DNA from: an uncultured Bacteroidales bacterium
Lineage (GTDB): Bacteria > Bacteroidota > Bacteroidia > Bacteroidales > Bacteroidaceae
Reading direction: 5' to 3'
Assembly: GCA_902781515.1 (NCBI GenBank)
Contig: CACZJU010000001.1
Coordinates: 186,001 to 250,000 of the forward strand
Length of the DNA stretch: 64,000 bases
Both the position numbers and the translations under genes were made by a program. Shown one piece after another: positions 1 through 64,000 of this stretch (its first letter is position 1; every line of letters begins with the position of its first letter). The notes beneath the pieces were generated by a model that saw only the letters and a list, made by a program, of their open reading frames with translations, was not told the DNA's origin and did not search any database.

Positions 1-1649
1 TGTTGTATGCTTTGGTGATATCTGTTGGTATCGCTTTTGGGCGAATCAAGTTTTTCGGTATTTCGTTGGGTGTGACCTTCGTGCTCTTTGCTGGTATTCT
101 GGCAGGACATCTGGGATTGACAGGTACGACGAACGTGCTGACGTACATTCAGGACTTCGGTCTCATACTATTCGTCTATTGCATAGGTCTGCAGGTGGGA
201 CCGGGTTTCTTCGAGAGTTTGCGCGATGCAGGTGTCAAGATGAACCTGATGGCAGTGTCCATTATCCTGTTGAATGTGGCTTGCTGCATAGGTTTGTTCT
301 TCCTCGTATTCTACAAGGGAGGTCCTATCGTTGGCGATACTGCCAAGGAACTGGCCATGATGGTTGGTGTCCTTTGCGGAGCCATTACCAATACACCAGG
401 ACTTGGTGCTGCCAATGAGGCTTGTGCTTCGGTATTTGGAGCTGACGCGCCTCCCATTGCCAACGGCTATGCATGTGCCTATCCCCTTGGTGTAGTGGGT
501 ATTATCCTTGCCACTATTGCCATCCGCTTCATCTGCAATGTGAAGTTGAAGAAGGAAGAGGAACAACTGGAGCAGGAGCGTGCTGAGAATCCTCATGCCA
601 AGCCTCACAAAATGACGCTGGAGGTTATGAACCGTGCTCTTGACAACCGTACATTGTTGCAGGTGAGTCAGTTCTTGGGCCGCGACTTTGTGGTATCTCG
701 CATTCTTCACGAGGGACACGTATCCATTCCTAATCGCGATACTATTCTGCATACCGGTGACAAGATGTTCATCGTTTGTGCCGAAGAGGCTGCTGAGGCT
801 ATTACGGCTTTCATCGGTGAACCTTGTGAGGTGGAATGGGAAGAGCAGGATACTCCAATGGTAAGTAAGCACATTCTGGTGACACAGCCCAAGATGAATG
901 GTAAGACATTCGGTTCGCTGCACTTCAGTTCTGTTTACGGTGTGAATGTAACACGTATCCGTCGTAATGGTATGAGCCTCTATGCTGACCGCAACTTGCG
1001 TATGCAGGTGGGCGACAAGATTGTTGTCGTTGGTCCGGAGGATGCTGTAGATCGCGTGGCAAATATGATGGGTAACTCTATGAAGAAACTCGACCATCCC
1101 AACCTTTCTACAATATTTGTCGGCATTATGGTTGGTATCATCTTCGGTATGATGCCTATTGCCATTCCTGGCATTCCTACTCCTGTGAAACTTGGTCTTG
1201 CCGGCGGCCCACTTATCGTAGCATTGCTTGTTGGACGCTTCGGCTATCGTGCACATTTGGTTGCATATACTACCACGAGTGCTAACCTTATGCTTCGCGA
1301 GATAGGTCTTGTGCTGTTCCTTGCGAGTGTCGGCATTAAGGCTGGAGCCTCGTTCTGGGATACTGTGGTAGCTGGTGACGGTCTGACATATGTTTGGTGT
1401 GGTTTCCTTATAACTGTTATTCCTATACTTATTGTTGGCACCGTAGCTCGTCTGCGCTATAAATTGAACTACTTCACGCTGATGGGTCTCATCGCAGGTT
1501 CAAACACCGATCCCCCAGCATTGGCATACGCTAACCAGACAGCAAGTAACGATGCTCCAGCGGTGGGTTACTCAACGGTATATCCTTTGAGTATGTTCTT
1601 GCGCATCCTCACTGCACAACTCATCATCCTATTGCTATGCGCAGCCTAG
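1..1649 (+). CDS. AspT/YidE-type membrane transporter (5' partial)
   Basis: This is a putative inner-membrane transporter of the AspT/YidE/YbjL (aspartate:alanine exchanger-like) family. The open frame runs into the left edge of the window, so about 15-20 N-terminal residues are probably missing; the TTG at position 3 is an internal codon rather than a start. Two blocks of hydrophobic helices flank a soluble central part (about residues 200-350 of what is visible) holding two TrkA_C-like regulatory domains, with phrases such as [10 protein letters not shown] and [13 protein letters not shown]. The second membrane block ends in [11 protein letters not shown]. The substrate cannot be read from the sequence; the family name rests on known members. 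The downstream gene follows after 49 bp filled by a heptamer array. Confidence 0.85.
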
Positions 1650-1652
1650 TAA

Positions 1653-1694
1653 ATTGATAATGGATAATTGAAAATTGATAATGGATAATTAAAT
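1653..1694 (+). repeat. Heptamer array in gap, just before a start codon
   Basis: Six degenerate 7-bp units (attgata, atggata, attgaaa, attgata, atggata, attaaat) fill the space between the transporter stop and the ATG at 1699. It is one of many period-7 arrays in this window. Confidence 0.8.
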
Positions 1695-1698
1695 AAAG

Positions 1699-4080
1699 AT
1701 GAAAAGACTGTTTTTAATATTGTTGGCACTTGTTGGCGTAGCGCCATTGTCAATTATCAATTGTCAATTGTCAATTGGTGTAGTAGCCTTCGCTCAAAAC
1801 GAAGAATACTACACATCTGTTGAGGGCCTGAAGAAGGCGGAGCTGAAGGCTGTTCTGCATGATTTGATACAGCCCAGTCTCGTCCTGAAATATGGAGGTA
1901 AAGGCGAGGGTTACACTTGGGCAGGATTCTATGCTGCCGACTGGATGGAGGACGGATATGTTCGTGACCGTTATAGCAACGAGCAACGCCGTTTCAACGA
2001 TGATAAATCGGCGGTGTCGAACATGAATATCGAACACATCTGGGCAAACAGCTGGTGGGGACATTTGGAGAACAATGCCTATTGCGACCTCTTCAATCTC
2101 TATCCTGCCGATGCTCCTGCAAATATGCGCAAGAGCAATAACCCCATAGGCGTTGTTGATGGTGCTGTTGCTTATGACAACGGTGTGACCAAGGTGGGAA
2201 AGTCATCGAGCTATCGTGCCGACTCCCTCATCACCGCTTGGGAGCCCGCCGACGAGTGGAAGGGTGACTTCGCACGTACATATTTTTATATGGCAACATG
2301 CTATAGCCACATGCGCGACCTCTGGACCACAACTGAGGGGTGGCTCACGGTTGATGGTTCGGATTGGCCTACCATGCGTCCTTGGGTATATGAACTGATG
2401 CTCAAATGGGCAAAACAAGACCCTGTGGACCAGATTGAGAAGGACCGCAACGAGGTTATCTACGGCATTCAGGGCAACCGCAATCCATTTGTCGATTATC
2501 CTCAACTTTGCGAATATGTGTGGGGCGACAGTACTGAGTATAAATTCTACATCAATCCGAGGTCGGCAGACATAGAACTGTTCGTACCAGCAGAAAAGGT
2601 CCGTTTCGATTATGGTTTGCAAGCCCTTAGCAAAGGACTCGATACTACGATTGTTGTGCGTGGACGCAACTTCACGGGTGGTTTGACGCTGTCTGTGGAT
2701 AATCCTCTCTTCCAACTTGGAACAACACAGGTCAGCGCAGAACAACTCGAGGAGGGCTTTGCTGTACCTCTGTCTGTTAAACCAGAGGCCGCAGGCAGCT
2801 ATAAGGCCGTGTTCACAATCACAGGAGAGAACTTCTCGCAGGCAGACACTCTGAGCGTATCGTTCGTTGACGGAATTCCGGCCTATGAGGCTACGGATAT
2901 CGTATGCACACAATACGTTCGCAGATTCACTGCCAACTGGATGGCCTATGAGCCAAATGCTGAATATACTCTCGATGTTTACACAAAGAACCTCGATGGC
3001 TCGCCCAAGGCTTTTAAGACTTTAACTACGAGTGAGTGCTCTTCCCAAGTGAGTGGCGTGCAGGCCAACACCATGTATTACTACACAGTGTCGATTTATG
3101 AGAATGGCGAGTTGAAGGTGTCTTCCAACGAGGTTGCAGTCCTTATGCCAGAGGTGGCGCCAGTATTCTCTGTATCTTCTTATTCAATAGCATTTACTGC
3201 GGTTCCTGACAAACCCAGCCGCGAGACAAAGCTTACAGTAACTCTATTCTCCGTTCCTGAATATGTCACTCAGGTGTCGCTCGACAAACCATTCGAGGTT
3301 AGCAGTGACGGTGAGGAATGGGGACAGACGCTGACTCTCACAGGTACGGATCCATCGTTTATGGTACGTATGGGAGCTGTGCCAGAGGAGGGATATTATG
3401 AGGCCGAGATGGTTCTCAGCACAAAGGGTATAGACGAGAAGGTGGTGACTCTGACGGCCTTTGTTGATGCCAGCAAGGCTTTCTTCGAGGATTTTGAAAC
3501 GGGCTCTAAGAAAGGTTATGCTGTTGGAGAGGTAACATGCTCTGCAGCCACATGGGAAATGAGCAATGCCCTGATTGCTGCCGATGACAATGCAATAGGT
3601 AAGAATTGTGTACGCATGAAAGGCAATGTCAAGTCTGGTGGAACTATTACTACACCTGCTTATATCGTAATGACCGCCGACAAGGAAAACGGCTGCGACA
3701 GCCTTTGGTTCAGTGCTGGTAGCTACGGCAGTGATAAAGGTGTAAAGATGACTGTTAGCTATAGCCTTGATGGTGGGCAGACTTGGACGCCAGTGGTGTC
3801 GTCGCTCGCTGTTGGAACAATGGAACGCTATGGTTACGCAATCAATAAGAAGGGCGATATCCGTCTCAAATTTGAGAGTGATAATACAGGTAATGTACGT
3901 GTCAACATTGACGATGTGCAGATGAGCGACTACCGCGAAGCGGACGGCATAGAAATGGTAAATGGTCAAATTGTAAATGGTCAAATGGTAAATGAGTATG
4001 ACCTCTCTGGTCGTCGTGCAAATAATGGCAGTCGCATTGTTATTCGTTCCGGCAAAAAGTCTATAAACTTTAAACCTTAA
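1699..4080 (+). CDS. Secreted endonuclease I family protein, multidomain, T9SS-like tail
   Basis: This is an exported nuclease of the endonuclease I (EndA/NucM) family. An N-terminal signal peptide ends near AFAQ. The catalytic HNH/beta-beta-alpha-metal motif is visible as [12 protein letters not shown] around residues 110-121 (H113 the likely general base), followed by the family's N..R.NN..G segment. A fibronectin type III-like domain (about 392-485) and a jelly-roll of choice-of-anchor type (about 595-745, starting FFEDFETG) follow. The tail YDLSGRR...KKSINFKP resembles Bacteroidetes type IX sorting tails. At 793 residues it is much longer than a bare EndA, because of these accessory domains. 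The signal-peptide core ([10 protein letters not shown]) and the segment [12 protein letters not shown] near the C-terminus are both encoded by short tandem repeats. Likely role: degradation of extracellular nucleic acid. Confidence 0.85.
1744..1778 (+). repeat. Heptamer array inside signal-peptide coding region
   Basis: Five 7-bp units (ccattgt, caattat, caattgt, caattgt, caattgg) lie inside the endonuclease signal peptide and encode [10 protein letters not shown]. The same units occur in non-coding gaps at 12167-12201 and 25667-25701. Confidence 0.8.
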
Positions 4081-4090
4081 ACTGACCTTC

Positions 4091-4852
4091 TTGCGTTATT
4101 TCATTCAGTTGAGCTACGATGGTACTGCCTACCACGGGTGGCAGCGACAACCAAACGGACAGAGTGTGCAGGAGACCCTCGAAGAGGCACTTAGCACACT
4201 GCTGCGTCACTCCGTAGAAGTGGTTGGTGCAGGAAGGACAGATGCCGGAGTGCATGCTTCAATGATGGTGGCGCACATGGATAGTCCTATGGAGTTGGAT
4301 TGTCCTCAACTTGTATATAAGCTGAATAAACTTTTGCCTCGAGACATTGCCGTGCAGAGCGTATGGCAAGTGGACGATGATATGCATGCCCGATTCTCAG
4401 CTACATCTCGTACATATCATTATTTTATACACACGCATAAAAATCCGTTTCTGCGCGATAGAAGTTGGCTGGTGACATTCCCTCTCGATTTCAAGCACAT
4501 GAACGAGGCCGCTCAACGACTCTTCGACTATGAGGATTTTACCAGTTTCAGTAAGGTGAATACCGATACGAAAACCAACCTCTGCCACATCACTGAAGCC
4601 CGATGGGAAGAAGTGGAGCAGGGGAGCTGGAGATTTACCATTACCGCCAACCGTTTCCTTCGTAATATGGTGCGAGCCATAGTGGGAACGCTGGTCGAGG
4701 TTGGACGAGGTCGTATGACGGTGGATGAGTTCTGTAAGGTTATTGAGCAGCAGAATCGATGTTCGGCGGGCGAGAGCGTTCCTGCCCACGCCCTCTTCCT
4801 CACCCGCGTAGAATATCCGCAAGCGGATATGGCAAATGGCTCAAAACTTTAA
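4091..4852 (+). CDS. truA: tRNA pseudouridine synthase A
   Basis: TruA converts uridines 38-40 of the tRNA anticodon stem-loop to pseudouridine in the cytoplasm. The signature [11 protein letters not shown] carries the catalytic Asp (D51), and the N-terminal [13 protein letters not shown] strand and C-terminal [17 protein letters not shown] segment are typical. At 253 residues it is of family length. The only sensible start is the TTG at 4091, since no ATG precedes the conserved [10 protein letters not shown]. It starts 10 bp after the endonuclease gene, so it may be co-transcribed, and it is followed by a heptamer array before the next gene. Confidence 0.95.
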
Positions 4853-4864
4853 ACTTTAAATTTT
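4844..4864 (+). repeat. Heptamer array abutting a start codon
   Basis: Three units (aaacttt, aaacttt, aaatttt) overlap the truA stop codon and end 3 bp before the ATG at 4868. A related pair (aaacttt, aaacctt) spans the endonuclease stop at 4065-4078. Confidence 0.7.
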
Positions 4865-4867
4865 AAA

Positions 4868-5752
4868 ATGATCTGGCTCCTATTAGCATTCCTCAGTGCA
4901 GCCTTGTTGGGCTTCTACGATGTCTTCAAGAAGAAGGCATTGCGAGAGAATGCTGTGTTGCCAGTTCTCTTCCTAAACACTCTTTTCTCCTCGCTCATAT
5001 TCCTGCCTGTAGCTTTGATGCCGGAGGTGCCTTTCGGAGGATGGGAGGTACAGAAGTATATCGTGTTGAAGAGCCTGATAGTGCTTTCCTCGTGGATGTG
5101 CGGTTATTTCGGCATGAAGTATCTGCCGATAACTGTTGTTGGTCCCATCAATGCTACACGTCCGGTAATGGTGCTGTTGGGAGCTCTGCTGTTCTTCGGC
5201 GAACGACTCAATCTATATCAATGGATAGGTGTTCTGTTTGCCATTGTTAGTTTCTACATGCTTAGTCGCAGCGGAAAGAAGGAGGGTATTGATTTCCGTC
5301 ATAACCGATGGATTTTACTTACCGTCTTGGCAGCTGTTCTTGGGGCTGTAAGTGGACTTTACGACAAATACCTGATGGCAGCTCCAGAGGCAGGTGGGGT
5401 AGGGCTTAACCGATTGACGGTGCAGGCCTACTTCAACTTCTACCAGTGCCTGATTATGGGACTCATGCTACTAATTTTGTGGAAACCGCAAAAGACCAAG
5501 TTGTTTTTCCATTGGCATTGGTGCATCCCGCTAATAAGCATATTCCTCAGCATGGCCGATTTTGCTTATTTCTATGCCCTCAGTCTTCCAGGAGCACTGA
5601 TAAGTGTTGTCAGTATGGTGCGTCGTGGCTCAGTGTTGGTTAGTTTTAGCGTTGGTGCTCTTGTGTTCCACGAAAAAAACCTTCGCTCTAAGGCACTCGA
5701 TCTAATGTTGGTACTCATTGGTATGCTGTTCCTCTATCTCGGCGCAAGATAG
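4868..5752 (+). CDS. EamA/DMT-family transporter
   Basis: This is an integral membrane protein of the drug/metabolite transporter superfamily. Two tandem EamA-like halves (about residues 3-135 and 150-292) give some ten predicted membrane helices. Recognisable phrases include GPINATRPVMVLLGALLFFGERL at the end of the first half and the matching SVVSMVRRGSVLVSF...GALVFHEKNL in the second, the usual internal duplication. The length of 294 residues fits the family. Substrate and direction cannot be inferred. It sits in a plus-strand run between truA and a DUF3256 gene, each gap being only a short repeat array, which suggests co-transcription. Confidence 0.85.
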   Translation: MIWLLLAFLSAALLGFYDVFKKKALRENAVLPVLFLNTLFSSLIFLPVALMPEVPFGGWEVQKYIVLKSLIVLSSWMCGYFGMKYLPITVVGPINATRPVMVLLGALLFFGERLNLYQWIGVLFAIVSFYMLSRSGKKEGIDFRHNRWILLTVLAAVLGAVSGLYDKYLMAAPEAGGVGLNRLTVQAYFNFYQCLIMGLMLLILWKPQKTKLFFHWHWCIPLISIFLSMADFAYFYALSLPGALISVVSMVRRGSVLVSFSVGALVFHEKNLRSKALDLMLVLIGMLFLYLGAR

Positions 5753-5754
5753 CT

Positions 5755-5782
5755 AAAGTAAAAATTTAAAAGTAAAAAGTAA
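5755..5782 (+). repeat. Heptamer array directly abutting a start codon
   Basis: Four exact-length 7-bp units (aaagtaa, aaattta, aaagtaa, aaagtaa) end at the base before the ATG at 5783. This is the clearest case of an array occupying the whole translation-initiation region. Confidence 0.8.
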
Positions 5783-6427
5783 ATGAAGCGAATAATATTT
5801 TTTCTCATTTTCTCATTTTCTCATTTTCTGTTTGTCCATTGTGAAAACATCAGCGATGTTTTCACTGCGATGCCCGATTCCGTGTTCGAACTGCTGACGC
5901 AGAAGAACCGTCGCGATATGTTGGACTTTTACAACAACCACATGGAGGCAAAGGTGCGTAATCGTCTTAACGATTATGCTCAGCTCGATACTCTTACCGA
6001 TGATTATCTTCGTCTGCGGCTTTCGGGAAGCAGTAGTGCTGAGATGAAGTTGTTGCAGACAGAGGACAGCGTCACCATAATAGCTCTGGTGCGCAGCATC
6101 ACGACACCCGTGGCCGATAGTCGTGTTCAATTCTTTAACACCGATTGGCAACCATTGTACTGGTTGGAACTGCCAATCCCAACGACTGCCGACTTCTTTG
6201 TGGAGGCTCCAGATTCTGTTGCACGCGACCTTGCATTTGCTCAGCGCAGCATCGATGACCTGCGATTCGTGTCTGTTAGTATCGATCCAATGGAGCCTGT
6301 ATTCACGTTCACACTGTCTATAGACGAACTCAACAGCGACGAGAAGAAACTGGCACGTCGTTTTCTGCGTTCTCTCCATTTCCGCTGGACCGGCTCTGCC
6401 TTTCACCTCTTACCTCTAAATCCCTAA
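5783..6427 (+). CDS. DUF3256 family exported protein
   Basis: This is a conserved Bacteroidetes protein of the DUF3256 family; its function is unknown. It begins with a signal peptide whose hydrophobic core ([11 protein letters not shown]) is encoded by three copies of an octamer (ttctcatt, 5802-5825). The mature part starts near CENISDVFTAMPDS and contains the family-like segments MLDFYNNHMEAKVRNRL and VQFFNTDWQPL. The length of 214 residues is ordinary. The last codons (HLLPLNP) lie in a second octamer array that runs on into the gap before the next gene. The neighbour downstream is a HerA-like ATPase, 15 bp away. Confidence 0.75.
   Translation: MKRIIFFLIFSFSHFLFVHCENISDVFTAMPDSVFELLTQKNRRDMLDFYNNHMEAKVRNRLNDYAQLDTLTDDYLRLRLSGSSSAEMKLLQTEDSVTIIALVRSITTPVADSRVQFFNTDWQPLYWLELPIPTTADFFVEAPDSVARDLAFAQRSIDDLRFVSVSIDPMEPVFTFTLSIDELNSDEKKLARRFLRSLHFRWTGSAFHLLPLNP
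5802..5825 (+). repeat. Octamer array inside signal-peptide coding region
   Basis: Three perfect copies of ttctcatt plus a degenerate fourth encode the signal-peptide core of the DUF3256 protein. Because 8 is not a multiple of 3, loss or gain of one unit would shift the frame. The same octamer occurs in the signal peptides at 36256 and 37145. Confidence 0.85.
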
Positions 6428-6439
6428 ACCTCTAATAAT
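6408..6439 (+). repeat. Octamer array spanning a stop codon and gap
   Basis: Four degenerate 8-bp units (cacctctt, acctctaa, atccctaa, acctctaa) cover the end of the DUF3256 gene and the space before the ATG at 6443. Confidence 0.65.
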
Positions 6440-6442
6440 ATA

Positions 6443-8011
6443 ATGTACAACAAAGAATACGGGCTGTATGTAGCCCATTGCGATAAAGGCCCATTGAGAA
6501 TCGTGGGCAAGATGGCGAATCGTCACGGACTGGTGGCTGGAGCCACAGGTACCGGTAAGACAGTAACCTTGCAAGTGATAGCCGAGAGCTTCTGTCAGGC
6601 AGGTGTTCCTTGCTTTATGGCAGATATGAAGGGCGACCTGTCAGGTATCAGTCAGGCTGGTAAAATGTCTGGATTTATTGAGAAGCGTGCACCAGAATTC
6701 GGTATCGAGAATCCTGAATTTCAGCCTTGCCCAGTAAGGTTCTTCGATGTATATGGTGAACAGGGGCACCCCATGCGTGCCACTATCTCGCAGATGGGAC
6801 CACAACTCCTGTCGCGCCTCTTGGGGCTTAACGATACGCAGGACGGAGTGCTGAACATTACTTTCCGCATTGCAGATGAAAACGGACTGCTGCTGACCGA
6901 CCTGAAGGATCTTCGTTCGATGCTCGATTTTGTGTCGCAGCACGCCAAGGAATATACCACCAAATACGGAAATATCTCTACGGCAACGGTGGGTGCTATA
7001 CAACGTGCCCTGCTGCAGTTAGAAAATCAGGGTGCCGATAAGTTCTTTGGTGAACCTTCGTTCGACATCATGGACCTTATGCAACAGGAAGGTGGCAAGG
7101 GAGTGATGAATGTGCTGGCTGCCGACAAACTGATGATGCAGCCCAAACTTTACAGTACCTTCCTCCTGTGGCTGTTGAGCGACCTCTATTCCAGACTGCC
7201 AGAGGTGGGTGATATGGAACTGCCCAAACTCATTTTCTTCTTCGACGAGGCGCACATGCTGTTCGAAGATACCTCAAAGGCTCTGGTGGATAAGATAGAA
7301 CAGGTAATGCGACTGATTCGCTCGAAGGGCGTGGGCATATATTTCGTAACACAAAGTCCTACGGATATTCCTGAGAACATACTTGGACAGTTGGGCAACC
7401 GGGTGCAACATGCCCTACGTGCCTACACACCGAAGGACCAGCGTGCTGTGAAGACAGCAGCAGATACCTTCCGTCCCAATCCGGACTTCAAGACTGACGA
7501 GGCTATTATGAATCTTGAGACGGGCGAGGCTCTGGTGAGTTTCCTAGATGAGAAGGGTGCTCCCTGCGTCGTAGAGCGTGCCAAGATATTGTTCCCATTG
7601 TCGCAGATTGGTGCCATCACTGAAGGTCAGAGGCTCGACATCATCAAGCAGTCGCGCCTCTACGGCAAGTACGACACTCCTGTTGACAACGTCAGTGCTT
7701 ACGAACAGTTGCAGAATCTCACAGAAGAAACCCCTCTCCCAACCTCCCCCGAGGGGAAGGAGAAAGCCTCCGAAAAGAAAGATTCCAAGAAGCCTGGCAT
7801 CTTGTCGAAGGTGCTGAAGGCTATCTTCACTGCCGTTACTGCCACATTGGCCTCCGTCGCCGGCACTATGGTTTCAGACGCTGTAACGGGCAAGAAGACA
7901 AAGTCGCGCACATCCACCAAAGGCCGTATTGCCAAGAATGCCACATCGGCAGCCACTCGCACCATCACTCGCGAACTGACTCGCGACATCCTTGGCAACC
8001 TCACAAAGTAG
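6443..8011 (+). CDS. HerA-like ATPase (DUF853/YjgR family)
   Basis: This is a cytoplasmic P-loop ATPase of the HerA/FtsK class, YjgR (DUF853) family, whose physiological role is not well established. Walker A is GATGTGKT (about residues 33-40), Walker B LIFFFDEAH (about 262-270), and FVTQSPTDIPENILGQLGNRVQHALRA is the typical sensor/arginine-finger region. The C-terminus (about 462-522) is a small hydrophobic-basic tail as in YjgR. A proline/lysine-rich linker (PLPTSPEGKEKASEKK) is encoded by a C-rich stretch at 7732-7765 that looks like an inserted palindromic repeat. At 522 residues it is of normal length. It is the last gene of the plus-strand run and is followed by a repeat cluster and terminator. 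Confidence 0.88.
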   Translation: MYNKEYGLYVAHCDKGPLRIVGKMANRHGLVAGATGTGKTVTLQVIAESFCQAGVPCFMADMKGDLSGISQAGKMSGFIEKRAPEFGIENPEFQPCPVRFFDVYGEQGHPMRATISQMGPQLLSRLLGLNDTQDGVLNITFRIADENGLLLTDLKDLRSMLDFVSQHAKEYTTKYGNISTATVGAIQRALLQLENQGADKFFGEPSFDIMDLMQQEGGKGVMNVLAADKLMMQPKLYSTFLLWLLSDLYSRLPEVGDMELPKLIFFFDEAHMLFEDTSKALVDKIEQVMRLIRSKGVGIYFVTQSPTDIPENILGQLGNRVQHALRAYTPKDQRAVKTAADTFRPNPDFKTDEAIMNLETGEALVSFLDEKGAPCVVERAKILFPLSQIGAITEGQRLDIIKQSRLYGKYDTPVDNVSAYEQLQNLTEETPLPTSPEGKEKASEKKDSKKPGILSKVLKAIFTAVTATLASVAGTMVSDAVTGKKTKSRTSTKGRIAKNATSAATRTITRELTRDILGNLTK

Positions 8012-8033
8012 GAGTATCATCTTTCGCACGAAG

Positions 8034-8193
8034 GTTAACTTAACCTATGGCGGTAAGTTAAGTTAACCTATGGCGATAAGTTCTTGCTCCTTTTCGCTAC
8101 GCAAGCCAGCAAGCTGGAGCGAAGTTAACCTCCTGCGACAAATTCTTGCTCCTCTTCGCTACGCAAGCCAGCAGAGCTGGAGCGGCTTAACCT
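8034..8193. repeat. Cluster of 23-bp GTTAA units and 54-bp direct repeats
   Basis: Two 23-bp units starting gttaac/gttaag and ending ggcggtaa/ggcgataa occupy 8034-8079. Two copies of a roughly 54-bp sequence follow (about 8078-8131 and 8140-8193), each with an inner hairpin (CCAGC/GCTGG) and a longer GCTCC/GGAGC stem. The block contains AGGTTAA-c-TTAACCT, a palindrome. It lies between convergent genes, just before a terminator; related 23-bp units occur at 33031 and 62119. No coding frame is supported here. Confidence 0.75.
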
Positions 8194-8230
8194 AATAAAA
8201 CAGCGACCTGAATGGGCCGCTGTTTTTATT
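8194..8230. terminator. Bidirectional terminator
   Basis: The inverted repeat AATAAAACAGCG / CGCTGTTTTTATT has A-rich and T-rich flanks, so it can terminate both the HerA-like gene and the convergent nuclease gene. Confidence 0.8.
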
Positions 8231-8232
8231 TG

Positions 8233-9252
8233 TTACCATTGATTGAGGCTGAGGGTGCCTTCGACTTTTTCCTCTATATCATCGGGGAGGTTGCAGAAGA
8301 AGTCGAGTCCCGTCAATTCTTCCAATTGATTAATGCTCTTAGCGTAACTCTTATAGTCGGTAGTGGTGCTTGAGTTATGCGGCATCCAGAATCCAATTGC
8401 TTTGTAGTTGTCGTATTTATTGCACAGGATAGCCACGAAGAAGTAATTGGGTACAACCAGATTCTTGGGTGTAAGGGCATACTGGCGCTTGCCGTTTTTC
8501 TCACTGATGGTGCCGCCCTTCACAACATAGAGCGTGTCGCGGAAGGTATCGATGTTGTACCTATTGCGGATGATTTTATTTTCCAGATGCCACCAGATGC
8601 TTGACTTATCGCTATTGAAAGTGCCGTTTTGTGGATGCATGTTGCTATAGTAGAAAGTCTGTTTGTTGGCAGCCAAGGAGATGACTCGGTCTTCGCTGGC
8701 AACAATGTGTCCACGAGTGTATCCGCTACTGCTATAATCCGACTGATCGGTGCGGTAATTCGATGGGATAAGTGGGTCAGTGTCCCACTCGTCGCTTCGC
8801 GTAGTGGACTTACCGGTGTTTGACCTATCCCAGCGGAAGGCACTCCAGTATTGGGCGCGAAGGTCGTAGTTCCACTCAAGGCAGTAGTTGACGCCGTAGG
8901 TGGGAACGGTGTGGACGACGAAAAGGTTGCGGTTGCCACCTTGCAAACGAGGAATCTCGATGCGTGCAGCCACCTCTCGCAGGTCGATGGTTCCTTCGCT
9001 TGTGGCTTGTATGTCGCCCATGGTCACTACTTGACGGTTGCTGGCTTTGCTGACATTGCCCATGCGAGTGACATTTGGACTTTGGGTAAATACCTCTTCT
9101 TTATCGTATTTGTATTCGACAATACCAGTCGGTATAAGTCTATTCTCATCATCACCGCACGATACGGCAATAAACATAAACGTCAGCCCCACGATTATGA
9201 GACTGACGTATGATGCTGTACGCCAAGAAAGCTTACTTGCGGCTCTTGGCAT
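8233..9252 (-). CDS. NUC-family DNA/RNA non-specific endonuclease lipoprotein
   Basis: This is a secreted or surface lipoprotein nuclease of the Serratia-nuclease (NUC) beta-beta-alpha-metal family. The N-terminal hydrophobic stretch ends in the lipobox IAVSC (Cys32). The active-site motif reads [11 protein letters not shown] with H182 as general base; the more common DRGH has Thr in place of Asp here. The metal-binding Asn lies in the following [11 protein letters not shown] helix. The length of 339 residues reflects an extra N-terminal segment. The ATG at 9252 lies inside rpmE2 (20-bp overlap), suggesting translational coupling, although a start a few codons further in is possible. Together with the nucleases at 1699 and 15001 it suggests use or removal of extracellular nucleic acid. 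Confidence 0.85.
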
Positions 9253-9484
9253 AGCGGCTCATGAACTTGTCGACACGACCGGCGGTGTCAACCAACTTCG
9301 ACTTACCAGTGTAGAAGGGGTGAGATGTGCTTGAGATTTCAAGCTTAACTACGGGGTAGGTCTCGCCTTCGAACTCTACGGTCTCGGTGGTCTTACAAGT
9401 AGAGCGGCTGAGGAACATATCGCCGTTGCTCATGTCCTTGAACACTACGGGGCGATAGTTTTCGGGATGAAGATCCTTTTTCAT
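9233..9484 (-). CDS. rpmE2: 50S ribosomal protein L31 type B
   Basis: This is the type B (zinc-independent) L31 of the large ribosomal subunit. It starts [19 protein letters not shown] and ends near [12 protein letters not shown]. The 83-residue length is standard, and it lacks the paired Cys ribbon of the type A form. It has its own promoter (-7 box at 9583-9590). Its 3' end overlaps the start of the downstream nuclease gene by 20 bp, which is odd for a highly expressed ribosomal gene and could give low-level coupled translation of the nuclease. Confidence 0.95.
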
Positions 9485-9582
9485 TTCCTTATTGTTTTAT
9501 TTGTTTCTTATTCCTTATATATAATACGCGCGAACAGAGTTGGTAACACGGCCCTCGAGCCCACTATTCGACGATTCGGCTG

Positions 9583-9590
9583 CGAAGTTA
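9583..9590 (-). promoter_or_regulatory. Bacteroidetes -7 box for rpmE2
   Basis: On the minus strand the sequence reads TAACTTCG, one base off the TAnnTTTG consensus, about 100 bp upstream of the rpmE2 ATG, leaving a long 5' leader with room for a regulatory structure. Confidence 0.45.
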
Positions 9591-9656
9591 CAAAAAAATG
9601 CATAATTCACAATGCATAATTCACAATTATTTTAATTTAAGTCGCAAAATCATACA

Positions 9657-9692
9657 AAAAAGCCCCGCCAAGCAACTGCTCAGCGAGGTTCT
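9657..9692 (-). terminator. Terminator of the TonB-receptor operon
   Basis: On the minus strand the sequence CCTCGC-t-GAGCA...TGCTT-g-GCGGGG forms a long stem followed by CTTTTTT. It lies about 20 bp after the stop of the last gene of the operon. Its upper stem matches that of the terminator at 41449. Confidence 0.8.
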
Positions 9693-9710
9693 ATAATGGT
9701 AAATTCCTTT

Positions 9711-11270
9711 TTATTCAGCAGATACCGTTTTAATTTCCCATGTAGGAGCAATAGAACTGGTGCTGACATATTTGAAGGCTACGCGGATGGTCTTGTTGGC
9801 ATAGGCACTGATGTCGGCCTTCGAATCAACCCATGTATAGGACTTTCCGTCGGGCAGGGGGGCGAAGTCCAGAGCTGTCCATGTTGCTGTTGATGGCAGC
9901 CCGTCGCTATAGTCAGTTGATACCATGATGGAGATGAAGTCGGACAATGTTCCCGAATTCAGGAAATTCAGGCAATTGTTGATAGAAAGGGTGCTCTTAT
10001 TGCCTACTTCCAATGCGGGTGAAATGAGCCATGCCTCAGAAGCATTATTCGTCTTGTTAACGAATGCCGATGCCTTCATTCCATAATTAGTTGTTTGCTG
10101 CCAAACATAGCTAAGGCTTCCGATTTCTACATTCTGGACAACCCAACTTCCTTGCCCCTTGGTGAAGTCTTGGTCAAAAGTGTTGTCACCGCTGTCGTCG
10201 CCATTGTCATCACCGCTGTCATCACCATCAGCTATGCCGCCATCGCTAGTTACTAGTGAAGCATCGTCAACGAGGATTGTTTGAGCTACGGAATATTCTC
10301 CGTTGGTCTTTGGATTCATCACTACGAGACATATGGTGGTCTGAGCCGTGAGTGTGAATGTGGTGCTGCATTCGGTCCAATCGTTGTTGTTGAGGTTTAC
10401 ATAGTCGCCATACTTGTAACCCTGGCTGTCGGCTGTTCCATTAACTACAGTTACGTAACCGACACGAGTCTGTGATTTGTCGGTAGTTGTTGACTTTGCA
10501 AAGAGTGAGAACTTGTAGGTGCCAGCTTTCAGGGTTATTTCCTCATAAGCCATACGCTTATTTGCTGATGCAACGCCAGCAATAGCAACTGCGAAGTCGC
10601 CACCATGAACATCATCTGCTTCCTGACTGAGGCTGGCATTGCCAGCTGCTGAAGCACTCTTCCAGTGGGTTGGCAGATCGTTGGCCCAGGTTTCAAAGTC
10701 ACCGTTAACGAGCAGATTCTCGCCAGTAGGCGTGGGTGTTGGAGTCGGGGTGTCACCACTGCCATTAATGCTGACGAGCTTGCTGCCTTGGTCGAATTCG
10801 TAGGTGCCCTTGAAGTTCAGCACCTTACCGCATACGACAACTTCATCGCCAACGTTTACGCCATCCTGTGATGCGAATTTTGCTCCGTCAAGTCCAAGAC
10901 CGCGATAGACCTCAAACTCATTTGCACTTTTTCCATCATCACTAATGTAGTAAGTAATGTTACCATATTGGCTGCTCCATGCATTTTTACCATCTGTTTC
11001 TACCTTAGATACAATACCTTTAACGTAGATTTCAGGAGAGAGTTTCTTGTCGCTGTTGTCTGTAGTCTGTTCCAAGTCACCACATATTTGACGAACATAG
11101 GCAACGTTGTAAGGTGATTCAAGTGTACCTTCGCCTGCGGGTTCAACGATAGCGGCAGGATTGTCCCCCTCGTTAATGGGCATGGGGTAGGGTGATGGTA
11201 CGTCGTCGCAACTGCTGAGGATGAATGTGCTCACGACTGCGAACATTAATGATTTCAAATAGTTTTTCAT
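9711..11270 (-). CDS. Lipoprotein with OB-fold-like, CBM-like and jelly-roll domains
   Basis: This is an outer-membrane or surface lipoprotein with a signal peptide and lipobox ILSSC. Residues about 45-150 (GTLESPYNVAYV, YVKGIVSKVE, YYISDDG, VGDEVVVCGKV) form an OB-fold-like domain of the type often annotated as nucleic-acid-binding or DUF6359-like. A PTPTPTPT linker follows, then a carbohydrate-binding-like module (NLLVNGDFETW, about 185-340), a GD/DD-rich linker, and a C-terminal jelly-roll of choice-of-anchor J type (DQDFTKGQGSW). It is the last gene of a three-gene operon with a TonB-dependent receptor and a DUF5689 lipoprotein. It probably helps capture the ligand of that receptor, which is not identified. 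Confidence 0.7.
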   Translation of the reverse strand: MKNYLKSLMFAVVSTFILSSCDDVPSPYPMPINEGDNPAAIVEPAGEGTLESPYNVAYVRQICGDLEQTTDNSDKKLSPEIYVKGIVSKVETDGKNAWSSQYGNITYYISDDGKSANEFEVYRGLGLDGAKFASQDGVNVGDEVVVCGKVLNFKGTYEFDQGSKLVSINGSGDTPTPTPTPTGENLLVNGDFETWANDLPTHWKSASAAGNASLSQEADDVHGGDFAVAIAGVASANKRMAYEEITLKAGTYKFSLFAKSTTTDKSQTRVGYVTVVNGTADSQGYKYGDYVNLNNNDWTECSTTFTLTAQTTICLVVMNPKTNGEYSVAQTILVDDASLVTSDGGIADGDDSGDDNGDDSGDNTFDQDFTKGQGSWVVQNVEIGSLSYVWQQTTNYGMKASAFVNKTNNASEAWLISPALEVGNKSTLSINNCLNFLNSGTLSDFISIMVSTDYSDGLPSTATWTALDFAPLPDGKSYTWVDSKADISAYANKTIRVAFKYVSTSSIAPTWEIKTVSAE

Positions 11271-11315
11271 AGTTATATTGTTTTAATCTTATTTACTTTT
11301 TCTTTTGCCTTTTGT

Positions 11316-12164
11316 CTATTCAAGGACTTCGATATCTTTTATGTCGCGTATAATCAGTTCCCATGCTCCATTGTACGTCTTCCAGATGCCTGTAATGTTC
11401 ATCTTACCCGTTGGGACAGGGGTGTTGGCAAAGTCACTATAAGTACTTGTGTAAATCATATATGACTTTTCGTTATTATATGGACTTTCGTTGAAATACC
11501 GGTTTACACTACCATCGTTACCTGGAGCCCAAGTGAGTTTACCATCGGCACCTTTTACTGTGACATTCTTGATTGTCATCAGTTTACCGCAATCTATAAC
11601 AGGGTCGCATGCACTAGTGAATTCAGTGGGCACAACTTTGGTGGGGTCAGCGGTACCAATTAGCTTTACATGTTTCTGCCAGATGGAGTGGTCCATACGA
11701 CTTACGTAAGCATCGCTGCTTTCATCTTTCTTATAGGGCATTCCAATTTGAGGTTGTTCACCATAACCGCCGATACATAGTCCTTTGAGGTCGATAAGCA
11801 ATTCTTGACCTACGGGCATGAAGGCGAAGAGGTCGCTACCGCCGATGGCGATAATCATTGCATCACCAGATGCGTCTTCCTGTACTGCGATGCTGTTGTA
11901 AAGGTTACCCTGTACATCGTTGCCTGTGACACGAACGCGCAGCTTGCTATCGGTTGTGATTTCGTTTACAGTGTAGTTGGCAGCATACTTGGGATATTGT
12001 GCTTTCAATTGCGCAATAGTTATTACATTGTCGTCTGTCAGCGTGTTATTGCCGTAGGGAGCACCGCTGGAGAAATCAGGCGCATCCCAGTCGCCGTCCT
12101 GACAGGACACGCAGAGTGCACAGATGAGGCATAGACCGCAGAAATATTTTATATACTTTTCCAT
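11316..12164 (-). CDS. DUF5689 domain lipoprotein
   Basis: This is a surface-type lipoprotein of 282 residues. The signal peptide has an unusual Cys-rich core (FCGLCLICALCVSC) encoded by a nonamer repeat, the last Cys being the lipobox residue. The mature part begins after a short DGDWDAPDFSSG linker and matches the DUF5689 pattern: ITIAQLKAQYP, then LRVRVTGNDVQGNLYNSIAVQEDASG, VGQELLIDLKG and YGEQPQIGMPY. DUF5689 proteins typically accompany SusC/TonB-type receptors in Bacteroidetes. It lies between the receptor and the OB-fold lipoprotein genes, so it is probably a ligand-binding partner of the receptor. The gap to the receptor gene is filled by a heptamer array. Confidence 0.8.
   Translation of the reverse strand: MEKYIKYFCGLCLICALCVSCQDGDWDAPDFSSGAPYGNNTLTDDNVITIAQLKAQYPKYAANYTVNEITTDSKLRVRVTGNDVQGNLYNSIAVQEDASGDAMIIAIGGSDLFAFMPVGQELLIDLKGLCIGGYGEQPQIGMPYKKDESSDAYVSRMDHSIWQKHVKLIGTADPTKVVPTEFTSACDPVIDCGKLMTIKNVTVKGADGKLTWAPGNDGSVNRYFNESPYNNEKSYMIYTSTYSDFANTPVPTGKMNITGIWKTYNGAWELIIRDIKDIEVLE
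12102..12141 (-). repeat. Nonamer array inside lipoprotein signal peptide
   Basis: On the minus strand a 9-bp unit related to CTCTGTGCA recurs, encoding the pattern x-Cys-x in FCG-LCL-ICA-LCV-SC. A similar coding array is at 25605 and a non-coding one at 43072. Confidence 0.65.
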
Positions 12165-12166
12165 AG

Positions 12167-12201
12167 TAATTATTAATTATCAATTATCCATTATCCATTG
12201 T
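12167..12201. repeat. Heptamer array between TonB receptor and DUF5689 genes
   Basis: Five 7-bp units (taattat, taattat, caattat, ccattat, ccattgt) fill the gap from the receptor stop to 3 bp before the DUF5689 start. Confidence 0.75.
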
Positions 12202-12204
12202 TCG

Positions 12205-14823
12205 TCAGAACCTATAGTTCAGGTTAAGCATGAAGTTGATTCCCTGTGCATAGAACTTCTTGGGGTTACGCTTGAAGTCATATATGCGGTTCACAGTGTT
12301 GCCTCCACTGTCGCTGCCGTTTTCCTTGCCTGTGTAGTTGGTGCTGCGGCTTTGTTCGTAACCACCGGTGCAGAACTTGCGGTTGTTGGTTATATTGGTT
12401 ACCATCAGATTAACATTCAAAGGCTTGTGAGCTATGCGGAAAGTATGACCAATGGAACCATCGAGCATGAATCCACCATTAGACTTAGCCTGAGAGAGTA
12501 ATGATTCGGATGGATGGATAGGCTGACCGGGAGCTGTTTTATCAACATAGCCCATTGTACCATCATTGTAGTTATCAATCTGGTCGCGAAGTGTGGCCTG
12601 ATAACGCATGTTAGGAGAATAAGAGAGATAGATTCGGTCGTAGTAGTTGCCGTTGAGGTTGAAATACCAACCCTTGATGCTATACTTAAGGCCGAGACTT
12701 ATGACTGCCAATGGTGTGCTACTTTCGCGCATGCCCTTATTCCAACACTTGTCGTGGGTGGCAGTGCCTTTGTTCGAAAGCATATAAATGACATCGGTAT
12801 TTGAGGCGTACTTAGCTTCAGCAATAGAACCCAAAAGGTTGATGTTGAAGTTACTGGTTACCTTGAACTTCATGCCCAATTCTGCACCGTAGTAGTGCTT
12901 CTTCACACCTGTCATGCTTACGTAGGTAAATGAGTTGACATCATCGAAGTAGAAGTTCTGCCATTCTGTACCTTTGGCTGTATGAGAGAAATAACCTGTA
13001 AGGTTCATCTGCAACCACTTGTTATTGACAGCATATCCGAACTCGCAAGTGAAGGCTTCTTCGTTGCGTAGGTTGGCTACGAAGTTATTGTTCATCTCAG
13101 GACTTACGAAGGCTACATTAGCCTGTGGAGCGCGTTGCTCATATCCGACACCAACGGTAATGGCCTGTCCACGACCGAGGTTGACGTTTGTACCCATCTT
13201 CACACCTCCGTCTAAAAAGCCGGCTTTACCGCTCTTGCCGTAGGAGAAGTCCTTGCAGATACCATTCTGCATCTTACCGTCGCGCCACATATCAGTACCA
13301 CCAACCTTAGCTGCGATGAAACTGTGGCGGCGCAGATGGTCGCGAGTGATGCCTGCCCAAAGAGTAGCCTTCTGCACGAGCAAGTTATAGTCGTAGCGGA
13401 AACGGTCGCCTTCTCTTACTACACTGTTCTTATTACGAAGGTCGTAGTAGATTTCGTCGGAACCGTCGGCATAAGAACCTTCGGCGTATGTATTACGGTT
13501 GTGGAAATATTGACCACCCAGTAGGTCTTCCATCGTCTGGTAATGCATTCCCTTGTTTGAGGCGAGCTGCAGACCTACGTGCAGTTTATGCTCCTTGTTG
13601 AACTTGTATTCAAAGGTGCTACCCAAACCGAAGTAGAGATGGTCGTTGTGCTTGGCTTCGATGTAATAAATGGCATCGTGGCCAGTGGCGTTCAACTGCT
13701 GGTTGGCGAAGTAGAGTTGGTCGAAGTCAATTTGACGATAAGCTTTCGAACCTGTCCACAGATTATATGCATTAATCCAGTCGGTAAGGCTACCAGTTCC
13801 TTTAAGGCTTGTTCCCCATACATCATAGTTATAAGATGGGAATCTCTTCCAATAGTCCGGATGGGGGTTGGTGCCAGAGTAGTTGAGTTTGGTACTACTG
13901 TACATTGCGTACTTGCCGATGAGACTGGTGGTAAGTTTCATCTTTTCATTAATCTTGAAGTCCCATGTCAGCATTGCCGTTGGCTCGTAGTTGTTTACTA
14001 CGCGACTGGCACGCTTCTTGCCGTCTTGGTAGCCCCAATAGGGATTGTACTGATAGTTGTTGGCAAGCCAGTATGCCTCGTCGGTAGATGCACCTTGGGT
14101 TGCACGCTCTGAGGGGTTTCCCCAAGTGGCAAGGCTCAGTGAGTGGTGGTCGTTGAATCTCTTCTCAGCACTCAGGAAATAGGAGAGAGAGTTGTAGAAG
14201 GTTCCCTCAACGGCTGCAGTGTTCATGTTTGCCCAACGATAGCCCACTGTACCGGCGAATGCCCATCCGCTCTTCATAACGCCTGTTCCGTAGGTGTACA
14301 TCGCACGGGCAGTGTAGTTACGGTTAGCTCCGGAAAGCGTAACCTTGTGTCCAGCAGGAATGGCGCTGGCGCGGAAGTTATAGTTCGACGAACCTCCGAT
14401 GTTGGACATAGAGAACGCGTTGGCCTCAAATACACCGCTTGCGTCTATGTTGCGCGTAACGTCGTTGATGCCGCCGATGGTGGAGTAGTTGAACTGCCCG
14501 TTCTCACTGTTGTTTACTTGCACGCCGTTGAAGTAGATGTCATTGTATCGCGAGTTGTATGCGCGATACTTGTAGCGTGAAGGGCTGAATAGATAGCCCG
14601 CATTGCTGGTGTACACGTTGTTGCTCGAGTTCACCATAATAACGTTCTGTGTGACGTCGTCGTCCTCGCCCAACTGCGATTCTGTAAAGACAAAGGCCGC
14701 ATTGTCCTGTTTCAGGCCTTCATCGATGTCAATCGAATCCTTCGCGGTCTCTTTCGCAGTTTGAGCCAGGCCGAGTGACGCCATTGCCAGGAACATCGTC
14801 ACAAGCTGTAACTTCTTACTCAT
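12205..14823 (-). CDS. TonB-dependent outer-membrane receptor
   Basis: This outer-membrane beta-barrel transporter of 872 residues would import a ligand using TonB energy. A signal peptide (MSKKLQLVTMFLAMASLGLAQ) precedes a plug-like domain with VIMVNSSNNVY, YNDIYFNGVQVN and GGINDVTRN. Alternating aromatic beta-strands continue to the C-terminus, which ends in Phe (FMLNLNYRF) as expected for BAM-inserted barrels. The carboxypeptidase-like N-terminal extension of SusC proteins is absent. It heads an operon with two lipoproteins and has a clear promoter at 14862-14869, divergent from an EEP-family nuclease-like lipoprotein. Nucleic-acid fragments or linked sugars are possible substrates, by context only. 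Confidence 0.85.
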   Translation of the reverse strand: MSKKLQLVTMFLAMASLGLAQTAKETAKDSIDIDEGLKQDNAAFVFTESQLGEDDDVTQNVIMVNSSNNVYTSNAGYLFSPSRYKYRAYNSRYNDIYFNGVQVNNSENGQFNYSTIGGINDVTRNIDASGVFEANAFSMSNIGGSSNYNFRASAIPAGHKVTLSGANRNYTARAMYTYGTGVMKSGWAFAGTVGYRWANMNTAAVEGTFYNSLSYFLSAEKRFNDHHSLSLATWGNPSERATQGASTDEAYWLANNYQYNPYWGYQDGKKRASRVVNNYEPTAMLTWDFKINEKMKLTTSLIGKYAMYSSTKLNYSGTNPHPDYWKRFPSYNYDVWGTSLKGTGSLTDWINAYNLWTGSKAYRQIDFDQLYFANQQLNATGHDAIYYIEAKHNDHLYFGLGSTFEYKFNKEHKLHVGLQLASNKGMHYQTMEDLLGGQYFHNRNTYAEGSYADGSDEIYYDLRNKNSVVREGDRFRYDYNLLVQKATLWAGITRDHLRRHSFIAAKVGGTDMWRDGKMQNGICKDFSYGKSGKAGFLDGGVKMGTNVNLGRGQAITVGVGYEQRAPQANVAFVSPEMNNNFVANLRNEEAFTCEFGYAVNNKWLQMNLTGYFSHTAKGTEWQNFYFDDVNSFTYVSMTGVKKHYYGAELGMKFKVTSNFNINLLGSIAEAKYASNTDVIYMLSNKGTATHDKCWNKGMRESSTPLAVISLGLKYSIKGWYFNLNGNYYDRIYLSYSPNMRYQATLRDQIDNYNDGTMGYVDKTAPGQPIHPSESLLSQAKSNGGFMLDGSIGHTFRIAHKPLNVNLMVTNITNNRKFCTGGYEQSRSTNYTGKENGSDSGGNTVNRIYDFKRNPKKFYAQGINFMLNLNYRF

Positions 14824-14861
14824 AGTATAGATTTATTTAATTAATGTTAATATTATCTCCG

Positions 14862-14869
14862 CAAACTTA
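14862..14869 (-). promoter_or_regulatory. -7 box for the TonB-receptor operon
   Basis: The minus-strand TAAGTTTG matches TAnnTTTG about 40 bp upstream of the receptor ATG, in the divergent region shared with the EEP gene. Confidence 0.6.
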
Positions 14870-14962
14870 CGGAAAATTTCTGGTAATACAACACTTTTCT
14901 CTTCCTTTTTATTAAAAAATGAAAAATATATGCATTATCACGTGTGTATTGTTTTTTTTCAT

Positions 14963-14970
14963 TATATTTG
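14963..14970 (+). promoter_or_regulatory. -7 box for the EEP-family gene
   Basis: TATATTTG matches the consensus about 30 bp before the ATG at 15001. It supports that start over an in-frame ATG at 14944, which would lie upstream of the box. Confidence 0.6.
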
Positions 14971-15000
14971 TGGGCAAATAGCAAAGAAACACGTACCGAC

Positions 15001-16041
15001 ATGCGTAAAAACCTTTTCTCAATGTTAGTGCTGATGCTTGTTGCCGTTTCTTGCAACGCACAGCAACGGAAGCTGGGACTCTACCCCGTAGCTTTCTACA
15101 ATTTGGAAAACATCTTTGATACCGTACACGATGTAGGTAAGAACGACTACGACTTCCTGCCCGATGGTTCATATCACTGGGACAAGAACAAGTATGAGAA
15201 CAAACTCCGGAATATGGCTAAGGCTCTGCTTGACTTGGGAACGGATAAAGTGCCTGGAGGTGCTGCCGTAATCGGTGTCAGCGAGGTGGAGAATTCTCGC
15301 GTGCTTGACGATCTTACAGGTCAGCCCGGTATGGTGCAGCGTGGAATGAAGTACATTCACATTGAGGGACCTGACAAGCGTGGCGTTGATTGCGCCTTGT
15401 TGTACAACCCTGCTATTTTCCATCCTGAAAAGTGGTTCTTGCAACCATACATATATGAGAATGGTGATACTGTGCGTAAGACACGTGGTTACCTGACTGT
15501 GCAAGGAACAATGGCAGGCGATCCTCTGACTGTTATTGTGTGCCACTGGCCCAGTCGTGGTGCTACGAGCTATTTCCGTGAGATTGCAGGCAAGCAGGTG
15601 CGTCAACTTACGGACAGTATTCACAATGCTGATCCTTCGCAACACATTATTGTTATGGGCGACTTGAATGATGACCCAGATGACAAGTCCTTGAAGAATT
15701 TGGGTGGTAAGCGTGATATGAATAAGGTAAAGGATGGCGATTTCTTCAATCCTTGGTGGGAGATGTTGCGAGGGCAGGGACAGGGTACACTGACATTCCA
15801 AGGTGGATGGAATTTGTTCGACCAGATACTGATGTCGCACAACCTGCTCGATTTGAATGGAAAGAAGGAATACAAGCACTTGACCCTCCACTCGTGGCAT
15901 ATCTTCAAGCGCGACTATCTCATTCAGCAGGAAGGTAAATATAAGGGCTCGCCAAAGCGTACCACAGCCGGAGGCGTATGGCTCAACGGCTACAGCGACC
16001 ATCTGCCTACCGTTGTTTATCTCGTGAAAGAAGTAAGATGA
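15001..16041 (+). CDS. Endonuclease/exonuclease/phosphatase family lipoprotein
   Basis: This is an exported member of the EEP (DNase I-like) superfamily. The signal peptide ends in the lipobox VAVSC. Family motifs in order are FYNLENIFD, the metal-binding Glu in VIGVSEVEN, CHWPSRG, IIVMGDLNDDP (catalytic Asp/Asn) and GYSDHLPTVVYL (terminal Asp-His). All catalytic residues appear present, so it is probably active as a nuclease or phosphodiesterase, though EEP members also act on lipids and phosphatases exist. At 346 residues it has the usual size. It is transcribed divergently from the TonB operon, and shared control is plausible. Confidence 0.85.
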   Translation: MRKNLFSMLVLMLVAVSCNAQQRKLGLYPVAFYNLENIFDTVHDVGKNDYDFLPDGSYHWDKNKYENKLRNMAKALLDLGTDKVPGGAAVIGVSEVENSRVLDDLTGQPGMVQRGMKYIHIEGPDKRGVDCALLYNPAIFHPEKWFLQPYIYENGDTVRKTRGYLTVQGTMAGDPLTVIVCHWPSRGATSYFREIAGKQVRQLTDSIHNADPSQHIIVMGDLNDDPDDKSLKNLGGKRDMNKVKDGDFFNPWWEMLRGQGQGTLTFQGGWNLFDQILMSHNLLDLNGKKEYKHLTLHSWHIFKRDYLIQQEGKYKGSPKRTTAGGVWLNGYSDHLPTVVYLVKEVR

Positions 16042-16042
16042 C

Positions 16043-16077
16043 TTTTAATTTTTAATAATTACTTTTTAATTTAATCA
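16043..16077 (+). repeat. Heptamer array before fba
   Basis: Units ttttaat, ttttaat, aattact, ttttaat, ttaatca fill the gap between the EEP gene and the fba ATG at 16082. Confidence 0.65.
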
Positions 16078-16081
16078 TTCT

Positions 16082-17080
16082 ATGACAAGTTACAAAGAAC
16101 TGGGACTGGTGAACACCCGTGAAATGTTCGCCAAGGCAGTAAAGGGTGGCTATGCAATTCCCGCCTTTAACTTCAACACAATGGAGCAGATGCAGGCTAT
16201 CGTGCAGGCTGCCGTTGAGACAAAGTCTCCCGTTATCATGCAGGTCAGCAAGGGTGCACGCAACTATGCCAACGGCACAATCTTGCGCTACATGGCTCAG
16301 GGTGCTGTAGAGTATGCTAAGGAGTTGGGTTGCCCCAATCCTCAGATTGCCCTGCACCTCGACCATGGTGACAGCTTCGAAATCTGTAAGGAGTGCATCG
16401 ACAATGGCTTCTCAAGCGTAATGTTCGACGGTTCAGCTCTTCCCTACGAGGAGAACATTGCCATCACAAAGAAGGTTGTTGAATATGCTCATGCTCATGA
16501 CGTAACTGTTGAGGCTGAGCTCGGTGTATTGGCAGGTGTTGAGGATGAGGTTAGTGCAGCAGAGAGCCACTACACTCGTCCCGAGGAGGTTGAAGACTTC
16601 AGCAAGCGTTCTGGTTGCGATAGTCTGGCCATCTCAATTGGTACTAGTCACGGTGCTTACAAGTTCACCCCCGAACAGTGCACACGCGACCCGAAGACAG
16701 GCAAACTCGTTCCTCCTCCATTGGCATTTGACATCCTGCACGAGATTGAAAAGCGCATTCCTGGTTTCCCCATCGTACTGCACGGTTCAAGTTCTGTTCC
16801 TCAGGACGAGGTTGACACCATCAACGCATACGGTGGCAAACTGCCCGATGCTGTAGGTATTCCCGAAGAGCAGCTGCGTGAGGCTTCAAAGAGCGCTGTT
16901 TGCAAAATCAACATCGACTCTGACTCTCGTCTGGCTATGACTGCTGCCATCCGCAAGTATCTGGCTGAGAACCCCAGTCACTTCGATCCTCGTCAGTATC
17001 TGAAGCCCGCTCGTGAGAACATGAAGAAGATGTACGTTCACAAGATTGTCAACGTACTTGGCTCAGACAACAAACTCTAA
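16082..17080 (+). CDS. fba: Class II fructose-bisphosphate aldolase
   Basis: This glycolytic/gluconeogenic enzyme cleaves fructose 1,6-bisphosphate to dihydroxyacetone phosphate and glyceraldehyde 3-phosphate. The zinc-binding and catalytic motifs are visible as ALHLDHGDS, the Glu-rich VEAELGVLAG, and IVLHGSSSVP; the phosphate-binding loop appears as KINIDSDSRLAMT. Of 332 residues, it resembles the longer class IIB form, with the extra loop YTRPEEVEDF. Codon use and the strong terminator that follows suggest high expression as a single gene. No clear -7 box was found directly upstream. Confidence 0.95.
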   Translation: MTSYKELGLVNTREMFAKAVKGGYAIPAFNFNTMEQMQAIVQAAVETKSPVIMQVSKGARNYANGTILRYMAQGAVEYAKELGCPNPQIALHLDHGDSFEICKECIDNGFSSVMFDGSALPYEENIAITKKVVEYAHAHDVTVEAELGVLAGVEDEVSAAESHYTRPEEVEDFSKRSGCDSLAISIGTSHGAYKFTPEQCTRDPKTGKLVPPPLAFDILHEIEKRIPGFPIVLHGSSSVPQDEVDTINAYGGKLPDAVGIPEEQLREASKSAVCKINIDSDSRLAMTAAIRKYLAENPSHFDPRQYLKPARENMKKMYVHKIVNVLGSDNKL

Positions 17081-17101
17081 TCCTTAATTGTTGAGATAAT
17101 G

Positions 17102-17138
17102 AAGGCGTGCATCATTTGGTGCACGCCTTATTATTTTT
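17102..17138 (+). terminator. fba terminator
   Basis: The stem AAGGCGTGCA / TGCACGCCTT has an 8-base loop and is followed by ATTATTTTTAT, 20 bp after the stop codon. Confidence 0.85.
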
Positions 17139-17157
17139 ATTAGATGTTCCGTAAGGA

Positions 17158-18234
17158 TTATTGTTCCAGTTTTTTAACAGCTCCGTTGTCCTGATAAAAG
17201 GTGACGCGTGTGGTTGTCTTCTTGTCGAACAACAGGTTACTCAGAATCTCAGTGTAGCCGAACTGCCCCATGCTGTATTCTGCTTGCATAAGTGTCTGAT
17301 TTACATCGAATATGGTTACTGTTTCTCGCGCAGGTACATTATAATATATACCTTGTGTCAACTTGGCCTTCTTTTTGGCTGTTTCAAGGCTTTCCTGCTT
17401 GGCTGGCAGGTTGCCAGTGTTCTTGATGCTGATGTATATGGGTTGTCCCGACAAGTCGTCCTTATCTACCACGCCTGCTAATTGTGAAAAGCGGAACAAA
17501 ATGTCGCGCTCTGTTTCTTGAGTGGGGAGATAGACAAACGAGAAAACTTCAGTACTGGTTTCTGTATGACCGGAAAAAAGTTGTTCGAGAGCAGTTGCCT
17601 GTGTCTCTAACTGTGAGAGCATCAGTTTGAGTTGTTCTCCGTCTTTGGGAGTATTGTCGGCTTCGCCACGAACTAAGGCATTGCGACTTTCACGGATGTC
17701 GTAGATTTCTTGGGCACATAGTTCTGCCATTTTGGCCGTACTACCAGTTGACAGCATTTCCTGATTCATGAATTGCTTAGGATTTAGAGGCTCTGGAGCA
17801 GGTGTGGGCTGGGGCAGGATAGGAAGTGTCGTTTCTTCGGCCTGCGTGTTGATGGACAATAGGATGCCGTCGTGGGTTAATGATACCATGGGGGCTATGG
17901 TCTTGTTCTTCACCTTCACGCTATAAGCTTTTGAACGATCCGGCACACCGAAAGGTTCAATAGTAATGCTCTTTATCTTCCATTCTGTACTTGAAACTGT
18001 TGGAACATCTTGCATTCGCAGATAGCGGAAAGCATACTTGTTGAGCTCGCCGGGAGTTGTTACATTCTTCTCGGCAATGATAGTTATTCGTAGCGCTGTC
18101 TGAGGCAGGAAGTAGCATACTCCGTCGGTAGTGGTACCTGGAACAAAGCTGCTGACATCTGTCTGCGCCCATAGAAAATTGAAGATTGATAATTGAAAAT
18201 TGAAAGCTAAAAGCAGTAATATAAACCGTTTCAT
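17158..18234 (-). CDS. DUF4831 family exported protein
   Basis: This is a conserved Bacteroidetes secreted protein resembling DUF4831; its function is unknown. The signal peptide MKRFILLLLAFNFQLSIFNFLWAQ has its core (NFQLSIFNF) encoded by four heptamer units at 18175-18202. The mature part starts VSSFVPGTTTDGVCYFLPQT and contains the family-like pieces YAFRYLRM, WKIKSITIEPFGVPD and TPKDGEQLKLMLSQLE (helical), then VFSFVYLPTQET. The length is 358 residues. It lies 6 bp downstream of nnrD, so the two are likely co-transcribed. It is probably periplasmic or envelope-located. Confidence 0.75.
   Translation of the reverse strand: MKRFILLLLAFNFQLSIFNFLWAQTDVSSFVPGTTTDGVCYFLPQTALRITIIAEKNVTTPGELNKYAFRYLRMQDVPTVSSTEWKIKSITIEPFGVPDRSKAYSVKVKNKTIAPMVSLTHDGILLSINTQAEETTLPILPQPTPAPEPLNPKQFMNQEMLSTGSTAKMAELCAQEIYDIRESRNALVRGEADNTPKDGEQLKLMLSQLETQATALEQLFSGHTETSTEVFSFVYLPTQETERDILFRFSQLAGVVDKDDLSGQPIYISIKNTGNLPAKQESLETAKKKAKLTQGIYYNVPARETVTIFDVNQTLMQAEYSMGQFGYTEILSNLLFDKKTTTRVTFYQDNGAVKKLEQ
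18175..18202 (-). repeat. Heptamer array inside signal-peptide coding region
   Basis: Four units on the plus strand (aaaattg, aagattg, ataattg, aaaattg) encode, on the minus strand, the hydrophobic core FNFQLSIFN of the DUF4831 protein. Confidence 0.8.
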
Positions 18235-18240
18235 TTTTAT

Positions 18241-19053
18241 CTATGATTTATAATTTATTATTCGGAATGCGTCGGGTAGGTGGTGTATAATGTCTCGGGA
18301 CAGCATGCAAGCCTCGCCCATGTTCTCAGCTGCGAAATCTCCTGCTGTGCCATGTAACCATACACCAAGTAGAGCCGCTTCTAGAGGTTCGTAGCCCTGT
18401 GCTAATAAACCTGTGATGAGTCCCGTAAGTACATCGCCGCTGCCGGCGGTAGCCATGCCGGAGTTGCCAGTGTTCATTACAAACACCTGCCCTTGTGGTG
18501 TGCAGACTCTTGTAGGATGTCCTTTTAATACCACTATTACTTTGTGTGATATCGCATATTGCAAAACATCTTTCAAATCACAACTGCCAATCAGGCGCAT
18601 TGCTTCGCCTGGGTGAGGCGTGAGAATGCTGTCTTGGGGTACAAGGTCTTGTAAGTCGGTGCTTTGTGCCAGCACGTTTAAGGCATCGGCATCAATTACC
18701 ATTGGAGCTGTCGATTCAGTAAGACACTGGTGCACTAAATCTTCATCAATGCCTATGCCCGGACCTATGCCGACAGAATCGAATTTGCTCATCCCTAGAT
18801 TGTCGTTTTTCAGAATAGCCTCAGGAACTGCTATTTGTAATATTATACGGTTCTCATCGGGGGTAAGGATTGAGAGCTTACCGATACCGCTTCGTAGACA
18901 TGCTTCTGCCGACAGAATGGCAGCTCCGGCCATACCTCTACTGCCTACGATAAGCAGGGCGTGGCCAAATGTTCCTTTATGCCCGTCGACTGGCCGTGGG
19001 CGCAACATTTGCTGCATATCAGCTGTTTTCGGCTCGACAAATGATATATTCAT
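18241..19053 (-). CDS. nnrD: ADP-dependent NAD(P)H-hydrate dehydratase (stand-alone)
   Basis: This repair enzyme dehydrates damaged S-NAD(P)H-hydrate using ADP. The ribokinase-like fold is recognised by HKGTFGHALLIVGSRGMAGAA, TPHPGEAMRL and the catalytic NSGMATAGSGDVLTG segment with its Asp. At 270 residues it carries only the dehydratase; the NnrE epimerase domain fused in many bacteria is absent here. The -7 box at 19058-19065 lies only 5 bp before the ATG at 19053, so the message is either leaderless or starts at an internal Met (Met13 or Met16 just before LRPRPVDGHKG). Confidence 0.9.
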   Translation of the reverse strand: MNISFVEPKTADMQQMLRPRPVDGHKGTFGHALLIVGSRGMAGAAILSAEACLRSGIGKLSILTPDENRIILQIAVPEAILKNDNLGMSKFDSVGIGPGIGIDEDLVHQCLTESTAPMVIDADALNVLAQSTDLQDLVPQDSILTPHPGEAMRLIGSCDLKDVLQYAISHKVIVVLKGHPTRVCTPQGQVFVMNTGNSGMATAGSGDVLTGLITGLLAQGYEPLEAALLGVWLHGTAGDFAAENMGEACMLSRDIIHHLPDAFRIINYKS

Positions 19054-19057
19054 ATTG

Positions 19058-19065
19058 CAAAGTTA
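19058..19065 (-). promoter_or_regulatory. -7 box for nnrD
   Basis: The minus-strand TAACTTTG fits TAnnTTTG; its position implies transcription starting at or within a few bases of the nnrD ATG. Confidence 0.55.
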
Positions 19066-19092
19066 ACGATTAATGTTGACTTCTGTATAAAT

Positions 19093-19120
19093 TTTTGATT
19101 TTTAATTCTTAATTTTTAAT
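19093..19120 (+). repeat. Heptamer array upstream of hpt promoter
   Basis: Units ttttgat, ttttaat, tcttaat, ttttaat lie between the divergent nnrD and hpt promoters. Confidence 0.6.
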
Positions 19121-19130
19121 TAAATTATGT

Positions 19131-19138
19131 TATCTTTG
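19131..19138 (+). promoter_or_regulatory. -7 box for hpt-adk-obg
   Basis: TATCTTTG is a good match to TAnnTTTG, about 22 bp before the hpt ATG at 19160. The upstream in-frame TTG/ATG at 19127 would precede the transcript start, so 19160 is chosen. Confidence 0.65.
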
Positions 19139-19159
19139 CGGAGAAATAAAAACATATTT

Positions 19160-19699
19160 ATGGGTAATACAATTCAAGTAAAGGATAAGACATTTGCCGT
19201 ATCCATCCCCCAGGAGAAGATTCTTTCGGAAGTGAAGCGCGTTGCTGCTGAGATTAACCGTGACTATGCCGGCAAGGAGCCAGTATTCCTTGCTGTATTG
19301 AATGGCTCGTTCGTGTTTGCTGCCGATTTGTTGCGCGAGGTCGATATTCCTTGTGAAATTTCCTTCGTACGTCTCGCCTCTTATCAAGGTGTTTCTACAA
19401 CTGGTGAGATACGTGAGATTATGGGATTGAGCGTGGACGTGACTAATCGTCCTGTAATCATTGTCGAGGATATTGTGGATACAGGTTTGACAATGGCTCA
19501 CATGCTTGAAACATTGAAGAAACACAATCCCAGCAGCGTGGATATATGTACCCTGTTACTGAAGCCGGGAAAACTGCAAATAAACCTTGATATCCGCTAT
19601 TGCTGTTTGCAAATTCCTAACGATTTTATCGTAGGATACGGTCTTGACTATGATGGTTACGGACGTAATACTAAAGACATTTATACATTAGTACAATGA
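19160..19699 (+). CDS. hpt: Hypoxanthine phosphoribosyltransferase
   Basis: This purine-salvage enzyme joins hypoxanthine (and usually guanine) to PRPP. The PRPP-binding motif appears as VIIVEDIVDTGLTM, preceded by FLAVLNGSFVFAADL (PPi-binding loop) and SYQG; the base-binding region is DFIVGYGLDYDG. The 179-residue length is normal. It starts at ATG 19160, just behind a strong promoter. Its stop codon overlaps the adk start by 4 bp (ATGA), so hpt, adk and obg form a tight operon linking purine salvage, adenylate balance and ribosome-associated GTPase expression. Confidence 0.95.
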   Translation: MGNTIQVKDKTFAVSIPQEKILSEVKRVAAEINRDYAGKEPVFLAVLNGSFVFAADLLREVDIPCEISFVRLASYQGVSTTGEIREIMGLSVDVTNRPVIIVEDIVDTGLTMAHMLETLKKHNPSSVDICTLLLKPGKLQINLDIRYCCLQIPNDFIVGYGLDYDGYGRNTKDIYTLVQ

Positions 19700-20277
19700 A
19701 GAACATAATTATCTTTGGTGCTCCTGGCAGTGGCAAGGGCACTTACAGCGAGGCAATCGTTGAGAAGTATGGTATGGGACACATATCCACAGGTGATGTC
19801 CTGCGTGCTGAAATCAAGAATGGTACAGAGGTTGGTAAAATTGCCAAAGGTCTTATCGACAATGGTCAGCTTATACCTGATGAGCTAATGATTCAGATTC
19901 TGGCTAACAAGTACGATTCTCTGCCCCAAGGACGTGGTGTCATCTTTGATGGCTTCCCTCGTACAATTCCGCAGGCTGAGGCTTTGAAGAAGATGCTTGC
20001 AGAGCGTGGTCATGATATGGGCATTGCTATCGAACTCGTTGTGGAACAGGATATCCTGATGGAGCGCCTGCTGCGTCGTGCTCAGATTGAAGGTCGTGCA
20101 GATGACAATGAGGAGACCATCGCAAAACGTTTCGCTGTTTATCACAGTCAGACAGAACCCATTTTGGGATGGTTGGAGAAAGAAGGCATTCTGAATGTTG
20201 TACGTTGGGCAGATACTCCCAACAAGGAAGCTATGATAGAGAGCATCTTCCGTCTGATTGATGCCAAGAACGCTTGA
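19696..20277 (+). CDS. adk: Adenylate kinase
   Basis: This essential enzyme interconverts ATP + AMP and 2 ADP. The P-loop is [10 protein letters not shown] (about residues 7-16), the AMP-binding segments are [12 protein letters not shown] and [12 protein letters not shown], and the LID carries [22 protein letters not shown]. At 193 residues it is a short-LID form without zinc Cys residues. It overlaps hpt by 4 bp upstream, and its TGA shares a base with the obg ATG (TGATG) downstream, both signs of translational coupling. Confidence 0.97.
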
Positions 20278-21446
20278 TGGAAAGTAATTTTGTCGATTAT
20301 GTAAAGATTTGTTGCCGCTCGGGTAAGGGGGGCAGGGGTTCGGCGCATATGCACCGAGCCAAATATATCGCTAATGGCGGTCCCGACGGAGGAGACGGAG
20401 GTCGGGGCGGCCATATTTATTTGCGTGGCAACCATAACTATTGGACATTACTGCATCTGCGCTATGAACGTCATGTCTTTGCCGGACATGGCGGTAATGG
20501 CGGTAAGAGTCGCAGTACTGGTCACGATGGAGAGGACCGTTACATCGATGTACCCTGCGGAACCGTTGTCTATGATGCCGAGACGGGTGAGTATCTGTGC
20601 GACATCAGCGAGGACGGTCAAGTAGTGATGCTCCTGAAAGGTGGTCGCGGAGGACTTGGAAACTGGAACTTCCGCACATCTACGAATCAGGCTCCGCGTT
20701 ATGCTCAGCCGGGTGAACCGATGCAGGAACGCACCGTAATCCTCGAACTTAAACTACTGGCTGATGTGGGTCTTGTAGGCTTCCCTAATGCTGGCAAGAG
20801 CACATTGCTCAGCAGTTTGTCGAGTGCACGTCCAAAGATTGCCAACTATCCTTTCACGACAATGGAGCCATCGCTTGGTATTGTCAGCTACAGAGGAAAC
20901 CAGTCTTTCGTGATGGCTGACATTCCTGGTATTATCGAGGGTGCTTCGGAAGGCAGAGGCTTGGGACTTCGTTTCTTGCGCCACATCGAACGTAACTCGT
21001 TGCTACTGTTCATGGTGCCAGGCGATACTGACGATATTAAGAAGGAATACGAGATATTGCTTAACGAGGTTCGCACCTTCAACCCTGATATGATGGACAA
21101 GCAGAGGGTACTGGCCATTACTAAGTGCGACCTGCTTGATGATGAGCTCATGGAGATGTTGAGTCGTGACTTGCCCGATGATCTGCCGCATGTCTTCATA
21201 TCAGCTGTTGCCAATCGGGGGCTGACGGACTTGAAGGATATGCTATGGGCAGCACTTAATAGCGAGAGCAACAAGTTGGAGGCAATTACAAACCAGGAGC
21301 GCATAGTACATCGCAACAAGGATCTCAGCTATCTGCAGGAAGAACTGGCAGCAATGGGTGAGGACGAAGACATTGAGTTTGTAGATGAGGAAGACATCGA
21401 GGACGTTGAAGACCTCGATGACTTTGAATACGAAGATATGGAATAA
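20277..21446 (+). CDS. obg: Ribosome-associated GTPase Obg/CgtA
   Basis: This GTPase is involved in large-subunit assembly and stress responses. The glycine-rich Obg domain comes first ([37 protein letters not shown]), followed by the G domain: G1 GFPNAGKST (about residues 166-174), G3 [17 protein letters not shown]4 TKCDLLDD, G5 SAVANRG. The C-terminus ends in an acidic tail (about 360-389, D/E-rich), seen in many Bacteroidetes Obg proteins instead of a full OCT domain. The ATG at 20277 overlaps the adk stop and is preferred over a TTG one codon earlier. Its stop abuts, base to base, the stop of the convergent small gene. Confidence 0.96.
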
Positions 21447-21653
21447 TTATTTGTGGCGATTAGCACGAGCCTTGCGGATGTCGGCTTTCTTCTTTGCCGA
21501 ACCGCTGCCGTGAGCGCCAGTAATGTATTGCTTCTTCTTAGCTTTGGAGCGCACTTTCCCATCGGAAGGTGCGTTTTCGCGTTTAGGTCCCCCGCGGAAT
21601 GTGATTCCGTTGAGGATAACGTCATCTATGTCATCGCCTGCAAACTTGTTCAT
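21447..21653 (-). CDS. Small basic conserved-looking protein
   Basis: This is a 68-residue protein I do not recognise. It starts MNKFAGDDIDDVILNGITF and has a strongly basic C-terminal half (SKAKKKQYITGAHGSGSAKKK...RKARANRHK), suggesting RNA or DNA binding. The frame is open further upstream into the AICAR transformylase gene, but the ATG at 21653, 40 bp after that gene's stop, is the natural start. It is therefore probably the second gene of a purH-like operon. Its stop directly abuts the obg stop, leaving no room for a terminator between the convergent genes. Confidence 0.6.
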   Translation of the reverse strand: MNKFAGDDIDDVILNGITFRGGPKRENAPSDGKVRSKAKKKQYITGAHGSGSAKKKADIRKARANRHK

Positions 21654-21693
21654 TGCCTTATGAGTCTGGTTTATAGGTCTAATGAGCTTGGAA

Positions 21694-22875
21694 TTAATGG
21701 TGGAATAGGCGAACACCAGTAAATGCCATTGCAATTCCGTATTTGTCACAGGTCTCGATAACATGGTCATCGCGAACAGATCCTCCGGCTTGTGCTACAT
21801 ACTGCACACCGCTCTTGTGGGCGCGCTCGATGTTGTCACCGAATGGGAAGAAGGCATCAGAACCTAGACATACATCAGTATTCTGTGCTAACCATTGGCG
21901 CTTTTCTTCGTCTGTAAGCGGCTCGGGACGTTCGGTAAAGAATTTCTGCCATTCTCCTTCGCGCAGGACATCATCGCACTCGGGCCCCATGAAGATATCG
22001 ATTGTGTTGTCTCGGTCTGCACGTCGTATGCCGTCAACGAAGGGAAGAGCCATAACACGTGGGTGCTGACGCAACCACCAAAGGTCGGCTTTCTGTCCGG
22101 CAAGTCGTGTGCAGTGGATGCGGCTCTGCTGACCAGCTCCAATGCCAATTGCTTGTCCGTCCTTGACGTAACAGACAGAGTTCGACTGGGTGTATTTCAG
22201 TGTGATGAGTGCTATCATGAGGTCACGCTTTGCCTCCGGGGTGAACTCCTTGTTCTTGGTGGGGATGTTCTCGAAGAGTGCTGGGTCAGCGAGATTTATC
22301 TCGTTGCGGCCCTGTTCGAATGTGATGCCAAAGACTTGCTTGCGCTCGATGGGGGCGGGGCTATACGATGGGTCAATCTTTATGACGCAGTATGTGCCCT
22401 TGCGTTTGTTGCGCAGTACTTCCAATGCTTCAGGTGTATAGTCGGGGGCGATGATGCCGTCTGATACCTCGCGGTTTATGAGGCGGGCAGTTGCTTCATC
22501 ACATGTATCGCTGAGGGCGATGAAGTCTCCATAGGAAGACATGCGGTCTGCTCCTCTGGCGCGGGCATAGGCCGAAGCGATGGGTGTGAGAGGCAGGGGA
22601 GCATCATCGACGAAGTAAATTTTCTCCAATGTATTGCTTAGTGGCAATCCTACTGCAGCTCCGGCAGGACTAACGTGTTTGAAGGACGCTGCTGCTGGCA
22701 GGCCTGTCGCAGCCTTTAGTTCCTTGACCAACTGCCACGAGTTAAGTGCGTCGAGCAGATTGATGTAGCCAGGACGGCCGTTTAACACTTCGATGGGTAG
22801 TTCGCCCTCTTCCATAAAGATGCGTGAGGGCTTTTGGTTGGGGTTACACCCGTACTTCAGTGACAACTCTTTCAT
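21694..22875 (-). CDS. Stand-alone AICAR transformylase (PurH C-terminal type)
   Basis: This is a 393-residue protein corresponding to the AICAR formyltransferase part of PurH, without the N-terminal IMP cyclohydrolase (MGS-like) domain. The catalytic Lys-His motif is seen as AASFKHVSPAGAA, with further family segments GDFIALSD, LKYTQSNSVCYVKDGQAIGIGAGQQSR and GSDAFFPFGDNIERA...AQAGGSVRD. Its predicted reaction is transfer of the formyl group from 10-formyl-THF to AICAR in purine synthesis. Such stand-alone versions are known in Bacteroidetes and Firmicutes; whether a full PurH is also encoded cannot be told from this window. Confidence 0.9.
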   Translation of the reverse strand: MKELSLKYGCNPNQKPSRIFMEEGELPIEVLNGRPGYINLLDALNSWQLVKELKAATGLPAAASFKHVSPAGAAVGLPLSNTLEKIYFVDDAPLPLTPIASAYARARGADRMSSYGDFIALSDTCDEATARLINREVSDGIIAPDYTPEALEVLRNKRKGTYCVIKIDPSYSPAPIERKQVFGITFEQGRNEINLADPALFENIPTKNKEFTPEAKRDLMIALITLKYTQSNSVCYVKDGQAIGIGAGQQSRIHCTRLAGQKADLWWLRQHPRVMALPFVDGIRRADRDNTIDIFMGPECDDVLREGEWQKFFTERPEPLTDEEKRQWLAQNTDVCLGSDAFFPFGDNIERAHKSGVQYVAQAGGSVRDDHVIETCDKYGIAMAFTGVRLFHH

Positions 22876-22888
22876 ACCTTAATAAAAA

Positions 22889-23291
22889 TGGTGGAGCCGG
22901 AGGGGATTGAACCCTCGTCCAAACAGGGAAGTCCTGAGCTTTCTACACGCTTATCTTGGTCTTGGTTTTCGTGCGGCGGCAAGACCCAAGCCACCAACCG
23001 TCGCCTTATCCTCTAAAGTTTCGCCAAACGTGCGAGGCCGCGTATGACTATCCCCGATTTTGCTGTGCCACTTTGCCAGAGCGCTTCAGGGCGTTAGCCT
23101 CTGAGTGACATCTCGTTGCAGCACCTGGTGCCGCAATTAAGCTTCTGATCTACTATACTTCAATCAAGCAGCGAGAGCGTAAGTGTTTTCGCCAGTTAAT
23201 TGTTCGAAGGTCATTGATTATAGAGAGCGGCCGCCAACTCTCTGCGTGCTTACCGAGCACCCCATCCTGCTGTCAAATCCATGTCGACCCC
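22889..23291 (-). ncRNA. ssrA: Transfer-messenger RNA
   Basis: tmRNA rescues stalled ribosomes. The 5' end GGGGTCG pairs exactly with the 3' acceptor strand CGGCTCC, which is followed by an encoded ACCA; the T-arm GGTTCAATCCC and the 5' GACATGGATTTGACAG D-like region are typical. The tag frame at 23164-23193 reads GENTYALAA then TGA. The size of about 403 nt is normal. Its promoter lies at 23307-23314. It is not interrupted or permuted. Confidence 0.95.
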
Positions 23292-23306
23292 AGTGATAAG
23301 ATGATG

Positions 23307-23314
23307 CAAAGGTA
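23307..23314 (-). promoter_or_regulatory. -7 box for ssrA
   Basis: The minus-strand TACCTTTG matches TAnnTTTG, with a TTG about 20 bp further upstream (23335-23337) as a -33 element; the tmRNA 5' end follows about 16 bp later. Confidence 0.65.
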
Positions 23315-23405
23315 CGATAAATACATTGCTTATGCAAGTAATGCGTGAAAATTTCGCTTTGATGTTACAATAAATGGCCCTATCAGTGAGTTATATATAT
23401 AAATA

Positions 23406-24050
23406 ATGTATAATGCAAGGGAAGTGGTACCAGCAGAAAAGAAATATGTAGATGGCATGACATGGGGTGGTCGCTTATTGAAGCGTTTGTTCGATATTGT
23501 GGCTTCGTCTGTTGGCCTGTTGGTATTGTCACCATTCTTTTTATACATATTGGTGAAGTTACGTCGCAAGGGTGAGGGCCCTGCTATTTTCAGGCAGGAA
23601 CGAATAGGCCTTCATGGCAAACCTTTCAATATATTGAAATTTCGCACTATGCGCCCTGATGCAGAGGCAGATGGTGTTCCTTTACTTGCCGAGCGTTGGG
23701 ATGAACGTTTGTCGCCCGATTGCCTGTTCCTTCGTGAACACCATCTCGACGAACTGCCACAGTTGTGGAATGTGCTTGTCGGCGATATGTCTTTCGTTGG
23801 TCCTAGACCAGAACGTCAGTACTTCATCGATAAGATAATGCAGGAAAACAGCGACTATCAGTATCTTTATCAGGTTCGTCCCGGCATTACATCGTTGGCA
23901 ACCATATATAATGGTTATACCGACACCATGGAGAAGATGCTCATACGTCTGCAGATGGACCTTGAGTACTTACAAAAACGAAGCGTGTGGCTTGATGCCA
24001 AGATATTGTTTACAACGATTCGTTTGATAGGATACGGAAAGAAAATCTGA
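23406..24050 (+). CDS. Polyprenyl-phosphate phosphoglycosyl transferase (WcaJ/PglC type)
   Basis: This membrane enzyme probably starts an envelope or exopolysaccharide by moving a sugar-phosphate onto undecaprenyl phosphate. It is the short monotopic (PglC-like) form of 214 residues: a re-entrant helix (KRLFDIVASSVGLLVLSPFFLYIL), GPAIFRQERIG, FNILKFRTM, the catalytic Asp-Glu pair in HHLDELPQLWNV (D115, E116) and GDMSFVGPRPERQYF. No glycosyltransferase cluster surrounds it. It converges with a WecA-like gene 11 bp away. The substrate sugar is unknown. Confidence 0.9.
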   Translation: MYNAREVVPAEKKYVDGMTWGGRLLKRLFDIVASSVGLLVLSPFFLYILVKLRRKGEGPAIFRQERIGLHGKPFNILKFRTMRPDAEADGVPLLAERWDERLSPDCLFLREHHLDELPQLWNVLVGDMSFVGPRPERQYFIDKIMQENSDYQYLYQVRPGITSLATIYNGYTDTMEKMLIRLQMDLEYLQKRSVWLDAKILFTTIRLIGYGKKI

Positions 24051-24061
24051 TACGCTGCTTA

Positions 24062-25153
24062 CTATGCAGCTTCGTTTTTGTCCCGGTTGTTGACAAAAAC
24101 TATAACGATAGCATAGAAGGCGACATCGGTCAGGAGTATGAGGGGCAGTGGGAAACGGCATTCCCACAATCCGTAGTTTATGAGGCAGATGGTGGCAAAC
24201 ATGATGAATATTGCCATTAGAGCCTTGTGCATGGAAAGTCCGGCTGACATAAACAGGTGATGGATGTGCTTCTTGTCGGGGTCGAATATGTTGCGGCCCG
24301 ACAGCCAGCGCTGGAAGAATACACGCACTACATCAAGTGTTGGAATCAGCATCAAGGTTACGGATATAAGCATCTGTTCCTCGCCGCAGTCCACGGGAGC
24401 AATGGGGCGCATCAGACTCTTGATGCCCATGTAGGCGCAGACATAACCCAGGAACAGACTTCCTGCATCACCCATGAAAATTTTCATATGCCCCACGCGT
24501 CCGAATACGTTGAAACAGAAGAATACGACCAATGCTCCAACTATTGCTGCGTTGAGTTCTGCAATGAGAGGATATTCGTTGATGGCGAACACATAGGTGT
24601 AGGCCGAAAGAATAAGGATGCACAGACCGGAAGAAAGCCCGTCAATGCCGTCGATAAGGTTTATGGCATTGACGATGGTCATAATCAGTATCACCGTAAG
24701 CGGATAGCCCACCCAAAGGGGTATCTCGTATAAGCCAAATATGCCGTTGAGGTCTGTAATCAGCAAACCGCACAAAGGCATCAGCAACGCTGAAATGGCT
24801 TGAATTATGAATTTGTGGCGGGCTTTTATGCTGATAATATCATCGAGGATGCCTATCATGTAAATCATGAAAGCTCCGCTGAACATAGCCAGTGTGGATA
24901 TGCTGATTTCCATGCGGTGGCTTTCGTTGCCAGTGAGGTAGAGAGCTGCGCATAGGCCCAGTGCAGCAGCAGGCATGAACACGATGCCTCCCAGTCGCGG
25001 AATAGGAGCTTTATGTACCTTGCGTGCGTTAGGCATGTCGTATGAGTTGAAATAACTGCACGACCTTATGACTAATGGAAGGGTGACAGCCGTGAATACA
25101 GCTGCCACAAGAAAGGCTATGATGTATGGTAGTAGATGTTCTAATCCGGTCAT
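24062..25153 (-). CDS. WecA-like polyprenyl-phosphate GlcNAc-1-phosphate transferase
   Basis: This polytopic membrane enzyme of the MraY/WecA (PNPT) family moves a HexNAc-1-phosphate, usually GlcNAc, onto undecaprenyl phosphate. About 11 hydrophobic segments are visible. Diagnostic motifs are the Asp pair in MIGILDDIIS, NAINLIDGIDGLSSG and IFMGDAGSLFLGY, and the cytoplasmic RNIFDPDKKHIHHLFMSAG loop with the His-rich UDP-HexNAc signature of WecA rather than MraY. The 363 residues are normal. It is a second initiating enzyme next to the phosphoglycosyl transferase, with the Wzi-like gene further upstream on the same strand. Confidence 0.9.
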   Translation of the reverse strand: MTGLEHLLPYIIAFLVAAVFTAVTLPLVIRSCSYFNSYDMPNARKVHKAPIPRLGGIVFMPAAALGLCAALYLTGNESHRMEISISTLAMFSGAFMIYMIGILDDIISIKARHKFIIQAISALLMPLCGLLITDLNGIFGLYEIPLWVGYPLTVILIMTIVNAINLIDGIDGLSSGLCILILSAYTYVFAINEYPLIAELNAAIVGALVVFFCFNVFGRVGHMKIFMGDAGSLFLGYVCAYMGIKSLMRPIAPVDCGEEQMLISVTLMLIPTLDVVRVFFQRWLSGRNIFDPDKKHIHHLFMSAGLSMHKALMAIFIMFATICLINYGLWECRFPLPLILLTDVAFYAIVIVFVNNRDKNEAA

Positions 25154-25239
25154 TCGTGTACTTTATATCGCGTTTCCTCTTTATAATATAAAAACGTGAC
25201 GCAGTCCGTTTTTATTGTGTGCAGAAAGCGAAAAAGTTA

Positions 25240-25665
25240 TCAGTATTTCCGGAAAGAGATAATAGCTGTATCAGAACTCAGCACCATGTTTTCGCTTGTG
25301 AGCATATCAATGTGGAAACGTCCGTGTCCGGGCACTCCAAATGGAGCAAGAGCTGATATATTGCACAAGGAATCCTTGGGCCAATAGACGGGACTCTGAA
25401 TGATGAGGCTGTCGTTGCGCTTGGTGAAAAGCGAGAGGTAGTAGCCCTCGTCACTTTGCTTATTTATTCGTATCATGTCCTGCTGGACACTAAAGAACAG
25501 TCCATCGGCTTTCGTCTTTTCAACAGTGCCATTGGTAGTGTTGCGCCATTCGGTCAGTTGCCACATTCCGTCCAAGTCGCCGTTCTTGTCCCACTTCATT
25601 TCGCAAGCGACACAGAGCGCGCAGAGAATACAGATGGCACAGAGTTTTGTGGATATCTTTTTCAT
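25240..25665 (-). CDS. Small lipocalin-like lipoprotein
   Basis: This is a lipoprotein of 141 residues. It starts at ATG 25665 (an earlier in-frame codon lies within a repeat array), giving MKKISTKL and a Cys-rich core ICILCALCVAC, the final Cys being the lipobox. The mature part DLDGMWQLTEW...TVEKTKADGLFFSVQQDMI and C-terminal VLSSDTAIISFRKY suggest a small beta-barrel of lipocalin-like type, perhaps DUF4847, though I am not certain of the family. The role is unknown. It is the last gene of the minus-strand run after the Wzi-like gene, separated from it only by a heptamer array. Confidence 0.65.
   Translation of the reverse strand: MKKISTKLCAICILCALCVACEMKWDKNGDLDGMWQLTEWRNTTNGTVEKTKADGLFFSVQQDMIRINKQSDEGYYLSLFTKRNDSLIIQSPVYWPKDSLCNISALAPFGVPGHGRFHIDMLTSENMVLSSDTAIISFRKY
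25605..25644 (-). repeat. Nonamer array inside lipoprotein signal peptide
   Basis: On the minus strand, 9-bp units (CTCTGTGCC, ATCTGTATT, CTCTGCGCT, CTGTGTCGC) encode LCA-ICI-LCA-LCV and lead straight to the lipobox Cys. The same unit appears outside genes at 43072-43107. Confidence 0.75.
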
Positions 25666-25666
25666 A

Positions 25667-25701
25667 TAATTATCAATTGTCAATTATCAATTATCAATTA
25701 T
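25667..25701. repeat. Heptamer array between Wzi-like and lipoprotein genes
   Basis: Five units (taattat, caattgt, caattat, caattat, caattat) begin 1 bp upstream of the lipoprotein ATG and extend over the stop codon of the Wzi-like gene. Confidence 0.8.
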
Positions 25702-27196
25702 GTTTTATCCATCCGGAGTAGGAGACAGTCAGCATAGCTCCTTTCGATTCTCCCAGCAGCTTGCCCCAGTTCTGTCCGTAGGCAGCACCAATGGACAGTC
25801 CCTTAACCTGATGCGGACTGTATGTCGCTTCAATCATCAGAAAGTCGGCTTTTACGGGGTCGGTGTGAGGATTGCTGTATGTTCCCCAGCTCTTCTCGTG
25901 CGTGTATAGAATACGGTATTCAATCTCTTTTGTCGGGTTGCCTTCAATACCGATGTGACTGGCTTTGATGCGGTTGTCATAGAACCTGATGTTGCCATCG
26001 GTGTTGTAGATAGGCGAGGGTAGCAGGGCATTACCCACACTAAAACCAGCATGTTGCCATGCAGCATAGACGTGATTGTTGTAATAGTCGTCCTGTCCAT
26101 AGATGGCGGTCGGAAAATTCGCCGTTTTATCGTGATAAATTGGTCCGCTTTGGTCGGTGGTGCGCAGGTGCTCATATAGGATAGTACTTACCACCGGGTT
26201 CTTAGGTAAGCGAAACTCGCCACCATAGAGCATATCCTTCCACGGATACTGCCAAAACATTTGACTGTGGTCCTCGAACAAATGCTCGGCATACACCGAT
26301 GCTCCCCAGCCTTTGCCGTGATAGTCGAGACGTATGTGCCACGAGCCAATCTGATTACCTTCGGCATTTGAGTACTCACCGTCATTACTGTCGCCTCCCC
26401 CCGGTATGAATGCGTGCCAGAAGGCTTTTAGTCCGTGAGGCAGCTTCCTGTTCGATAAGAACGTAGTAGTACTGGTGTTGTCGGGTCTGTCTTTCAGGTT
26501 CCACACTTTACCTCCGAACTGAGCCGCCATTTCCAGTCCTCCGGTTATGGTCAGCGGGAACTTTTCCGCGTTGCCAATCTTCAAAAAACCAGCCTTGGAG
26601 TGGTATAGCGAGTTGTTGGTGCGAAGGTTCGCCGTGCCGGCAGTGAAATCATTCTGCCACCCGTTGTCGGTGTGTATACCGTAGGCAATGTGTGCCTTCA
26701 GATGCAGCCACCCCTTGGTGCGTGGAATCGTCCAGAAGTCGGGCAGTTCCAGTCTTACCTGCGGAATCGGACGCGCATTGTTCGAAAGCACCATATCGCC
26801 GCTCGACAGACGGTTGTTCTTCAGTTCTATTGGTCTTTCCTTCTGTCCAACGCTCAGTCGGATGGCCTTGTACTGAAAGTCGGCAAAAGCCTGTTGCACG
26901 ATGAAGTGACTGTCGTGATTAACGGCTCCCACGAGGTCCAGCCCGTAGCCGATGCGCCACTTGCGCAGGCTGTCGGCTTCTGCATCGCGACCGATGGCGG
27001 CACGTAGCAGGCCGCTGTTCGGCTCGGTTGTTCCCAGTCCGTATCGGTTATTTGTAAACCAGAACGGGGCAGTGTTGTTGCTCCCTGCCGTCCCTTGCAG
27101 CGTGGCGCTGTAGTGGACGTTCTCTCCCAAACGCTTAATCTGGCCTTGCGCCGTGGCAGCAGTTAGCAATAATAATATGATGAGTGATTTCTTCAT
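25694..27196 (-). CDS. Wzi-family capsule-assembly-like outer-membrane protein
   Basis: This is an outer-membrane beta-barrel of the capsule assembly Wzi family, which in other bacteria anchors surface polysaccharide. The signal peptide MKKSLIILLLLTAATAQGQ precedes family segments such as NNTAPFWFTNNRYG, LSVGQKERPIELKNNRLSSGDMVLSNNARPIPQVRLELPDF and WQYPWKDMLYGGEFRLP. The 500 residues fit. It starts 8 bp after the large receiver/ATP-grasp gene, so the two are co-transcribed, and its last codons lie in a heptamer array. With the two initiating sugar transferases nearby it suggests an envelope polysaccharide theme. Confidence 0.88.
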   Translation of the reverse strand: MKKSLIILLLLTAATAQGQIKRLGENVHYSATLQGTAGSNNTAPFWFTNNRYGLGTTEPNSGLLRAAIGRDAEADSLRKWRIGYGLDLVGAVNHDSHFIVQQAFADFQYKAIRLSVGQKERPIELKNNRLSSGDMVLSNNARPIPQVRLELPDFWTIPRTKGWLHLKAHIAYGIHTDNGWQNDFTAGTANLRTNNSLYHSKAGFLKIGNAEKFPLTITGGLEMAAQFGGKVWNLKDRPDNTSTTTFLSNRKLPHGLKAFWHAFIPGGGDSNDGEYSNAEGNQIGSWHIRLDYHGKGWGASVYAEHLFEDHSQMFWQYPWKDMLYGGEFRLPKNPVVSTILYEHLRTTDQSGPIYHDKTANFPTAIYGQDDYYNNHVYAAWQHAGFSVGNALLPSPIYNTDGNIRFYDNRIKASHIGIEGNPTKEIEYRILYTHEKSWGTYSNPHTDPVKADFLMIEATYSPHQVKGLSIGAAYGQNWGKLLGESKGAMLTVSYSGWIKHN

Positions 27197-27204
27197 TGCA
27201 TTCT

Positions 27205-30150
27205 TTATTGGCAGATGATGCCTTCTTTTTTCATTCCGTCAATCTTTATTGTAAGAGGATGTGTTAGGCGTACGTGGCGCACATGCTCTGTCTCGTTCAC
27301 AGCAGGCATTTCGTTCAGAATCTCCTGTCGGTAGATGCCGTCCTGCTGGTAGGCATTAACAGTGAAGTATCCCACACCGAAGGATGTGAGGTTCTGGAAG
27401 AAATGCGTGCCCTGACTGGGGTCAACGCGATAGTTCTCCAGTCCCGCTTCTACAATGACCTTGGCGGCGGAAATGGCAGGCCACTTCACAGGCACTCCCA
27501 GCCACGAGTCGCTCGAACCCCATCGTCCGGGCCCTACCAACACATAGAAACGTCCCTCGTTGAGGAATTTGCGGTTGATGCCCTCAATTTCCTCTGCTAT
27601 GCGTGGGTTGTTCGATGCTGAATAGTTCTCGGTTTTCACATAAACAATATCCTCGATGTCCGTAATTATGCCGTGTCCGATGGCATTGTGTGAACGAATA
27701 AGTGCCATTTCATCAGGGATTTCTCGTATATCTTCGTCCAGTTGCATCTTGTTGTCTATCATTGGACGAATCTGTAGCAGGTAGAATTCTCCCGTTCGGT
27801 CAGGATTCAGTTTTGCTGCCAGTTCTATCTCCACCGGTCGGCGCATTTCGCTTTGTCCGTATTTCAGCGACAGCGACAGCAGTTCCGGTAATGGGAACAC
27901 ACCTTGCTGCAGTACGCCGCACATAGTTATCACCTTGCGCCCGCCTTCATAGATTCCATCGCGAATCACTTGGTCGTAGGGGTCGAAAGTCGATGCCAGT
28001 CCGGCCAGTGAACCGTCTTTGTCGGCCTCGCGGACGTTGAGTTTCAGTATGTTGAAACCGTCATCCACACTCACTTCCGTTGACATTGTGTTCAGGTCGA
28101 GGGCATAGAATCGGGTTTGCGTCTGTCGCAAAGCCATCTCCATCTCGCTTGTCTGCAGCACCTTGTCGGGATGAGCAGGACAAACGCGAAGGGCGAGACC
28201 ACCATCAACGATATACTTGCCAAGTCCCAGTGCCAGATCAACGACGCCTTCATCGGCCTGTTCGTCGCCGATGGGGTAGTAGTTGATTGAGCGTGCAACA
28301 CCTGAGATGTGCGGATAGAATCGGTCGCCGTATTGCGTACCCACCACCTCCTGCAGTATTACTGCCATCTTCTCCTGGTCGATGACGTTGCTGGTTGCCA
28401 CCATGTAGTCCTTCGAAGCGCGGTAGAACACCGAGGCATAGACACCCTTGATGGCTGCCACCAACATGCGGAGTCGCGCCTGTCGATCCGTGGTGTATGG
28501 TATCATGTAGGTGCTGTAGATGCCGGCGAAGGGCTGGTAGTGACTGTCCTCAAGCAGCGATGAGGAACGTATGGCAATGGGCTCTTCCACAACATCGAGG
28601 AAGGCCATGAGGTCTTCTTTCAACGATTCCGGAAGCTTGGCTTTAAGGAAGTGACTCAGCACCTCGTCGTCGCTCGCCTCGCTAAGTGCTATGGGGTAAA
28701 GCTCGTTGGCATCCATGAACTGGTCGAAGATGTCGGTACACAGCACCACGGTCTTTGGAATCATCACTCGTGCACCAGGCAGTTTGTTGAGGTCGGGGTG
28801 GCGTTTGATAATGTGGTCGATGAATGCCAGACCACGGCCCTTTCCTCCCAACGAACCGTCGCCTATGCGCTGGAAGTTGGAATAGCGGTCGAATCGGTCG
28901 CGATGGAACACAGCCACCACGCCTTGGTTCTTCATCTTTCGGTACTTCACAATGGCATCGAAGATGATTTGTCGGTGAGCATCGATGTCGGGATTCGAGT
29001 CCCACTTGATGCGCTTCAGGAAGTCGGCAATGGGGAACAGGGCACGCGATCCGAGCCAGCGCGACACGTTGTTGTGCGACACGTGGTAGAGCAGCGAGTC
29101 GGCAGGCACTGTGAATATGTTGTCCTGCAGGTCCTTGAGGTTTCGTACGCGCACTACCTCATTCATTGTCTTGGGGTCGCGGAAGATGAAGTCACCAAAA
29201 CCGAAATGGTGCGATACCAGATGCTGCAGGTCCACGCCCAGCTTCTTCGAGTTCTTGTCGAGGAACGATGCTCCGTAGTTGCGTGCCTCCTTGGCGATGT
29301 TGGGCTCCGAGGATTCCATGATGAATGGTAGGAACTCGTCGCACTGGCGCACGGCAGCCAGAAGGTCCATTCCTGCCCGTTCGTCCTTCACCCCGTTGTG
29401 GGGGAAACGACAGTCGCTGATGATTCCCAGCATGTTGTCGCGATGCTCGTCGTAGAGTCGCCAAGCTTCCTCGTAGGTTCGGGCCAGCACAATCTTTGGA
29501 CGACCTCTCATGCGCAGCGTCTCCAGTTGCGAGTTCAGGGCTTCTGTGGCGAAGTTCAGACTCTGTTGCAGCACGAACTTGTAGAGGTTAGGCAGGATGG
29601 AGGAATAGAAACGGATGTTGTCCTCCACCAGCATTATCATCTGCACACCGGCCTCGGTGTCGTGACGCAGGTTCATCTTGTCCTCCATCAGTTTTATTAT
29701 GGACAGCAGCAGCTCGGTGTTGCCAAGCCAGCAGAACACGTATTCGAAGATTGAGAGGTCCTCGTGCTCCATGCGCTTTGTGATGCCGTGCGAAAAGGGT
29801 GTCAGCACCACTATGGGCACCTTGGAGTTCTGTTCCTTGATGTTACGGGCGATGTCGAACACGTCGCTTGCTCCTTGTCCCACGTCGGTTCCGGGCATAC
29901 AGATGACGAGTTCGAAACTGGTGCGTCGGAGTTCGCGCTCAGCCTCGTCCTGCGATGCCACCTGCACGAATCGGGGAGGGTAGCGCAGACCGAGTTTTGA
30001 ATATTCGTCGAATATCTTTTCGTCCACACGGCCGTCGTCCTCCAGCATGAAGGCGTCGTATGGATTCGCAATCAGCAACACGTTGAAGATGCGGCGACGC
30101 ATCAGGTTTATAAACTGCGTGTCCCTTAGTTCAAGTTCGTATTCTGCCAT
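27205..30150 (-). CDS. Tandem receiver-like domains fused to PPDK/PEP-synthase ATP-grasp domain
   Basis: This is a 981-residue cytoplasmic protein of a Bacteroidetes family usually annotated PEP/pyruvate-binding protein. Residues about 20-155 form a degenerate receiver with no phosphoacceptor Asp (LVICMPGTD). Residues about 168-310 form a second receiver that keeps the acidic pair (E176, D177), the Asp (D246 in ISDCRFP), a Ser switch and the Lys (K299). From about 428 comes a PPDK_N ATP-grasp fold: GDGSLGGKGRGLAF, IAIRSSSLLEDSHYQPFAG, GVVDLALGLGKYIVDGG and LLQIRPM. The phosphohistidine and PEP-binding domains of true PPDK/PpsA are not recognisable; a C-terminal segment with GPGRWGSSDSWLG and SQGTHFFQNL replaces them. 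ATG 30150 is chosen; the preceding TTG belongs to a repeat. The substrate is unknown. Confidence 0.75.
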   Translation of the reverse strand: MAEYELELRDTQFINLMRRRIFNVLLIANPYDAFMLEDDGRVDEKIFDEYSKLGLRYPPRFVQVASQDEAERELRRTSFELVICMPGTDVGQGASDVFDIARNIKEQNSKVPIVVLTPFSHGITKRMEHEDLSIFEYVFCWLGNTELLLSIIKLMEDKMNLRHDTEAGVQMIMLVEDNIRFYSSILPNLYKFVLQQSLNFATEALNSQLETLRMRGRPKIVLARTYEEAWRLYDEHRDNMLGIISDCRFPHNGVKDERAGMDLLAAVRQCDEFLPFIMESSEPNIAKEARNYGASFLDKNSKKLGVDLQHLVSHHFGFGDFIFRDPKTMNEVVRVRNLKDLQDNIFTVPADSLLYHVSHNNVSRWLGSRALFPIADFLKRIKWDSNPDIDAHRQIIFDAIVKYRKMKNQGVVAVFHRDRFDRYSNFQRIGDGSLGGKGRGLAFIDHIIKRHPDLNKLPGARVMIPKTVVLCTDIFDQFMDANELYPIALSEASDDEVLSHFLKAKLPESLKEDLMAFLDVVEEPIAIRSSSLLEDSHYQPFAGIYSTYMIPYTTDRQARLRMLVAAIKGVYASVFYRASKDYMVATSNVIDQEKMAVILQEVVGTQYGDRFYPHISGVARSINYYPIGDEQADEGVVDLALGLGKYIVDGGLALRVCPAHPDKVLQTSEMEMALRQTQTRFYALDLNTMSTEVSVDDGFNILKLNVREADKDGSLAGLASTFDPYDQVIRDGIYEGGRKVITMCGVLQQGVFPLPELLSLSLKYGQSEMRRPVEIELAAKLNPDRTGEFYLLQIRPMIDNKMQLDEDIREIPDEMALIRSHNAIGHGIITDIEDIVYVKTENYSASNNPRIAEEIEGINRKFLNEGRFYVLVGPGRWGSSDSWLGVPVKWPAISAAKVIVEAGLENYRVDPSQGTHFFQNLTSFGVGYFTVNAYQQDGIYRQEILNEMPAVNETEHVRHVRLTHPLTIKIDGMKKEGIICQ

Positions 30151-30185
30151 CAATTGTTAATTGTTAATTGTCAATTCTTAATTCT
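30151..30185. repeat. Heptamer array directly abutting a start codon
   Basis: Five units (caattgt, taattgt, taattgt, caattct, taattct) run from the base next to the ATG at 30150 into the last codons of the upstream MFS gene. Confidence 0.8.
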
Positions 30186-31422
30186 TCAAGTCGCGCCGGA
30201 TGAGGCCCGAGACGAGGAAGGTGATAACGGTGCAGGCGCAGACGAAGACGAAGAACGTCTGGAATCCCCACATATCGGCCAACTTACCGGCAAACATGCC
30301 CGGAATCATCATTCCCAGTGCCTGGAAGGCTGTGCACAGCGCAAACACAGAAGTCGAGCGCTCGCCTTGCGAGAAATACACGAGGAACAGCATGTAGGCG
30401 GTGAAGCCGAAGCCGTAGCCCAGTTGCTCGATGAAGACGCAGGCATTGATAATCCATAGTTCCTGCGGCTGTGCGTACGATAGATATATGTAAACGATGT
30501 CGGGCAGCGAAATGGCTACTACCATGGGCCACAGCCAATGGCGCAGTCCGTTGCGCGATACCACCCATCCGCCTACGATTCCTCCTGCAAGCAGACCAAT
30601 CACTCCCAGTGTGCCGTATGCAAAGCCCACGGCTGTAGTGCTCAGTTCCAGTCCGCCCTCACCAATGGTGCGCAGCATGAAAGGCTGTGCCATCTTTGCC
30701 AACTGGGCTTCTGGAAGTCGGAACAGCAACATAAACAGCACTGCCGCCCACAGGTGTGGCTTCGACGCAAATGCTTTTAGTGTCTCAACGAACGGCTGAA
30801 GAACCGACCCTTTCACCTTTAACCCTTCACCCTTAACCTGTTTTTCTTCCGAAGGAAGAGAAACAAAGTGCCACCCGGCAAGGGCAACCATTATGGCAGC
30901 CATTAGCAGCATAGTGATGCTCCAGGCGAGTGAAACGCCGTAGCGTTGCTCCAACCATCCTGCCACCATCACGAGTATCCCCTGACAGAATATGCTGCCA
31001 ATGCGGTAGAAGGTGCTGCGAAATCCAACGTACAGCGCCTGATCCTCTTCGTTGAGGGCGAGTATGTAGAATCCGTCGGCGGCAATGTCGTGGGTGGCGC
31101 TACTGAAAGCCATCAGCCAGAAACAGGCCAGCGACAGACGTAGCCACATGGCTGTGGGCAATGTCAGTGCCACACCTGCCAACGATGCTCCCACGAGCAC
31201 CTGCATCGTAAGTATCCACCAGCGTTTTGTGCGGAAGTGGTCCACTATCGGGCTCCACAGTGGTTTAATCACCCAGGGCAAGTAGAGCCAACTGGTGTAG
31301 AGCGCCAGTTCGGTGTTCGACAGTCCGAGGTTGGTGTACATAATCACGCTCAGCGTCATCACGGCCATGTATGGCAGTGCTTCGGCAAAATATAGTGTTG
31401 GTATCCAAGCAAATGGTTTCAT
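30178..31422 (-). CDS. AmpG-like MFS transporter
   Basis: This 12-helix major facilitator of the AmpG-like group is likely to import muropeptides for peptidoglycan recycling, by analogy with AmpG. It starts MKPFAWIPTLYFAEALPYM and has the hallmark LYLPWVIKPLWSPIVDHFRTKRWW loop and the ATHDIAADGFYI helix. The central cytoplasmic loop holds KQVKGEGLKVKGSVL, encoded by four heptamer units (30809-30836), so a repeat has become protein sequence. The 414 residues are ordinary. A diverged paralogue lies upstream on the same strand, and peptidoglycan genes (mtgA, a DUF1460 protein) lie nearby. Confidence 0.85.
   Translation of the reverse strand: MKPFAWIPTLYFAEALPYMAVMTLSVIMYTNLGLSNTELALYTSWLYLPWVIKPLWSPIVDHFRTKRWWILTMQVLVGASLAGVALTLPTAMWLRLSLACFWLMAFSSATHDIAADGFYILALNEEDQALYVGFRSTFYRIGSIFCQGILVMVAGWLEQRYGVSLAWSITMLLMAAIMVALAGWHFVSLPSEEKQVKGEGLKVKGSVLQPFVETLKAFASKPHLWAAVLFMLLFRLPEAQLAKMAQPFMLRTIGEGGLELSTTAVGFAYGTLGVIGLLAGGIVGGWVVSRNGLRHWLWPMVVAISLPDIVYIYLSYAQPQELWIINACVFIEQLGYGFGFTAYMLFLVYFSQGERSTSVFALCTAFQALGMMIPGMFAGKLADMWGFQTFFVFVCACTVITFLVSGLIRRDLKN
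30809..30836 (-). repeat. Heptamer array inside an MFS cytoplasmic loop
   Basis: Four units on the plus strand (ctttcac, ctttaac, ccttcac, ccttaac) encode GEGLKVKG in the central loop of the AmpG-like protein. A similar unit (cattcac, ccttaat) begins the array at 39132. Confidence 0.75.
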
Positions 31423-31435
31423 TTTTTTTTTTATG

Positions 31436-31466
31436 GTTATACGGTTTTACGGTTATATGGTTTTAT
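31436..31466. repeat. Octamer array between the two MFS genes
   Basis: Units acggtttt, acggttat, atggtttt lie between the two MFS genes; the same octamer fills the gap at 51023-51046. Confidence 0.65.
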
Positions 31467-31469
31467 TTT

Positions 31470-32720
31470 TCATTTTCTCATTATATAAAGAAAGAGCCAC
31501 GCTAGTGGGGCGGTGAGGACGTCTATGAGGAAGAACGTACGGAAGCCCAGCTCGCTCACCATCCAGCCGCTCAGGGCCATAGCAGGCAGCATTACTGTTG
31601 CCACCAACGGTATGTAGAGCACATTGATGGTGTTGCGGTATCGTTCTCCGCTGATGTAGCGCACGAAGTGACCCACCACGTTCAGTCCGAATCCGAACAG
31701 GAACTGTGCCTGGAATGTGGCAATGGAAAGCATCATCAGTGATGCAGGCTGTTCGAACGTCATCACCAGATACACTACGGGCGACAGTCCCAGGGGTATT
31801 GCAAACCACCAGAACACGCGCTCCACATCTATCCATTGCAATAGTTGGCGACCCAACATCAGTCCGATGCTGAAGGCGATGACACCCACTGTACCCTGTG
31901 CGAAACCTATTTCCTGAATGGTGCAACCAAGTCCTCCATCGGCCTTGGGCAGGTAGAGGAACAGAACACGGCTGTAGAACATCAGGCTCTGAGGTAGCAG
32001 GAGCAGCGTCAGTCCCGTCACCACTCGCAACCAGCGTTCCTTGTGGCGTATGCGCTCTATTACCGCCACCTCGGCCTTCATGGCCTTGAAGGGGTTGTTG
32101 GGCATATGGTGATTGCCGACATGGGGTCGGTGGAGTGTAAACAGATGGTAAATGGCCACGCACAGCATTATGCCTGCCACCAGATAACAACCCTCGTTCC
32201 ACGAACGCGGAATGCGGCGGTATATCACCTGCAGTGCACCCACAAACATTATCAGCATACCATAGGTCAGCACCACAGCCGACTGCGATGCCACTATCTT
32301 CAACGTGTTCAGCACGCGTTGCAGTCGGGGACGGAGCATCCGTTCATAGTACATACGGGCAGCCAACTCATGCCAGGCGGTGAGCATCGACAATATGAAA
32401 AGCCCCACGAACAGCGTAGTGCTGCGATTGGTGTAGCGCAGGAACACGAAGGCCAGCACCATCAGCGTCATTACCATTGCCAGCTCAAGTACTTGCAGTT
32501 GGCGGTTGAAGCGCCCCATGCGACGCACGCTGTCCCTGAGAAACGACTTCAGCACCCATGGCAAAAACAAAAGCCCACAATAGCACGTGGCCATTGTGGG
32601 TGTAGTGTCCATTTGCAGGAACATAAGCACAGCGACATAAGTGACGATGGCCGCAGGAATCTCCTCTGCGGCAAACACCGTTGTTATCCACTGGCGCCCT
32701 GTTCTCTCTCTCTCCTTCAT
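31470..32720 (-). CDS. Second, diverged AmpG-like MFS transporter
   Basis: This polytopic membrane protein of about 416 residues is a distant paralogue of the downstream AmpG-like gene; the segment CGLLFLPWVLKSFLRDSVRRM aligns with that gene's LYLPWVIKPLWSPIVDHF, but the charged and proline positions differ. Twelve hydrophobic segments are visible. The -7 box at 32728-32735 lies only 8 bp before ATG 32720, so an ATG at 32732 would be inside the promoter; the message would have almost no leader. Its substrate may differ from that of AmpG. It is the first gene of a run leading to the second MFS, the receiver/ATP-grasp protein and the Wzi-like protein. Confidence 0.8.
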   Translation of the reverse strand: MKERERTGRQWITTVFAAEEIPAAIVTYVAVLMFLQMDTTPTMATCYCGLLFLPWVLKSFLRDSVRRMGRFNRQLQVLELAMVMTLMVLAFVFLRYTNRSTTLFVGLFILSMLTAWHELAARMYYERMLRPRLQRVLNTLKIVASQSAVVLTYGMLIMFVGALQVIYRRIPRSWNEGCYLVAGIMLCVAIYHLFTLHRPHVGNHHMPNNPFKAMKAEVAVIERIRHKERWLRVVTGLTLLLLPQSLMFYSRVLFLYLPKADGGLGCTIQEIGFAQGTVGVIAFSIGLMLGRQLLQWIDVERVFWWFAIPLGLSPVVYLVMTFEQPASLMMLSIATFQAQFLFGFGLNVVGHFVRYISGERYRNTINVLYIPLVATVMLPAMALSGWMVSELGFRTFFLIDVLTAPLAWLFLYIMRK

Positions 32721-32727
32721 TATGAGG

Positions 32728-32735
32728 GTCAAAGT
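32728..32735 (-). promoter_or_regulatory. -7 box for the MFS/ATP-grasp/Wzi run
   Basis: The minus-strand TAACTTTG, followed within about 8 bp by the likely start codon, predicts a leaderless or near-leaderless transcript. Confidence 0.55.
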
Positions 32736-33123
32736 TACGAAAAAACGAGTGGAAATGCAAATTTTATTTACAATTTGCGCGTTACACGTTACACATTACA
32801 GTTTTATATTTGCGGGGTACTTATGGGAGTTGATAATGGATAATTGAAAGTAGAGTGTAAAGATTTTTTATTTATTATTATTTATTTTATAATTATAAAT
32901 TATTATATATAATATTATTATAATAATATATAATTTATTATATATATATTATAAGTCTATATATAGCTTAGTAGGGGGGTGCCAATATTTTAATTGTAAC
33001 GCGTAACGCGTAACGCGGCACCCCACACAGGTTAACTTATCAGGAGAGAGAGGTTAACTTAATATATAATTAAAGGTTAACTTAACCTGTGGCCACAAGG
33101 AGTAGAACCTTGAGCCCTTAAAC
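32736..33123. other. Non-coding interval with AT island and inverted heptamer arrays
   Basis: This gap between the second MFS gene and proS has no supported gene. It holds an array gcgttac/acgttac/acattac (32779-32799), a G/C-free run of 92 bp (32863-32954), a GGGGTGCC / GGCACCCC stem (32976-32983 and 33017-33024) enclosing three copies of gtaacgc (32996-33016, the inverse of the first array), and three GTTAACTT-led units of 22-24 bp (33031-33099). Confidence 0.75.
33031..33099. repeat. Three 22-24 bp GTTAACTT-led tandem units
   Basis: Units start at 33031, 33053 and 33076; the last contains AGGTTAA-c-TTAACCT. They resemble the units at 8034 and 62119 and, like those, lie beside a terminator. 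Confidence 0.65.
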
Positions 33124-33155
33124 CAACAAAAGCGACCAGTGGGCCGCTTTTGTTG
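33124..33155. terminator. Terminator downstream of proS
   Basis: The inverted repeat CAACAAAAGCG / CGCTTTTGTTG encloses a 10-base interior that includes ACC/GGGC. It sits 23 bp after the proS stop on the minus strand and resembles the 8194 terminator in its loop. Confidence 0.7.
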
Positions 33156-33177
33156 TTCTCATTATCTCATTTGGAGA

Positions 33178-34659
33178 TTAGTAGGAGCGAGCGATGAGGA
33201 CGCGGGCAACGGAGGGTTTGCCGCTGACCATATCCACGCCGGGAGTCTGCTCGAAGCCGAAGGGCACGCAGCGGATGGTGGCCTGTGTTTCTTCCTTGAT
33301 GCGAGCCTCGGTCTCGGCCGTGCCGTCCCAGTGGCAGAGGAAGAAGCCGCCGTCCTTGACGCGAGCCTTGAACTCGTCGTAGTTGTCGCACTCGAAGATG
33401 TGTGCATCGCGGTAGGTCTTGGCCTTCTGGTAGATGTTCTGCTGAATGTCGTCGAGAAGTGTGCGAACGTACTCGGCAATGCCCTCGAAGGGACGTGTCT
33501 CCTTCTCCAAGGTGTCGCGGCGCATAACCTCTACGGTACCGTTTTCGAGGTCACGGGCACCCAGTACGAGGCGTACGGGCACACCCTTCAGCTCGTAGTC
33601 GGCAAACTTGAAGCCCGGGCGACGGTTGTCGGCATTGTCGTACTTCACGCTGATGCCCATCTTGCGGAGCTGTTCGATGACGGGAGCCACGGCAGCATCC
33701 ACGGCAGCCATCTGTTCGGGCTTGCCGCCGATGGGGATGATGACCACCTGAGTGGGAGCAAGGGCTGGGGGCAGCACGAGGCCGTTGTCGTCGGAGTGAG
33801 TCATGATGAGGGCACCCATCAGGCGTGTAGAAACGCCCCACGATGTTGCCCAGGCATATTCGGCCTGATTCTCCTTGTTGAGGAACTGCACGTCGAAGGC
33901 ACGACCGAAGTTCTGACCAAGGAAGTGGCTGGTGCCAGACTGCAGGGCCTTGCCGTCCTGCATCATGGCCTCGATGGTGTATGTATCGAGAGCGCCGGCA
34001 AAGCGCTCTGTCTCGCTCTTCACACCCTGAATCACGGGAACTGCCATCACCTGCTCGGCGAAGTCGGCATACACCTTCAGCATCATCTTAGCACGATCCT
34101 CGGCCTCCTCGCGTGTGGCGTGAGCGGTGTGACCTTCCTGCCACAGGAATTCGCTGGTGCGCAGGAACAGACGTGTACGCATCTCCCAGCGCATGACGTT
34201 GCACCACTGGTTGACAACCAATGGCAGGTCGCGATACGAATGTATCCAGTTCTTGAAGGTGTTCCAGATGATGGTCTCGGATGTGGGACGTATGATGAGT
34301 TCCTCCTCAAGCTTGGCAGCGGGGTCAACCACCACTCCGTCGTGAGTCTCGTTGGTCTTCAGACGATAGTGAGTAACAACGGCGCACTCCTTGGCGAAGC
34401 CTTCCACATGCTCGGCCTCGCGGCTGAGGAACGACTTGGGGATGAGCAGTGGGAAGTAGGCATTCTGCACGCCTGTCTCCTTGAAACGGTCGTCGAGCAG
34501 ACGCTGCATCTTCTCCCAAATGGCGTAGCCGTAGGGCTTGATGACCATGCATCCGCGCACGTCGCTCTGTTCGGCCAAGTCGGCCTTCACCACCAGTTCG
34601 TTGTACCATCTCGAGTAATCCTCGCTTCTCTTCGTAAGGAAGTCTAATTCTTTAGCCAT
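33178..34659 (-). CDS. proS: Prolyl-tRNA synthetase (archaeal/eukaryote type)
   Basis: This enzyme charges tRNA-Pro. It is the 493-residue type without the bacterial INS editing domain. Class II motifs are visible: motif 1 around [18 protein letters not shown], motif 2 [20 protein letters not shown], and motif 3 [23 protein letters not shown]; the anticodon domain follows with VVIIPIG. The C-terminal zinc-domain-like extension of the archaeal type ends in RVLIARSY. The promoter at 34685-34692 is divergent from the OmpA-family gene. The archaeal-type enzyme is normal for Bacteroidetes and is not evidence of recent transfer. Confidence 0.96.
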
Positions 34660-34684
34660 ATCAATGTATTTTCAAATTTGCGTG

Positions 34685-34692
34685 CAAAGATA
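34685..34692 (-). promoter_or_regulatory. -7 box for proS
   Basis: The minus-strand TATCTTTG matches TAnnTTTG, about 25 bp before the proS ATG. Confidence 0.65.
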
Positions 34693-34702
34693 CAAAAGAA
34701 AT

Positions 34703-34730
34703 AAGAATTAAGAGTTAAGAATTAAGAATT
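34703..34730 (+). repeat. Heptamer array between divergent promoters
   Basis: Four units (aagaatt, aagagtt, aagaatt, aagaatt) lie between the proS and OmpA-family -7 boxes. Confidence 0.7.
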
Positions 34731-34736
34731 ATTTTA

Positions 34737-34744
34737 TAACTTTG
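34737..34744 (+). promoter_or_regulatory. -7 box for the OmpA-family operon
   Basis: TAACTTTG matches TAnnTTTG, about 45 bp before ATG 34789. Confidence 0.65.
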
Positions 34745-34788
34745 CATTCGTAATTTGATTTCTTTATTAACTAAAAAACAAAAACATT

Positions 34789-35520
34789 ATGAAAAGCTTG
34801 AAGATTTGGGCCGGTGCCATGAGCCTGGCTTTGATTATTTCTGGTTGTGGCGGTATGTCAAACACCGCTAAGGGTTCACTCATCGGTACTGCTGCCGGTG
34901 GTGCTGCCGGTACTGGTATCGGTGCACTCATTGGTCACCTCGTAGGTGGTTCAAGCGGCGCTAAGAAGGGTGCCATCATCGGTGCTGCTGCAGGTGCTGC
35001 CGCTGGTGTTACCACTGGTGCTCTCATCGGTCACAAGATGGACAAGGCTGCCAAGGCTGCCAAGGCTCTGGAGAACGCCAAGGTTGAGTCTATCGAGGAC
35101 TCTAACGGTCTGCCCGGTGTAAAGGTTACCTTCGACAACGGCATCCTCTTCAACGTTGGTAAGGCCGACCTGCAGGCTGCTGCTAAGACCACTCTGAAGC
35201 AGTTCGCTACAGACGTTCTGAACGCCAACACCGACATCGACGTTGCCATCTGCGGTTTTGCCAGCAGCGACGGTAGCGACGAGACCAACCTGAAGCTGAG
35301 CCAGAACCGTTCCGACGCTGTCAAGAACTATCTGACCGGCACTTGCAAGGTTGCTACGAAGCAGATTAAGAGTTCTACAGGTTACGGTGAGAACCCCGAC
35401 TATCTGGTGAAGAATGCCGATGGCACTGAGGACGTTAAGGCCAGCCGTCGTGTAGAGGTTTACCTGATTGCCAGTGACGAAATGATTAAGGCTGCCGAGG
35501 CTGAGGCTGCCAAGAAGTAA
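34789..35520 (+). CDS. OmpA-family lipoprotein with glycine zipper
   Basis: This outer-membrane lipoprotein has 243 residues. The signal peptide ends in the lipobox IISGC. A glycine-zipper region follows (about residues 30-85; repeated GAAAG/GALIG blocks), then an OmpA C-terminal peptidoglycan-binding domain (about 105-230) with [14 protein letters not shown], the helix [16 protein letters not shown] and [10 protein letters not shown]. It likely ties the outer membrane to the cell wall. Strong codon bias suggests high expression. Its stop codon shares a base with the mtgA start (35520), so the envelope genes from here to 38342 probably form one operon. Confidence 0.92.
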
Positions 35521-36200
35521 TGCTCCTGCGCATACAGAAATTTCTCAGAGGGATTGTGCTCCTGTTCTTTGGGAGTACAATCCTTTTTGTTTTGCTCTAT
35601 CGCTGGTGTCCCGTATATGTAACGCCGCTGATGGTGATTCGTTGCACGCAGCAGGTGTGGCATGGCGAGAAAATTCGTCTGCGCCACCATTGGGTGCCGA
35701 TGGAGCAGATTTCACCCTCGCTGGCAGTGGCTGTGATGGCCAGTGAGGACCAGCTTTTCCTCGAACACCACGGGTTCGACTTCAATGCCATAGGACAGGC
35801 CATCAAGGAACGCCAGAGCGGCAAACGGAAGCGCGGTGCCTCCACTATCAGTCAGCAGGCGGCCAAGAACGTGTTCCTGTGGCCCGGCGGAGGTTGGTTT
35901 CGCAAGGGACTGGAAGTGTATTTCACGGCACTCATAGAGCTTGTGTGGGGCAAGGAACGCATCATGGAGGTCTATCTCAACTCCATAGAGATGGGCGACG
36001 GCATTTATGGTGCCGAGGCTGTGGCACAACTGCATTTCGGTTACGAGGCTAGCAGGCTCACGCGGGCAAACTGTGCCCTCATTGCTGCTACATTGCCCAA
36101 TCCGCTCCGCTACAGTTCCAAGAATCCCTCGTCGTACATTCTTCGCCGCCAGACTTGGATTCTCAATCAAATGCGCTACGTTGAAAGAATGAAGGAATGA
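35520..36200 (+). CDS. mtgA: Monofunctional peptidoglycan glycosyltransferase
   Basis: This GT51 enzyme polymerises lipid II into glycan strands at the inner membrane. A single N-terminal membrane helix ([16 protein letters not shown]) is followed by the catalytic motifs [15 protein letters not shown] (catalytic Glu), [16 protein letters not shown] and [20 protein letters not shown]. The 226 residues match MtgA. There is no transpeptidase domain. It overlaps the next gene by 4 bp (ATGA), and its last codons (VERMKE) lie in the left part of a duplicated module that recurs after the next gene. Confidence 0.95.
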
Positions 36201-36308
36201 GGAAGGGACGTAATATAATGAATAATGGGAAGTGGAGGAAGTGTGTAATAATGCTTTCTCATTTTCTCATTTTCTCATTCTCTCATTCTCTTTTCGCGCA
36301 AACCGACA
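36180..36308 (+). repeat. Duplicated module, copy A (gene end, gap and signal peptide)
   Basis: This is about 129 bp, closely matched by 37061-37197. It covers the last codons of mtgA, the overlap with the next gene and that gene's signal peptide. The left arm carries octamers of the gaaagaat type and the right arm ttctcatt octamers (36256-36294); the two arms are roughly inverse complements. Confidence 0.85.
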
Positions 36309-37081
36309 GTGCGAAGGTGGTGCACCTGCTGGAGCAGGGGAGGAGAGAGGCAACGACGCCGCTGCATCTGTGGTATGCCCGACAGCTCATAGGCACGCCG
36401 TATGTGGCACAGACGCTGGAAGTGAACAAAACGGAACAGCTGGTGGTGAACCTGCGCGAACTGGATTGCACAACTTTCGTGGAAACTGCCATCGCACTCG
36501 CCATGACGCAAGGCCAGGGGAGTACCAGATTCGAGGACTACAAACGGAACTTGACACGCATACGCTATCGCGACGGACGGCTCGACGGCTATCCCTCGCG
36601 TAACCATTACTTTACGCAGTGGATTTCGAGCAACGAGCGACAGGGCATAGTCCGAGAACGCAGTCTGCCTGCTGCCATCAGCACCACACAGCGGCTCGAC
36701 CTGCATTACATGAGTCTGCACCCCGAATACTATCCCATGCTGCGCAACGACAAGGATGCCCAGCAACTGATTCGTAAGTACGAGCGAGAGAGTGAGGGAC
36801 GGACAGTCCGCTATATTCCTCGTGCACAGCTCAATAAAGCAAAGAATACGACTCTCGGACTGATTGAGGACGGTGATATCCTGGCTATCGTCACCAAGAA
36901 AGACGGGCTCGACACTTCGCACATCGGTTTTGCCGTGTGGGGCAAGGACGGGCGGCTGCATTTGCTTAATGCCAGTCAGATTCACAAGCGTGTGGTGCTG
37001 GAACCGATGACGCTCTTCGACTACATGGGCAAGCACCCCAGTCAACTCGGCATACGGGTCGTTGAAAAAATGAAAGAATGA
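36197..37081 (+). CDS. DUF1460 (N-acetylmuramoyl-L-alanine amidase-like) exported protein
   Basis: This is a predicted periplasmic cysteine amidase of the DUF1460 family, NlpC/P60-related and thought to act on cell-wall peptides. The signal peptide core [16 protein letters not shown] is octamer-encoded. The catalytic Cys lies in [16 protein letters not shown], and the His in [30 protein letters not shown] is a family block. ATG 36197 overlaps mtgA by 4 bp, but starts at 36218 (MNNGKW) or 36251 (MLSHFL) also leave a working signal peptide. At 294 residues it is typical. It may remodel peptidoglycan together with mtgA. Confidence 0.85.
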
Positions 37082-37197
37082 AAAAATGAGGAAGGGTAGT
37101 AAAATAATAAATAATGGAAAGTGGAGGAAGTGTGTAATAATGCTTTCTCATTTTCTCATTCTCTCATTCTCTCATTCTCTTTTCGCGCAAACCGACA
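37061..37197 (+). repeat. Duplicated module, copy B
   Basis: This is the second copy of the 36180-36308 module, covering the last codons of the DUF1460 gene (VEKMKE), the gap and the signal peptide of the Plug-like gene. The octamers ttctcatt and ctctcatt (two each, 37145-37176) form the signal-peptide core. The copy numbers of individual octamer variants differ from copy A. Confidence 0.85.
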
Positions 37198-38342
37198 TCG
37201 CACCCCTCCGTTCGTTGCAGGTGACGGTGGATGGAGACCCGCTGGCACCGCCCATTGTAGAACTGGGAGGTGGACATCATGTTAGCATCGAATTCGACGA
37301 GCTCAGTCACGACTATCACCGATACACTTACCACATCGAGCATTGCAATGCCGACTGGACACCGACCGAGGGATTGTTCGAGAGCGATTACCTGTCGGGC
37401 TTCAACGACCTGCCCATCGAGGACTACGAGAACTCATTCAACACCACACAGCTCTATACCCATTACCGACTCACGCTGCCCAACGAGGAAACGAGATTGC
37501 GTCTGTCGGGCAACTATCGCGTGACAATATATGAGGACGATGAGCGCGACGAGCCGCTTCTGCAGGCGAAATTCTACGTGGTGAGTCCCTCAATGAACAT
37601 CATGGCAGAGGTGTCGGGAAATACCGACATCGATTTCAATAGCCGTCACCAGCAACTGTCGTACAGCATCAGCTATGGTGCCAACAAGGTTGTTGACCCC
37701 TTGCGCGAAATACATACCGTAGTGATGCAGAACCGCCGGGAGGATACCCGTGTGGTGGACCTCCAGCCCAACATACAACATGCCGGAGGCATAGGGTTCA
37801 CACATCGCAAGGAACTCATTTTCCCTGCCGGCAACGAGTTTCATAAATTCGAGATTCTGGATGTGGAGAAACCGGGAATCAACATCGACAACATCCGTTG
37901 GTACGAGCCATTTCACCACGCCACACTCTATGCCGACCGTCCTGCCCGCAACTATGAGTTCACGGAGGACCAGAACGGCGCTTTTGTGATGCGTAACGAC
38001 GATGGCAACTACGAGACGGAAAGCGAATATCTATGGGTGCACTTCACCTTGCTGTTGCCTGAACCCACCACGGATGCAATGTACGTGTGGGGACAATGGA
38101 GCAACGGGCCGCGCGACGAGGCTTGCCGTATGACGTGGAACGCCGAGCAGCACCAATGGGAGGCTGCTGTGTATCTGAAACAGGGATACTACAATTATAT
38201 GTACGTGAGGGAAGACGGAACGTCGCCCGACGGCAACTTCTATGAAACGGAAAACGAATACATAGTACTCGTTTACCATCGTCCGCAGGGAGCCCGCTAC
38301 GATAAACTCGTGGGCTACCGCATAATGAATACCAAATTTTAG
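37086..38342 (+). CDS. Type IX secretion Plug-like protein (DUF5103)
   Basis: This is an exported protein of the DUF5103 family, which includes the Plug protein that closes the SprA channel of the type IX secretion system at the periplasmic face. The signal peptide (core [15 protein letters not shown]) is almost identical to that of the preceding gene. The mature protein is all-beta: RSLQVTVDG, YRYTYHIEHCNADWTPTEGLFESDYLSGFNDL, an FYVVSP domain boundary, IRWYEPFH, and a C-terminal immunoglobulin-like domain (MYVWGQWSN, YYNYMYVREDG). The 418 residues fit. It indicates that this organism has T9SS, consistent with the tails at 1699 and 46662. Confidence 0.88.
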   Translation: MRKGSKIINNGKWRKCVIMLSHFLILSFSHSLFAQTDIAPLRSLQVTVDGDPLAPPIVELGGGHHVSIEFDELSHDYHRYTYHIEHCNADWTPTEGLFESDYLSGFNDLPIEDYENSFNTTQLYTHYRLTLPNEETRLRLSGNYRVTIYEDDERDEPLLQAKFYVVSPSMNIMAEVSGNTDIDFNSRHQQLSYSISYGANKVVDPLREIHTVVMQNRREDTRVVDLQPNIQHAGGIGFTHRKELIFPAGNEFHKFEILDVEKPGINIDNIRWYEPFHHATLYADRPARNYEFTEDQNGAFVMRNDDGNYETESEYLWVHFTLLLPEPTTDAMYVWGQWSNGPRDEACRMTWNAEQHQWEAAVYLKQGYYNYMYVREDGTSPDGNFYETENEYIVLVYHRPQGARYDKLVGYRIMNTKF

Positions 38343-38343
38343 G

Positions 38344-38607
38344 TTAAATCAGGCCTATTTCCTGCCACTGCTTTACAACGGCCTCGGCATCCTTGCGGGC
38401 GGTTGCTTCGTCAACTTCGTATTCATCGGTCAGCAGCTTTACCATGTCCTCAACCTCAAAGTCGCGGTCGAGCAGTCCTTTCCACAGCAGCGTGGCACTT
38501 TCGTTCAGACTGATGATTTTGCTGAAATCGATGTTCTTGAAACCTGTGGCAACGATGATATTCTCGCCACAAATTGTACGCAGTTGGAATCCTTCCTTTA
38601 TTCTCAT
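38344..38607 (-). CDS. PqqD-family peptide-binding protein
   Basis: This is an 87-residue stand-alone PqqD-like winged-helix protein. Such proteins bind leader peptides of ribosomally made, modified peptides and deliver them to enzymes. Typical features are MRIKEGFQLRTICGENIIV, the LNESATLLWKGL helix and the YEVDEATARKDAEAVVKQW helix. The start overlaps the upstream peptidase gene by 4 bp. It belongs to an operon with an HPr-kinase-like protein and an S24/S26 peptidase. No radical-SAM enzyme and no obvious precursor peptide are visible next to it. Confidence 0.85.
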   Translation of the reverse strand: MRIKEGFQLRTICGENIIVATGFKNIDFSKIISLNESATLLWKGLLDRDFEVEDMVKLLTDEYEVDEATARKDAEAVVKQWQEIGLI

Positions 38608-39134
38608 ATTATAGCCTTATAAACAAATAACAAATATCTACGGATGGGCAGGAGGCGGCGCCAGATGCGAATGCGACGCTGAAGACGAGGGTCGCTGGCC
38701 AATAGCGTGCGGCGCGGACGCAGGTAGTGCGTGACAATGCCTGCAACGTCCTGTCGCTGGCACGATTCCGTTCCCTGCACGTTGCCATCGCCCATCAGAG
38801 TCACTTGATCGCCATCGATACTGATGATGCGGTGCAGTACGTAGTGTCCTGGTTCTATTTCTGCCAAAACGGCATCACCTATGTTGAGTTCGGTGGGTGG
38901 AGCTAGGATTACGCGGTCGCGCTGATGTTCGAGGAACGGGCGCATACTGTAACCCTTGACGGATATGGTAGCGGTGTGTCCTTCACGAATCATGTCACGG
39001 GCAAGACCCAGTAACACGTGGTTGGGCAGTTCACGACGAGCCTCTGTCGGCTCAACTCCGTTTCTCTTGCGGTAGTTGGCACGAACAGGCGTCATTACCC
39101 CTCGCATTATCTTTCTCGCTATCTCTTTAACCAT
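38604..39134 (-). CDS. S24/S26-type peptidase (signal-peptidase-like)
   Basis: This is a 176-residue protein with a LexA/signal-peptidase fold. The nucleophile Ser63 is in VKGYSMRPFL; DRVILAPP and IGDAVLAEIE follow, then YVLHRIISIDGD with His101 and LMGDGNVQGTE. The Ser...His arrangement resembles the eukaryotic/archaeal (Sec11/SipW) signal peptidases rather than the bacterial Ser-Lys type. The basic C-terminus ends in a hydrophobic stretch (YLLFVYKAII). It could process a peptide bound by the neighbouring PqqD protein, which is inference. The gap to the upstream kinase gene is a heptamer array. Confidence 0.75.
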   Translation of the reverse strand: MVKEIARKIMRGVMTPVRANYRKRNGVEPTEARRELPNHVLLGLARDMIREGHTATISVKGYSMRPFLEHQRDRVILAPPTELNIGDAVLAEIEPGHYVLHRIISIDGDQVTLMGDGNVQGTESCQRQDVAGIVTHYLRPRRTLLASDPRLQRRIRIWRRLLPIRRYLLFVYKAII

Positions 39135-39176
39135 TCACCCTTAATCCCAATTCTTAATTCTTAATTCTTAAATTTT
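39132..39176. repeat. Heptamer array between kinase-like and peptidase genes
   Basis: Units cattcac, ccttaat, cccaatt, cttaatt, cttaatt, cttaaat run from the peptidase start codon into the last codons of the kinase-like gene. Confidence 0.75.
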
Positions 39177-40058
39177 AATTCCAACTGTGCTATAGCACAA
39201 TAAGGCTGCTTCGGCATCGGGCAGACAGCCCAGCTCGTAGATGCTTACACTGCTGATGATGGCAGAAAGCGTGTCGCAGACTCCCAGATAGACGCGCTCG
39301 TCCCACTTCATGCTGCTGGCAGCAGGTAGGAGTTGTGCCAGCGATTCCACTGGCGACATACGACGTATCTCGTTCTTTTTGCGCTGCTGAATGCGTACTA
39401 TGGCTCCTACCGGGGCCTGTATGTTACGATAGCAGGGTGTTTTGCCGCTCCACGGTGTACCGTAGATGATGGGACGTCCATCGACAATGCGCACCACAGG
39501 GTTATCGTCGTTCATGAGGTCGCAGCCGGGTATGTTCTTGTACCACAGATATGTATGGGTGCTCTTGCCCGTACCGCTGGGGGCTGTCATCAGGTAGCCG
39601 TAGCCGTCCTTGCGGATGACACTGGCATGAAGAAGCACCGTCTGCTGTTCGGCAGACGAGAAGGCGTAGGCCATCATGAGTGCATTGTTGAGGGCAAAGT
39701 TGCGGTTCGTCCATTCCTCGCGCAACAACTGTGTGGTACACTTGCGGAAAAGACGGTCGGCGGTAAGTATGCCGCAGAGCTCGCCGGCAGGGTTGCTCAT
39801 CTCTATCTGATAGCCTCCGTCGGGCATGCGATAGACTCCGTAGTTGTTGCCTGAACCGTCGAACTGACCGACCTCGGTGCGTGGTCCGTCGTAGCGATAG
39901 GTGCTGTCAACGGTCATAGTGAAAAGCGGCTCGTCGTCAGACTTGCCTTCTTCCAGTACAAAGGGACGGAAAGACGGGATGAGTTCGGCTGTGGCGTCGG
40001 CATCAGCAAACTGCACGCAAAGCACATGGCCACCAACGCGGTATCGTGCTGTAGTCAT
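39168..40058 (-). CDS. HPr-kinase-like (HprK-related) P-loop protein
   Basis: This is a 296-residue protein related to the C-terminal domain of HPr(Ser) kinase/phosphorylase. The N-terminal part (about 1-125) is a domain of unknown function. The kinase core has LLHASVIRKDGYGYLMTAPSGTGKST (Walker A about 159-167, K165), MNDDNPVVR (acidic pair D184-D185) and YGTPWSGKTP. Related kinases encoded beside PqqD proteins occur in HprK-related systems and in lasso-peptide clusters, where they phosphorylate precursor peptides. It overlaps the upstream secreted-protein gene by 4 bp. Its substrate is not known. Confidence 0.8.
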   Translation of the reverse strand: MTTARYRVGGHVLCVQFADADATAELIPSFRPFVLEEGKSDDEPLFTMTVDSTYRYDGPRTEVGQFDGSGNNYGVYRMPDGGYQIEMSNPAGELCGILTADRLFRKCTTQLLREEWTNRNFALNNALMMAYAFSSAEQQTVLLHASVIRKDGYGYLMTAPSGTGKSTHTYLWYKNIPGCDLMNDDNPVVRIVDGRPIIYGTPWSGKTPCYRNIQAPVGAIVRIQQRKKNEIRRMSPVESLAQLLPAASSMKWDERVYLGVCDTLSAIISSVSIYELGCLPDAEAALLCYSTVGIKI

Positions 40059-40522
40059 TTCTTGGGTGTGGTTTTTATGCTGTCGGAGGGCTCGGGTGAT
40101 GTCTCTATGATTTCGCTATCGACCCATTCTTCAGGCTCGAAACGAAACTCATCGACACCAAGCGGTTGTAAAGTCACAGCCTTGCGACTGCGATATGAAT
40201 TGCGTATCTTCTGATACTTCTTTTCGGCCTTTACCTTATTCTTGTCGTAGAAGACTGTGCAGGTCATGTGCTCGCGCATCTGCTTCGCTACAAGATGGTT
40301 GTTGAGCTGCAGGGTGTAGAGCGAGCGGTCGGCAAGGAACCCGTTGGGCATAACGTATGCGTCAACTGCTTGCAAGTCGGTCATTACCACGGTGGAATCG
40401 GTGAATGAGCAAGCCATGCCGAACATATACACACGTTGTGGCTTGGGCTTGACAGGAGCTGCCATCAGCGTGGTAACTGTGGCTGCAATGAATATGAGGG
40501 CCAGTATGGTACGGCGCATCAT
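40055..40522 (-). CDS. Secreted protein of unknown function in the rpoD/HprK operon
   Basis: This is a 155-residue protein I cannot assign. A signal peptide ([19 protein letters not shown]) is followed by a mature domain with [37 protein letters not shown] and [22 protein letters not shown], then a basic and an acidic tail ([14 protein letters not shown]). It overlaps rpoD by 4 bp and the kinase-like gene by 4 bp, so its translation is coupled on both sides. Periplasmic or outer-membrane location is likely. Confidence 0.7.
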
Positions 40523-41379
40523 CCGAGGTATGATTTCAGAAGTTTATTCTTTGAGTTCTGACGCAGACGGCGTATGGCCTTTTCCTTGATTTGGCGCACA
40601 CGTTCGCGAGTGAGATTGAATTCGTCGCCAATCTCCTCAAGCGTCATTTCCTGACGACCGATGCCGAAGAACATCTGTATGATGGCTTTCTCGCGCTCGG
40701 TAAGTGTGTCGAGGGCGCGGTCTATCTCACGCGCCAGACTCTCGTTCACCAATGTGCGGTCTGCCATGGGACTGTCATCGTTCACAAGCACGTCAAGCAG
40801 CGAGTTGTCCTCACCTTCCACGAAGGGGGCGTCAACGGAAATGTGACGACCGCTGACCTTCAGTGTGTCGCTGATTTTGTCAACGGGGATGTCCAGTTCC
40901 TCTGCCAGTTCATCGGGACTGGGACGGCGTTCGTTCTCCTGCTCGAACTTGCTGTAGGCCTTGCTGATTTTATTCAGTGAACCCACCTGATTCAGGGGTA
41001 AACGCACGATACGGCTCTGTTCGGCCAGAGCCTGCAGAATGCTTTGACGAATCCACCAAACAGCATACGAAATGAATTTGAAACCGCGTGTCTCGTCGAA
41101 CTTCTCTGCGGCCTTGATAAGACCCAAGTTGCCTTCGTTGATAAGGTCGGGGAGCGAAAGACCTTGGTTCTGGTATTGCTTGGCTACGCTGACTACGAAG
41201 CGCAGATTGGCCTTCGTGAGCTTCTCCAAAGCGGCACGGTCGCCCTTGCGGATGCGCTGGGCCAGTTCCACCTCTTCTTCCACAACGATTAGGTCCTCGC
41301 GACCAATCTCCTGCAGGTATTTATCAAGCGACGCGCTTTCGCGATTCGTAATACTTTTGGTGATTTTTAATTGCTTCAT
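40519..41379 (-). CDS. rpoD: Primary RNA polymerase sigma factor RpoD/SigA
   Basis: This is the housekeeping sigma factor that recognises the TAnnTTTG promoters of Bacteroidetes. It starts at ATG 41379 ([21 protein letters not shown]), 26 bp after the -7 box, rather than at upstream in-frame codons. Region 1.2, region 2 ([35 protein letters not shown]), region 3 and region 4 ([29 protein letters not shown]) are all present; the long region 1.1 is absent, as usual for this phylum. It is 286 residues long. It is the first gene of a tightly overlapped operon with the HprK/PqqD genes. Confidence 0.96.
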
Positions 41380-41404
41380 ACGGGTATGTGCATAATAAAC
41401 GCCG

Positions 41405-41412
41405 CGAAAGTA
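41405..41412 (-). promoter_or_regulatory. -7 box for the rpoD operon
   Basis: The minus-strand TACTTTCG is one base off TAnnTTTG; it lies 26 bp before the rpoD ATG and supports that start. Confidence 0.55.
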
Positions 41413-41448
41413 CAACTTTTTCACGACAATTCCAAACTTTTCTTCAAA

Positions 41449-41487
41449 AAAGTTAGGCCCGAAGCAACTGACTGCTCCCGGCCCAAC
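41449..41487 (-). terminator. htrA terminator
   Basis: On the minus strand GGGCC-g-GGAGCA...TGCTTC-g-GGCC forms a stem followed by TAACTTTTTTG. It shares its upper stem (GAGCA/TGCTT) with the terminator at 9657. Confidence 0.8.
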
Positions 41488-41527
41488 CATCCATGCCAAT
41501 AAAATATTCTCTAAAAATAGCGAGAAA

Positions 41528-43015
41528 TTATTCGTTTAAGTCGATGAAGTATGATACCTTGCGACCGCTGGGCTTCAAGGCCTTTATCCACAGCTCACGG
41601 TCGGCTGAGCGGTTGGCTTCCTTCACGATTTCTTCCCAATCCTCCGTGGTTTCCAGCTTTTTGTTATTGACTTCCAAGAGGATGGTGCCCTTGCTGACTC
41701 CAGCGTCCATCATCTTGCCACGACGTATACCATTGACAGCCAGACCGTAGGATATGCTGAATGTCGATTTCTGCTCGTCGGTTACAGGCTTCAGGCTCAC
41801 GCCAAGCTGGTCCATATCAACTTCGGTCATTACCTTTGTGTTGCCCTGTGCATTGCGCAGTGTCACACTGGTGCTCTTGGTCTTCTTGTTGCGCAGGTAG
41901 GTTATATTAACCTTGTCGCCAGGCTTGTGCTGGGCAATCTGCTCCTGTAATTCCGACATCTTTGTCACTTCCTTGTCGCCAATCTTTGTAATGACGTCGC
42001 CTTGCTCCAGATCTGCTTCTTCAGCGGCACTACCATCGGTCACCTTTGCGATGTAAACGCCCGTAACGGTGCCCAGTTCGGGAGTGTTACCCTTGGCTTT
42101 CTCAACGTCGATGTACTTGTCAACATCCTGTCCTTGAACACCAAGAATGGCTCGTTGTACTGTTCCGTAAACCTTGAGGTCGGCTACCACCTTGTTCATG
42201 ATGGTAGTAGGGATGGCAAAACCGTAGCCTGCGTATGAACCTGTCTGGCTGTATATCATTGAATTGATACCCACCAGTTCGCCCTGCTCGTTTACAAGTG
42301 CGCCGCCCGAGTTGCCGGCATTGATGGCAGCATCCGTTTGAATGAAGCTCTCCACGCCATTGGCTCCAAGAGTACGGGCCTTGGCGCTGACGATACCAGC
42401 CGTAACAGTAGAAGTTAGATTGAAGGGGTTGCCGACTGCCAGTACCCACTGACCCAGCTTCAGATTGTCGCTGTTGCCAATCTTGATAGCAGGAAGTCCC
42501 TTGGCATCAATCTTCACCAGTGCGAGGTCTGTCGTTTCGTCAGTTCCGATGATGCGACCCTTGAATTCGCGACTGTCGTTGAGTTTTACGGTGATTTCGT
42601 CTGCCTGACCCACAACGTGGTTGTTAGTGACGATGTAGCCGTCTTGAGAAATTATGACACCGGAGCCGGCACCATGACGGTCGGGCTGCTTGTATTCGCG
42701 CTGCTGGGGCTGCTGACGACGCTGTCCAAAACCGAAGAAATCGCCGAAGAAATCCTCAAAGGGATCTTGCACCTGCACACGCTGAGTCTTGCCCTGAACC
42801 GTTACACTGATATATACCACGCTGTTGACAGCTTGCTCTGCCGCATTCGTCAGGTCAACGTATGCCGAAGGGGCTGCTGCAGGAGCCGTTGCCACTACGG
42901 GTTCTGGCATGGGCAATGTTTGTCCGCTCTTGTTGTTTACCACGGCGGCAGTCATCATGCTGCTGCCTAATACGAGGGCTACAGCCCCCATCCATGTCTT
43001 TGTCTTCTTGTCCAT
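41528..43015 (-). CDS. htrA: Periplasmic serine protease/chaperone HtrA (DegP family)
   Basis: This envelope quality-control protease has 495 residues. An uncleaved or cleaved N-terminal helix ([18 protein letters not shown]) precedes a Pro/Ala-rich linker. The trypsin-like domain has the triad His133 (VTNNHVV), Asp163 ([10 protein letters not shown]) and Ser236 (GNSGGAL); the Q-rich LA loop is [17 protein letters not shown]. Two PDZ domains follow (about 270-370 and 390-490). The promoter is at 43116-43123, giving a leader of about 95 nt that contains a nonamer array and heptamer-like A/T repeats. It has its own terminator. Confidence 0.93.
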
Positions 43016-43071
43016 CTTATTTAATTTTACAATTATACAATTACAATTTCACAATTTAATTTCCTTTTTTG

Positions 43072-43107
43072 CTCTGTGCACTCTGTCTGCTCTGTGCTCT
43101 CTGTGAA
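43072..43107. repeat. Nonamer array in the htrA leader
   Basis: Four 9-bp units (CTCTGTGCA, CTCTGTCTG, CTCTGTGCT, CTCTGTGAA on the plus strand) lie outside any gene. The same unit encodes lipoprotein signal-peptide cores at 12102 and 25605. Confidence 0.8.
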
Positions 43108-43115
43108 TCCTGACA

Positions 43116-43123
43116 CAAAGTTA
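43116..43123 (-). promoter_or_regulatory. -7 box for htrA
   Basis: The minus-strand TAACTTTG matches TAnnTTTG upstream of htrA. Confidence 0.55.
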
Positions 43124-43231
43124 ATGCAAAAGTTTCATCACCTGTCACACTGTCAGTTGTTTTTTAAGACGATTTAAGAGTCCGAGCCCACCTTTTCACA
43201 TTCGTTAATACAAATTCGCCCATTTCCCCAC

Positions 43232-43265
43232 CAATTTTCAATTTTCAATTTTCAATTTTCAATTT
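43232..43265. repeat. Heptamer array upstream of rnpB
   Basis: Nearly five perfect copies of caatttt end 8 bp before the rnpB -7 box. Confidence 0.8.
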
Positions 43266-43272
43266 AAAGTAT

Positions 43273-43280
43273 TACCTTTG
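43273..43280 (+). promoter_or_regulatory. -7 box for rnpB
   Basis: TACCTTTG matches TAnnTTTG just before the RNase P RNA 5' end. Confidence 0.65.
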
Positions 43281-43287
43281 TGCTCAA

Positions 43288-43656
43288 AGAAAGAAGAGAG
43301 CATGCCGGCTTGTCGCTGGTCACTTACGTAGTGGCGAGAGGAAAGTCCGGGCAACATAGGGCAATCCGCTTCCTAACGGGAAGAAGTCCGCGAGGGCTAG
43401 TAGATGCAGAAGAGAATGACAGCCCATTATGGGTGATGGTGAGAAGGTGGGGTAAGAGCCCACCAGGCGTATGGCGACATGCGTGCTGTGCATCCCGGAT
43501 GTTGAAAGTTCATGTATACCGGCGTTTGAGGGCGGCCCGTCCGAGCTGGAGGGTAGAACGATAGAGGCCGACTGGTGACAGCGGCAGTAGATAAATGACA
43601 GGCGTCCGCCGCTTGCGGTGGAAACAGAACCCGGCTTACAGGCAAGCTCTCTTTTT
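43288..43656 (+). ncRNA. rnpB: RNase P RNA, bacterial type A
   Basis: This is the catalytic RNA that matures tRNA 5' ends. The conserved core is present at both ends: GAGGAAAGTCCGGGC (CR-I/P4 side, about 43330) and ACAGAACCCGGCTTAC (CR-V, about 43624). The terminal P1 helix is AAGAGAGC (43294-43301) with GCTCTCTT (43646-43653), ending in a T tract. The size of about 370 nt is normal. Ends are estimated from P1 and the promoter. The next gene starts 24 bp later. Confidence 0.93.
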
Positions 43657-43679
43657 ATATAAAAGAAGACACATACGAT

Positions 43680-44996
43680 ATGATTAGTTTCAATCAAATA
43701 AAGCGGATGTTTGACCGCGATATTTGGCGCGTCAGCGACAGCAGACTGCCTTGGCAGCAGCGTCTGTGGGTGGGACTGGCGCGTCGTACTGTCATCACAG
43801 TCGATGGATTTCTGCAGAACAACCTTACCAGCTATGCCGCAGCACTCACTTACAGTTGCATGTTGGCTGCCGTACCAGTGTTGGCCATCATCTTCGCCAT
43901 AGCTCGCGGCTTCAATTTCGGTTCTGTTATTGAGGAACAACTGCGACAGAATATCAGTCTCAGTCCCGATATTGCCGATACTATTTTCAATTTCATTGAC
44001 TCTTATCTGGCACACACCCACAGCGGTATATTTCTGGGCTTCGGTCTTATCATGCTGCTTTACACGGTGGTGATGTTCACGTCAAACATTGAGACGGCAT
44101 TCAATACTATTTGGCGCGTACGTTCGTCACGAAACATCTATCGTCGTACCATAAATTATGTGACAACATTCGTTATACTGCCCCTGCTCATCATCGTCAC
44201 TAGCGGTTTCTCGGTATTCATGATTACACTCACGGGACTGTTTAGCGACTATGTGATTCTCAGTAGCACAATGGAATTCGTGATTCAGACAGCTCCGATA
44301 ATGCTGTGGTGTATTGCCTTCGTGGTCCTCTACAAGATGATGCCGAATACCCATGTTCACTGGACAGCGGCCCTTGTTCCGGGCATCATTGCTGGTGCGT
44401 TGTTCCAATTGTTGCAGTATCTCTACATTCACTACCAGATAGTGCTTTCGAGCTACAACGCCATTTATGGAACGTTCGCTGCATTGCCAATGTTCATGCT
44501 GTGGCTCAACATTTCGTGGATAATATGTCTTGCCGGTGCACAGATGAGTTATGCCAATCAGAGTGTCGATGAGTATGCCTTTACCAAGGAGTCGCAGAAT
44601 ATGTCGCGTTGCGACCATGATTCTCTGTGCATACTCCTGCTTACAACCATCGGACACCGCTTTGCTGAGGGTATGCCTCCTCATTCCACACATACACTGG
44701 CGCATGAGACCGGTCTGCCACACTCTGTTGTTCAGGGGTTGCTCTACGAGCTTACTGCTGTCGGTCTGCTTAGTGAGGCCAACGATGAGACTGGTCTGCA
44801 TCAGCACTATTTGCCCAAATTGGATATCCATCGCCTGACAATAAATATTATATTGCACCGCCTCGACAATCAAGGAAAGGGACGCATACCTTTGCAATGG
44901 TCGCAAAACAGTATCAATTGGAACGCCATTCGCCGTATGCGAGCAACACTTGCTGCAACGGACGGCGACAAATCGCTGGCTGAGTTGTGTTCGTAA
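43680..44996 (+). CDS. YihY/BrkB-family membrane protein with winged-helix tail
   Basis: This inner-membrane protein of the YihY/virulence factor BrkB family has 438 residues; its function is unclear (an earlier RNase BN assignment was withdrawn). Six hydrophobic segments span about residues 40-300, with the family signatures SYAAALTYSCMLAAVPVLAI, LIMLLYTVVMFTSNIETAFNTIW and NAIYGTFAALPMFMLWLNISWIICLAGAQ. The C-terminal 120 residues (about 310-430) look like a soluble winged-helix domain: CILLLTTIGHRFAEG and HETGLPHSVVQGLLYELTAVGLL. It has no promoter of its own in the 24-bp gap, so it may be read from rnpB. Confidence 0.85.
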   Translation: MISFNQIKRMFDRDIWRVSDSRLPWQQRLWVGLARRTVITVDGFLQNNLTSYAAALTYSCMLAAVPVLAIIFAIARGFNFGSVIEEQLRQNISLSPDIADTIFNFIDSYLAHTHSGIFLGFGLIMLLYTVVMFTSNIETAFNTIWRVRSSRNIYRRTINYVTTFVILPLLIIVTSGFSVFMITLTGLFSDYVILSSTMEFVIQTAPIMLWCIAFVVLYKMMPNTHVHWTAALVPGIIAGALFQLLQYLYIHYQIVLSSYNAIYGTFAALPMFMLWLNISWIICLAGAQMSYANQSVDEYAFTKESQNMSRCDHDSLCILLLTTIGHRFAEGMPPHSTHTLAHETGLPHSVVQGLLYELTAVGLLSEANDETGLHQHYLPKLDIHRLTINIILHRLDNQGKGRIPLQWSQNSINWNAIRRMRATLAATDGDKSLAELCS

Positions 44997-45009
44997 AGAA
45001 ATCGTTGAG

Positions 45010-45876
45010 ATGAAACAGAATTTATTTTTTATGGCATTAGTTGCCATGTTGCTGTCTGCATGTAAAAACAGCACCGACGAGCCTCAACCCTCTGAGGGCG
45101 AGGGTCGTATCACATTCCAGGTTATAAACTATCAGCAATTCTCCTTCGACGACGAATCCACTCGTGCCTCCGTGTCGAATGTTGATCATCTTGATATGGC
45201 GATATACGATGCATCAACCAATGCTCTCGTCAACCACATCCATCAGGCAAAGGATGCTGATGGCTATGGCGCATTCTCCGCAACGTTGCCATATGGTACA
45301 TACAAGGTCGTATTCCTTGGTTATAAAGGCTCACGCACGGCAAATGTAGATAATATAGCCGCAATTTCTTATCTGGATGACTATGTCCCTGATTTCTTTT
45401 CAAAGACTCTCGACATTACCATTGACAAGCCTGAAACAGACGCTCGCAATGTATCCCTGACTCGTCGTGTTGCCGCATTCAAGTTAGGGAGTAGGGGAGA
45501 CAATCCGTCTAATTTAAGTTCGCTTACTATTGAATCTCAGGGTGGAAGCCACCATTTCAATGCATTAACGAATTGTGGAGCCCAGATGGAAAATCGTTCG
45601 TATAGGTTTGATGTCTCAGCAAAAGCTGGTAAGGATACGTTGTCAGTTACTGTGTTCACATTCCTTACTGATGCAGAGTCTACTATGAACTTCACGGCTA
45701 CGGCTCGTGACGCAAACGAAAATATTCTTCGTCAGCGTACATTCACAAATGTTCCAATGTGTATTAGTCAACGAACACAATACAACGGATATTTCTTTGA
45801 GGAGGACAAGAGTGCTACAGGCTTCACCTTGTTACTTGAGGACGGAGACTTTACTAATGAACTCTATACATATTAA
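45010..45876 (+). CDS. FimB/Mfa2-like lipoprotein
   Basis: This is a surface lipoprotein of 288 residues resembling the FimB/Mfa2 fimbrial anchor family. The start at ATG 45010 gives a signal peptide ending in MLLSAC; an earlier in-frame codon lies in the previous gene. The mature protein has the family-like pattern HLDMAIYDASTNALVNHIHQ, LPYGTYKVVFLGYKG, VSLTRRVAAFKL (central strand of the first transthyretin-like domain) and a second domain ending RTQYNGYFFEED. No fimbrillin gene is nearby, so whether it works in fimbriae is uncertain. It heads a three-gene run with a small membrane protein and a DUF6359 lipoprotein. Confidence 0.7.
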   Translation: MKQNLFFMALVAMLLSACKNSTDEPQPSEGEGRITFQVINYQQFSFDDESTRASVSNVDHLDMAIYDASTNALVNHIHQAKDADGYGAFSATLPYGTYKVVFLGYKGSRTANVDNIAAISYLDDYVPDFFSKTLDITIDKPETDARNVSLTRRVAAFKLGSRGDNPSNLSSLTIESQGGSHHFNALTNCGAQMENRSYRFDVSAKAGKDTLSVTVFTFLTDAESTMNFTATARDANENILRQRTFTNVPMCISQRTQYNGYFFEEDKSATGFTLLLEDGDFTNELYTY

Positions 45877-45894
45877 TATAACACGCACGCGCGC

Positions 45895-46041
45895 ATGAAT
45901 ACCTATTTATATATTTTGCTTGGCTGGTTGGCCTTTGATGTTGTGGTTTATGCATATATGTTCTATGATATGCATTCCGAGCAGATAGATATCAAAGGAC
46001 GCTTTCATCGTATTGCCGAGGCAATAACGGAAGAGGAATGA
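45895..46041 (+). CDS. Small membrane protein (48 residues)
   Basis: This short gene reads MNTYLYILLGWLAFDVVVY followed by AYMFYDMHSEQ and a polar tail GRFHRIAEAITEEE. One membrane helix (residues 3-23) is clear. It starts 18 bp after the FimB-like gene and overlaps the DUF6359 gene by 4 bp (ATGA), an arrangement expected of a genuine coupled gene. I do not recognise the family and assign no function. Confidence 0.6.
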   Translation: MNTYLYILLGWLAFDVVVYAYMFYDMHSEQIDIKGRFHRIAEAITEEE

Positions 46042-46604
46042 AGTCGTGTCAGGCTCTCATCCTGTTATCTGCGTTAGGCTTACTGAATTCTTGTGAGAAG
46101 GTAGAGCTCAATCCAAACACCGATGGCGATAATGCTGTCGAGATAGTTGTTCCTACCAGTCTCGGTCAGGGTACACAATTGTCACCCTACACCGTTGCCC
46201 AAGTCTTGAAAGGCAAGGTGTCTGATGGTATTGCTCTTGATGCAAAACCTCACTGGTTTATAGGATACGTTGTAGGTAGTACATATACAAGTATGGATAA
46301 TGCTGTCTTTGATGATGAAACAACCAATAAGTCTAATATTCTGATTTCAGATAATGCGTTTTGTGAGTCCTCTGATGAGTGCGTACCTGTAGACTTGAAG
46401 TCGGCTTCTTTACAAAAACTGTATAGCTTGGTCTATAATCCCGAACGTTTTCGTCAAGTACTTGTTTTAAGAGGACGATATGGTAAATATTTTAGGGCTA
46501 ATGGTATTCGTGAGATAACTAATGCATATTGGCTATCTGGTATTAGTCTCGATAATTTAGATACTTCCCCCGAGGAGTGGAATGAAAAGGAAATAGGGTA
46601 TTGA
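46038..46604 (+). CDS. DUF6359-type OB-fold lipoprotein
   Basis: This is a lipoprotein of 188 residues with lipobox LLNSC. After a short linker it carries the pattern GTQLSPYTVAQVLKG, HWFIGYVVGSTYT, NILISDNAF and VLVLRGRYGKYFRANGIREI, which fits DUF6359, an OB-fold-like domain of Bacteroidetes surface lipoproteins. The motif GT-x-x-SPY-x-VA also occurs in the OB-like lipoprotein at 9711. The ligand is unknown. It is followed by a strong bidirectional terminator. Confidence 0.75.
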   Translation: MKSCQALILLSALGLLNSCEKVELNPNTDGDNAVEIVVPTSLGQGTQLSPYTVAQVLKGKVSDGIALDAKPHWFIGYVVGSTYTSMDNAVFDDETTNKSNILISDNAFCESSDECVPVDLKSASLQKLYSLVYNPERFRQVLVLRGRYGKYFRANGIREITNAYWLSGISLDNLDTSPEEWNEKEIGY

Positions 46605-46605
46605 A

Positions 46606-46648
46606 AAAAATAAGAGCCGCAGTTGATGCCGCGGCTCTTATTTTTTTA
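46606..46648. terminator. Bidirectional terminator
   Basis: The stem AAATAAGAGCCGC / GCGGCTCTTATTT has A tracts on the left and T tracts on the right, serving the convergent DUF6359 and large secreted-protein genes. Confidence 0.88.
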
Positions 46649-46661
46649 TACCAAGTACTTG

Positions 46662-49600
46662 TTACTTAACAATGACCTTGTTACCATTAACGATGTAGAG
46701 ACCCTTGATAGCCTTCTGTACACGCTGTCCAGCAACGTTGTAGATAGCCTGCTGCTTCTCTACGTCAGCCTTGATGCCGTTAATTGCATTTTCTTCTTCT
46801 CCATTGCCTAAGTAGTAAAGCTTGAAGTTGTCGAATACAACCCAGTTGCCAGATACATAACCTTCAGCGTTGTCTTTGCGCAGACCAAAAGTCAATGCTT
46901 GGCCTTCAAGCAACGTTATGGAAACTTTGTTCCAATAAAGGTCACATTCTGCATATAAGTTGAAGCCCTTTTGTCCTGATGGAACGTAGAACTCTTCATA
47001 ATCTTCGAATGCAACAGCAATTTCGTTGGAAGTACCATCATCTACCATGCCTGGGTCAAGTTCACCTTCGCTATCTTCGCGTTGGAACATGTTCTTAAGT
47101 ACGGTTGTGCTATCAGCCTCTCCAGCCTGAGCGAACAGATATACGTCCTTACCAAAATTGGGATCGAGAGCGAGTGTGTCAGCCAGTTCCTTGGGTGAGT
47201 TGGCACCACGATTGAAGCCTTGTACCTCAATTACATAGTTACCTGCGGGCAGACCATTCAAAGTCTGTGAGATAGAGAATGTCTTGGTGTCATAGAACTC
47301 ATAGACATGATGTTGATCGTCACTAAATGCACCAGCACCCTGGCCTTCATTCTTACCGCCTTCGCGTTCAATGGTCCAACCGTTAGCGTTGTTGGCAGCT
47401 TTTGCAGTAGCCTCATCGTCGAGGTCATACGCGCCGTTGGCAAGATATTCGGGATCTGTGAAGCTGTTGTTGTAGATGGCAGCTGTGATATCAACAGGGT
47501 TTTCAGCATCGGCAGTATTAATTGCAGGATATGCTACATAGTAAGCCCATTTGTTCTTGAGGTCGTCGATAATCTCTTGCATTCTTTCGTTGTTGGCAAC
47601 CTTGTCGTTAACGGCAACGTCGGCATCAGAAAGAATTTGCGTGTAACCTGGCTCGTCGCTTTCTCCATATTCTTCACTCAGGTATGTGTAAATCAGAGTG
47701 GTATAGTACAGTACCTCAGCAAGGCTATCGGCCTCCTCTGCGTATGCAAATGCCTCTTCGTACAGTGACATTACTTCGCTCATGGCAGCCAAATCGGTCT
47801 TGTCGACAGCGTCGTGCGCATCTTTGGCGCCATTCAGGTAGTCAACGGCTGCTGTAACCTTCTCTACATTCTCATTCCCGTCGAGAATCTCGTCAGCCTG
47901 CTCTCTCATTCCTTCTAGAGCGTCTGCCATGTCATTTGCTTCCATTGCATTGTAGGCAAGTTCGAAGCCATACCATACAACCCAGCAGTTGCTTTCCATT
48001 ACGTCAGCAGTAACACCAAAGGTAAGTTCACCCTTACCGCTTACTACGCTGGATACAGACTTCTGGACGAGTGCTGTGTAGTCTTTGTCGTTGAATATAT
48101 CGTATGCAGCCTTCTGAGAGTTAGGAACATAGGTCGTTCCGCCTTCTTCGAGTGTTGCCCAACCATCAATTGCTTCGTCGGATTCCTTGGCAAGTACTGC
48201 AACATTGGTAAGACCAGTTTTGCTAAAGCCAGCAAATACGGAAGCTTCGGGAGTGTTGCCATCGTCGTAGTTTTCGTAGTTCGCTGCATTAGCGGCGTTG
48301 CGGAAGAATGCCTTAGTGGTGATGGTGTACTTACCTGCGGGCAGACCAGTCAATGTCTGGCTAACAGCAAACGGACTCTGGTTCCATACCTCGGCTGTTC
48401 CGTATTGAGTCTTGAAGTTGCTGGCATCGCCATAGCTCCACTCCTTGTCGGGAACATTGCTACCCTGCTGTACTGTAGTGCTATAAGTGTAGTTCAACTT
48501 GAAGAGTGGCGTGATGTCGAGGTCCTTTGCCAACTTCTCTCCAGAAGCAATGGCTGCGTCCCAAGCCTTCTGTACACCTTCCTTAATAATGGTGGGCAGG
48601 GAAGCGATGGTCTCGTTAATCTGCGCAGTAGTCCAATTGGAGGCAGTCAGTGCAGTAGTAACTTCATCGAGCATAGTGCTCAGTTGGGCACTCAGTGCAG
48701 CATAGGAATCGGCTGTGTACTTATCGGTGGCAGGAATAAGTTCGTCGGTGCGGAAGGCGTTGAGATCTTTGTAAGCCTGAATACTTGCGTTGACGTCTGC
48801 CAGCATGTTCTTAATGGCGTTTGTTGCAGCCTTGTTGGCGTCTGTGTCTTCGCTCTTAGCATCAACCAATGCCTGTCCGTCATTCAGTACGCTGGTGAAC
48901 TGGCTCTTCAGGTCAACATTGAACTGCTCTTCAAGCAATTTCTTACCTCCGTTAACCTGAGAAGTCAGACCCAACAGTGAAGCATTGATGCCTGTACCTA
49001 CATAAATCAGTGAGAAACCATCTATAAATAAGTGAGGTTGTAAATTTGAACCAGCATTATCTTGATCATTTTTTGCTTTATATGCTTGGTATCCTACTGT
49101 AAAGTAACCAGTCGTTTCATCTTCTAATGTGAACTGTACTATATCAGTTGTCCATTCGCCTACTGGAAACTTTCTAGTTTCTCCCAAATACTTAGTGCCA
49201 TTGTTTGAGACGAAACCAATCAAATTTTCTGTAACAGTAAGTGTTCCACCTGCATTATAGTAGGAAATGGTTATGGTGTATTTACCTTTTGGTAAAGATA
49301 CATCCTGCTTGTATTGTGCAACAGCACCCCATGAACTTACGATGCCAAGAACATTGCCTTCGGTGCTACCATTTGACATTTCAGTTGGTACAATGAAGTT
49401 CTTATTACCAAGAAATGCATTACTGCCTAATGCATATACACCAGCTGCAGGACCATTGTTTTTAGTATTCTGTGTCCATCCGGGCACATCGAGCATACTA
49501 TAATTAGTTGTGGCAATACCGTTCTTCTCGCAGTCGTAGTCGTAAGTGCAGATACCGCCTTCGACAGGTGTACCTTCAGAGAAGTGGGGATTTTGGATGA

Positions 49601-50555
49601 AGAATTCGCTAAGGTCGGTCAAACCAGCTTGGTTGCGTTCCTTTTGTGCCTCTATTGCAGCCAGAACCTCTTCGAGTGTTGCGTTGGGATTGTTGTAAAT
49701 ATTCTGTGCAGGGGTGGTGTCAACATTATAAGACTCACCTTCTTCGATAGCTGCAAGTAGCTTTTCCTTGGCCTTGTCTATTTCTACTTGAATGAGGTAG
49801 TTGGGGTCAATCTGATACAGTTCCACAGCATCGATAAAGAGGTGAGGAGCGCTACCAGAACCAGAGTTAAATGCATAACCTAATTGCACGTTGCCAGTGG
49901 TTGCTGCTGCCAACTGGAAGAAAATGGTGTCGTTAGTCCATGTGGTAGCTGGATATGTTGTCTTTGATGACACATAGCTCTTGTCGGCAGTTGCAAATCC
50001 CATGTTGTTCTTTGTCAATGTACCAGTACCAGCGCCGTTAAATACTTTTACAATAAGCATATAGTCGCCAGCGGGCAGGCTAACCTCTTGGGTGTATTTG
50101 ATGTCTGAGCCCCATACAGCTACCATACCAAGAACGTTGTCGCTAGTACAATCGGGACTGTCACTGTCGTATGGAGGAAGATAGTCGCCGCCTAGACCTG
50201 CATTCGAGTCTTCATTTCCACCAGTCCGGTAGGCAAAGATACCTGCAGCCTTTGCATTAGCACCGTCTTCGCGAGCAGGGTCACTGCCGGTGTTCATCAC
50301 TTTGATGTTGTCGGAAGGGTAGTTGGCTGTCCAGCCTTCAATAGGCTGCATACCGAAGAGACCTTCTCCGTCGCTACCTGCCCCATTATCCGGCATGTCG
50401 TAGTCGTAGGTGTTGATTGTTGTCGTAACGGGGTCACCCTGACTGAAATCAGCATTCTGCAACTCAACTTTCTTGATGATGGACGGCGTGTTCTGTGCAT
50501 TGACTGCCAGAACGAACATCCCTGCTACCAGGGAAAAGAGTAGACGTTTTTTCAT
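46662..50555 (-). CDS. Large secreted multidomain protein with T9SS-like tail
   Basis: This is a 1297-residue secreted protein I cannot assign to a function. The signal peptide is MKKRLLFSLVAGMFVLAVNAQ. Two homologous beta-sandwich modules (about 30-255 and 315-540) each run from a QN-x-x-FS-x-G-x-PV start through YDYD, an (E)GW(T) segment and LP-x-G-x-Y to PHLFIDA/G. Alpha-helical linkers (about 255-310, 545-690, 905-1010) separate them from two further modules (about 690-895 and 1030-1250), each with SQTL-x-GLPAG-x-Y. The C-terminus AIYNVAGQRVQKAIKGLYIVNGNKVIVK-like pattern is a type IX sorting-type tail. The modules resemble carbohydrate-binding folds, so glycan binding is a guess. Confidence 0.75.
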   Translation of the reverse strand: MKKRLLFSLVAGMFVLAVNAQNTPSIIKKVELQNADFSQGDPVTTTINTYDYDMPDNGAGSDGEGLFGMQPIEGWTANYPSDNIKVMNTGSDPAREDGANAKAAGIFAYRTGGNEDSNAGLGGDYLPPYDSDSPDCTSDNVLGMVAVWGSDIKYTQEVSLPAGDYMLIVKVFNGAGTGTLTKNNMGFATADKSYVSSKTTYPATTWTNDTIFFQLAAATTGNVQLGYAFNSGSGSAPHLFIDAVELYQIDPNYLIQVEIDKAKEKLLAAIEEGESYNVDTTPAQNIYNNPNATLEEVLAAIEAQKERNQAGLTDLSEFFIQNPHFSEGTPVEGGICTYDYDCEKNGIATTNYSMLDVPGWTQNTKNNGPAAGVYALGSNAFLGNKNFIVPTEMSNGSTEGNVLGIVSSWGAVAQYKQDVSLPKGKYTITISYYNAGGTLTVTENLIGFVSNNGTKYLGETRKFPVGEWTTDIVQFTLEDETTGYFTVGYQAYKAKNDQDNAGSNLQPHLFIDGFSLIYVGTGINASLLGLTSQVNGGKKLLEEQFNVDLKSQFTSVLNDGQALVDAKSEDTDANKAATNAIKNMLADVNASIQAYKDLNAFRTDELIPATDKYTADSYAALSAQLSTMLDEVTTALTASNWTTAQINETIASLPTIIKEGVQKAWDAAIASGEKLAKDLDITPLFKLNYTYSTTVQQGSNVPDKEWSYGDASNFKTQYGTAEVWNQSPFAVSQTLTGLPAGKYTITTKAFFRNAANAANYENYDDGNTPEASVFAGFSKTGLTNVAVLAKESDEAIDGWATLEEGGTTYVPNSQKAAYDIFNDKDYTALVQKSVSSVVSGKGELTFGVTADVMESNCWVVWYGFELAYNAMEANDMADALEGMREQADEILDGNENVEKVTAAVDYLNGAKDAHDAVDKTDLAAMSEVMSLYEEAFAYAEEADSLAEVLYYTTLIYTYLSEEYGESDEPGYTQILSDADVAVNDKVANNERMQEIIDDLKNKWAYYVAYPAINTADAENPVDITAAIYNNSFTDPEYLANGAYDLDDEATAKAANNANGWTIEREGGKNEGQGAGAFSDDQHHVYEFYDTKTFSISQTLNGLPAGNYVIEVQGFNRGANSPKELADTLALDPNFGKDVYLFAQAGEADSTTVLKNMFQREDSEGELDPGMVDDGTSNEIAVAFEDYEEFYVPSGQKGFNLYAECDLYWNKVSITLLEGQALTFGLRKDNAEGYVSGNWVVFDNFKLYYLGNGEEENAINGIKADVEKQQAIYNVAGQRVQKAIKGLYIVNGNKVIVK

Positions 50556-50605
50556 CGTTTCTGTTAGTTTTTGGTTAATAAGATTGGTTTAATAAATATA
50601 GTTTC

Positions 50606-51022
50606 TTAAAAATGCCACCACGAGCTCTTCTTTTTGTGTTCGTGGTTATGACCTTCGCTGAGGAGTATTTCCTCATACGTGCGGTTTTCAGTAATTATTT
50701 CATAGATGGTTCCCCAATCGGGTAATCCTCCCACATTGCGGTCGTCGATAAAGATATCCACCTTCGGCTTACGCGCGTAGTTCTTTCCATCTCGCTCGTC
50801 ACCTTGGAATACCTGATTGATACCATAGAACTCTACGCCGCGTTTGCGACACCATTCTATGGCTGCATCAAGGGCGCGCCCACTACGTACTGTCCAAAGA
50901 ATGAGTTGATGTCCCTTTTCGGCAAGCATCTTCAGTGTTGCTGTGGCAAATGGCATCTCGCTACCAATGTCGGGGTAACAATCCTTAACTATTGTGCCAT
51001 CGAAATCTACTGCGATAATCAT
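50606..51022 (-). CDS. BT0820-type HAD-superfamily phosphatase-like protein
   Basis: This is a 138-residue small HAD-fold protein without a cap domain. Motif I is VDFDGTIV (D6 and D8 as nucleophile and acid/base), motif II is in LILWTVRSG, and motif IV is DIFIDDRNVGG. The GVEFYGINQV segment is typical of the BT0820-like group. The tail is His/Lys-rich (GHNHEHKKKSSWWHF), which might bind metal. It lies 20 bp downstream of rny in the same direction, separated only by an octamer array; its substrate is unknown. Confidence 0.8.
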   Translation of the reverse strand: MIIAVDFDGTIVKDCYPDIGSEMPFATATLKMLAEKGHQLILWTVRSGRALDAAIEWCRKRGVEFYGINQVFQGDERDGKNYARKPKVDIFIDDRNVGGLPDWGTIYEIITENRTYEEILLSEGHNHEHKKKSSWWHF

Positions 51023-51046
51023 TCGGTTTTACGGTTTTACGGTTAT
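51023..51046. repeat. Octamer array abutting a start codon
   Basis: Units tcggtttt, acggtttt, acggttat lie between rny and the HAD gene, starting at the base next to the ATG at 51022 and entering the last codons of rny. The same octamer is at 31436. Confidence 0.7.
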
Positions 51047-52602
51047 TTGGCATAGCTGACGGAACGCACTTCGCGGATGACGGTTATCTTTACCTGTCCG
51101 GGATATGTCATCTCGTTCTGAATCTTGGTTGCAATCTCGTCAGAGAGTTTCGTTGTTTCCTGGTCGCTAATCTGGTCGGCGCCAACGATTACACGCAGCT
51201 CACGACCAGCCTGTATGGCGTATGTCTTGGTAACACCAGCGTATGACATGGCAATGTTCTCAAGGTCTTTCAAACGCTTGATGTAGGCTTCGGCAATCTC
51301 ACGACGTGCTCCAGGACGTGCACCGCTGATGGCATCGCATACCTGAACAATAGGAGCAATCAATGTCTCCATCTCCATCTCCTCGTGGTGAGCACCGATG
51401 GCGTTACATATATCGGGCTTCTCCTTGTATTGTTCTGCTAGCTTAGCACCATAGAGTGCGTGTGGTGTTTCGGGGTCTTCGTCGGGCACTTTACCGATAT
51501 CATGGAGCAGACCAGCACGTTTTGCCTTCTTGGGATTCAAACCAAGTTCGGCTGCCATTACTGCACACAGGTTGGCGGTTTCGCGAGAGTGCATCAACAA
51601 GTTCTGTCCGTATGATGAACGGTACTTCATCTTACCAATTAGACGCAGCAGTTCGGGGTGCAGACCATGTACGCCGAGGTCGATGGCTGTACGTTTGCCG
51701 GTTTCCATGATTTCCTCGTCGATTTGCTTTTTCACTTTTGCCACAACTTCCTCGATACGGGCGGGATGGATACGGCCGTCGGCAACAAGCTGATGGAGTG
51801 ACAGACGGGCAATCTCGCGGCGTACGGGGTCGAAACCGCTGATGACAATTGCTTCAGGAGTATCGTCAACCACAATTTCTGTACCTGTGGCAGCTTCGAG
51901 TGCACGTATGTTGCGGCCCTCACGGCCAATGACGCGCCCCTTAATATCATCGTTGTCGAGGTGGAATACTGTCACGCTGTTTTCTACAGCGGTTTCTGTT
52001 GCAACTCGTTGGATGGTCTGTATGACGATACGCTTGGCCTCTTTGTTGGCTGTCATCTTTGCATCGTCCATAATGTCATTGATGTATGCCTGTGCCTGAG
52101 TCTTAGCTTCTTCCTTCAGACTTTCTACAAGGCGCTCGCGGGCTTCCTCAACGCTCAGCCCAGACACTTCTTCCAAACGTGTGCGTTCTTGCTCAACCAA
52201 GCTGTCCATACGCTGTTGGAGCTCCTGTTCGCGGTTCTCGAGAGCTGCCTGTTGGTTTTCTACTCTCTGTCGCGATGCTTCCAGTTCCTGCTTCTTGCGA
52301 TTCAGTTCATCCTGACGCTGGTTGAGGCTCTGTTCGCGCTGCTTGATGCGATTCTCGCCTTGCTGTATCTGTTGATTGCGCTGCTGTACTTCCTTTTCCA
52401 GCTCGGCCTTCTTGTTGAGGAACTTTTCCTTAACTTCCAAAAGCTTCTTCTGCTTAATTACTTCCGCCTCTCTTTCGGCTTGTTCACGGGCTCTGGTTTC
52501 CATGCCCTTCATCTTTGCCGGCAGTAATGCTCTGAAGAAGTATATTACCCATGCGGCAATGATGACAAGAGCAATGATTACGGCAATTATTATCTGTACC
52601 AT
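51043..52602 (-). CDS. rny: Ribonuclease Y
   Basis: This membrane-anchored endoribonuclease starts mRNA decay. The N-terminal helix ([20 protein letters not shown]) is followed by a long coiled coil rich in E, Q and R (about residues 30-200), a KH domain with [15 protein letters not shown], and an HD domain with [11 protein letters not shown] and [17 protein letters not shown] (metal-binding His-Asp) and IGAHHEEME. The 519 residues match RNase Y. It belongs to a minus-strand operon with a coiled-coil protein, zapA and the HAD gene. Confidence 0.96.
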
Positions 52603-52642
52603 AGATGTTTGTTAGAGTTTGAATATATATGTATGATTTTTT

Positions 52643-52933
52643 CTATTTCAGTGCTTCTTCCACTTCGGCAAGTAGTTCCGAGAGGGGCTTTTGCAATGGT
52701 GTTGCATCAACGGTGGTCTCGACGCGTTTCAGTCGTACTGCAATGTCAAGAGCCATCATCAGCAGATACATTTCGTTGCCCTGATTCGGATATTTGGAAG
52801 CATAGTAGTTGAATCGGCCGTTTATGAGTTTTTCCGCTTCGCGGTATATGTACTCATCGCTGCGCTCAATTTGCATTGGAAGCACACGCGTACCGAATTT
52901 AAGTCGTATTTGTAGGGGGTCGTTTAATGCCAT
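52643..52933 (-). CDS. zapA: Cell division protein ZapA
   Basis: This is a 96-residue ZapA-like protein that would bundle FtsZ filaments at the division septum. The N-terminal domain (PLQIRLKFGTRVLPMQIERSDEYIYREAEKLINGRFNYY) is followed by an amphipathic helix (QGNEMYLLMMALDIAVRLKRVE) ending in a short coiled coil. It lies between a small coiled-coil gene upstream and rny downstream (40-bp gap), an order I recall from other Bacteroidetes. Confidence 0.85.
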   Translation of the reverse strand: MALNDPLQIRLKFGTRVLPMQIERSDEYIYREAEKLINGRFNYYASKYPNQGNEMYLLMMALDIAVRLKRVETTVDATPLQKPLSELLAEVEEALK

Positions 52934-52968
52934 CTTTTTGAAATGTCAAATGTTAAATGTAAAGTGGA

Positions 52969-53262
52969 TTAACCTTTCAGCAGAGCGATGCATTTATCCA
53001 CCTCTCGAATGAGGCGATTAAGCCTTTGGCGCGCATTGCGTGTGTCTGTATCGCTAAGTTCGAGCATACGCGCTACTTTGAGCGTTGAGTAGTGCTGTGC
53101 AATATCATCGCGCTCGGTAGCTATTCGGCTCACTTGCTGCTCGCGGTCTGCAAGCTGGCTTTTGAGGCTCTCTATTTCGTCGCGTAGAGCCTTGTCGTGC
53201 AGGATGAGTTGTCGAACTCTTGTTTCCAGCATCCGGAGTGTATCTTCTGCTTGATTTGCCAT
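52969..53262 (-). CDS. Small coiled-coil protein upstream of zapA
   Basis: This is a 97-residue, almost wholly helical protein: a coiled coil from about residue 8 to 60 (heptad-rich, with LILHDKALRDEIESLKSQLADREQQ) and a C-terminal LSDTDTRNARQRLNRLIREVDKCIALL helix. Its place directly before zapA and its size suggest a ZapB-like division accessory, but sequence alone does not prove this. A -7 box (53290-53297) lies about 28 bp upstream, making it the first gene of the zapA-rny operon. Confidence 0.7.
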   Translation of the reverse strand: MANQAEDTLRMLETRVRQLILHDKALRDEIESLKSQLADREQQVSRIATERDDIAQHYSTLKVARMLELSDTDTRNARQRLNRLIREVDKCIALLKG

Positions 53263-53289
53263 TGTTTACTGTTTAGGCCATTGTCGTCA

Positions 53290-53297
53290 CAAATGTA
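53290..53297 (-). promoter_or_regulatory. -7 box for the coiled-coil/zapA/rny operon
   Basis: The minus-strand TACATTTG matches TAnnTTTG. Confidence 0.55.
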
Positions 53298-53346
53298 GTG
53301 AATTCTTTGGTTTTGACCAAATTATTTACAGCGTTTTTGGACTTGT

Positions 53347-53979
53347 TTATGCCTTTTCGTCTTCTATTTTGTTGCGAGGCTCCTTCTTGGCGAGCATGAG
53401 GATGGTGTGGGCAAACTCTACAATCCACGTCTCGCTGTATCCCAGTGTTCCCTGTGCTTTACGTATTGCAGCAACACTGCGTCGCATGGCATCGTCTTTC
53501 CACGAATTTGATGTCAGAACCTCGTGTACGGTCTTTTCCGTCATCTGGCGCAGGGCTTTGTGGAAGAACGAAGGCAAACGTAGCTTCCATTGCATCAGTT
53601 GCCCCATGCTCATCATCAGATTTTGTGAAAAGTCTTGGAAAACAAGGAAGTAGGTCTGTACTTCTTGGGGTGTGCGGCAACGTTTCTTAATACTTTCGTC
53701 AATCTCTGCAAAGAAGCTGTCGGACATGCCGTACATCTCGCTCATCATTTTCTGGGCACGTTTCTTTTCGCCCACTCCGAGTTTGTTGTTCACTGTTGGC
53801 ACTTTCAGCGTCTGCTTGAAGACACGCAGGTCGGGAAATGCCGCCAAATTGCTAATGCCCAGGCGGGCTGCCATTGATGCCTGGTAATATACACGTACTA
53901 ACGTCATGAAGTCTTCCATGCCGCCAATACGCATCTGTTCGGCTTCTTTACGACCGAAAATCTTGTTCAATATCGACAT
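53347..53979 (-). CDS. Conserved-looking cytoplasmic protein, function unknown
   Basis: This is a 210-residue, mostly helical soluble protein without signal peptide or membrane segment; I do not recognise the family. Notable stretches are SILNKIFGRKEAEQMRIGGMEDFMTLVRVYYQASMAARLG, GVGEKKRAQKMMSEMYGMSDSFF, and a C-terminal AHTILMLAKKEPRNKIEDEKA. Its start overlaps the end of the pseudo-phosphoglycosyl transferase gene by 32 bp, so the two are translated as a pair and probably act together. Confidence 0.65.
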   Translation of the reverse strand: MSILNKIFGRKEAEQMRIGGMEDFMTLVRVYYQASMAARLGISNLAAFPDLRVFKQTLKVPTVNNKLGVGEKKRAQKMMSEMYGMSDSFFAEIDESIKKRCRTPQEVQTYFLVFQDFSQNLMMSMGQLMQWKLRLPSFFHKALRQMTEKTVHEVLTSNSWKDDAMRRSVAAIRKAQGTLGYSETWIVEFAHTILMLAKKEPRNKIEDEKA

Positions 53980-54346
53980 TGTTTTCTATGTTATTTGTTG
54001 TTTGTTCTTGGGTTGATGGGTCTAATGGGATCGAGGGGGCTACGATGGAGCCAGTGTCGTATGTTGCTGTGATTGTCAAGGGGATGTCACCACGCAGCAG
54101 GTTGATAAGTTGTGGCATGCGTGCTATGAAGCTATCTTTGTTATCTACGCGGAATGTAAGGGCATCGTATTCGTATCCGTCATCGCGACGGCGTATGCTT
54201 GTTACGATGGCGGGGCCTGCGCTGCGTCGTTTTACGATTACGGCCATTACGATGTATATTATGGGAAATACTGTCAGCAGGAAGAAAAAGCTGATAAGTA
54301 TCTCTATTATGCGCCCAAATGCGCGGTGAAACTCTATTTTAGTCAT
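53948..54346 (-). CDS. Truncated phosphoglycosyl-transferase-like pseudoenzyme
   Basis: This is a 132-residue protein that looks like a shortened, inactive relative of PglC/WcaJ-type phosphoglycosyl transferases. The membrane helix (FFFLLTVFPIIYIVMAVIVKRR) is followed by SAGPAIVTSIRRRDDGYEYDALTFRV and RMPQLINLLRGDIPLT, which align with GPAIFRQERIG, FNILKFRTM and ELPQLWNVLVGDMS of the active-looking enzyme at 23406. The catalytic Asp-Glu is replaced (A75, R76) and the C-terminal third with GPRP is missing. ATG 54346 is chosen because the -7 box at 54368-54375 lies inside the longer frame. It may act as a membrane anchor or regulator. Confidence 0.65.
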   Translation of the reverse strand: MTKIEFHRAFGRIIEILISFFFLLTVFPIIYIVMAVIVKRRSAGPAIVTSIRRRDDGYEYDALTFRVDNKDSFIARMPQLINLLRGDIPLTITATYDTGSIVAPSIPLDPSTQEQTTNNIENNVDIEQDFRS

Positions 54347-54367
54347 CTTGTTTTGGTAAATATCGCG

Positions 54368-54375
54368 CAAAGATA
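54368..54375 (-). promoter_or_regulatory. -7 box for the pseudo-PGT operon
   Basis: The minus-strand TATCTTTG matches TAnnTTTG, 22 bp before ATG 54346. Confidence 0.6.
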
Positions 54376-54501
54376 ATCATAAAATGGCAGTATAGCAAAC
54401 TTTTGCGCGTATAATTAATAATGTATATACGAATTAAAAAGTTTTTTATCATTAAATTGTAACTTTTTGTAAGATTTTTTGGCGGTTTGCTAACAAATTG
54501 T

Positions 54502-54509
54502 TACCTTTG
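54502..54509 (+). promoter_or_regulatory. Promoter of gdhA
   Basis: TACCTTTG (-7) has a TTTG at 54478-54481, 20 bp upstream (-33). The leader to ATG 54555 is about 40 nt and A/T-rich. Confidence 0.7.
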
Positions 54510-54554
54510 CAATCGAAAAGGTAAAAGATTGACACTTTTAATATTTAGTTTTTT

Positions 54555-55895
54555 ATGGACGCAAAGAAAGTTTTGGACGACTTGAAACGTCGTTTCCCCA
54601 ACGAGCCTGAGTATCATCAGGCAGTGGAAGAAGTGCTTGGTACTATTGAAGAAGAGTACAACAAACACCCCGAGTTTGACAAGGTAAACCTGATTGAGCG
54701 CTTATGCATTCCCGATCGCGTTTATCAGTTCCGTGTTACATGGATGGACGACAAGGGTCAAATCCAGACCAACATGGGTTATCGCATTCAGCACAACAAT
54801 GCCATTGGTCCGTACAAGGGCGGTATCCGTTTTCACTCAAGTGTGAACTTGGGTATTTTGAAGTTCCTGGCCTTCGAGCAGACCTTCAAGAACTCATTGA
54901 CAACACTGCCTATGGGTGGTGGTAAGGGCGGTTCCGACTTCAGCCCCCGTGGTAAGTCAAATGCTGAGGTTATGCGTTTCTGTCAGGCATTCATGCTTGA
55001 GTTGACTCGTCACATCGGTCCCAACATCGACGTTCCCGCTGGTGACATTGGTGTAGGTGGTCGCGAGGTTGGTTATATGTTCGGTATGTATAAGAAGCTG
55101 ACACGCGACTTCAGCGGCGTTCTCACAGGTAAGGGTCTGGAGTTCGGTGGTTCGCTGATTCGTCCCGAGGCTACTGGTTATGGTACCGTTTACTTCCTGC
55201 GTGCAATGCTGAAGACTAAGGGCGACAGCGTAGAAGGTAAGAAGGTCCTCATCTCTGGTGCTGGTAACGTTGCCCAGTACGCTGCCGAGAAGGTGCTGCA
55301 GTTGGGTGGTAAGGTGATGACCATGAGTGACTCAGATGGTTATATCTACGATCCAGACGGCATCGATCGCGAGAAACTCGATTATATTATGGAACTGAAG
55401 AACATCTATCGTGGACGTATCCGCGAGTATGTTGACCAGTATCCAAAGGCAAAGTACGTTGGCGATGGTGCAAAGCCTTGGTTCGAGAAGGCAGACATTG
55501 CCCTGCCTTGCGCTACTCAGAACGAGTTGAACGAGGAGCAGGCAAAGGCTCTGGTTGCCAATGGCGTTATTGCTGTTGCTGAAGGTGCCAACATGCCCTC
55601 TACTCCCGGTGCTATCCGCGTATTCCAGGAAGCTAAGATTCTGTACTCTCCCGGTAAGGCCAGCAATGCAGGTGGCGTATCTGTAAGTGGTCTGGAGATG
55701 TCTCAGAACTCTGAGCGTCTGAGCTGGAGTGCCGAAGAGGTTGACGCTAAGCTTCTCTGGATTATGGAGAACATCCACGAGAACTGCGTTAAATATGGTA
55801 AGGAAGCCGATGGCTATGTCAACTATGTGAAGGGCGCAAATGTTGCCGGCTTCATGAAGGTTGCCAAAGCTATGATGGCTCAGGGCATCGTATAG
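54555..55895 (+). CDS. gdhA: Glutamate dehydrogenase
   Basis: This enzyme makes glutamate from 2-oxoglutarate and ammonia, usually with NADPH in this family, and is a main ammonia-assimilation route in Bacteroidales. The hexameric ~446-residue class is recognised by the MGYRIQHNNAIGPYKGGIRFH substrate site, LPMGGGKGGSDF (catalytic Lys), DVPAGDIGVGGREVG and RPEATGYG, with the nucleotide-binding VLISGAGNVAQYAAEKV loop. Strong codon bias and a consensus promoter suggest high expression. It is monocistronic, with a hairpin terminator 28 bp downstream. Confidence 0.97.
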   Translation: MDAKKVLDDLKRRFPNEPEYHQAVEEVLGTIEEEYNKHPEFDKVNLIERLCIPDRVYQFRVTWMDDKGQIQTNMGYRIQHNNAIGPYKGGIRFHSSVNLGILKFLAFEQTFKNSLTTLPMGGGKGGSDFSPRGKSNAEVMRFCQAFMLELTRHIGPNIDVPAGDIGVGGREVGYMFGMYKKLTRDFSGVLTGKGLEFGGSLIRPEATGYGTVYFLRAMLKTKGDSVEGKKVLISGAGNVAQYAAEKVLQLGGKVMTMSDSDGYIYDPDGIDREKLDYIMELKNIYRGRIREYVDQYPKAKYVGDGAKPWFEKADIALPCATQNELNEEQAKALVANGVIAVAEGANMPSTPGAIRVFQEAKILYSPGKASNAGGVSVSGLEMSQNSERLSWSAEEVDAKLLWIMENIHENCVKYGKEADGYVNYVKGANVAGFMKVAKAMMAQGIV

Positions 55896-55922
55896 TAATA
55901 GTTGCTTTATAATGTGTGTGAA

Positions 55923-55957
55923 GGGCGGAGCCTCTAATTTGAGGCTTCGCTCTTTTG
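55923..55957 (+). terminator. gdhA terminator
   Basis: A 12-bp stem, GGGCGGAGCCTC / GAGGCTTCGCTC, is followed by TTTTGTTTT. The T tract overlaps the TTTG that serves as -33 element for the next gene. Confidence 0.85.
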
Positions 55958-55976
55958 TTTTATCAGATATAATTGT

Positions 55977-55984
55977 TAACTTTG
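55977..55984 (+). promoter_or_regulatory. Promoter of the GH3-serB pair
   Basis: TAACTTTG (-7) has a TTTG at 55954-55957, 19 bp upstream, sharing bases with the gdhA terminator tail. Confidence 0.7.
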
Positions 55985-56017
55985 TTGCGCTAAACGCGTC
56001 AATACATTGTTAATATT

Positions 56018-58594
56018 ATGAAAAGCAATACCATAATCCTTTTGGCCTTAGTGTTTTGTCTGGGCGTATCGGCTCAGCAGTTGCCATATCAGAATCCTAA
56101 TCTTAGTGCCCGTGAGCGGGCTCGTGATTTGTGTGGTCGTTTGACTTTGGAAGAAAAAGCGCAACTGATGCTTGACGAAAGCCCTGCAATTCCTCGTCTC
56201 GGAATTAAGAAATTCTATTGGTGGAGCGAGGCCCTTCATGGAGCTGCAAATCAAGGCAACGTTACGGTCTTTCCAGAACCTGTAGGTATGGCTGCATCGT
56301 GGAATCCCGAATTGCTCTATCATGTTTTCGATATCGCCAGCACAGAAATGCGTGCACAATATCACAAACGTATTGGTAGTGGCGGTGAGGACGAGAAGTT
56401 CCATAGTCTGAGCGTATGGACGCCGAATGTCAATATATTCCGCGACCCACGATGGGGAAGAGGTCAGGAGACTTATGGCGAAGACCCATATCTTACGGGT
56501 GTTATGGGTGCTGCTGTTGTTAGAGGATTGCAAGGGCCAGAGGATGCAAAATACCGTAAGTTGTGGGCATGTGCCAAGCACTATGCCGTGCACAGCGGAC
56601 CCGAATACACCCGTCATACTGCAAATCTCAATAATGTATCCCTTCGTGATCTTCAGGAAACTTATCTGCCAGCCTTCAAGGTGCTTGTGCAGGATGCCAA
56701 GGTTCGCGAGGTTATGTGTGCCTATCAGCGTCTTGACGATGAACCCTGTTGTGGCAATAGCCGATTGTTGCAGCAGATTCTTCGCGATGAATGGGGCTTC
56801 CAGTATCTTGTCGTCAGCGATTGTGGCGCGGTAAGTGATTTCCATCAGAATCACAAGACATCGAGTGATGCGGTACATGCAGCTGCCGTAGGAACTGTTG
56901 CAGGCACAGACGTGGAGTGCGGTTGGGGATATGTCTATCGCAGTATTCCCGAGGCAGTAAAGCGCGGCTTTATAACAGAGGCTGAGGTGGATAAACATGT
57001 TCTTCGTCTTCTGGAGGGACGTTTCGACCTTGGAGAGATGGATGACCCATCACTCGTCGAGTGGTCGAAGATTCCATATAGCGTGATGTCATCACCCGCG
57101 CATCAGAAGACGGCACTCGATATGGCGCGTCAGAGTATTGTTCTGCTCCAGAACAAGAATAACATACTGCCTTTGAAGGCAAATAAGGAGCGCATAGCAG
57201 TTATTGGTCCCAATGCTCACAATGTGGCAATGATGTGGGGTAACTACAATGGTGTGCCCAATCATACCACAACCATTCTCGATGGAATACGCGCCCGTCA
57301 GAAGAAAGTCCTTTATCTGCCTGGCTGTGATTTGGTTGATGATAAGGTTATGGATGGTCTGATGGATAAGGAGTGTCAGATGGCTGGTAAGAAAGGCTTG
57401 CGTGGTACATTCTGGAACAACACGGAAATGAAGGGTAATCCCGTATCTGTTCAGTATTTCACGGCTCCAATGGCGGTTACTACGGCCGGTTTCCACAATT
57501 TTGCCCCGAATGTCAATATTACCGACTTCTCAGGACGTTACGAGACTGTGTTCACTCCTAAGACCGCTGGTGAATACGTAGTCAATGTGGAGGGTACGGG
57601 GCATTTCGAGGTGTACGTCGATGGTGTTGAGAAGCAAAAACAGCACACTTGGCGCACAACTGCCACTCGCACTGCCATTCAGGCAGAAGCGGGAAGGTCA
57701 TATAACATAGAAATCCGATACCAGTTTGTTCCCACTTGGGGCGCTGACCTAAAGATAAACGTGGCAAAAGAAGAGAAAATCAATTATCAGACACTTATCG
57801 ACCAGCTCAAGGGTATCAATACGGTTGTGTTTGTAGGTGGAATTTCACCAGCTCTCGAAGGCGAGGAGATGCCGGTTAATGTTGAGGGCTTCAAGGGGGG
57901 CGACCGTACAAACATTGAGTTGCCTCGCGTTCAGCGGGAATTCCTTCACGCCTTAAAGCAGGCAGGAAAGCACATTGTCTTCGTCAACTGTTCAGGCTCT
58001 GCTATTGCATTGCAGCCGGAAACGGAAACTTGTGACGCTATCGTTCAGGCTTGGTATGCAGGTCAGGAGGGCGGCACAGCCATTGCTGAAATACTGTTTG
58101 GTATCACGAATCCCAGTGGTAAACTGCCAGTTACTTTCTATAAGAACAGCGAACAGTTGCCCGACTACGAGGATTACTCGATGAAGGGACGTACCTATCG
58201 TTACTTCTCAGATGCTTTGTTCCCGTTTGGATATGGTCTTAGCTATACCAATTTTGAGGTCGGAGAAGCCAAGCTTGAAAATGATAAATTCGACTGCACG
58301 CTGACTGTTCCCGTGTCTAACAAGGGCAAGCGCGATGGTACAGAGGTGCTGCAGCTTTACATTCGCAATCTCGAGGATGCAGAAGGACCGCTACGTTCAC
58401 TTCGTGCTTTCAAGCGTGTTGATGTTAAGGCCGGGCAGACGGTTGATGTTAAATTGAATCTGGATGCTCGTTCATTCGAATTCTTCGATCCCAATAGCAA
58501 TGCTATGTGCACTCGTCCTGGTCGTTACGAATTGCTCTATGGTACCAGTTCTGACCCCAAGGACCTGCGTACTCTACCACTGACTATTAAATAA
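56018..58594 (+). CDS. GH3 family beta-glycosidase with PA14 domain
   Basis: This exported glycoside hydrolase of family 3 has 858 residues, with a signal peptide ending GVSAQ. The N-terminal barrel (about 30-330) has WWSEALHGAANQG, CAKHYAVHSGPE and the nucleophile region LVVSDCGAVSDF (Asp). A second alpha/beta domain (about 365-665) is interrupted by a PA14 domain (about 465-590; YETVFTPKTAGEYVVNVEG), and a fibronectin-like domain ends the protein (about 740-855). The WWSEALHG form is typical of beta-xylosidase/beta-glucosidase members acting on plant glycans. No SusCD pair is next to it. serB follows after 13 bp. Confidence 0.92.
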   Translation: MKSNTIILLALVFCLGVSAQQLPYQNPNLSARERARDLCGRLTLEEKAQLMLDESPAIPRLGIKKFYWWSEALHGAANQGNVTVFPEPVGMAASWNPELLYHVFDIASTEMRAQYHKRIGSGGEDEKFHSLSVWTPNVNIFRDPRWGRGQETYGEDPYLTGVMGAAVVRGLQGPEDAKYRKLWACAKHYAVHSGPEYTRHTANLNNVSLRDLQETYLPAFKVLVQDAKVREVMCAYQRLDDEPCCGNSRLLQQILRDEWGFQYLVVSDCGAVSDFHQNHKTSSDAVHAAAVGTVAGTDVECGWGYVYRSIPEAVKRGFITEAEVDKHVLRLLEGRFDLGEMDDPSLVEWSKIPYSVMSSPAHQKTALDMARQSIVLLQNKNNILPLKANKERIAVIGPNAHNVAMMWGNYNGVPNHTTTILDGIRARQKKVLYLPGCDLVDDKVMDGLMDKECQMAGKKGLRGTFWNNTEMKGNPVSVQYFTAPMAVTTAGFHNFAPNVNITDFSGRYETVFTPKTAGEYVVNVEGTGHFEVYVDGVEKQKQHTWRTTATRTAIQAEAGRSYNIEIRYQFVPTWGADLKINVAKEEKINYQTLIDQLKGINTVVFVGGISPALEGEEMPVNVEGFKGGDRTNIELPRVQREFLHALKQAGKHIVFVNCSGSAIALQPETETCDAIVQAWYAGQEGGTAIAEILFGITNPSGKLPVTFYKNSEQLPDYEDYSMKGRTYRYFSDALFPFGYGLSYTNFEVGEAKLENDKFDCTLTVPVSNKGKRDGTEVLQLYIRNLEDAEGPLRSLRAFKRVDVKAGQTVDVKLNLDARSFEFFDPNSNAMCTRPGRYELLYGTSSDPKDLRTLPLTIK

Positions 58595-58607
58595 TACATA
58601 ATTATAT

Positions 58608-59831
58608 ATGGAAAACAAGAAAGAACTGATATTGCTGCGTATCACGGGTGAGGATCGTCCGGGTTTGACAGCCAGCTTTATGGAAATCTTGGCACGCTAC
58701 GATGCCGATGTAATGGATATCGGTCAGGCCGACATACATAATACATTGTCGCTTGGCATTATGATATATGTAGATGAGGCCAATTCCGGTCAGGTAATGA
58801 AACATGTATTGTTCAAGGCCAGCGAGCTTGGTGTTACAGTCCATTTCGCCCCTGTCAGCGAGAAGGAATACAACGCTTGGGTGGGCCGTCAAGGCAAGAA
58901 CCGTGCCATACTGACTGTCCTTGGACGTCGCTTGGAGGCTCGTCAGATAGAGGCTGTAACGAAGATTATCGCCAATCAAGGATTGAATATCGACTCTATC
59001 CGTCGTCTAACAGGTCGTCCCCCTCTTCATGAGGATAAGGATTCTGCTAAGGCATGTATCGAATTCTCAGTCCGCGGCACTCCCAACGACAAGGCCCAGC
59101 TTCACGAACAGTTGATGCGCCTGTCGTCGGAGATGGAGGTTGATTTTTCATATCAGAAGGATGATATGTACCGCCGTATGCGCCGTCTTATTTGCTTCGA
59201 TATGGATTCTACGCTCATTCAGACGGAGTGCATCGATGAACTGGCAGAGCGTAACGGTGTGGGCGCAGAAGTACGTGCAATTACCGAGAGCGCAATGCGT
59301 GGCGAGATTGATTTCAAGGAGAGCTTCACCCGTCGTGTCGCTCTTTTGAAGGGTCTCGATATCAGTGTTATGCAGGACATTGCCGAGCATTTGCCTATGA
59401 CAGAGGGCGTTGAACGCTTGATGATGGTTCTGAAGCGATATGGCTACAAGATTGCTCTGCTTTCAGGTGGATTCACCTTCTTTGGCGAATACCTTCAGAA
59501 GAAACTTGGCATAGATTATGTTTATGCTAATGAGCTGGAGGTTGGCGAGGACAATAAACTGACAGGTCGCTATGTGGGCGATATTGTCGATGGTCATCGC
59601 AAGGCCGAACTGTTGCGCTTGATTGCTCAAGTAGAGAAGGTTGATTTGGAACAGACTATCGCTGTTGGTGATGGAGCCAACGACCTGCCTATGCTTTCAC
59701 TCGCAGGATTAGGAATTGCGTTCCATGCTAAGCCGCGTGTCGTTGCTAACGCCCGTCAGAGCATCAATACAATAGGCATCGATGGCGTTCTTTACTTCCT
59801 CGGCTTCAAGGATTCCTACCTCCATATGTAA
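58608..59831 (+). CDS. serB: Phosphoserine phosphatase with N-terminal ACT domains
   Basis: This enzyme performs the last step of serine synthesis. Two ACT-type regulatory domains occupy about residues 1-180 (LLRITGEDRPGLTASFMEIL; AILTVLGRRLEARQIEAVTKI), probably sensing serine. The HAD domain (about 185-400) has motif I CFDMDSTLIQTECIDELA, motif II LLSGGFTFFGEYL, the motif III Lys in GHRKAELL, and motif IV VGDGANDLPMLSLAGLGIAFHAKP. The 407 residues match SerB of the ACT-containing type. It is probably co-transcribed with the GH3 gene. The gap to the convergent next gene is a heptamer array rather than a clear terminator. Confidence 0.95.
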   Translation: MENKKELILLRITGEDRPGLTASFMEILARYDADVMDIGQADIHNTLSLGIMIYVDEANSGQVMKHVLFKASELGVTVHFAPVSEKEYNAWVGRQGKNRAILTVLGRRLEARQIEAVTKIIANQGLNIDSIRRLTGRPPLHEDKDSAKACIEFSVRGTPNDKAQLHEQLMRLSSEMEVDFSYQKDDMYRRMRRLICFDMDSTLIQTECIDELAERNGVGAEVRAITESAMRGEIDFKESFTRRVALLKGLDISVMQDIAEHLPMTEGVERLMMVLKRYGYKIALLSGGFTFFGEYLQKKLGIDYVYANELEVGEDNKLTGRYVGDIVDGHRKAELLRLIAQVEKVDLEQTIAVGDGANDLPMLSLAGLGIAFHAKPRVVANARQSINTIGIDGVLYFLGFKDSYLHM

Positions 59832-59858
59832 CTTCTCACCTCTCACTTCTCACTTCAT
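59831..59858. repeat. Heptamer array between convergent genes
   Basis: Units acttctc, acctctc, acttctc, acttcat begin at the last base of the serB stop and extend over the stop and last codons of the hemolysin III gene. Confidence 0.7.
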
Positions 59859-60491
59859 CAGGATTCCCCACACAGCAATAATGTGGCAGACGGAGCCTGC
59901 GAGGACGAAGAAGTGAAATACGGAGTGCAGGTAGGGGCGTTCGTGCAGGGTGTAGAATAGTGCACCTGTGATGTAGCATACGCCTTCGGCAACTATCCAT
60001 GCAAAACTTTCTGGAATAACTTCCAGCAAGGGTTTCAGTGCAACGAGACACGACAGTCCCATAACAACGAAACATATAGTCTCGAGGTTGCTGTGTTCTT
60101 TCAGTTTGACAAAACTCATCACAGTACCCACGATAGCACACGTCCAAACGAAGGCGAACAAAGCCCATCCCCAAGCTCCTTGCTGACGCAGGGCAATAAG
60201 TGTGATGGGGGAGTATGAACCTGCTATGTGCCAGTAGATTGCTGCGTGGTCAAACTTGCGCAGAACCTCTTTCGCTTTACATTGCGAAGGTAAAGCGTGA
60301 TATATGGTTGAGGCAATGTACGACGAAAGCATCCCGAACAGGTAGAGCCAGATGCCGAATTCTGCCCATCCGTCGCCCTGACGATATACCCACCATAGGA
60401 ACAGCACGCCCATGACGAGTCCCAGCAAGATGCCGGCCCCATGTGATGAAGAATTAATGATTTCTTCTTTCTTTGTATAATTGATAGCCAT
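59850..60491 (-). CDS. Hemolysin III/PAQR family membrane protein
   Basis: This seven-helix membrane protein of the HlyIII/YqfA (TrhA, PAQR) family has 213 residues. The predicted zinc site is visible: SYIASTIYHAL (Ser/His), KFDHAAIYWHIAGSYSP (Asp/His) and the C-terminal HSVFHFFVLAGSVCHIIAV (His pair). Family members influence membrane fluidity and may be hydrolases; the hemolysin name comes from a Bacillus protein and need not imply toxin activity. It has its own promoter at 60513-60520. Confidence 0.9.
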   Translation of the reverse strand: MAINYTKKEEIINSSSHGAGILLGLVMGVLFLWWVYRQGDGWAEFGIWLYLFGMLSSYIASTIYHALPSQCKAKEVLRKFDHAAIYWHIAGSYSPITLIALRQQGAWGWALFAFVWTCAIVGTVMSFVKLKEHSNLETICFVVMGLSCLVALKPLLEVIPESFAWIVAEGVCYITGALFYTLHERPYLHSVFHFFVLAGSVCHIIAVWGILMK

Positions 60492-60512
60492 CTTTTTACC
60501 TTAAAATCGCAG

Positions 60513-60520
60513 CAAAGGTA
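60513..60520 (-). promoter_or_regulatory. -7 box for the hemolysin III gene
   Basis: The minus-strand TACCTTTG matches TAnnTTTG, 22 bp before the ATG. Confidence 0.65.
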
Positions 60521-60573
60521 CGATATTTTATTTACTTTTTTAAGTTTTTGTATCAATTATACGATATTATGTG

Positions 60574-60581
60574 TAATTTTG
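60574..60581 (+). promoter_or_regulatory. Promoter of the histidine-kinase-like gene
   Basis: TAATTTTG fits TAnnTTTG, with TTTG at 60547-60550. It lies downstream of an in-frame ATG at 60548, supporting the start at 60608. Confidence 0.6.
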
Positions 60582-60607
60582 CAGTGATAATTGAAAGAAA
60601 TGGTTAT

Positions 60608-62104
60608 ATGAAAAGAAAACTTTTGTTACTGATATTGTGTTTAGCACCTTGTTGGGTTTGTGCTGAAGCTGAGCAGGTTAGCGATTTGCAGCAGCAGGCT
60701 GAGGCTGACATAAAGAAGGGCAATCCTGTAGGTGCCCGTTACCTTTATATTAAGGCTTACAAGGACTATGCAGCAAAGAAACAGACCAAAGAAGCTGTGG
60801 AATGCGGTGTGAAGGCAACCGACCTGTATTGTAGGGACAATATGTATAAAGAGGCTTTCGAAATGTTACGCGATGTTGAATATACGATTTCCGGTGTCAG
60901 CGATAAGGCTGAGCGTGCGGCTCTCTATTATCAGACTTCGTTGCAGAGGATGAAGATGTATTCTAATATCCACAGACCTGCCAACGCCAAAGAGCAGCTT
61001 GATGCTATGGAGCGTCAGGCTAAGGCATCTGGTAATGATGCGGTAATTAATGACATGCTATATAATAAGACTATTTATTACTATTCTGTTGGTCAGACTC
61101 AGAAGGGAAATGAAGCTTTTAAAGAGATGACTGACCGTATGACTGCTCAGAAAGAGTTCGGCAGGGTAGAGGATGTATATAAGACTCTGATTAACAACGG
61201 ACGTCGTTCGGGTAATGCAGGTCTCGTGGATCAGTCGTATAAGAGTTATGTGGCTTGGAAGGACTCTGTAGCTCAGTTGCAGAGGACAGCTGAAACAGAT
61301 TCCCTGAAGAACAGGATTGCTGAAGGCGAAGAAGGTATTGAACAGCGTGACAAATCATTGTCGCGTCGTCGTGCTGCCATTGTAGCACTGGGTGTCGTGG
61401 CTATCGCACTCGCTGTCGTGCTGGTGCTCGCAGTCATTGCTCTCTTGCGTTCCATCGCGGTCACTCGCCGTTTGAAGCAAAAGGTACGCATAGCTAATGA
61501 GAATATTGCAATAAAGGCCCATTTCATCGGAAATATCTCTGCTCAGCTTGCTCCCACATTGCAGAAGTTGGATAATAGTAGTCCAGAGGTAGTAGCCCTG
61601 AAGAACTTTACAAACCACATTCAGACGTTGTCAGAACTGGAAAGCAATCCAGAAGAACAACTTGAATACGAAGAAGTGCAGATTCAGCCTTTCTGCGATG
61701 AAATGGTTGAAAAAGTTCGTCCTAATGTAAAGTTGGGTGTGAACCTAAAGGTTGATGCTCCCAAGGTGCGCGTTAATATGAATAAAGAATATGTGTCGCA
61801 CATACTTCACCACTTGCTCTCAAACGCTGCTTATTATGCTTCCGATGGCGGTAGCATCTGGCTCGATTTCAAGATGCGCGGTCCCCACAGTTGCCAGTTC
61901 ATTGTTTCAAACACCGGCCAGTATATACCCGAGGATAAACAAGAGGATGTCTTTAAGCCCTTCGTTGAAGTGCGCGACCTCACCGAAGGCGATGGTCTTG
62001 GTCTTCCCATCTGCCGTCAAATGGCAATGAATATGAACGGCGAGCTCACTATCGACCCATCCTTCACCAAGGGCACTCGCTTCATCCTCAGCCTCCACTC
62101 ATAG
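60608..62104 (+). CDS. TPR-containing histidine-kinase-like protein without the usual H-box His
   Basis: This is a 498-residue membrane protein. The signal peptide (MKRKLLLLILCLAPCWVCA) leads a periplasmic helical repeat region of TPR type (about 25-235). A coiled coil and a membrane helix (about 258-282) follow, then a cytoplasmic HATPase domain (about 380-497) with the N box ILHHLLSNAAYY and GDGLGLPIC lid. The dimerisation helix reads HFIGNISAQLAPTL where kinases have S-H-E-x-R-T-P-L, so the usual phosphoacceptor His is absent; the G1 box is also degenerate (NTGQYIPE). It may be an ATP-binding sensor that does not autophosphorylate. No response regulator is adjacent. Confidence 0.8.
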   Translation: MKRKLLLLILCLAPCWVCAEAEQVSDLQQQAEADIKKGNPVGARYLYIKAYKDYAAKKQTKEAVECGVKATDLYCRDNMYKEAFEMLRDVEYTISGVSDKAERAALYYQTSLQRMKMYSNIHRPANAKEQLDAMERQAKASGNDAVINDMLYNKTIYYYSVGQTQKGNEAFKEMTDRMTAQKEFGRVEDVYKTLINNGRRSGNAGLVDQSYKSYVAWKDSVAQLQRTAETDSLKNRIAEGEEGIEQRDKSLSRRRAAIVALGVVAIALAVVLVLAVIALLRSIAVTRRLKQKVRIANENIAIKAHFIGNISAQLAPTLQKLDNSSPEVVALKNFTNHIQTLSELESNPEEQLEYEEVQIQPFCDEMVEKVRPNVKLGVNLKVDAPKVRVNMNKEYVSHILHHLLSNAAYYASDGGSIWLDFKMRGPHSCQFIVSNTGQYIPEDKQEDVFKPFVEVRDLTEGDGLGLPICRQMAMNMNGELTIDPSFTKGTRFILSLHS

Positions 62105-62118
62105 ATGTAATGAAAGAG

Positions 62119-62233
62119 GTTATATTAACCTAAGCGAACAAGTTAATATTATCTATGCCTATAGGTTAATATTATCTATGCCTATAGGTTAATATTATCT
62201 ATGCCTATAGGTTAATATTATCTATGGTGCTAG
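62119..62233 (+). repeat. 23-bp tandem repeat, five units
   Basis: Three perfect 23-bp units (starting gttaatatta, ending tgcctatag) at 62142-62210 are flanked by a diverged unit before (62119-62141) and after (62211-62233). The length, GTTAA start and position beside a terminator between convergent genes match the repeats at 8034 and 33031. No spacers are present, so it is not CRISPR. Confidence 0.9.
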
Positions 62234-62260
62234 ATTGTAGAAGTAGAATCATTTAGTCAG

Positions 62261-62296
62261 AAGAAGCGACGCATCCGATTGGGTGCGTCGCTTCTT
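62261..62296. terminator. Strong hairpin between convergent genes
   Basis: The stem AAGAAGCGACGCATCC / GGGTGCGTCGCTTCTT has a 4-base loop and could stop transcripts from both sides, though T tracts are short. Confidence 0.75.
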
Positions 62297-62304
62297 GTAT
62301 GAGT

Positions 62305-62335
62305 AGTATGGTCAGCTGTTACGGCTGACCATACT
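62305..62335. terminator. Second hairpin, next to the PFOR stop
   Basis: The stem AGTATGGTCAGC / GGCTGACCATACT lies 5 bp after the PFOR stop codon on the minus strand; in the plus direction it is followed by CTTTCTT. Confidence 0.6.
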
Positions 62336-62340
62336 CTTTC

Positions 62341-64000
62341 TTAATCCTCCCAGTTCTCCTGCGTCTTGCGAACGTAGGTCTTGTAGCGGAGCTGAGCCAT
62401 GCGCTGAGCTTCAGCGAAGAGTTCCTCGGCCTCGTTGGGGTAAGCCTTCTTGACGGAGAGGTAACGAACCTCGCCAAGCAGGAAGTCGTGGAAGTTCTCC
62501 CAATTTGGCTCCTTAGAGTCGAGAGAGAATGGGTTCTTGCCTTCCTCAGCCAGAGCTGGGTTGAAACGCCACAGATGCCAGTAACCGCATTCAACAGCCT
62601 TCTTTTCTTCGGCCTGGCTCTTACCCATACCGCCCTTGGCCTTCAGACCGTGGTTGATACAAGGAGCGTAGGCGATGATGATTGAAGGTCCGTGCCAAGC
62701 TTCAGCCTCGCGGATAGCCTTGAGGGTCTGTGCGTGGTCGGCGCCCATAGCAATCTGAGCTACATATACATAACCGTAGGTGGTAGCAATCATACCCAGA
62801 TCCTTCTTGCGGATGCGCTTACCCTGAGCTGCGAACTGAGCGATAGCACCAAGAGGAGTAGCCTTAGAAGCCTGACCGCCGGTGTTAGAGTAAACCTCAG
62901 TATCGAGCACGAGAATGTTAACGTCCTCACCGCTGGCAATTACGTGGTCGAGACCACCGTAACCGATGTCGTAAGAAGCACCGTCGCCACCGATAATCCA
63001 CTGTGAACGCTTAACCAGATAGTGATCCAGAGTCTGGAGCTCCTTGCAAACGGGGCAGCCCTTAGCCGCGCTCTCAGCGATGCAAGCACGAAGCTTTGGA
63101 GCAATCTCCTTGGTCTTGTCAGCATCGTCCTTATTTGCAATCCATTCAGCAGCCAGAGCCTTGTACTCATCGCTGGCATTGCCGTCAATCATCTCCTGCA
63201 GCAGCTTAGCTACGCGCTCCTTCATCTTCTTGTTACCAAGAGCCATACCCAGACCGAACTCGCAGAAGTCCTCGAACAGTGAGTTGGTAGAAGGAATAGA
63301 AGCAGAGTAGATAGAAGAACAACCAGTAGCGTTGGCAATCATCTGGCGGTCACCGTACAACTGAGAAATCAACTTAACGTATGGAGTCTCACCGCAACCA
63401 GAGCAAGCGCCAGAGAACTCGAACAGAGGCTGAGCGAACTGAGAGTTCTTCACATTGCTCTTGATGTCAACAAGATTCTGCTTAGAAGGAACCTTCACGA
63501 GCTTATCCCAATCGGCAGCCATCTTCTTCATGTCGGCAGCATCAGGATTGAATGGAACCATCGTGAGGGCCTTACCCAGCTTAGGATTACCCGGGCAGAT
63601 ATCGGCGCAGTTGCCGCAACCCAGACAGTCGAGAACAGAAGGCTCGATTACGAAGTGCATGCCCTTCATAGCTGCAGGCGCCTTCATCTCTATGCTGTCA
63701 ATTTCGAAGCCAGCCAACTCATCGTCGGTCAATACGAACGGACGGATGGCTGCATGAGGACAAATGTAAGCACACTGGTTACACTGGATACAGTTGTCTT
63801 TATTCCAAGCTGGAACGAAAGCCTCAACACCACGCTTCTCGTAAGCGGCTGTGCCAACTTCCCAAGAACCGTCGACTGTGTTGTGCTTAACGAAGTCAGA
63901 AACCTTCAGCAGGTCGCCGGCCTGAGCATTGATAGGACGTACCAGTTCCTTAACGAATGCGGGAGCGTTATCAACTTTCTCCGCATCGTCGGGCAGGTTA
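62341..64000 (-). CDS. nifJ: Pyruvate:ferredoxin oxidoreductase, C-terminal part (5' partial)
   Basis: This is the C-terminal half of a homodimeric PFOR, which oxidises pyruvate to acetyl-CoA and CO2 while reducing ferredoxin in anaerobic metabolism. The frame is open to the right edge, so the N-terminal pyruvate-binding domains lie outside. Visible in order are a domain linker (FVKELVRPINAQAGDLLKVSDF), two [4Fe-4S] clusters of ferredoxin type (CIQCNQCAYICP and CLGCGNCADICPGNP), the proximal-cluster Cys residues (FSGACSGCGETPY), and the thiamine-diphosphate site (GGDGASYDIGYGGLDHV, with NTGGQASK). Its C-terminal Cys and tail (KTYVRKTQENWED) are normal. Confidence 0.95.
   Translation of the reverse strand, partial: NLPDDAEKVDNAPAFVKELVRPINAQAGDLLKVSDFVKHNTVDGSWEVGTAAYEKRGVEAFVPAWNKDNCIQCNQCAYICPHAAIRPFVLTDDELAGFEIDSIEMKAPAAMKGMHFVIEPSVLDCLGCGNCADICPGNPKLGKALTMVPFNPDAADMKKMAADWDKLVKVPSKQNLVDIKSNVKNSQFAQPLFEFSGACSGCGETPYVKLISQLYGDRQMIANATGCSSIYSASIPSTNSLFEDFCEFGLGMALGNKKMKERVAKLLQEMIDGNASDEYKALAAEWIANKDDADKTKEIAPKLRACIAESAAKGCPVCKELQTLDHYLVKRSQWIIGGDGASYDIGYGGLDHVIASGEDVNILVLDTEVYSNTGGQASKATPLGAIAQFAAQGKRIRKKDLGMIATTYGYVYVAQIAMGADHAQTLKAIREAEAWHGPSIIIAYAPCINHGLKAKGGMGKSQAEEKKAVECGYWHLWRFNPALAEEGKNPFSLDSKEPNWENFHDFLLGEVRYLSVKKAYPNEAEELFAEAQRMAQLRYKTYVRKTQENWED

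Follow-up and report, generated by a model that had tools for sequence, protein, structure and literature searches.

A probable LPP-like peptide maturation system in Bacteroidota: an HprK-like kinase, a signal-peptidase-like enzyme and a PqqD-type protein

The closest described systems are the Linear Polyphosphorylated Peptides (LPP), reported from Bacillota by Popov et al. in May 2026 and said there to be confined to that phylum. According to that report, LPP maturation involves YxxP binding, RRE-dependent cleavage by SpI and phosphorylation of Ser3; the leader Tyr lies at -16 in its numbering, the core starts A-Q-S, and the occurrence is patchy (80 of 9173 Bacilli genomes), with a role described as not known (PMC13381572). 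A second point of comparison is offered by the phosphorylated lasso peptides paeninodin, pseudomycoidin and Bsf. They combine a B1-type RRE, a YxxP- or WxxP-type leader and an HprK-like kinase (PMC8498205, PMC10368454; WxxP: PMC13381572) with a PF14907 nucleotidyltransferase and an ABC transporter (PMC8498205, PMC10368454); the last two have counterparts in relatives of the locus described here. The Bsf peptide has a YxxPxL leader motif and a B1-enhanced kinase, and lasso leaders carry Tyr at -17 and Pro at -14 (PMC10368454).

Layout and proteins of the locus

Five minus-strand open reading frames occupy positions 38344-41379 of the 64,000-nucleotide stretch of Bacteroidales DNA that was analysed, which we call the window:

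38344..38607, minus strand: PqqD-type discrete RiPP recognition element, 87 aa; proposed Y-x-x-P leader binder
38604..39134, minus strand: S26B / archaeal-type signal-peptidase-like enzyme, 176 aa; proposed leader peptidase
39168..40058, minus strand: HprK-like kinase of the PEPCK/HPrK superfamily, 296 aa
40055..40522, minus strand: SP155, 155 aa, with a signal-like N-terminus; a neighbour, probably outside the module
40519..41379, minus strand: RpoD-type sigma factor, 286 aa from the ATG at 41379; a genomic neighbour

The arrangement agrees to the base with an earlier note on this DNA, including the 4-bp overlaps (38604-38607, 40055-40058 and 40519-40522) and the 33-bp gap (39135-39167). For the sigma factor, in which a family search matched sigma-70 regions 1.2, 2, 3 and 4, the ORF listing also holds a longer, TTG-started frame to 41499. 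SP155 had no match in Pfam or NCBIfam. The exporter profile found nothing in the window, nor was a nucleotidyltransferase of the related type present there, and the PF14907 nucleotidyltransferase had 0 matches in the organism's own genome (86% complete).

Alignment A1 comprised 19 sequences from 56 loci, A4 27 of 77 sequences and A5 29 of 81. The conserved motifs of the kinase and the peptidase are as follows:

39555..39578, minus strand: kinase Walker A, residues 161-168, S-G-T-G-K-S-T-H; all eight invariant in A1, residues 161-167 in A5
39504..39509, minus strand: kinase Asp184-Asp185 in M-N-D-D-N-P, the second acidic motif; invariant in A1 and A5
38946..38948, minus strand: peptidase Ser63 codon, G-Y-S-M-R-P, proposed nucleophile; 99% of 81 sequences
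38832..38834, minus strand: peptidase His101 codon, V-L-H-R, proposed base; 99% of 81 sequences
38787..38789, minus strand: peptidase Asp116 codon, G-D-G-N; 100% of 81 sequences

The predicted model of the kinase has the PEPCK/HPrK fold; by sequence its matches in the PDB were weak (best E 0.05). It bears a family resemblance to HprK-related kinase A and differs from such systems in that its match to TIGR04352 is partial (1e-6, 27.9 bits over residues 129-194) and far below the curated cut-off of 200 bits. The peptidase matches Peptidase_S24 (PF00717, 1.4e-5) and, below the respective cut-offs, S26 (PF10502, 0.0014) and the archaeal-type signal peptidase model TIGR02228 (9e-5); no N-terminal membrane anchor was apparent on reading its sequence. 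Judged by motif alone, Ser63 may be the counterpart of LppS S29. The smallest protein matches PqqD (PF05402, 7e-16), and the best PDB matches of its predicted structure are solved lasso B1-leader complexes, which supports its earlier description as a PqqD-type peptide binder.

Set beside LPP, the locus shares a discrete PqqD-like RRE, an HprK-like kinase and an SpI-like archaeal-type signal peptidase with Ser/His/Asp, the last likeness being one of sequence and below the TIGR02228 cut-off; relatives of the locus add an ABC exporter, an NTP transferase and a capsule-locus context. It differs in belonging to Bacteroidota rather than Bacillota, and in that the genes lie beside rpoD, with neither a nucleotidyltransferase nor a local MsbA-like exporter in the window. 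The earlier note had proposed an undescribed system. In the strict sense this fails, because the same enzyme set is already published from Bacillota (PMC13381572); what stands is that the literature searched, which excluded preprints and covered few subscription papers, yielded no report of such a system from Bacteroidota. The system is most likely a Bacteroidota version of the LPP pathway, carried by Prevotella-type gut bacteria. A canonical lasso cluster was rejected, since the own genome, at its 86% completeness, has 0 matches to the B2 leader peptidase PF13471 at E 1. Compared with the phosphorylated lasso peptides, the locus has no lasso cyclase, and a signal-peptidase-like enzyme stands in place of the B2 transglutaminase-like peptidase. 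An Asn_synthase search of the own genome returned a 562-aa frame (C4) with two strong stretches and, in addition, two weak matches below the cut-off.

The conserved triad and its proposed pathway

In loci of other species the kinase is followed by the peptidase in 79/80 and the peptidase by PqqD in 75/80, a sample that leans to close relatives because it comprises the best 80 of at least 590 matches. SP155 directly precedes the kinase in 67 of these 80 loci, and the sigma factor precedes SP155 in 53. Across genera, in 40 further Bacteroidaceae loci that were hand-picked, mostly one to three per genus, from weaker matches, SP155 was present in 12. A MurF-type gene takes its place in the loci L091, L094, L099 and L116 (by clustering; L094 also by domain scan). 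The unit is the kinase, the S26B-type peptidase and PqqD, with the sigma factor and SP155 as frequent neighbours. The expectation that the genes stay together is borne out for these three and not for SP155 or the sigma factor, and a five-gene system including both was rejected. SP155 was also discarded as a candidate precursor, being conserved along its whole length and never found with the exporter in the 40 picked loci.

The same 40 loci contain an ABC exporter in 18 cases and a PF14907-type nucleotidyltransferase in 9, as counted with profiles built here, of which one example each was Pfam-scanned. Kinase homologues occur in 122/151 genomes of the family, a count that includes capsule-type homologues without the peptidase; LPP, by comparison, were reported from 80/9173 Bacilli genomes.

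We consider it probable that the triad (38344-40058) acts in trans to mature the peptides of an LPP-like RiPP system of Bacteroidota. The small precursors would be made from dispersed genes, each adjoining the gene of a large protein that is apparently secreted. To judge from its fold and the leader motif, the PqqD-type protein would bind the leader through Y-x-x-P. The HprK-like kinase would phosphorylate a residue with a hydroxyl group. The likeliest acceptor is the conserved Ser of an A-x-S motif that spans Y+17 to Y+19; given a leader with lasso geometry (Tyr -17, Pro -14), this Ser would be residue 3 of the core. By analogy with LppS, the S26B-type peptidase would subsequently cut off the leader, and the product would be a linear, acidic core of some 30 aa that often ends in tryptophan. 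Relatives could complete the pathway with an MsbA-like ABC exporter and the PF14907 nucleotidyltransferase. The earlier suggestion of a peptide maturation and phosphorylation pathway is consistent with these observations, given the conserved grouping of the three genes and the predicted resemblance of PqqD to leader binders.

Precursor peptides and the meaning of A-x-S

The earlier note saw no precursor at the locus. The family profile indeed found none in the window, yet a genome-wide hunt of the kind that note had advised gave 11 matches elsewhere in the own genome, all in trans, and with them a family that co-occurs with the kinase. These precursors, of about 50-76 aa, lie on other contigs except for one on the triad's contig, far from the triad. 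Up to 25 matches occur in another genome, whereas LPP precursors number 1-3 within the cluster. The family, with the leader M-K-K-x-Y-x-x-P...A-x-S, has no Pfam or NCBIfam counterpart. Like LPP, its members combine a YxxP leader with a variable core or C terminus and keep a conserved Ser close to where the core would begin, with no cyclase seen; unlike LPP, their leader lacks the HQ...FET consensus. The YxxP motif and the predicted PqqD fold both agree with the lasso leader-B1 pairing.

Profile alignments comprised A2, with 15 peptides, and A3, with 17 (7 from the own genome and 10 of the 15 in A2). The former was drawn from 18 matches by leaving out two repeat copies of one peptide and the match at L152 (E 0.24). 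At E<0.1 the peptide profile matched 131 times in 35,822 ORFs, a figure that counts overlapping copies, and 0 times in shuffled ORFs; 93 unique peptides passed E<0.01. A [YF]xxP motif stands near the start of 93/93, with Tyr in 92. Its presence in all 93 is a finding; the exact Pro counts are not independent, since the motif is itself the alignment anchor and the peptides were selected by a profile holding these columns. Counted from the Tyr, A occupies +17 in 62/93 and S occupies +19 in 69/93; information content is 2.46 bits at +19 and at most 0.73 bits across +20 to +33.

Alternatively, A-x-S could be the -3/-1 site of the S26 peptidase, with cleavage after the Ser at Y+19 and the kinase acting elsewhere in the core. 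Signal peptidases in general prefer small residues at -3 and -1, as A-x-S would provide, and conservation falls directly after the Ser. However, the second position is Ser/Thr and hardly ever Ala/Gly, as a phosphate acceptor would show: A/C-x-S/T begins at +17 or +18, a one-residue shift being tolerated, in 75/93 peptides and A/C-x-A/G in 1/93. The published geometries, with Tyr at -17 in lasso leaders and at -16 in LPP, and with the phosphorylated Ser3 of LPP within a core that starts A-Q-S (PMC13381572), also speak for a Ser inside the core. We regard this placement of the cut as possible but doubtful; it is a variant of the favoured pathway and compatible with its other steps.

Co-occurrence, partner proteins and further alternatives

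Within the family, peptides occur in 109/122 kinase-positive and 5/29 kinase-negative genomes (Fisher 5e-14), by a profile trained on kinase-positive genomes. Within the 8 mixed genera the contrast is 35/36 versus 5/22 (CMH p 1.7e-6). Both comparisons rest on hand-transcribed lists of kinase- and peptide-positive genomes, whose totals (122 and 114) match the search results. Among 119 genomes of the order, 19 of them kinase-positive, all 8 peptide-positive genomes are kinase-positive (p 9.6e-8, or 4e-6 without the own genome and one training source); in two of these 8 (G038 and G085) the kinase match is weak and the peptidase had no match. Three of the order's 9 peptidase-positive genomes (G051, G078 and G087) have no peptide, and 13 kinase-positive genomes in the family comparison have none at E 0.01. 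PqqD went undetected in 26/29 kinase-negative genomes, including four of the five that bear peptides (G161, G184, G196, G229 and G256; completeness 86-99%).

These exceptions bear on another explanation, in which the YxxP peptides merely accompany the large secreted proteins as accessories, the triad has some other, unseen substrate, and the two co-occur through ancestry and lifestyle. The five kinase-negative, peptide-bearing genomes would fit it, as would the distance of the own-genome peptides from the triad and the rarity of peptides at Prevotella-type loci, where the profile places one within the retrieved stretch in 2/80 close loci (L061 and L067). A scan of intergenic small ORFs around the 80 named and 20 other loci found no family in more than 3 loci, and is insensitive, as it missed peptides that the 20 loci later proved to contain. 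Against this explanation stand the within-genus and order-wide contrasts, as well as the leader motif itself, which is known as a ligand of the solved proteins closest to this PqqD. Elsewhere, moreover, peptides do lie beside the enzymes: they are present in 17/60 loci (L137-L156 and L158-L197), in 10 of these at most 450 bp from a module gene. We consider a separate substrate for the triad unlikely.

It is highly improbable that the triad is what remains of a full LPP- or capsule-type cluster after loss of exporter, nucleotidyltransferase and precursor, and is now regulatory, for example of capsule; PqqD-nucleotidyltransferase-HprK-Wza-Wzc clusters linked to capsule do occur in the family (L138, L143, L145, L147, L161, L163 and L170), and the exporter and nucleotidyltransferase are missing as described, but the kinase and peptidase motifs and the PqqD sequence are conserved, kinase homologues are widespread in the family, and the own genome retains its precursor matches.

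Under the favoured reading, that the triad matures these peptides, a clue to their use comes from their surroundings. Each of the 11 own-genome peptides, in a further difference from LPP, lies 1-72 bp downstream of the gene for a protein of 649-1500 aa, and these proteins share a common C-terminus. The comparison of partner proteins drew on loci of 7,000 bases or more, with 68 distinct peptides among them. The common C-terminus, which may resemble a T9SS-type C-terminal domain, does not bear that name here, as the last 100 residues of six partners gave no T9SS sorting-domain match in Pfam or NCBIfam at a maximum E of 10. The large proteins are apparently secreted, and their pairing with the peptides is a first hint at the purpose of such peptides. 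One might speculate that the mature peptide has its site of action at the cell surface, together with its large partner or upon it. Tentatively, we suggest a distributed RiPP system in which one trans-acting triad matures many different linear phosphopeptides; every peptide would be encoded beside a large surface or secreted protein of its own and would serve that protein as a dedicated small partner, whether as tag, ligand or modifier.

If true, this would be a cell-surface system rather than an antibiotic pathway, and LPP-type peptides would gain a role. In genome G266 a single island unites the triad with the exporter and the nucleotidyltransferase, and holds 9 peptides recognised by reading. 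The presence of the enzyme set in many Bacteroidaceae, with many precursor paralogues that in the own genome each follow a large, apparently secreted protein, would extend the LPP family to a dominant gut and rumen phylum. It would also supply enzymes that can be tested on a large class of small proteins outside any Pfam or NCBIfam family, and the function of LPP would become the concrete matter of how a peptide acts with its partner protein.

The kinase-peptidase-PqqD unit

The operon comprises five minus-strand genes with three 4-bp overlaps and one 33-bp gap, exactly as the earlier note gave them:

38344-38607 (-), PqqD-type protein, proposed leader binder
38604-39134 (-), S26B-type signal-peptidase-like enzyme
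39168-40058 (-), HprK-like kinase
40055-40522 (-), SP155, a 155-aa protein with a signal-like N-terminus
40519-41379 (-), RpoD-type sigma factor

The sole gap (39135-39167) contains an AT-rich run with AATTAAG-like units. In Pfam, the operon's proteins matched PqqD (7e-16), Peptidase_S24 (1.4e-5) and the sigma-70 regions, and neither the kinase nor SP155 had a match. NCBIfam returned nothing above threshold for the kinase or peptidase; sub-threshold matches were to TIGR04352 (kinase, 1e-6) and the archaeal-type signal peptidase TIGR02228 (peptidase, 9e-5). The window's genome (2.46 Mb, 86% complete, 46 contigs) contains one kinase homologue and one PF05402 match, and profile search of the whole window found no exporter or nucleotidyltransferase.

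A profile from an alignment of 19 kinases (A1), scanned against named genomes, gave at least 590 matches, of which we used the best 80 as loci; the closest named relatives among the matches listed are ruminant Bacteroidaceae MAGs. In these best 80, the kinase is followed by the peptidase in 79 and the peptidase by PqqD in 75, while SP155 lies immediately before the kinase in 67 and one gene apart in 7, and RpoD precedes SP155 in 53. A clostripain-type gene separates SP155 from the kinase in seven loci (L083-L088 and L125; PF03415 in L083, the rest by clustering), and a MurF-type gene takes the place of SP155 in four (by clustering, one scanned with Pfam). In 40 further Bacteroidaceae loci, hand-picked across genera, scored for exporter and nucleotidyltransferase with profiles built here and with examples scanned in Pfam, an ABC exporter occurs in 18, a nucleotidyltransferase in 9, and SP155 in 12 but never alongside the exporter. 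Because of these neighbour counts, the conserved unit is kinase, peptidase and PqqD, joined by exporter and nucleotidyltransferase in some other Bacteroidaceae; the proposal that the whole gene set stays together thus holds for these three genes but not for SP155. Kinase matches, capsule-type homologues included, occur in 122/151 Bacteroidaceae genomes; across 119 genomes of the order, 19 have the kinase and 9 the peptidase, all 9 within those 19.

SP155 belongs to a family without a name (VYMFG...D[ST]...FL.DR..Y..QL), which in Prevotella-type genomes is frequently linked to rpoD. At L131:12189-13964, the peptidase gene stands on the opposite strand, ~4.5 kb away from the kinase, apparently via inversion, and reads as a fusion preceded by a glycosyltransferase-like N-terminal part (497 aa).

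Candidate precursors and their large partners

A family of small peptides with a YxxP leader first emerged near clusters of types different from that in the window. An N-terminus profile gave 18 matches in 27,934 ORFs (17 below 0.01) and an extended profile 131 below 0.1 in 35,822, repeat copies counted in both; neither matched shuffled ORFs. Fifteen members (alignment A2) had no convincing family (best E: Pfam 0.019, NCBIfam 0.11). In the 93 unique peptides at E<0.01 from the extended profile, [YF]xxP lies near the start of all 93 (Tyr in 92); this motif was the counting anchor and its columns were already in the selecting profile, so the exact counts at Pro are not independent. V/I and E alternate after YxxP, with A at +17 (counted from the Tyr) in 62/93 and S at +19 in 69/93; position +19 carries 2.46 bits of information, and no position from +20 to +33 exceeds 0.73. 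The acidic tails have a median net charge of -5, and 67/88 have Trp among the last 15 residues.

The peptide occurs in 17 of 60 loci (L137-L156, L158-L197), in 10 of them no more than 450 bp from a module gene, and in only 2 of the 80 close loci. The profile matched nothing in the whole window, in line with the earlier view that the locus lacks a precursor, but the genome-wide look for precursor-like genes which that note proposed yielded 11 matches elsewhere in the same genome. The A2 profile had found eight places, seven of which read as family members and entered the alignment (A3) behind the 11 matches; the eighth, C4:56293, does not. Each of the 11 peptide genes follows, at 1-72 bp and on the same strand, a gene for a protein of 649-1500 aa, and the partners' C-termini fit one pattern, e.g. 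YNLAGQRVQKAQKGLYIVNGRKVVVK. Judged from their N-termini, the partners are apparently secreted; Pfam domains scored above cut-off in three of the seven scanned (chitobiase C-terminal, Fn3, BACON and Big types). In 22 chosen loci, and hence not as an unbiased rate, 28/34 such proteins have a peptide behind them; 10/194 other intergenic ORFs of 40-90 aa occupy that position. In genome G266, nine read peptides lie 6-89 bp upstream of 744-1104 aa proteins with lipoprotein-like N-termini (one cut in L142 and 1042 aa in L244), within ~55 kb that also holds exporter, kinase, peptidase, PqqD and nucleotidyltransferase (L243-L245, G266:C1:1795000-1854000). Overall, of 68 distinct peptides in loci 7,000 bases or longer, 53 have a neighbour of 400 aa or more on the same strand no more than 120 bp away, and 15 do not.

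Several further features were observed:

L207:2944-3177 (+), weak twelfth peptide candidate in the window's genome (E 0.23), immediately following one more large protein that has the common C-terminus
Window 46662-50555 (-), 1297-aa protein with the partners' C-terminus (YNVAGQRVQKAIKGLYIVNGNKVIVK); no peptide match within the window
Window 36197-36300 and 37086-37190 (+), adjacent genes with a near-identical N-terminal signal-peptide segment (28 residues), duplicated-cassette-like; genes at L210 in the same genome likewise have such segments in common

Co-occurrence and a capsule-linked branch

Among the 151 family genomes, 109 have both kinase and peptide, 13 only the kinase, 5 only the peptide and 24 neither (Fisher 5e-14). 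Within the eight genera containing both kinase-positive and kinase-negative genomes, the peptide occurs in 35/36 and 5/22, respectively (CMH p 1.7e-6). In the order's 119 evenly drawn genomes, all 8 peptide-positive genomes are among the 19 kinase-positive (p 9.6e-8; 4e-6 without the window's genome and G019, a training source); the peptidase is present in 6 of the 8, and the search found no peptide in 3 of 9 peptidase-positive genomes. Of the 29 kinase-negative genomes, 3 have PqqD, and one of these 3 (G161) has the peptide as well. Against linkage, G184, G196, G229 and G256 have the peptide yet no kinase or PqqD match.

Seven of all 60 loci examined, including 3 of the 40 picked ones, form a second, capsule-linked branch, with a YxxP peptide in 7/7, 21 to 1,701 bp from Wzc:

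L138, L143, L145, L147, L161, L163, L170: PqqD-nucleotidyltransferase-HprK, followed directly by Wza/Wzc-type capsule-export genes; S26 peptidase absent

Relation to polyphosphorylated peptides and a proposed mechanism

The earlier note saw here its best candidate for an undescribed system, a view we revise: the enzyme set is that of the Linear Polyphosphorylated Peptides (LPP), described in PMC13381572 as confined to Bacillota. The main text of that paper contains no word beginning with Bacteroid, and the parts of the Bacteroidales RiPP survey PMC10352776 that were examined contain no such system. Unlike LPP, the present system belongs to Bacteroidota, has dispersed precursors with large protein partners, lacks a nucleotidyltransferase (in its genome) and a local exporter (in the window), and differs in how common the kinase is within the family (here 122/151). 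The lasso-peptide leader peptidase B2 had no match in the 86% complete genome, and the one full-length Asn synthase there is probably a housekeeping enzyme. Because some defining LPP features were tested and are lacking, we call the system an LPP-like variant rather than a member.

Sequence or model evidence shows the gene set with its intact motifs, the B1-like fold of PqqD, the family of YxxP leaders, the co-occurrence and the position next to large proteins. According to the LPP paper, discrete RREs of lasso peptides and of LPP bind YxxP, the SpI-like LppS requires the RRE LppB for cleavage, and LppK phosphorylates core Ser3 several times in a LppA core beginning A-Q-S. In PMC10368454, BsfK is enhanced by BsfB1, with Tyr at -17 and Pro at -14. 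By analogy, the Bacteroidota triad may follow the same order of steps; if Tyr is at -17, the conserved A-x-S would form core residues 1-3 and its Ser would be the phosphate acceptor. The A/C-x motif ends in Ser/Thr in 75/93 and in Ala/Gly in 1/93, a tally that permits a one-residue shift and, on sequence grounds, favours an acceptor over a cleavage site.
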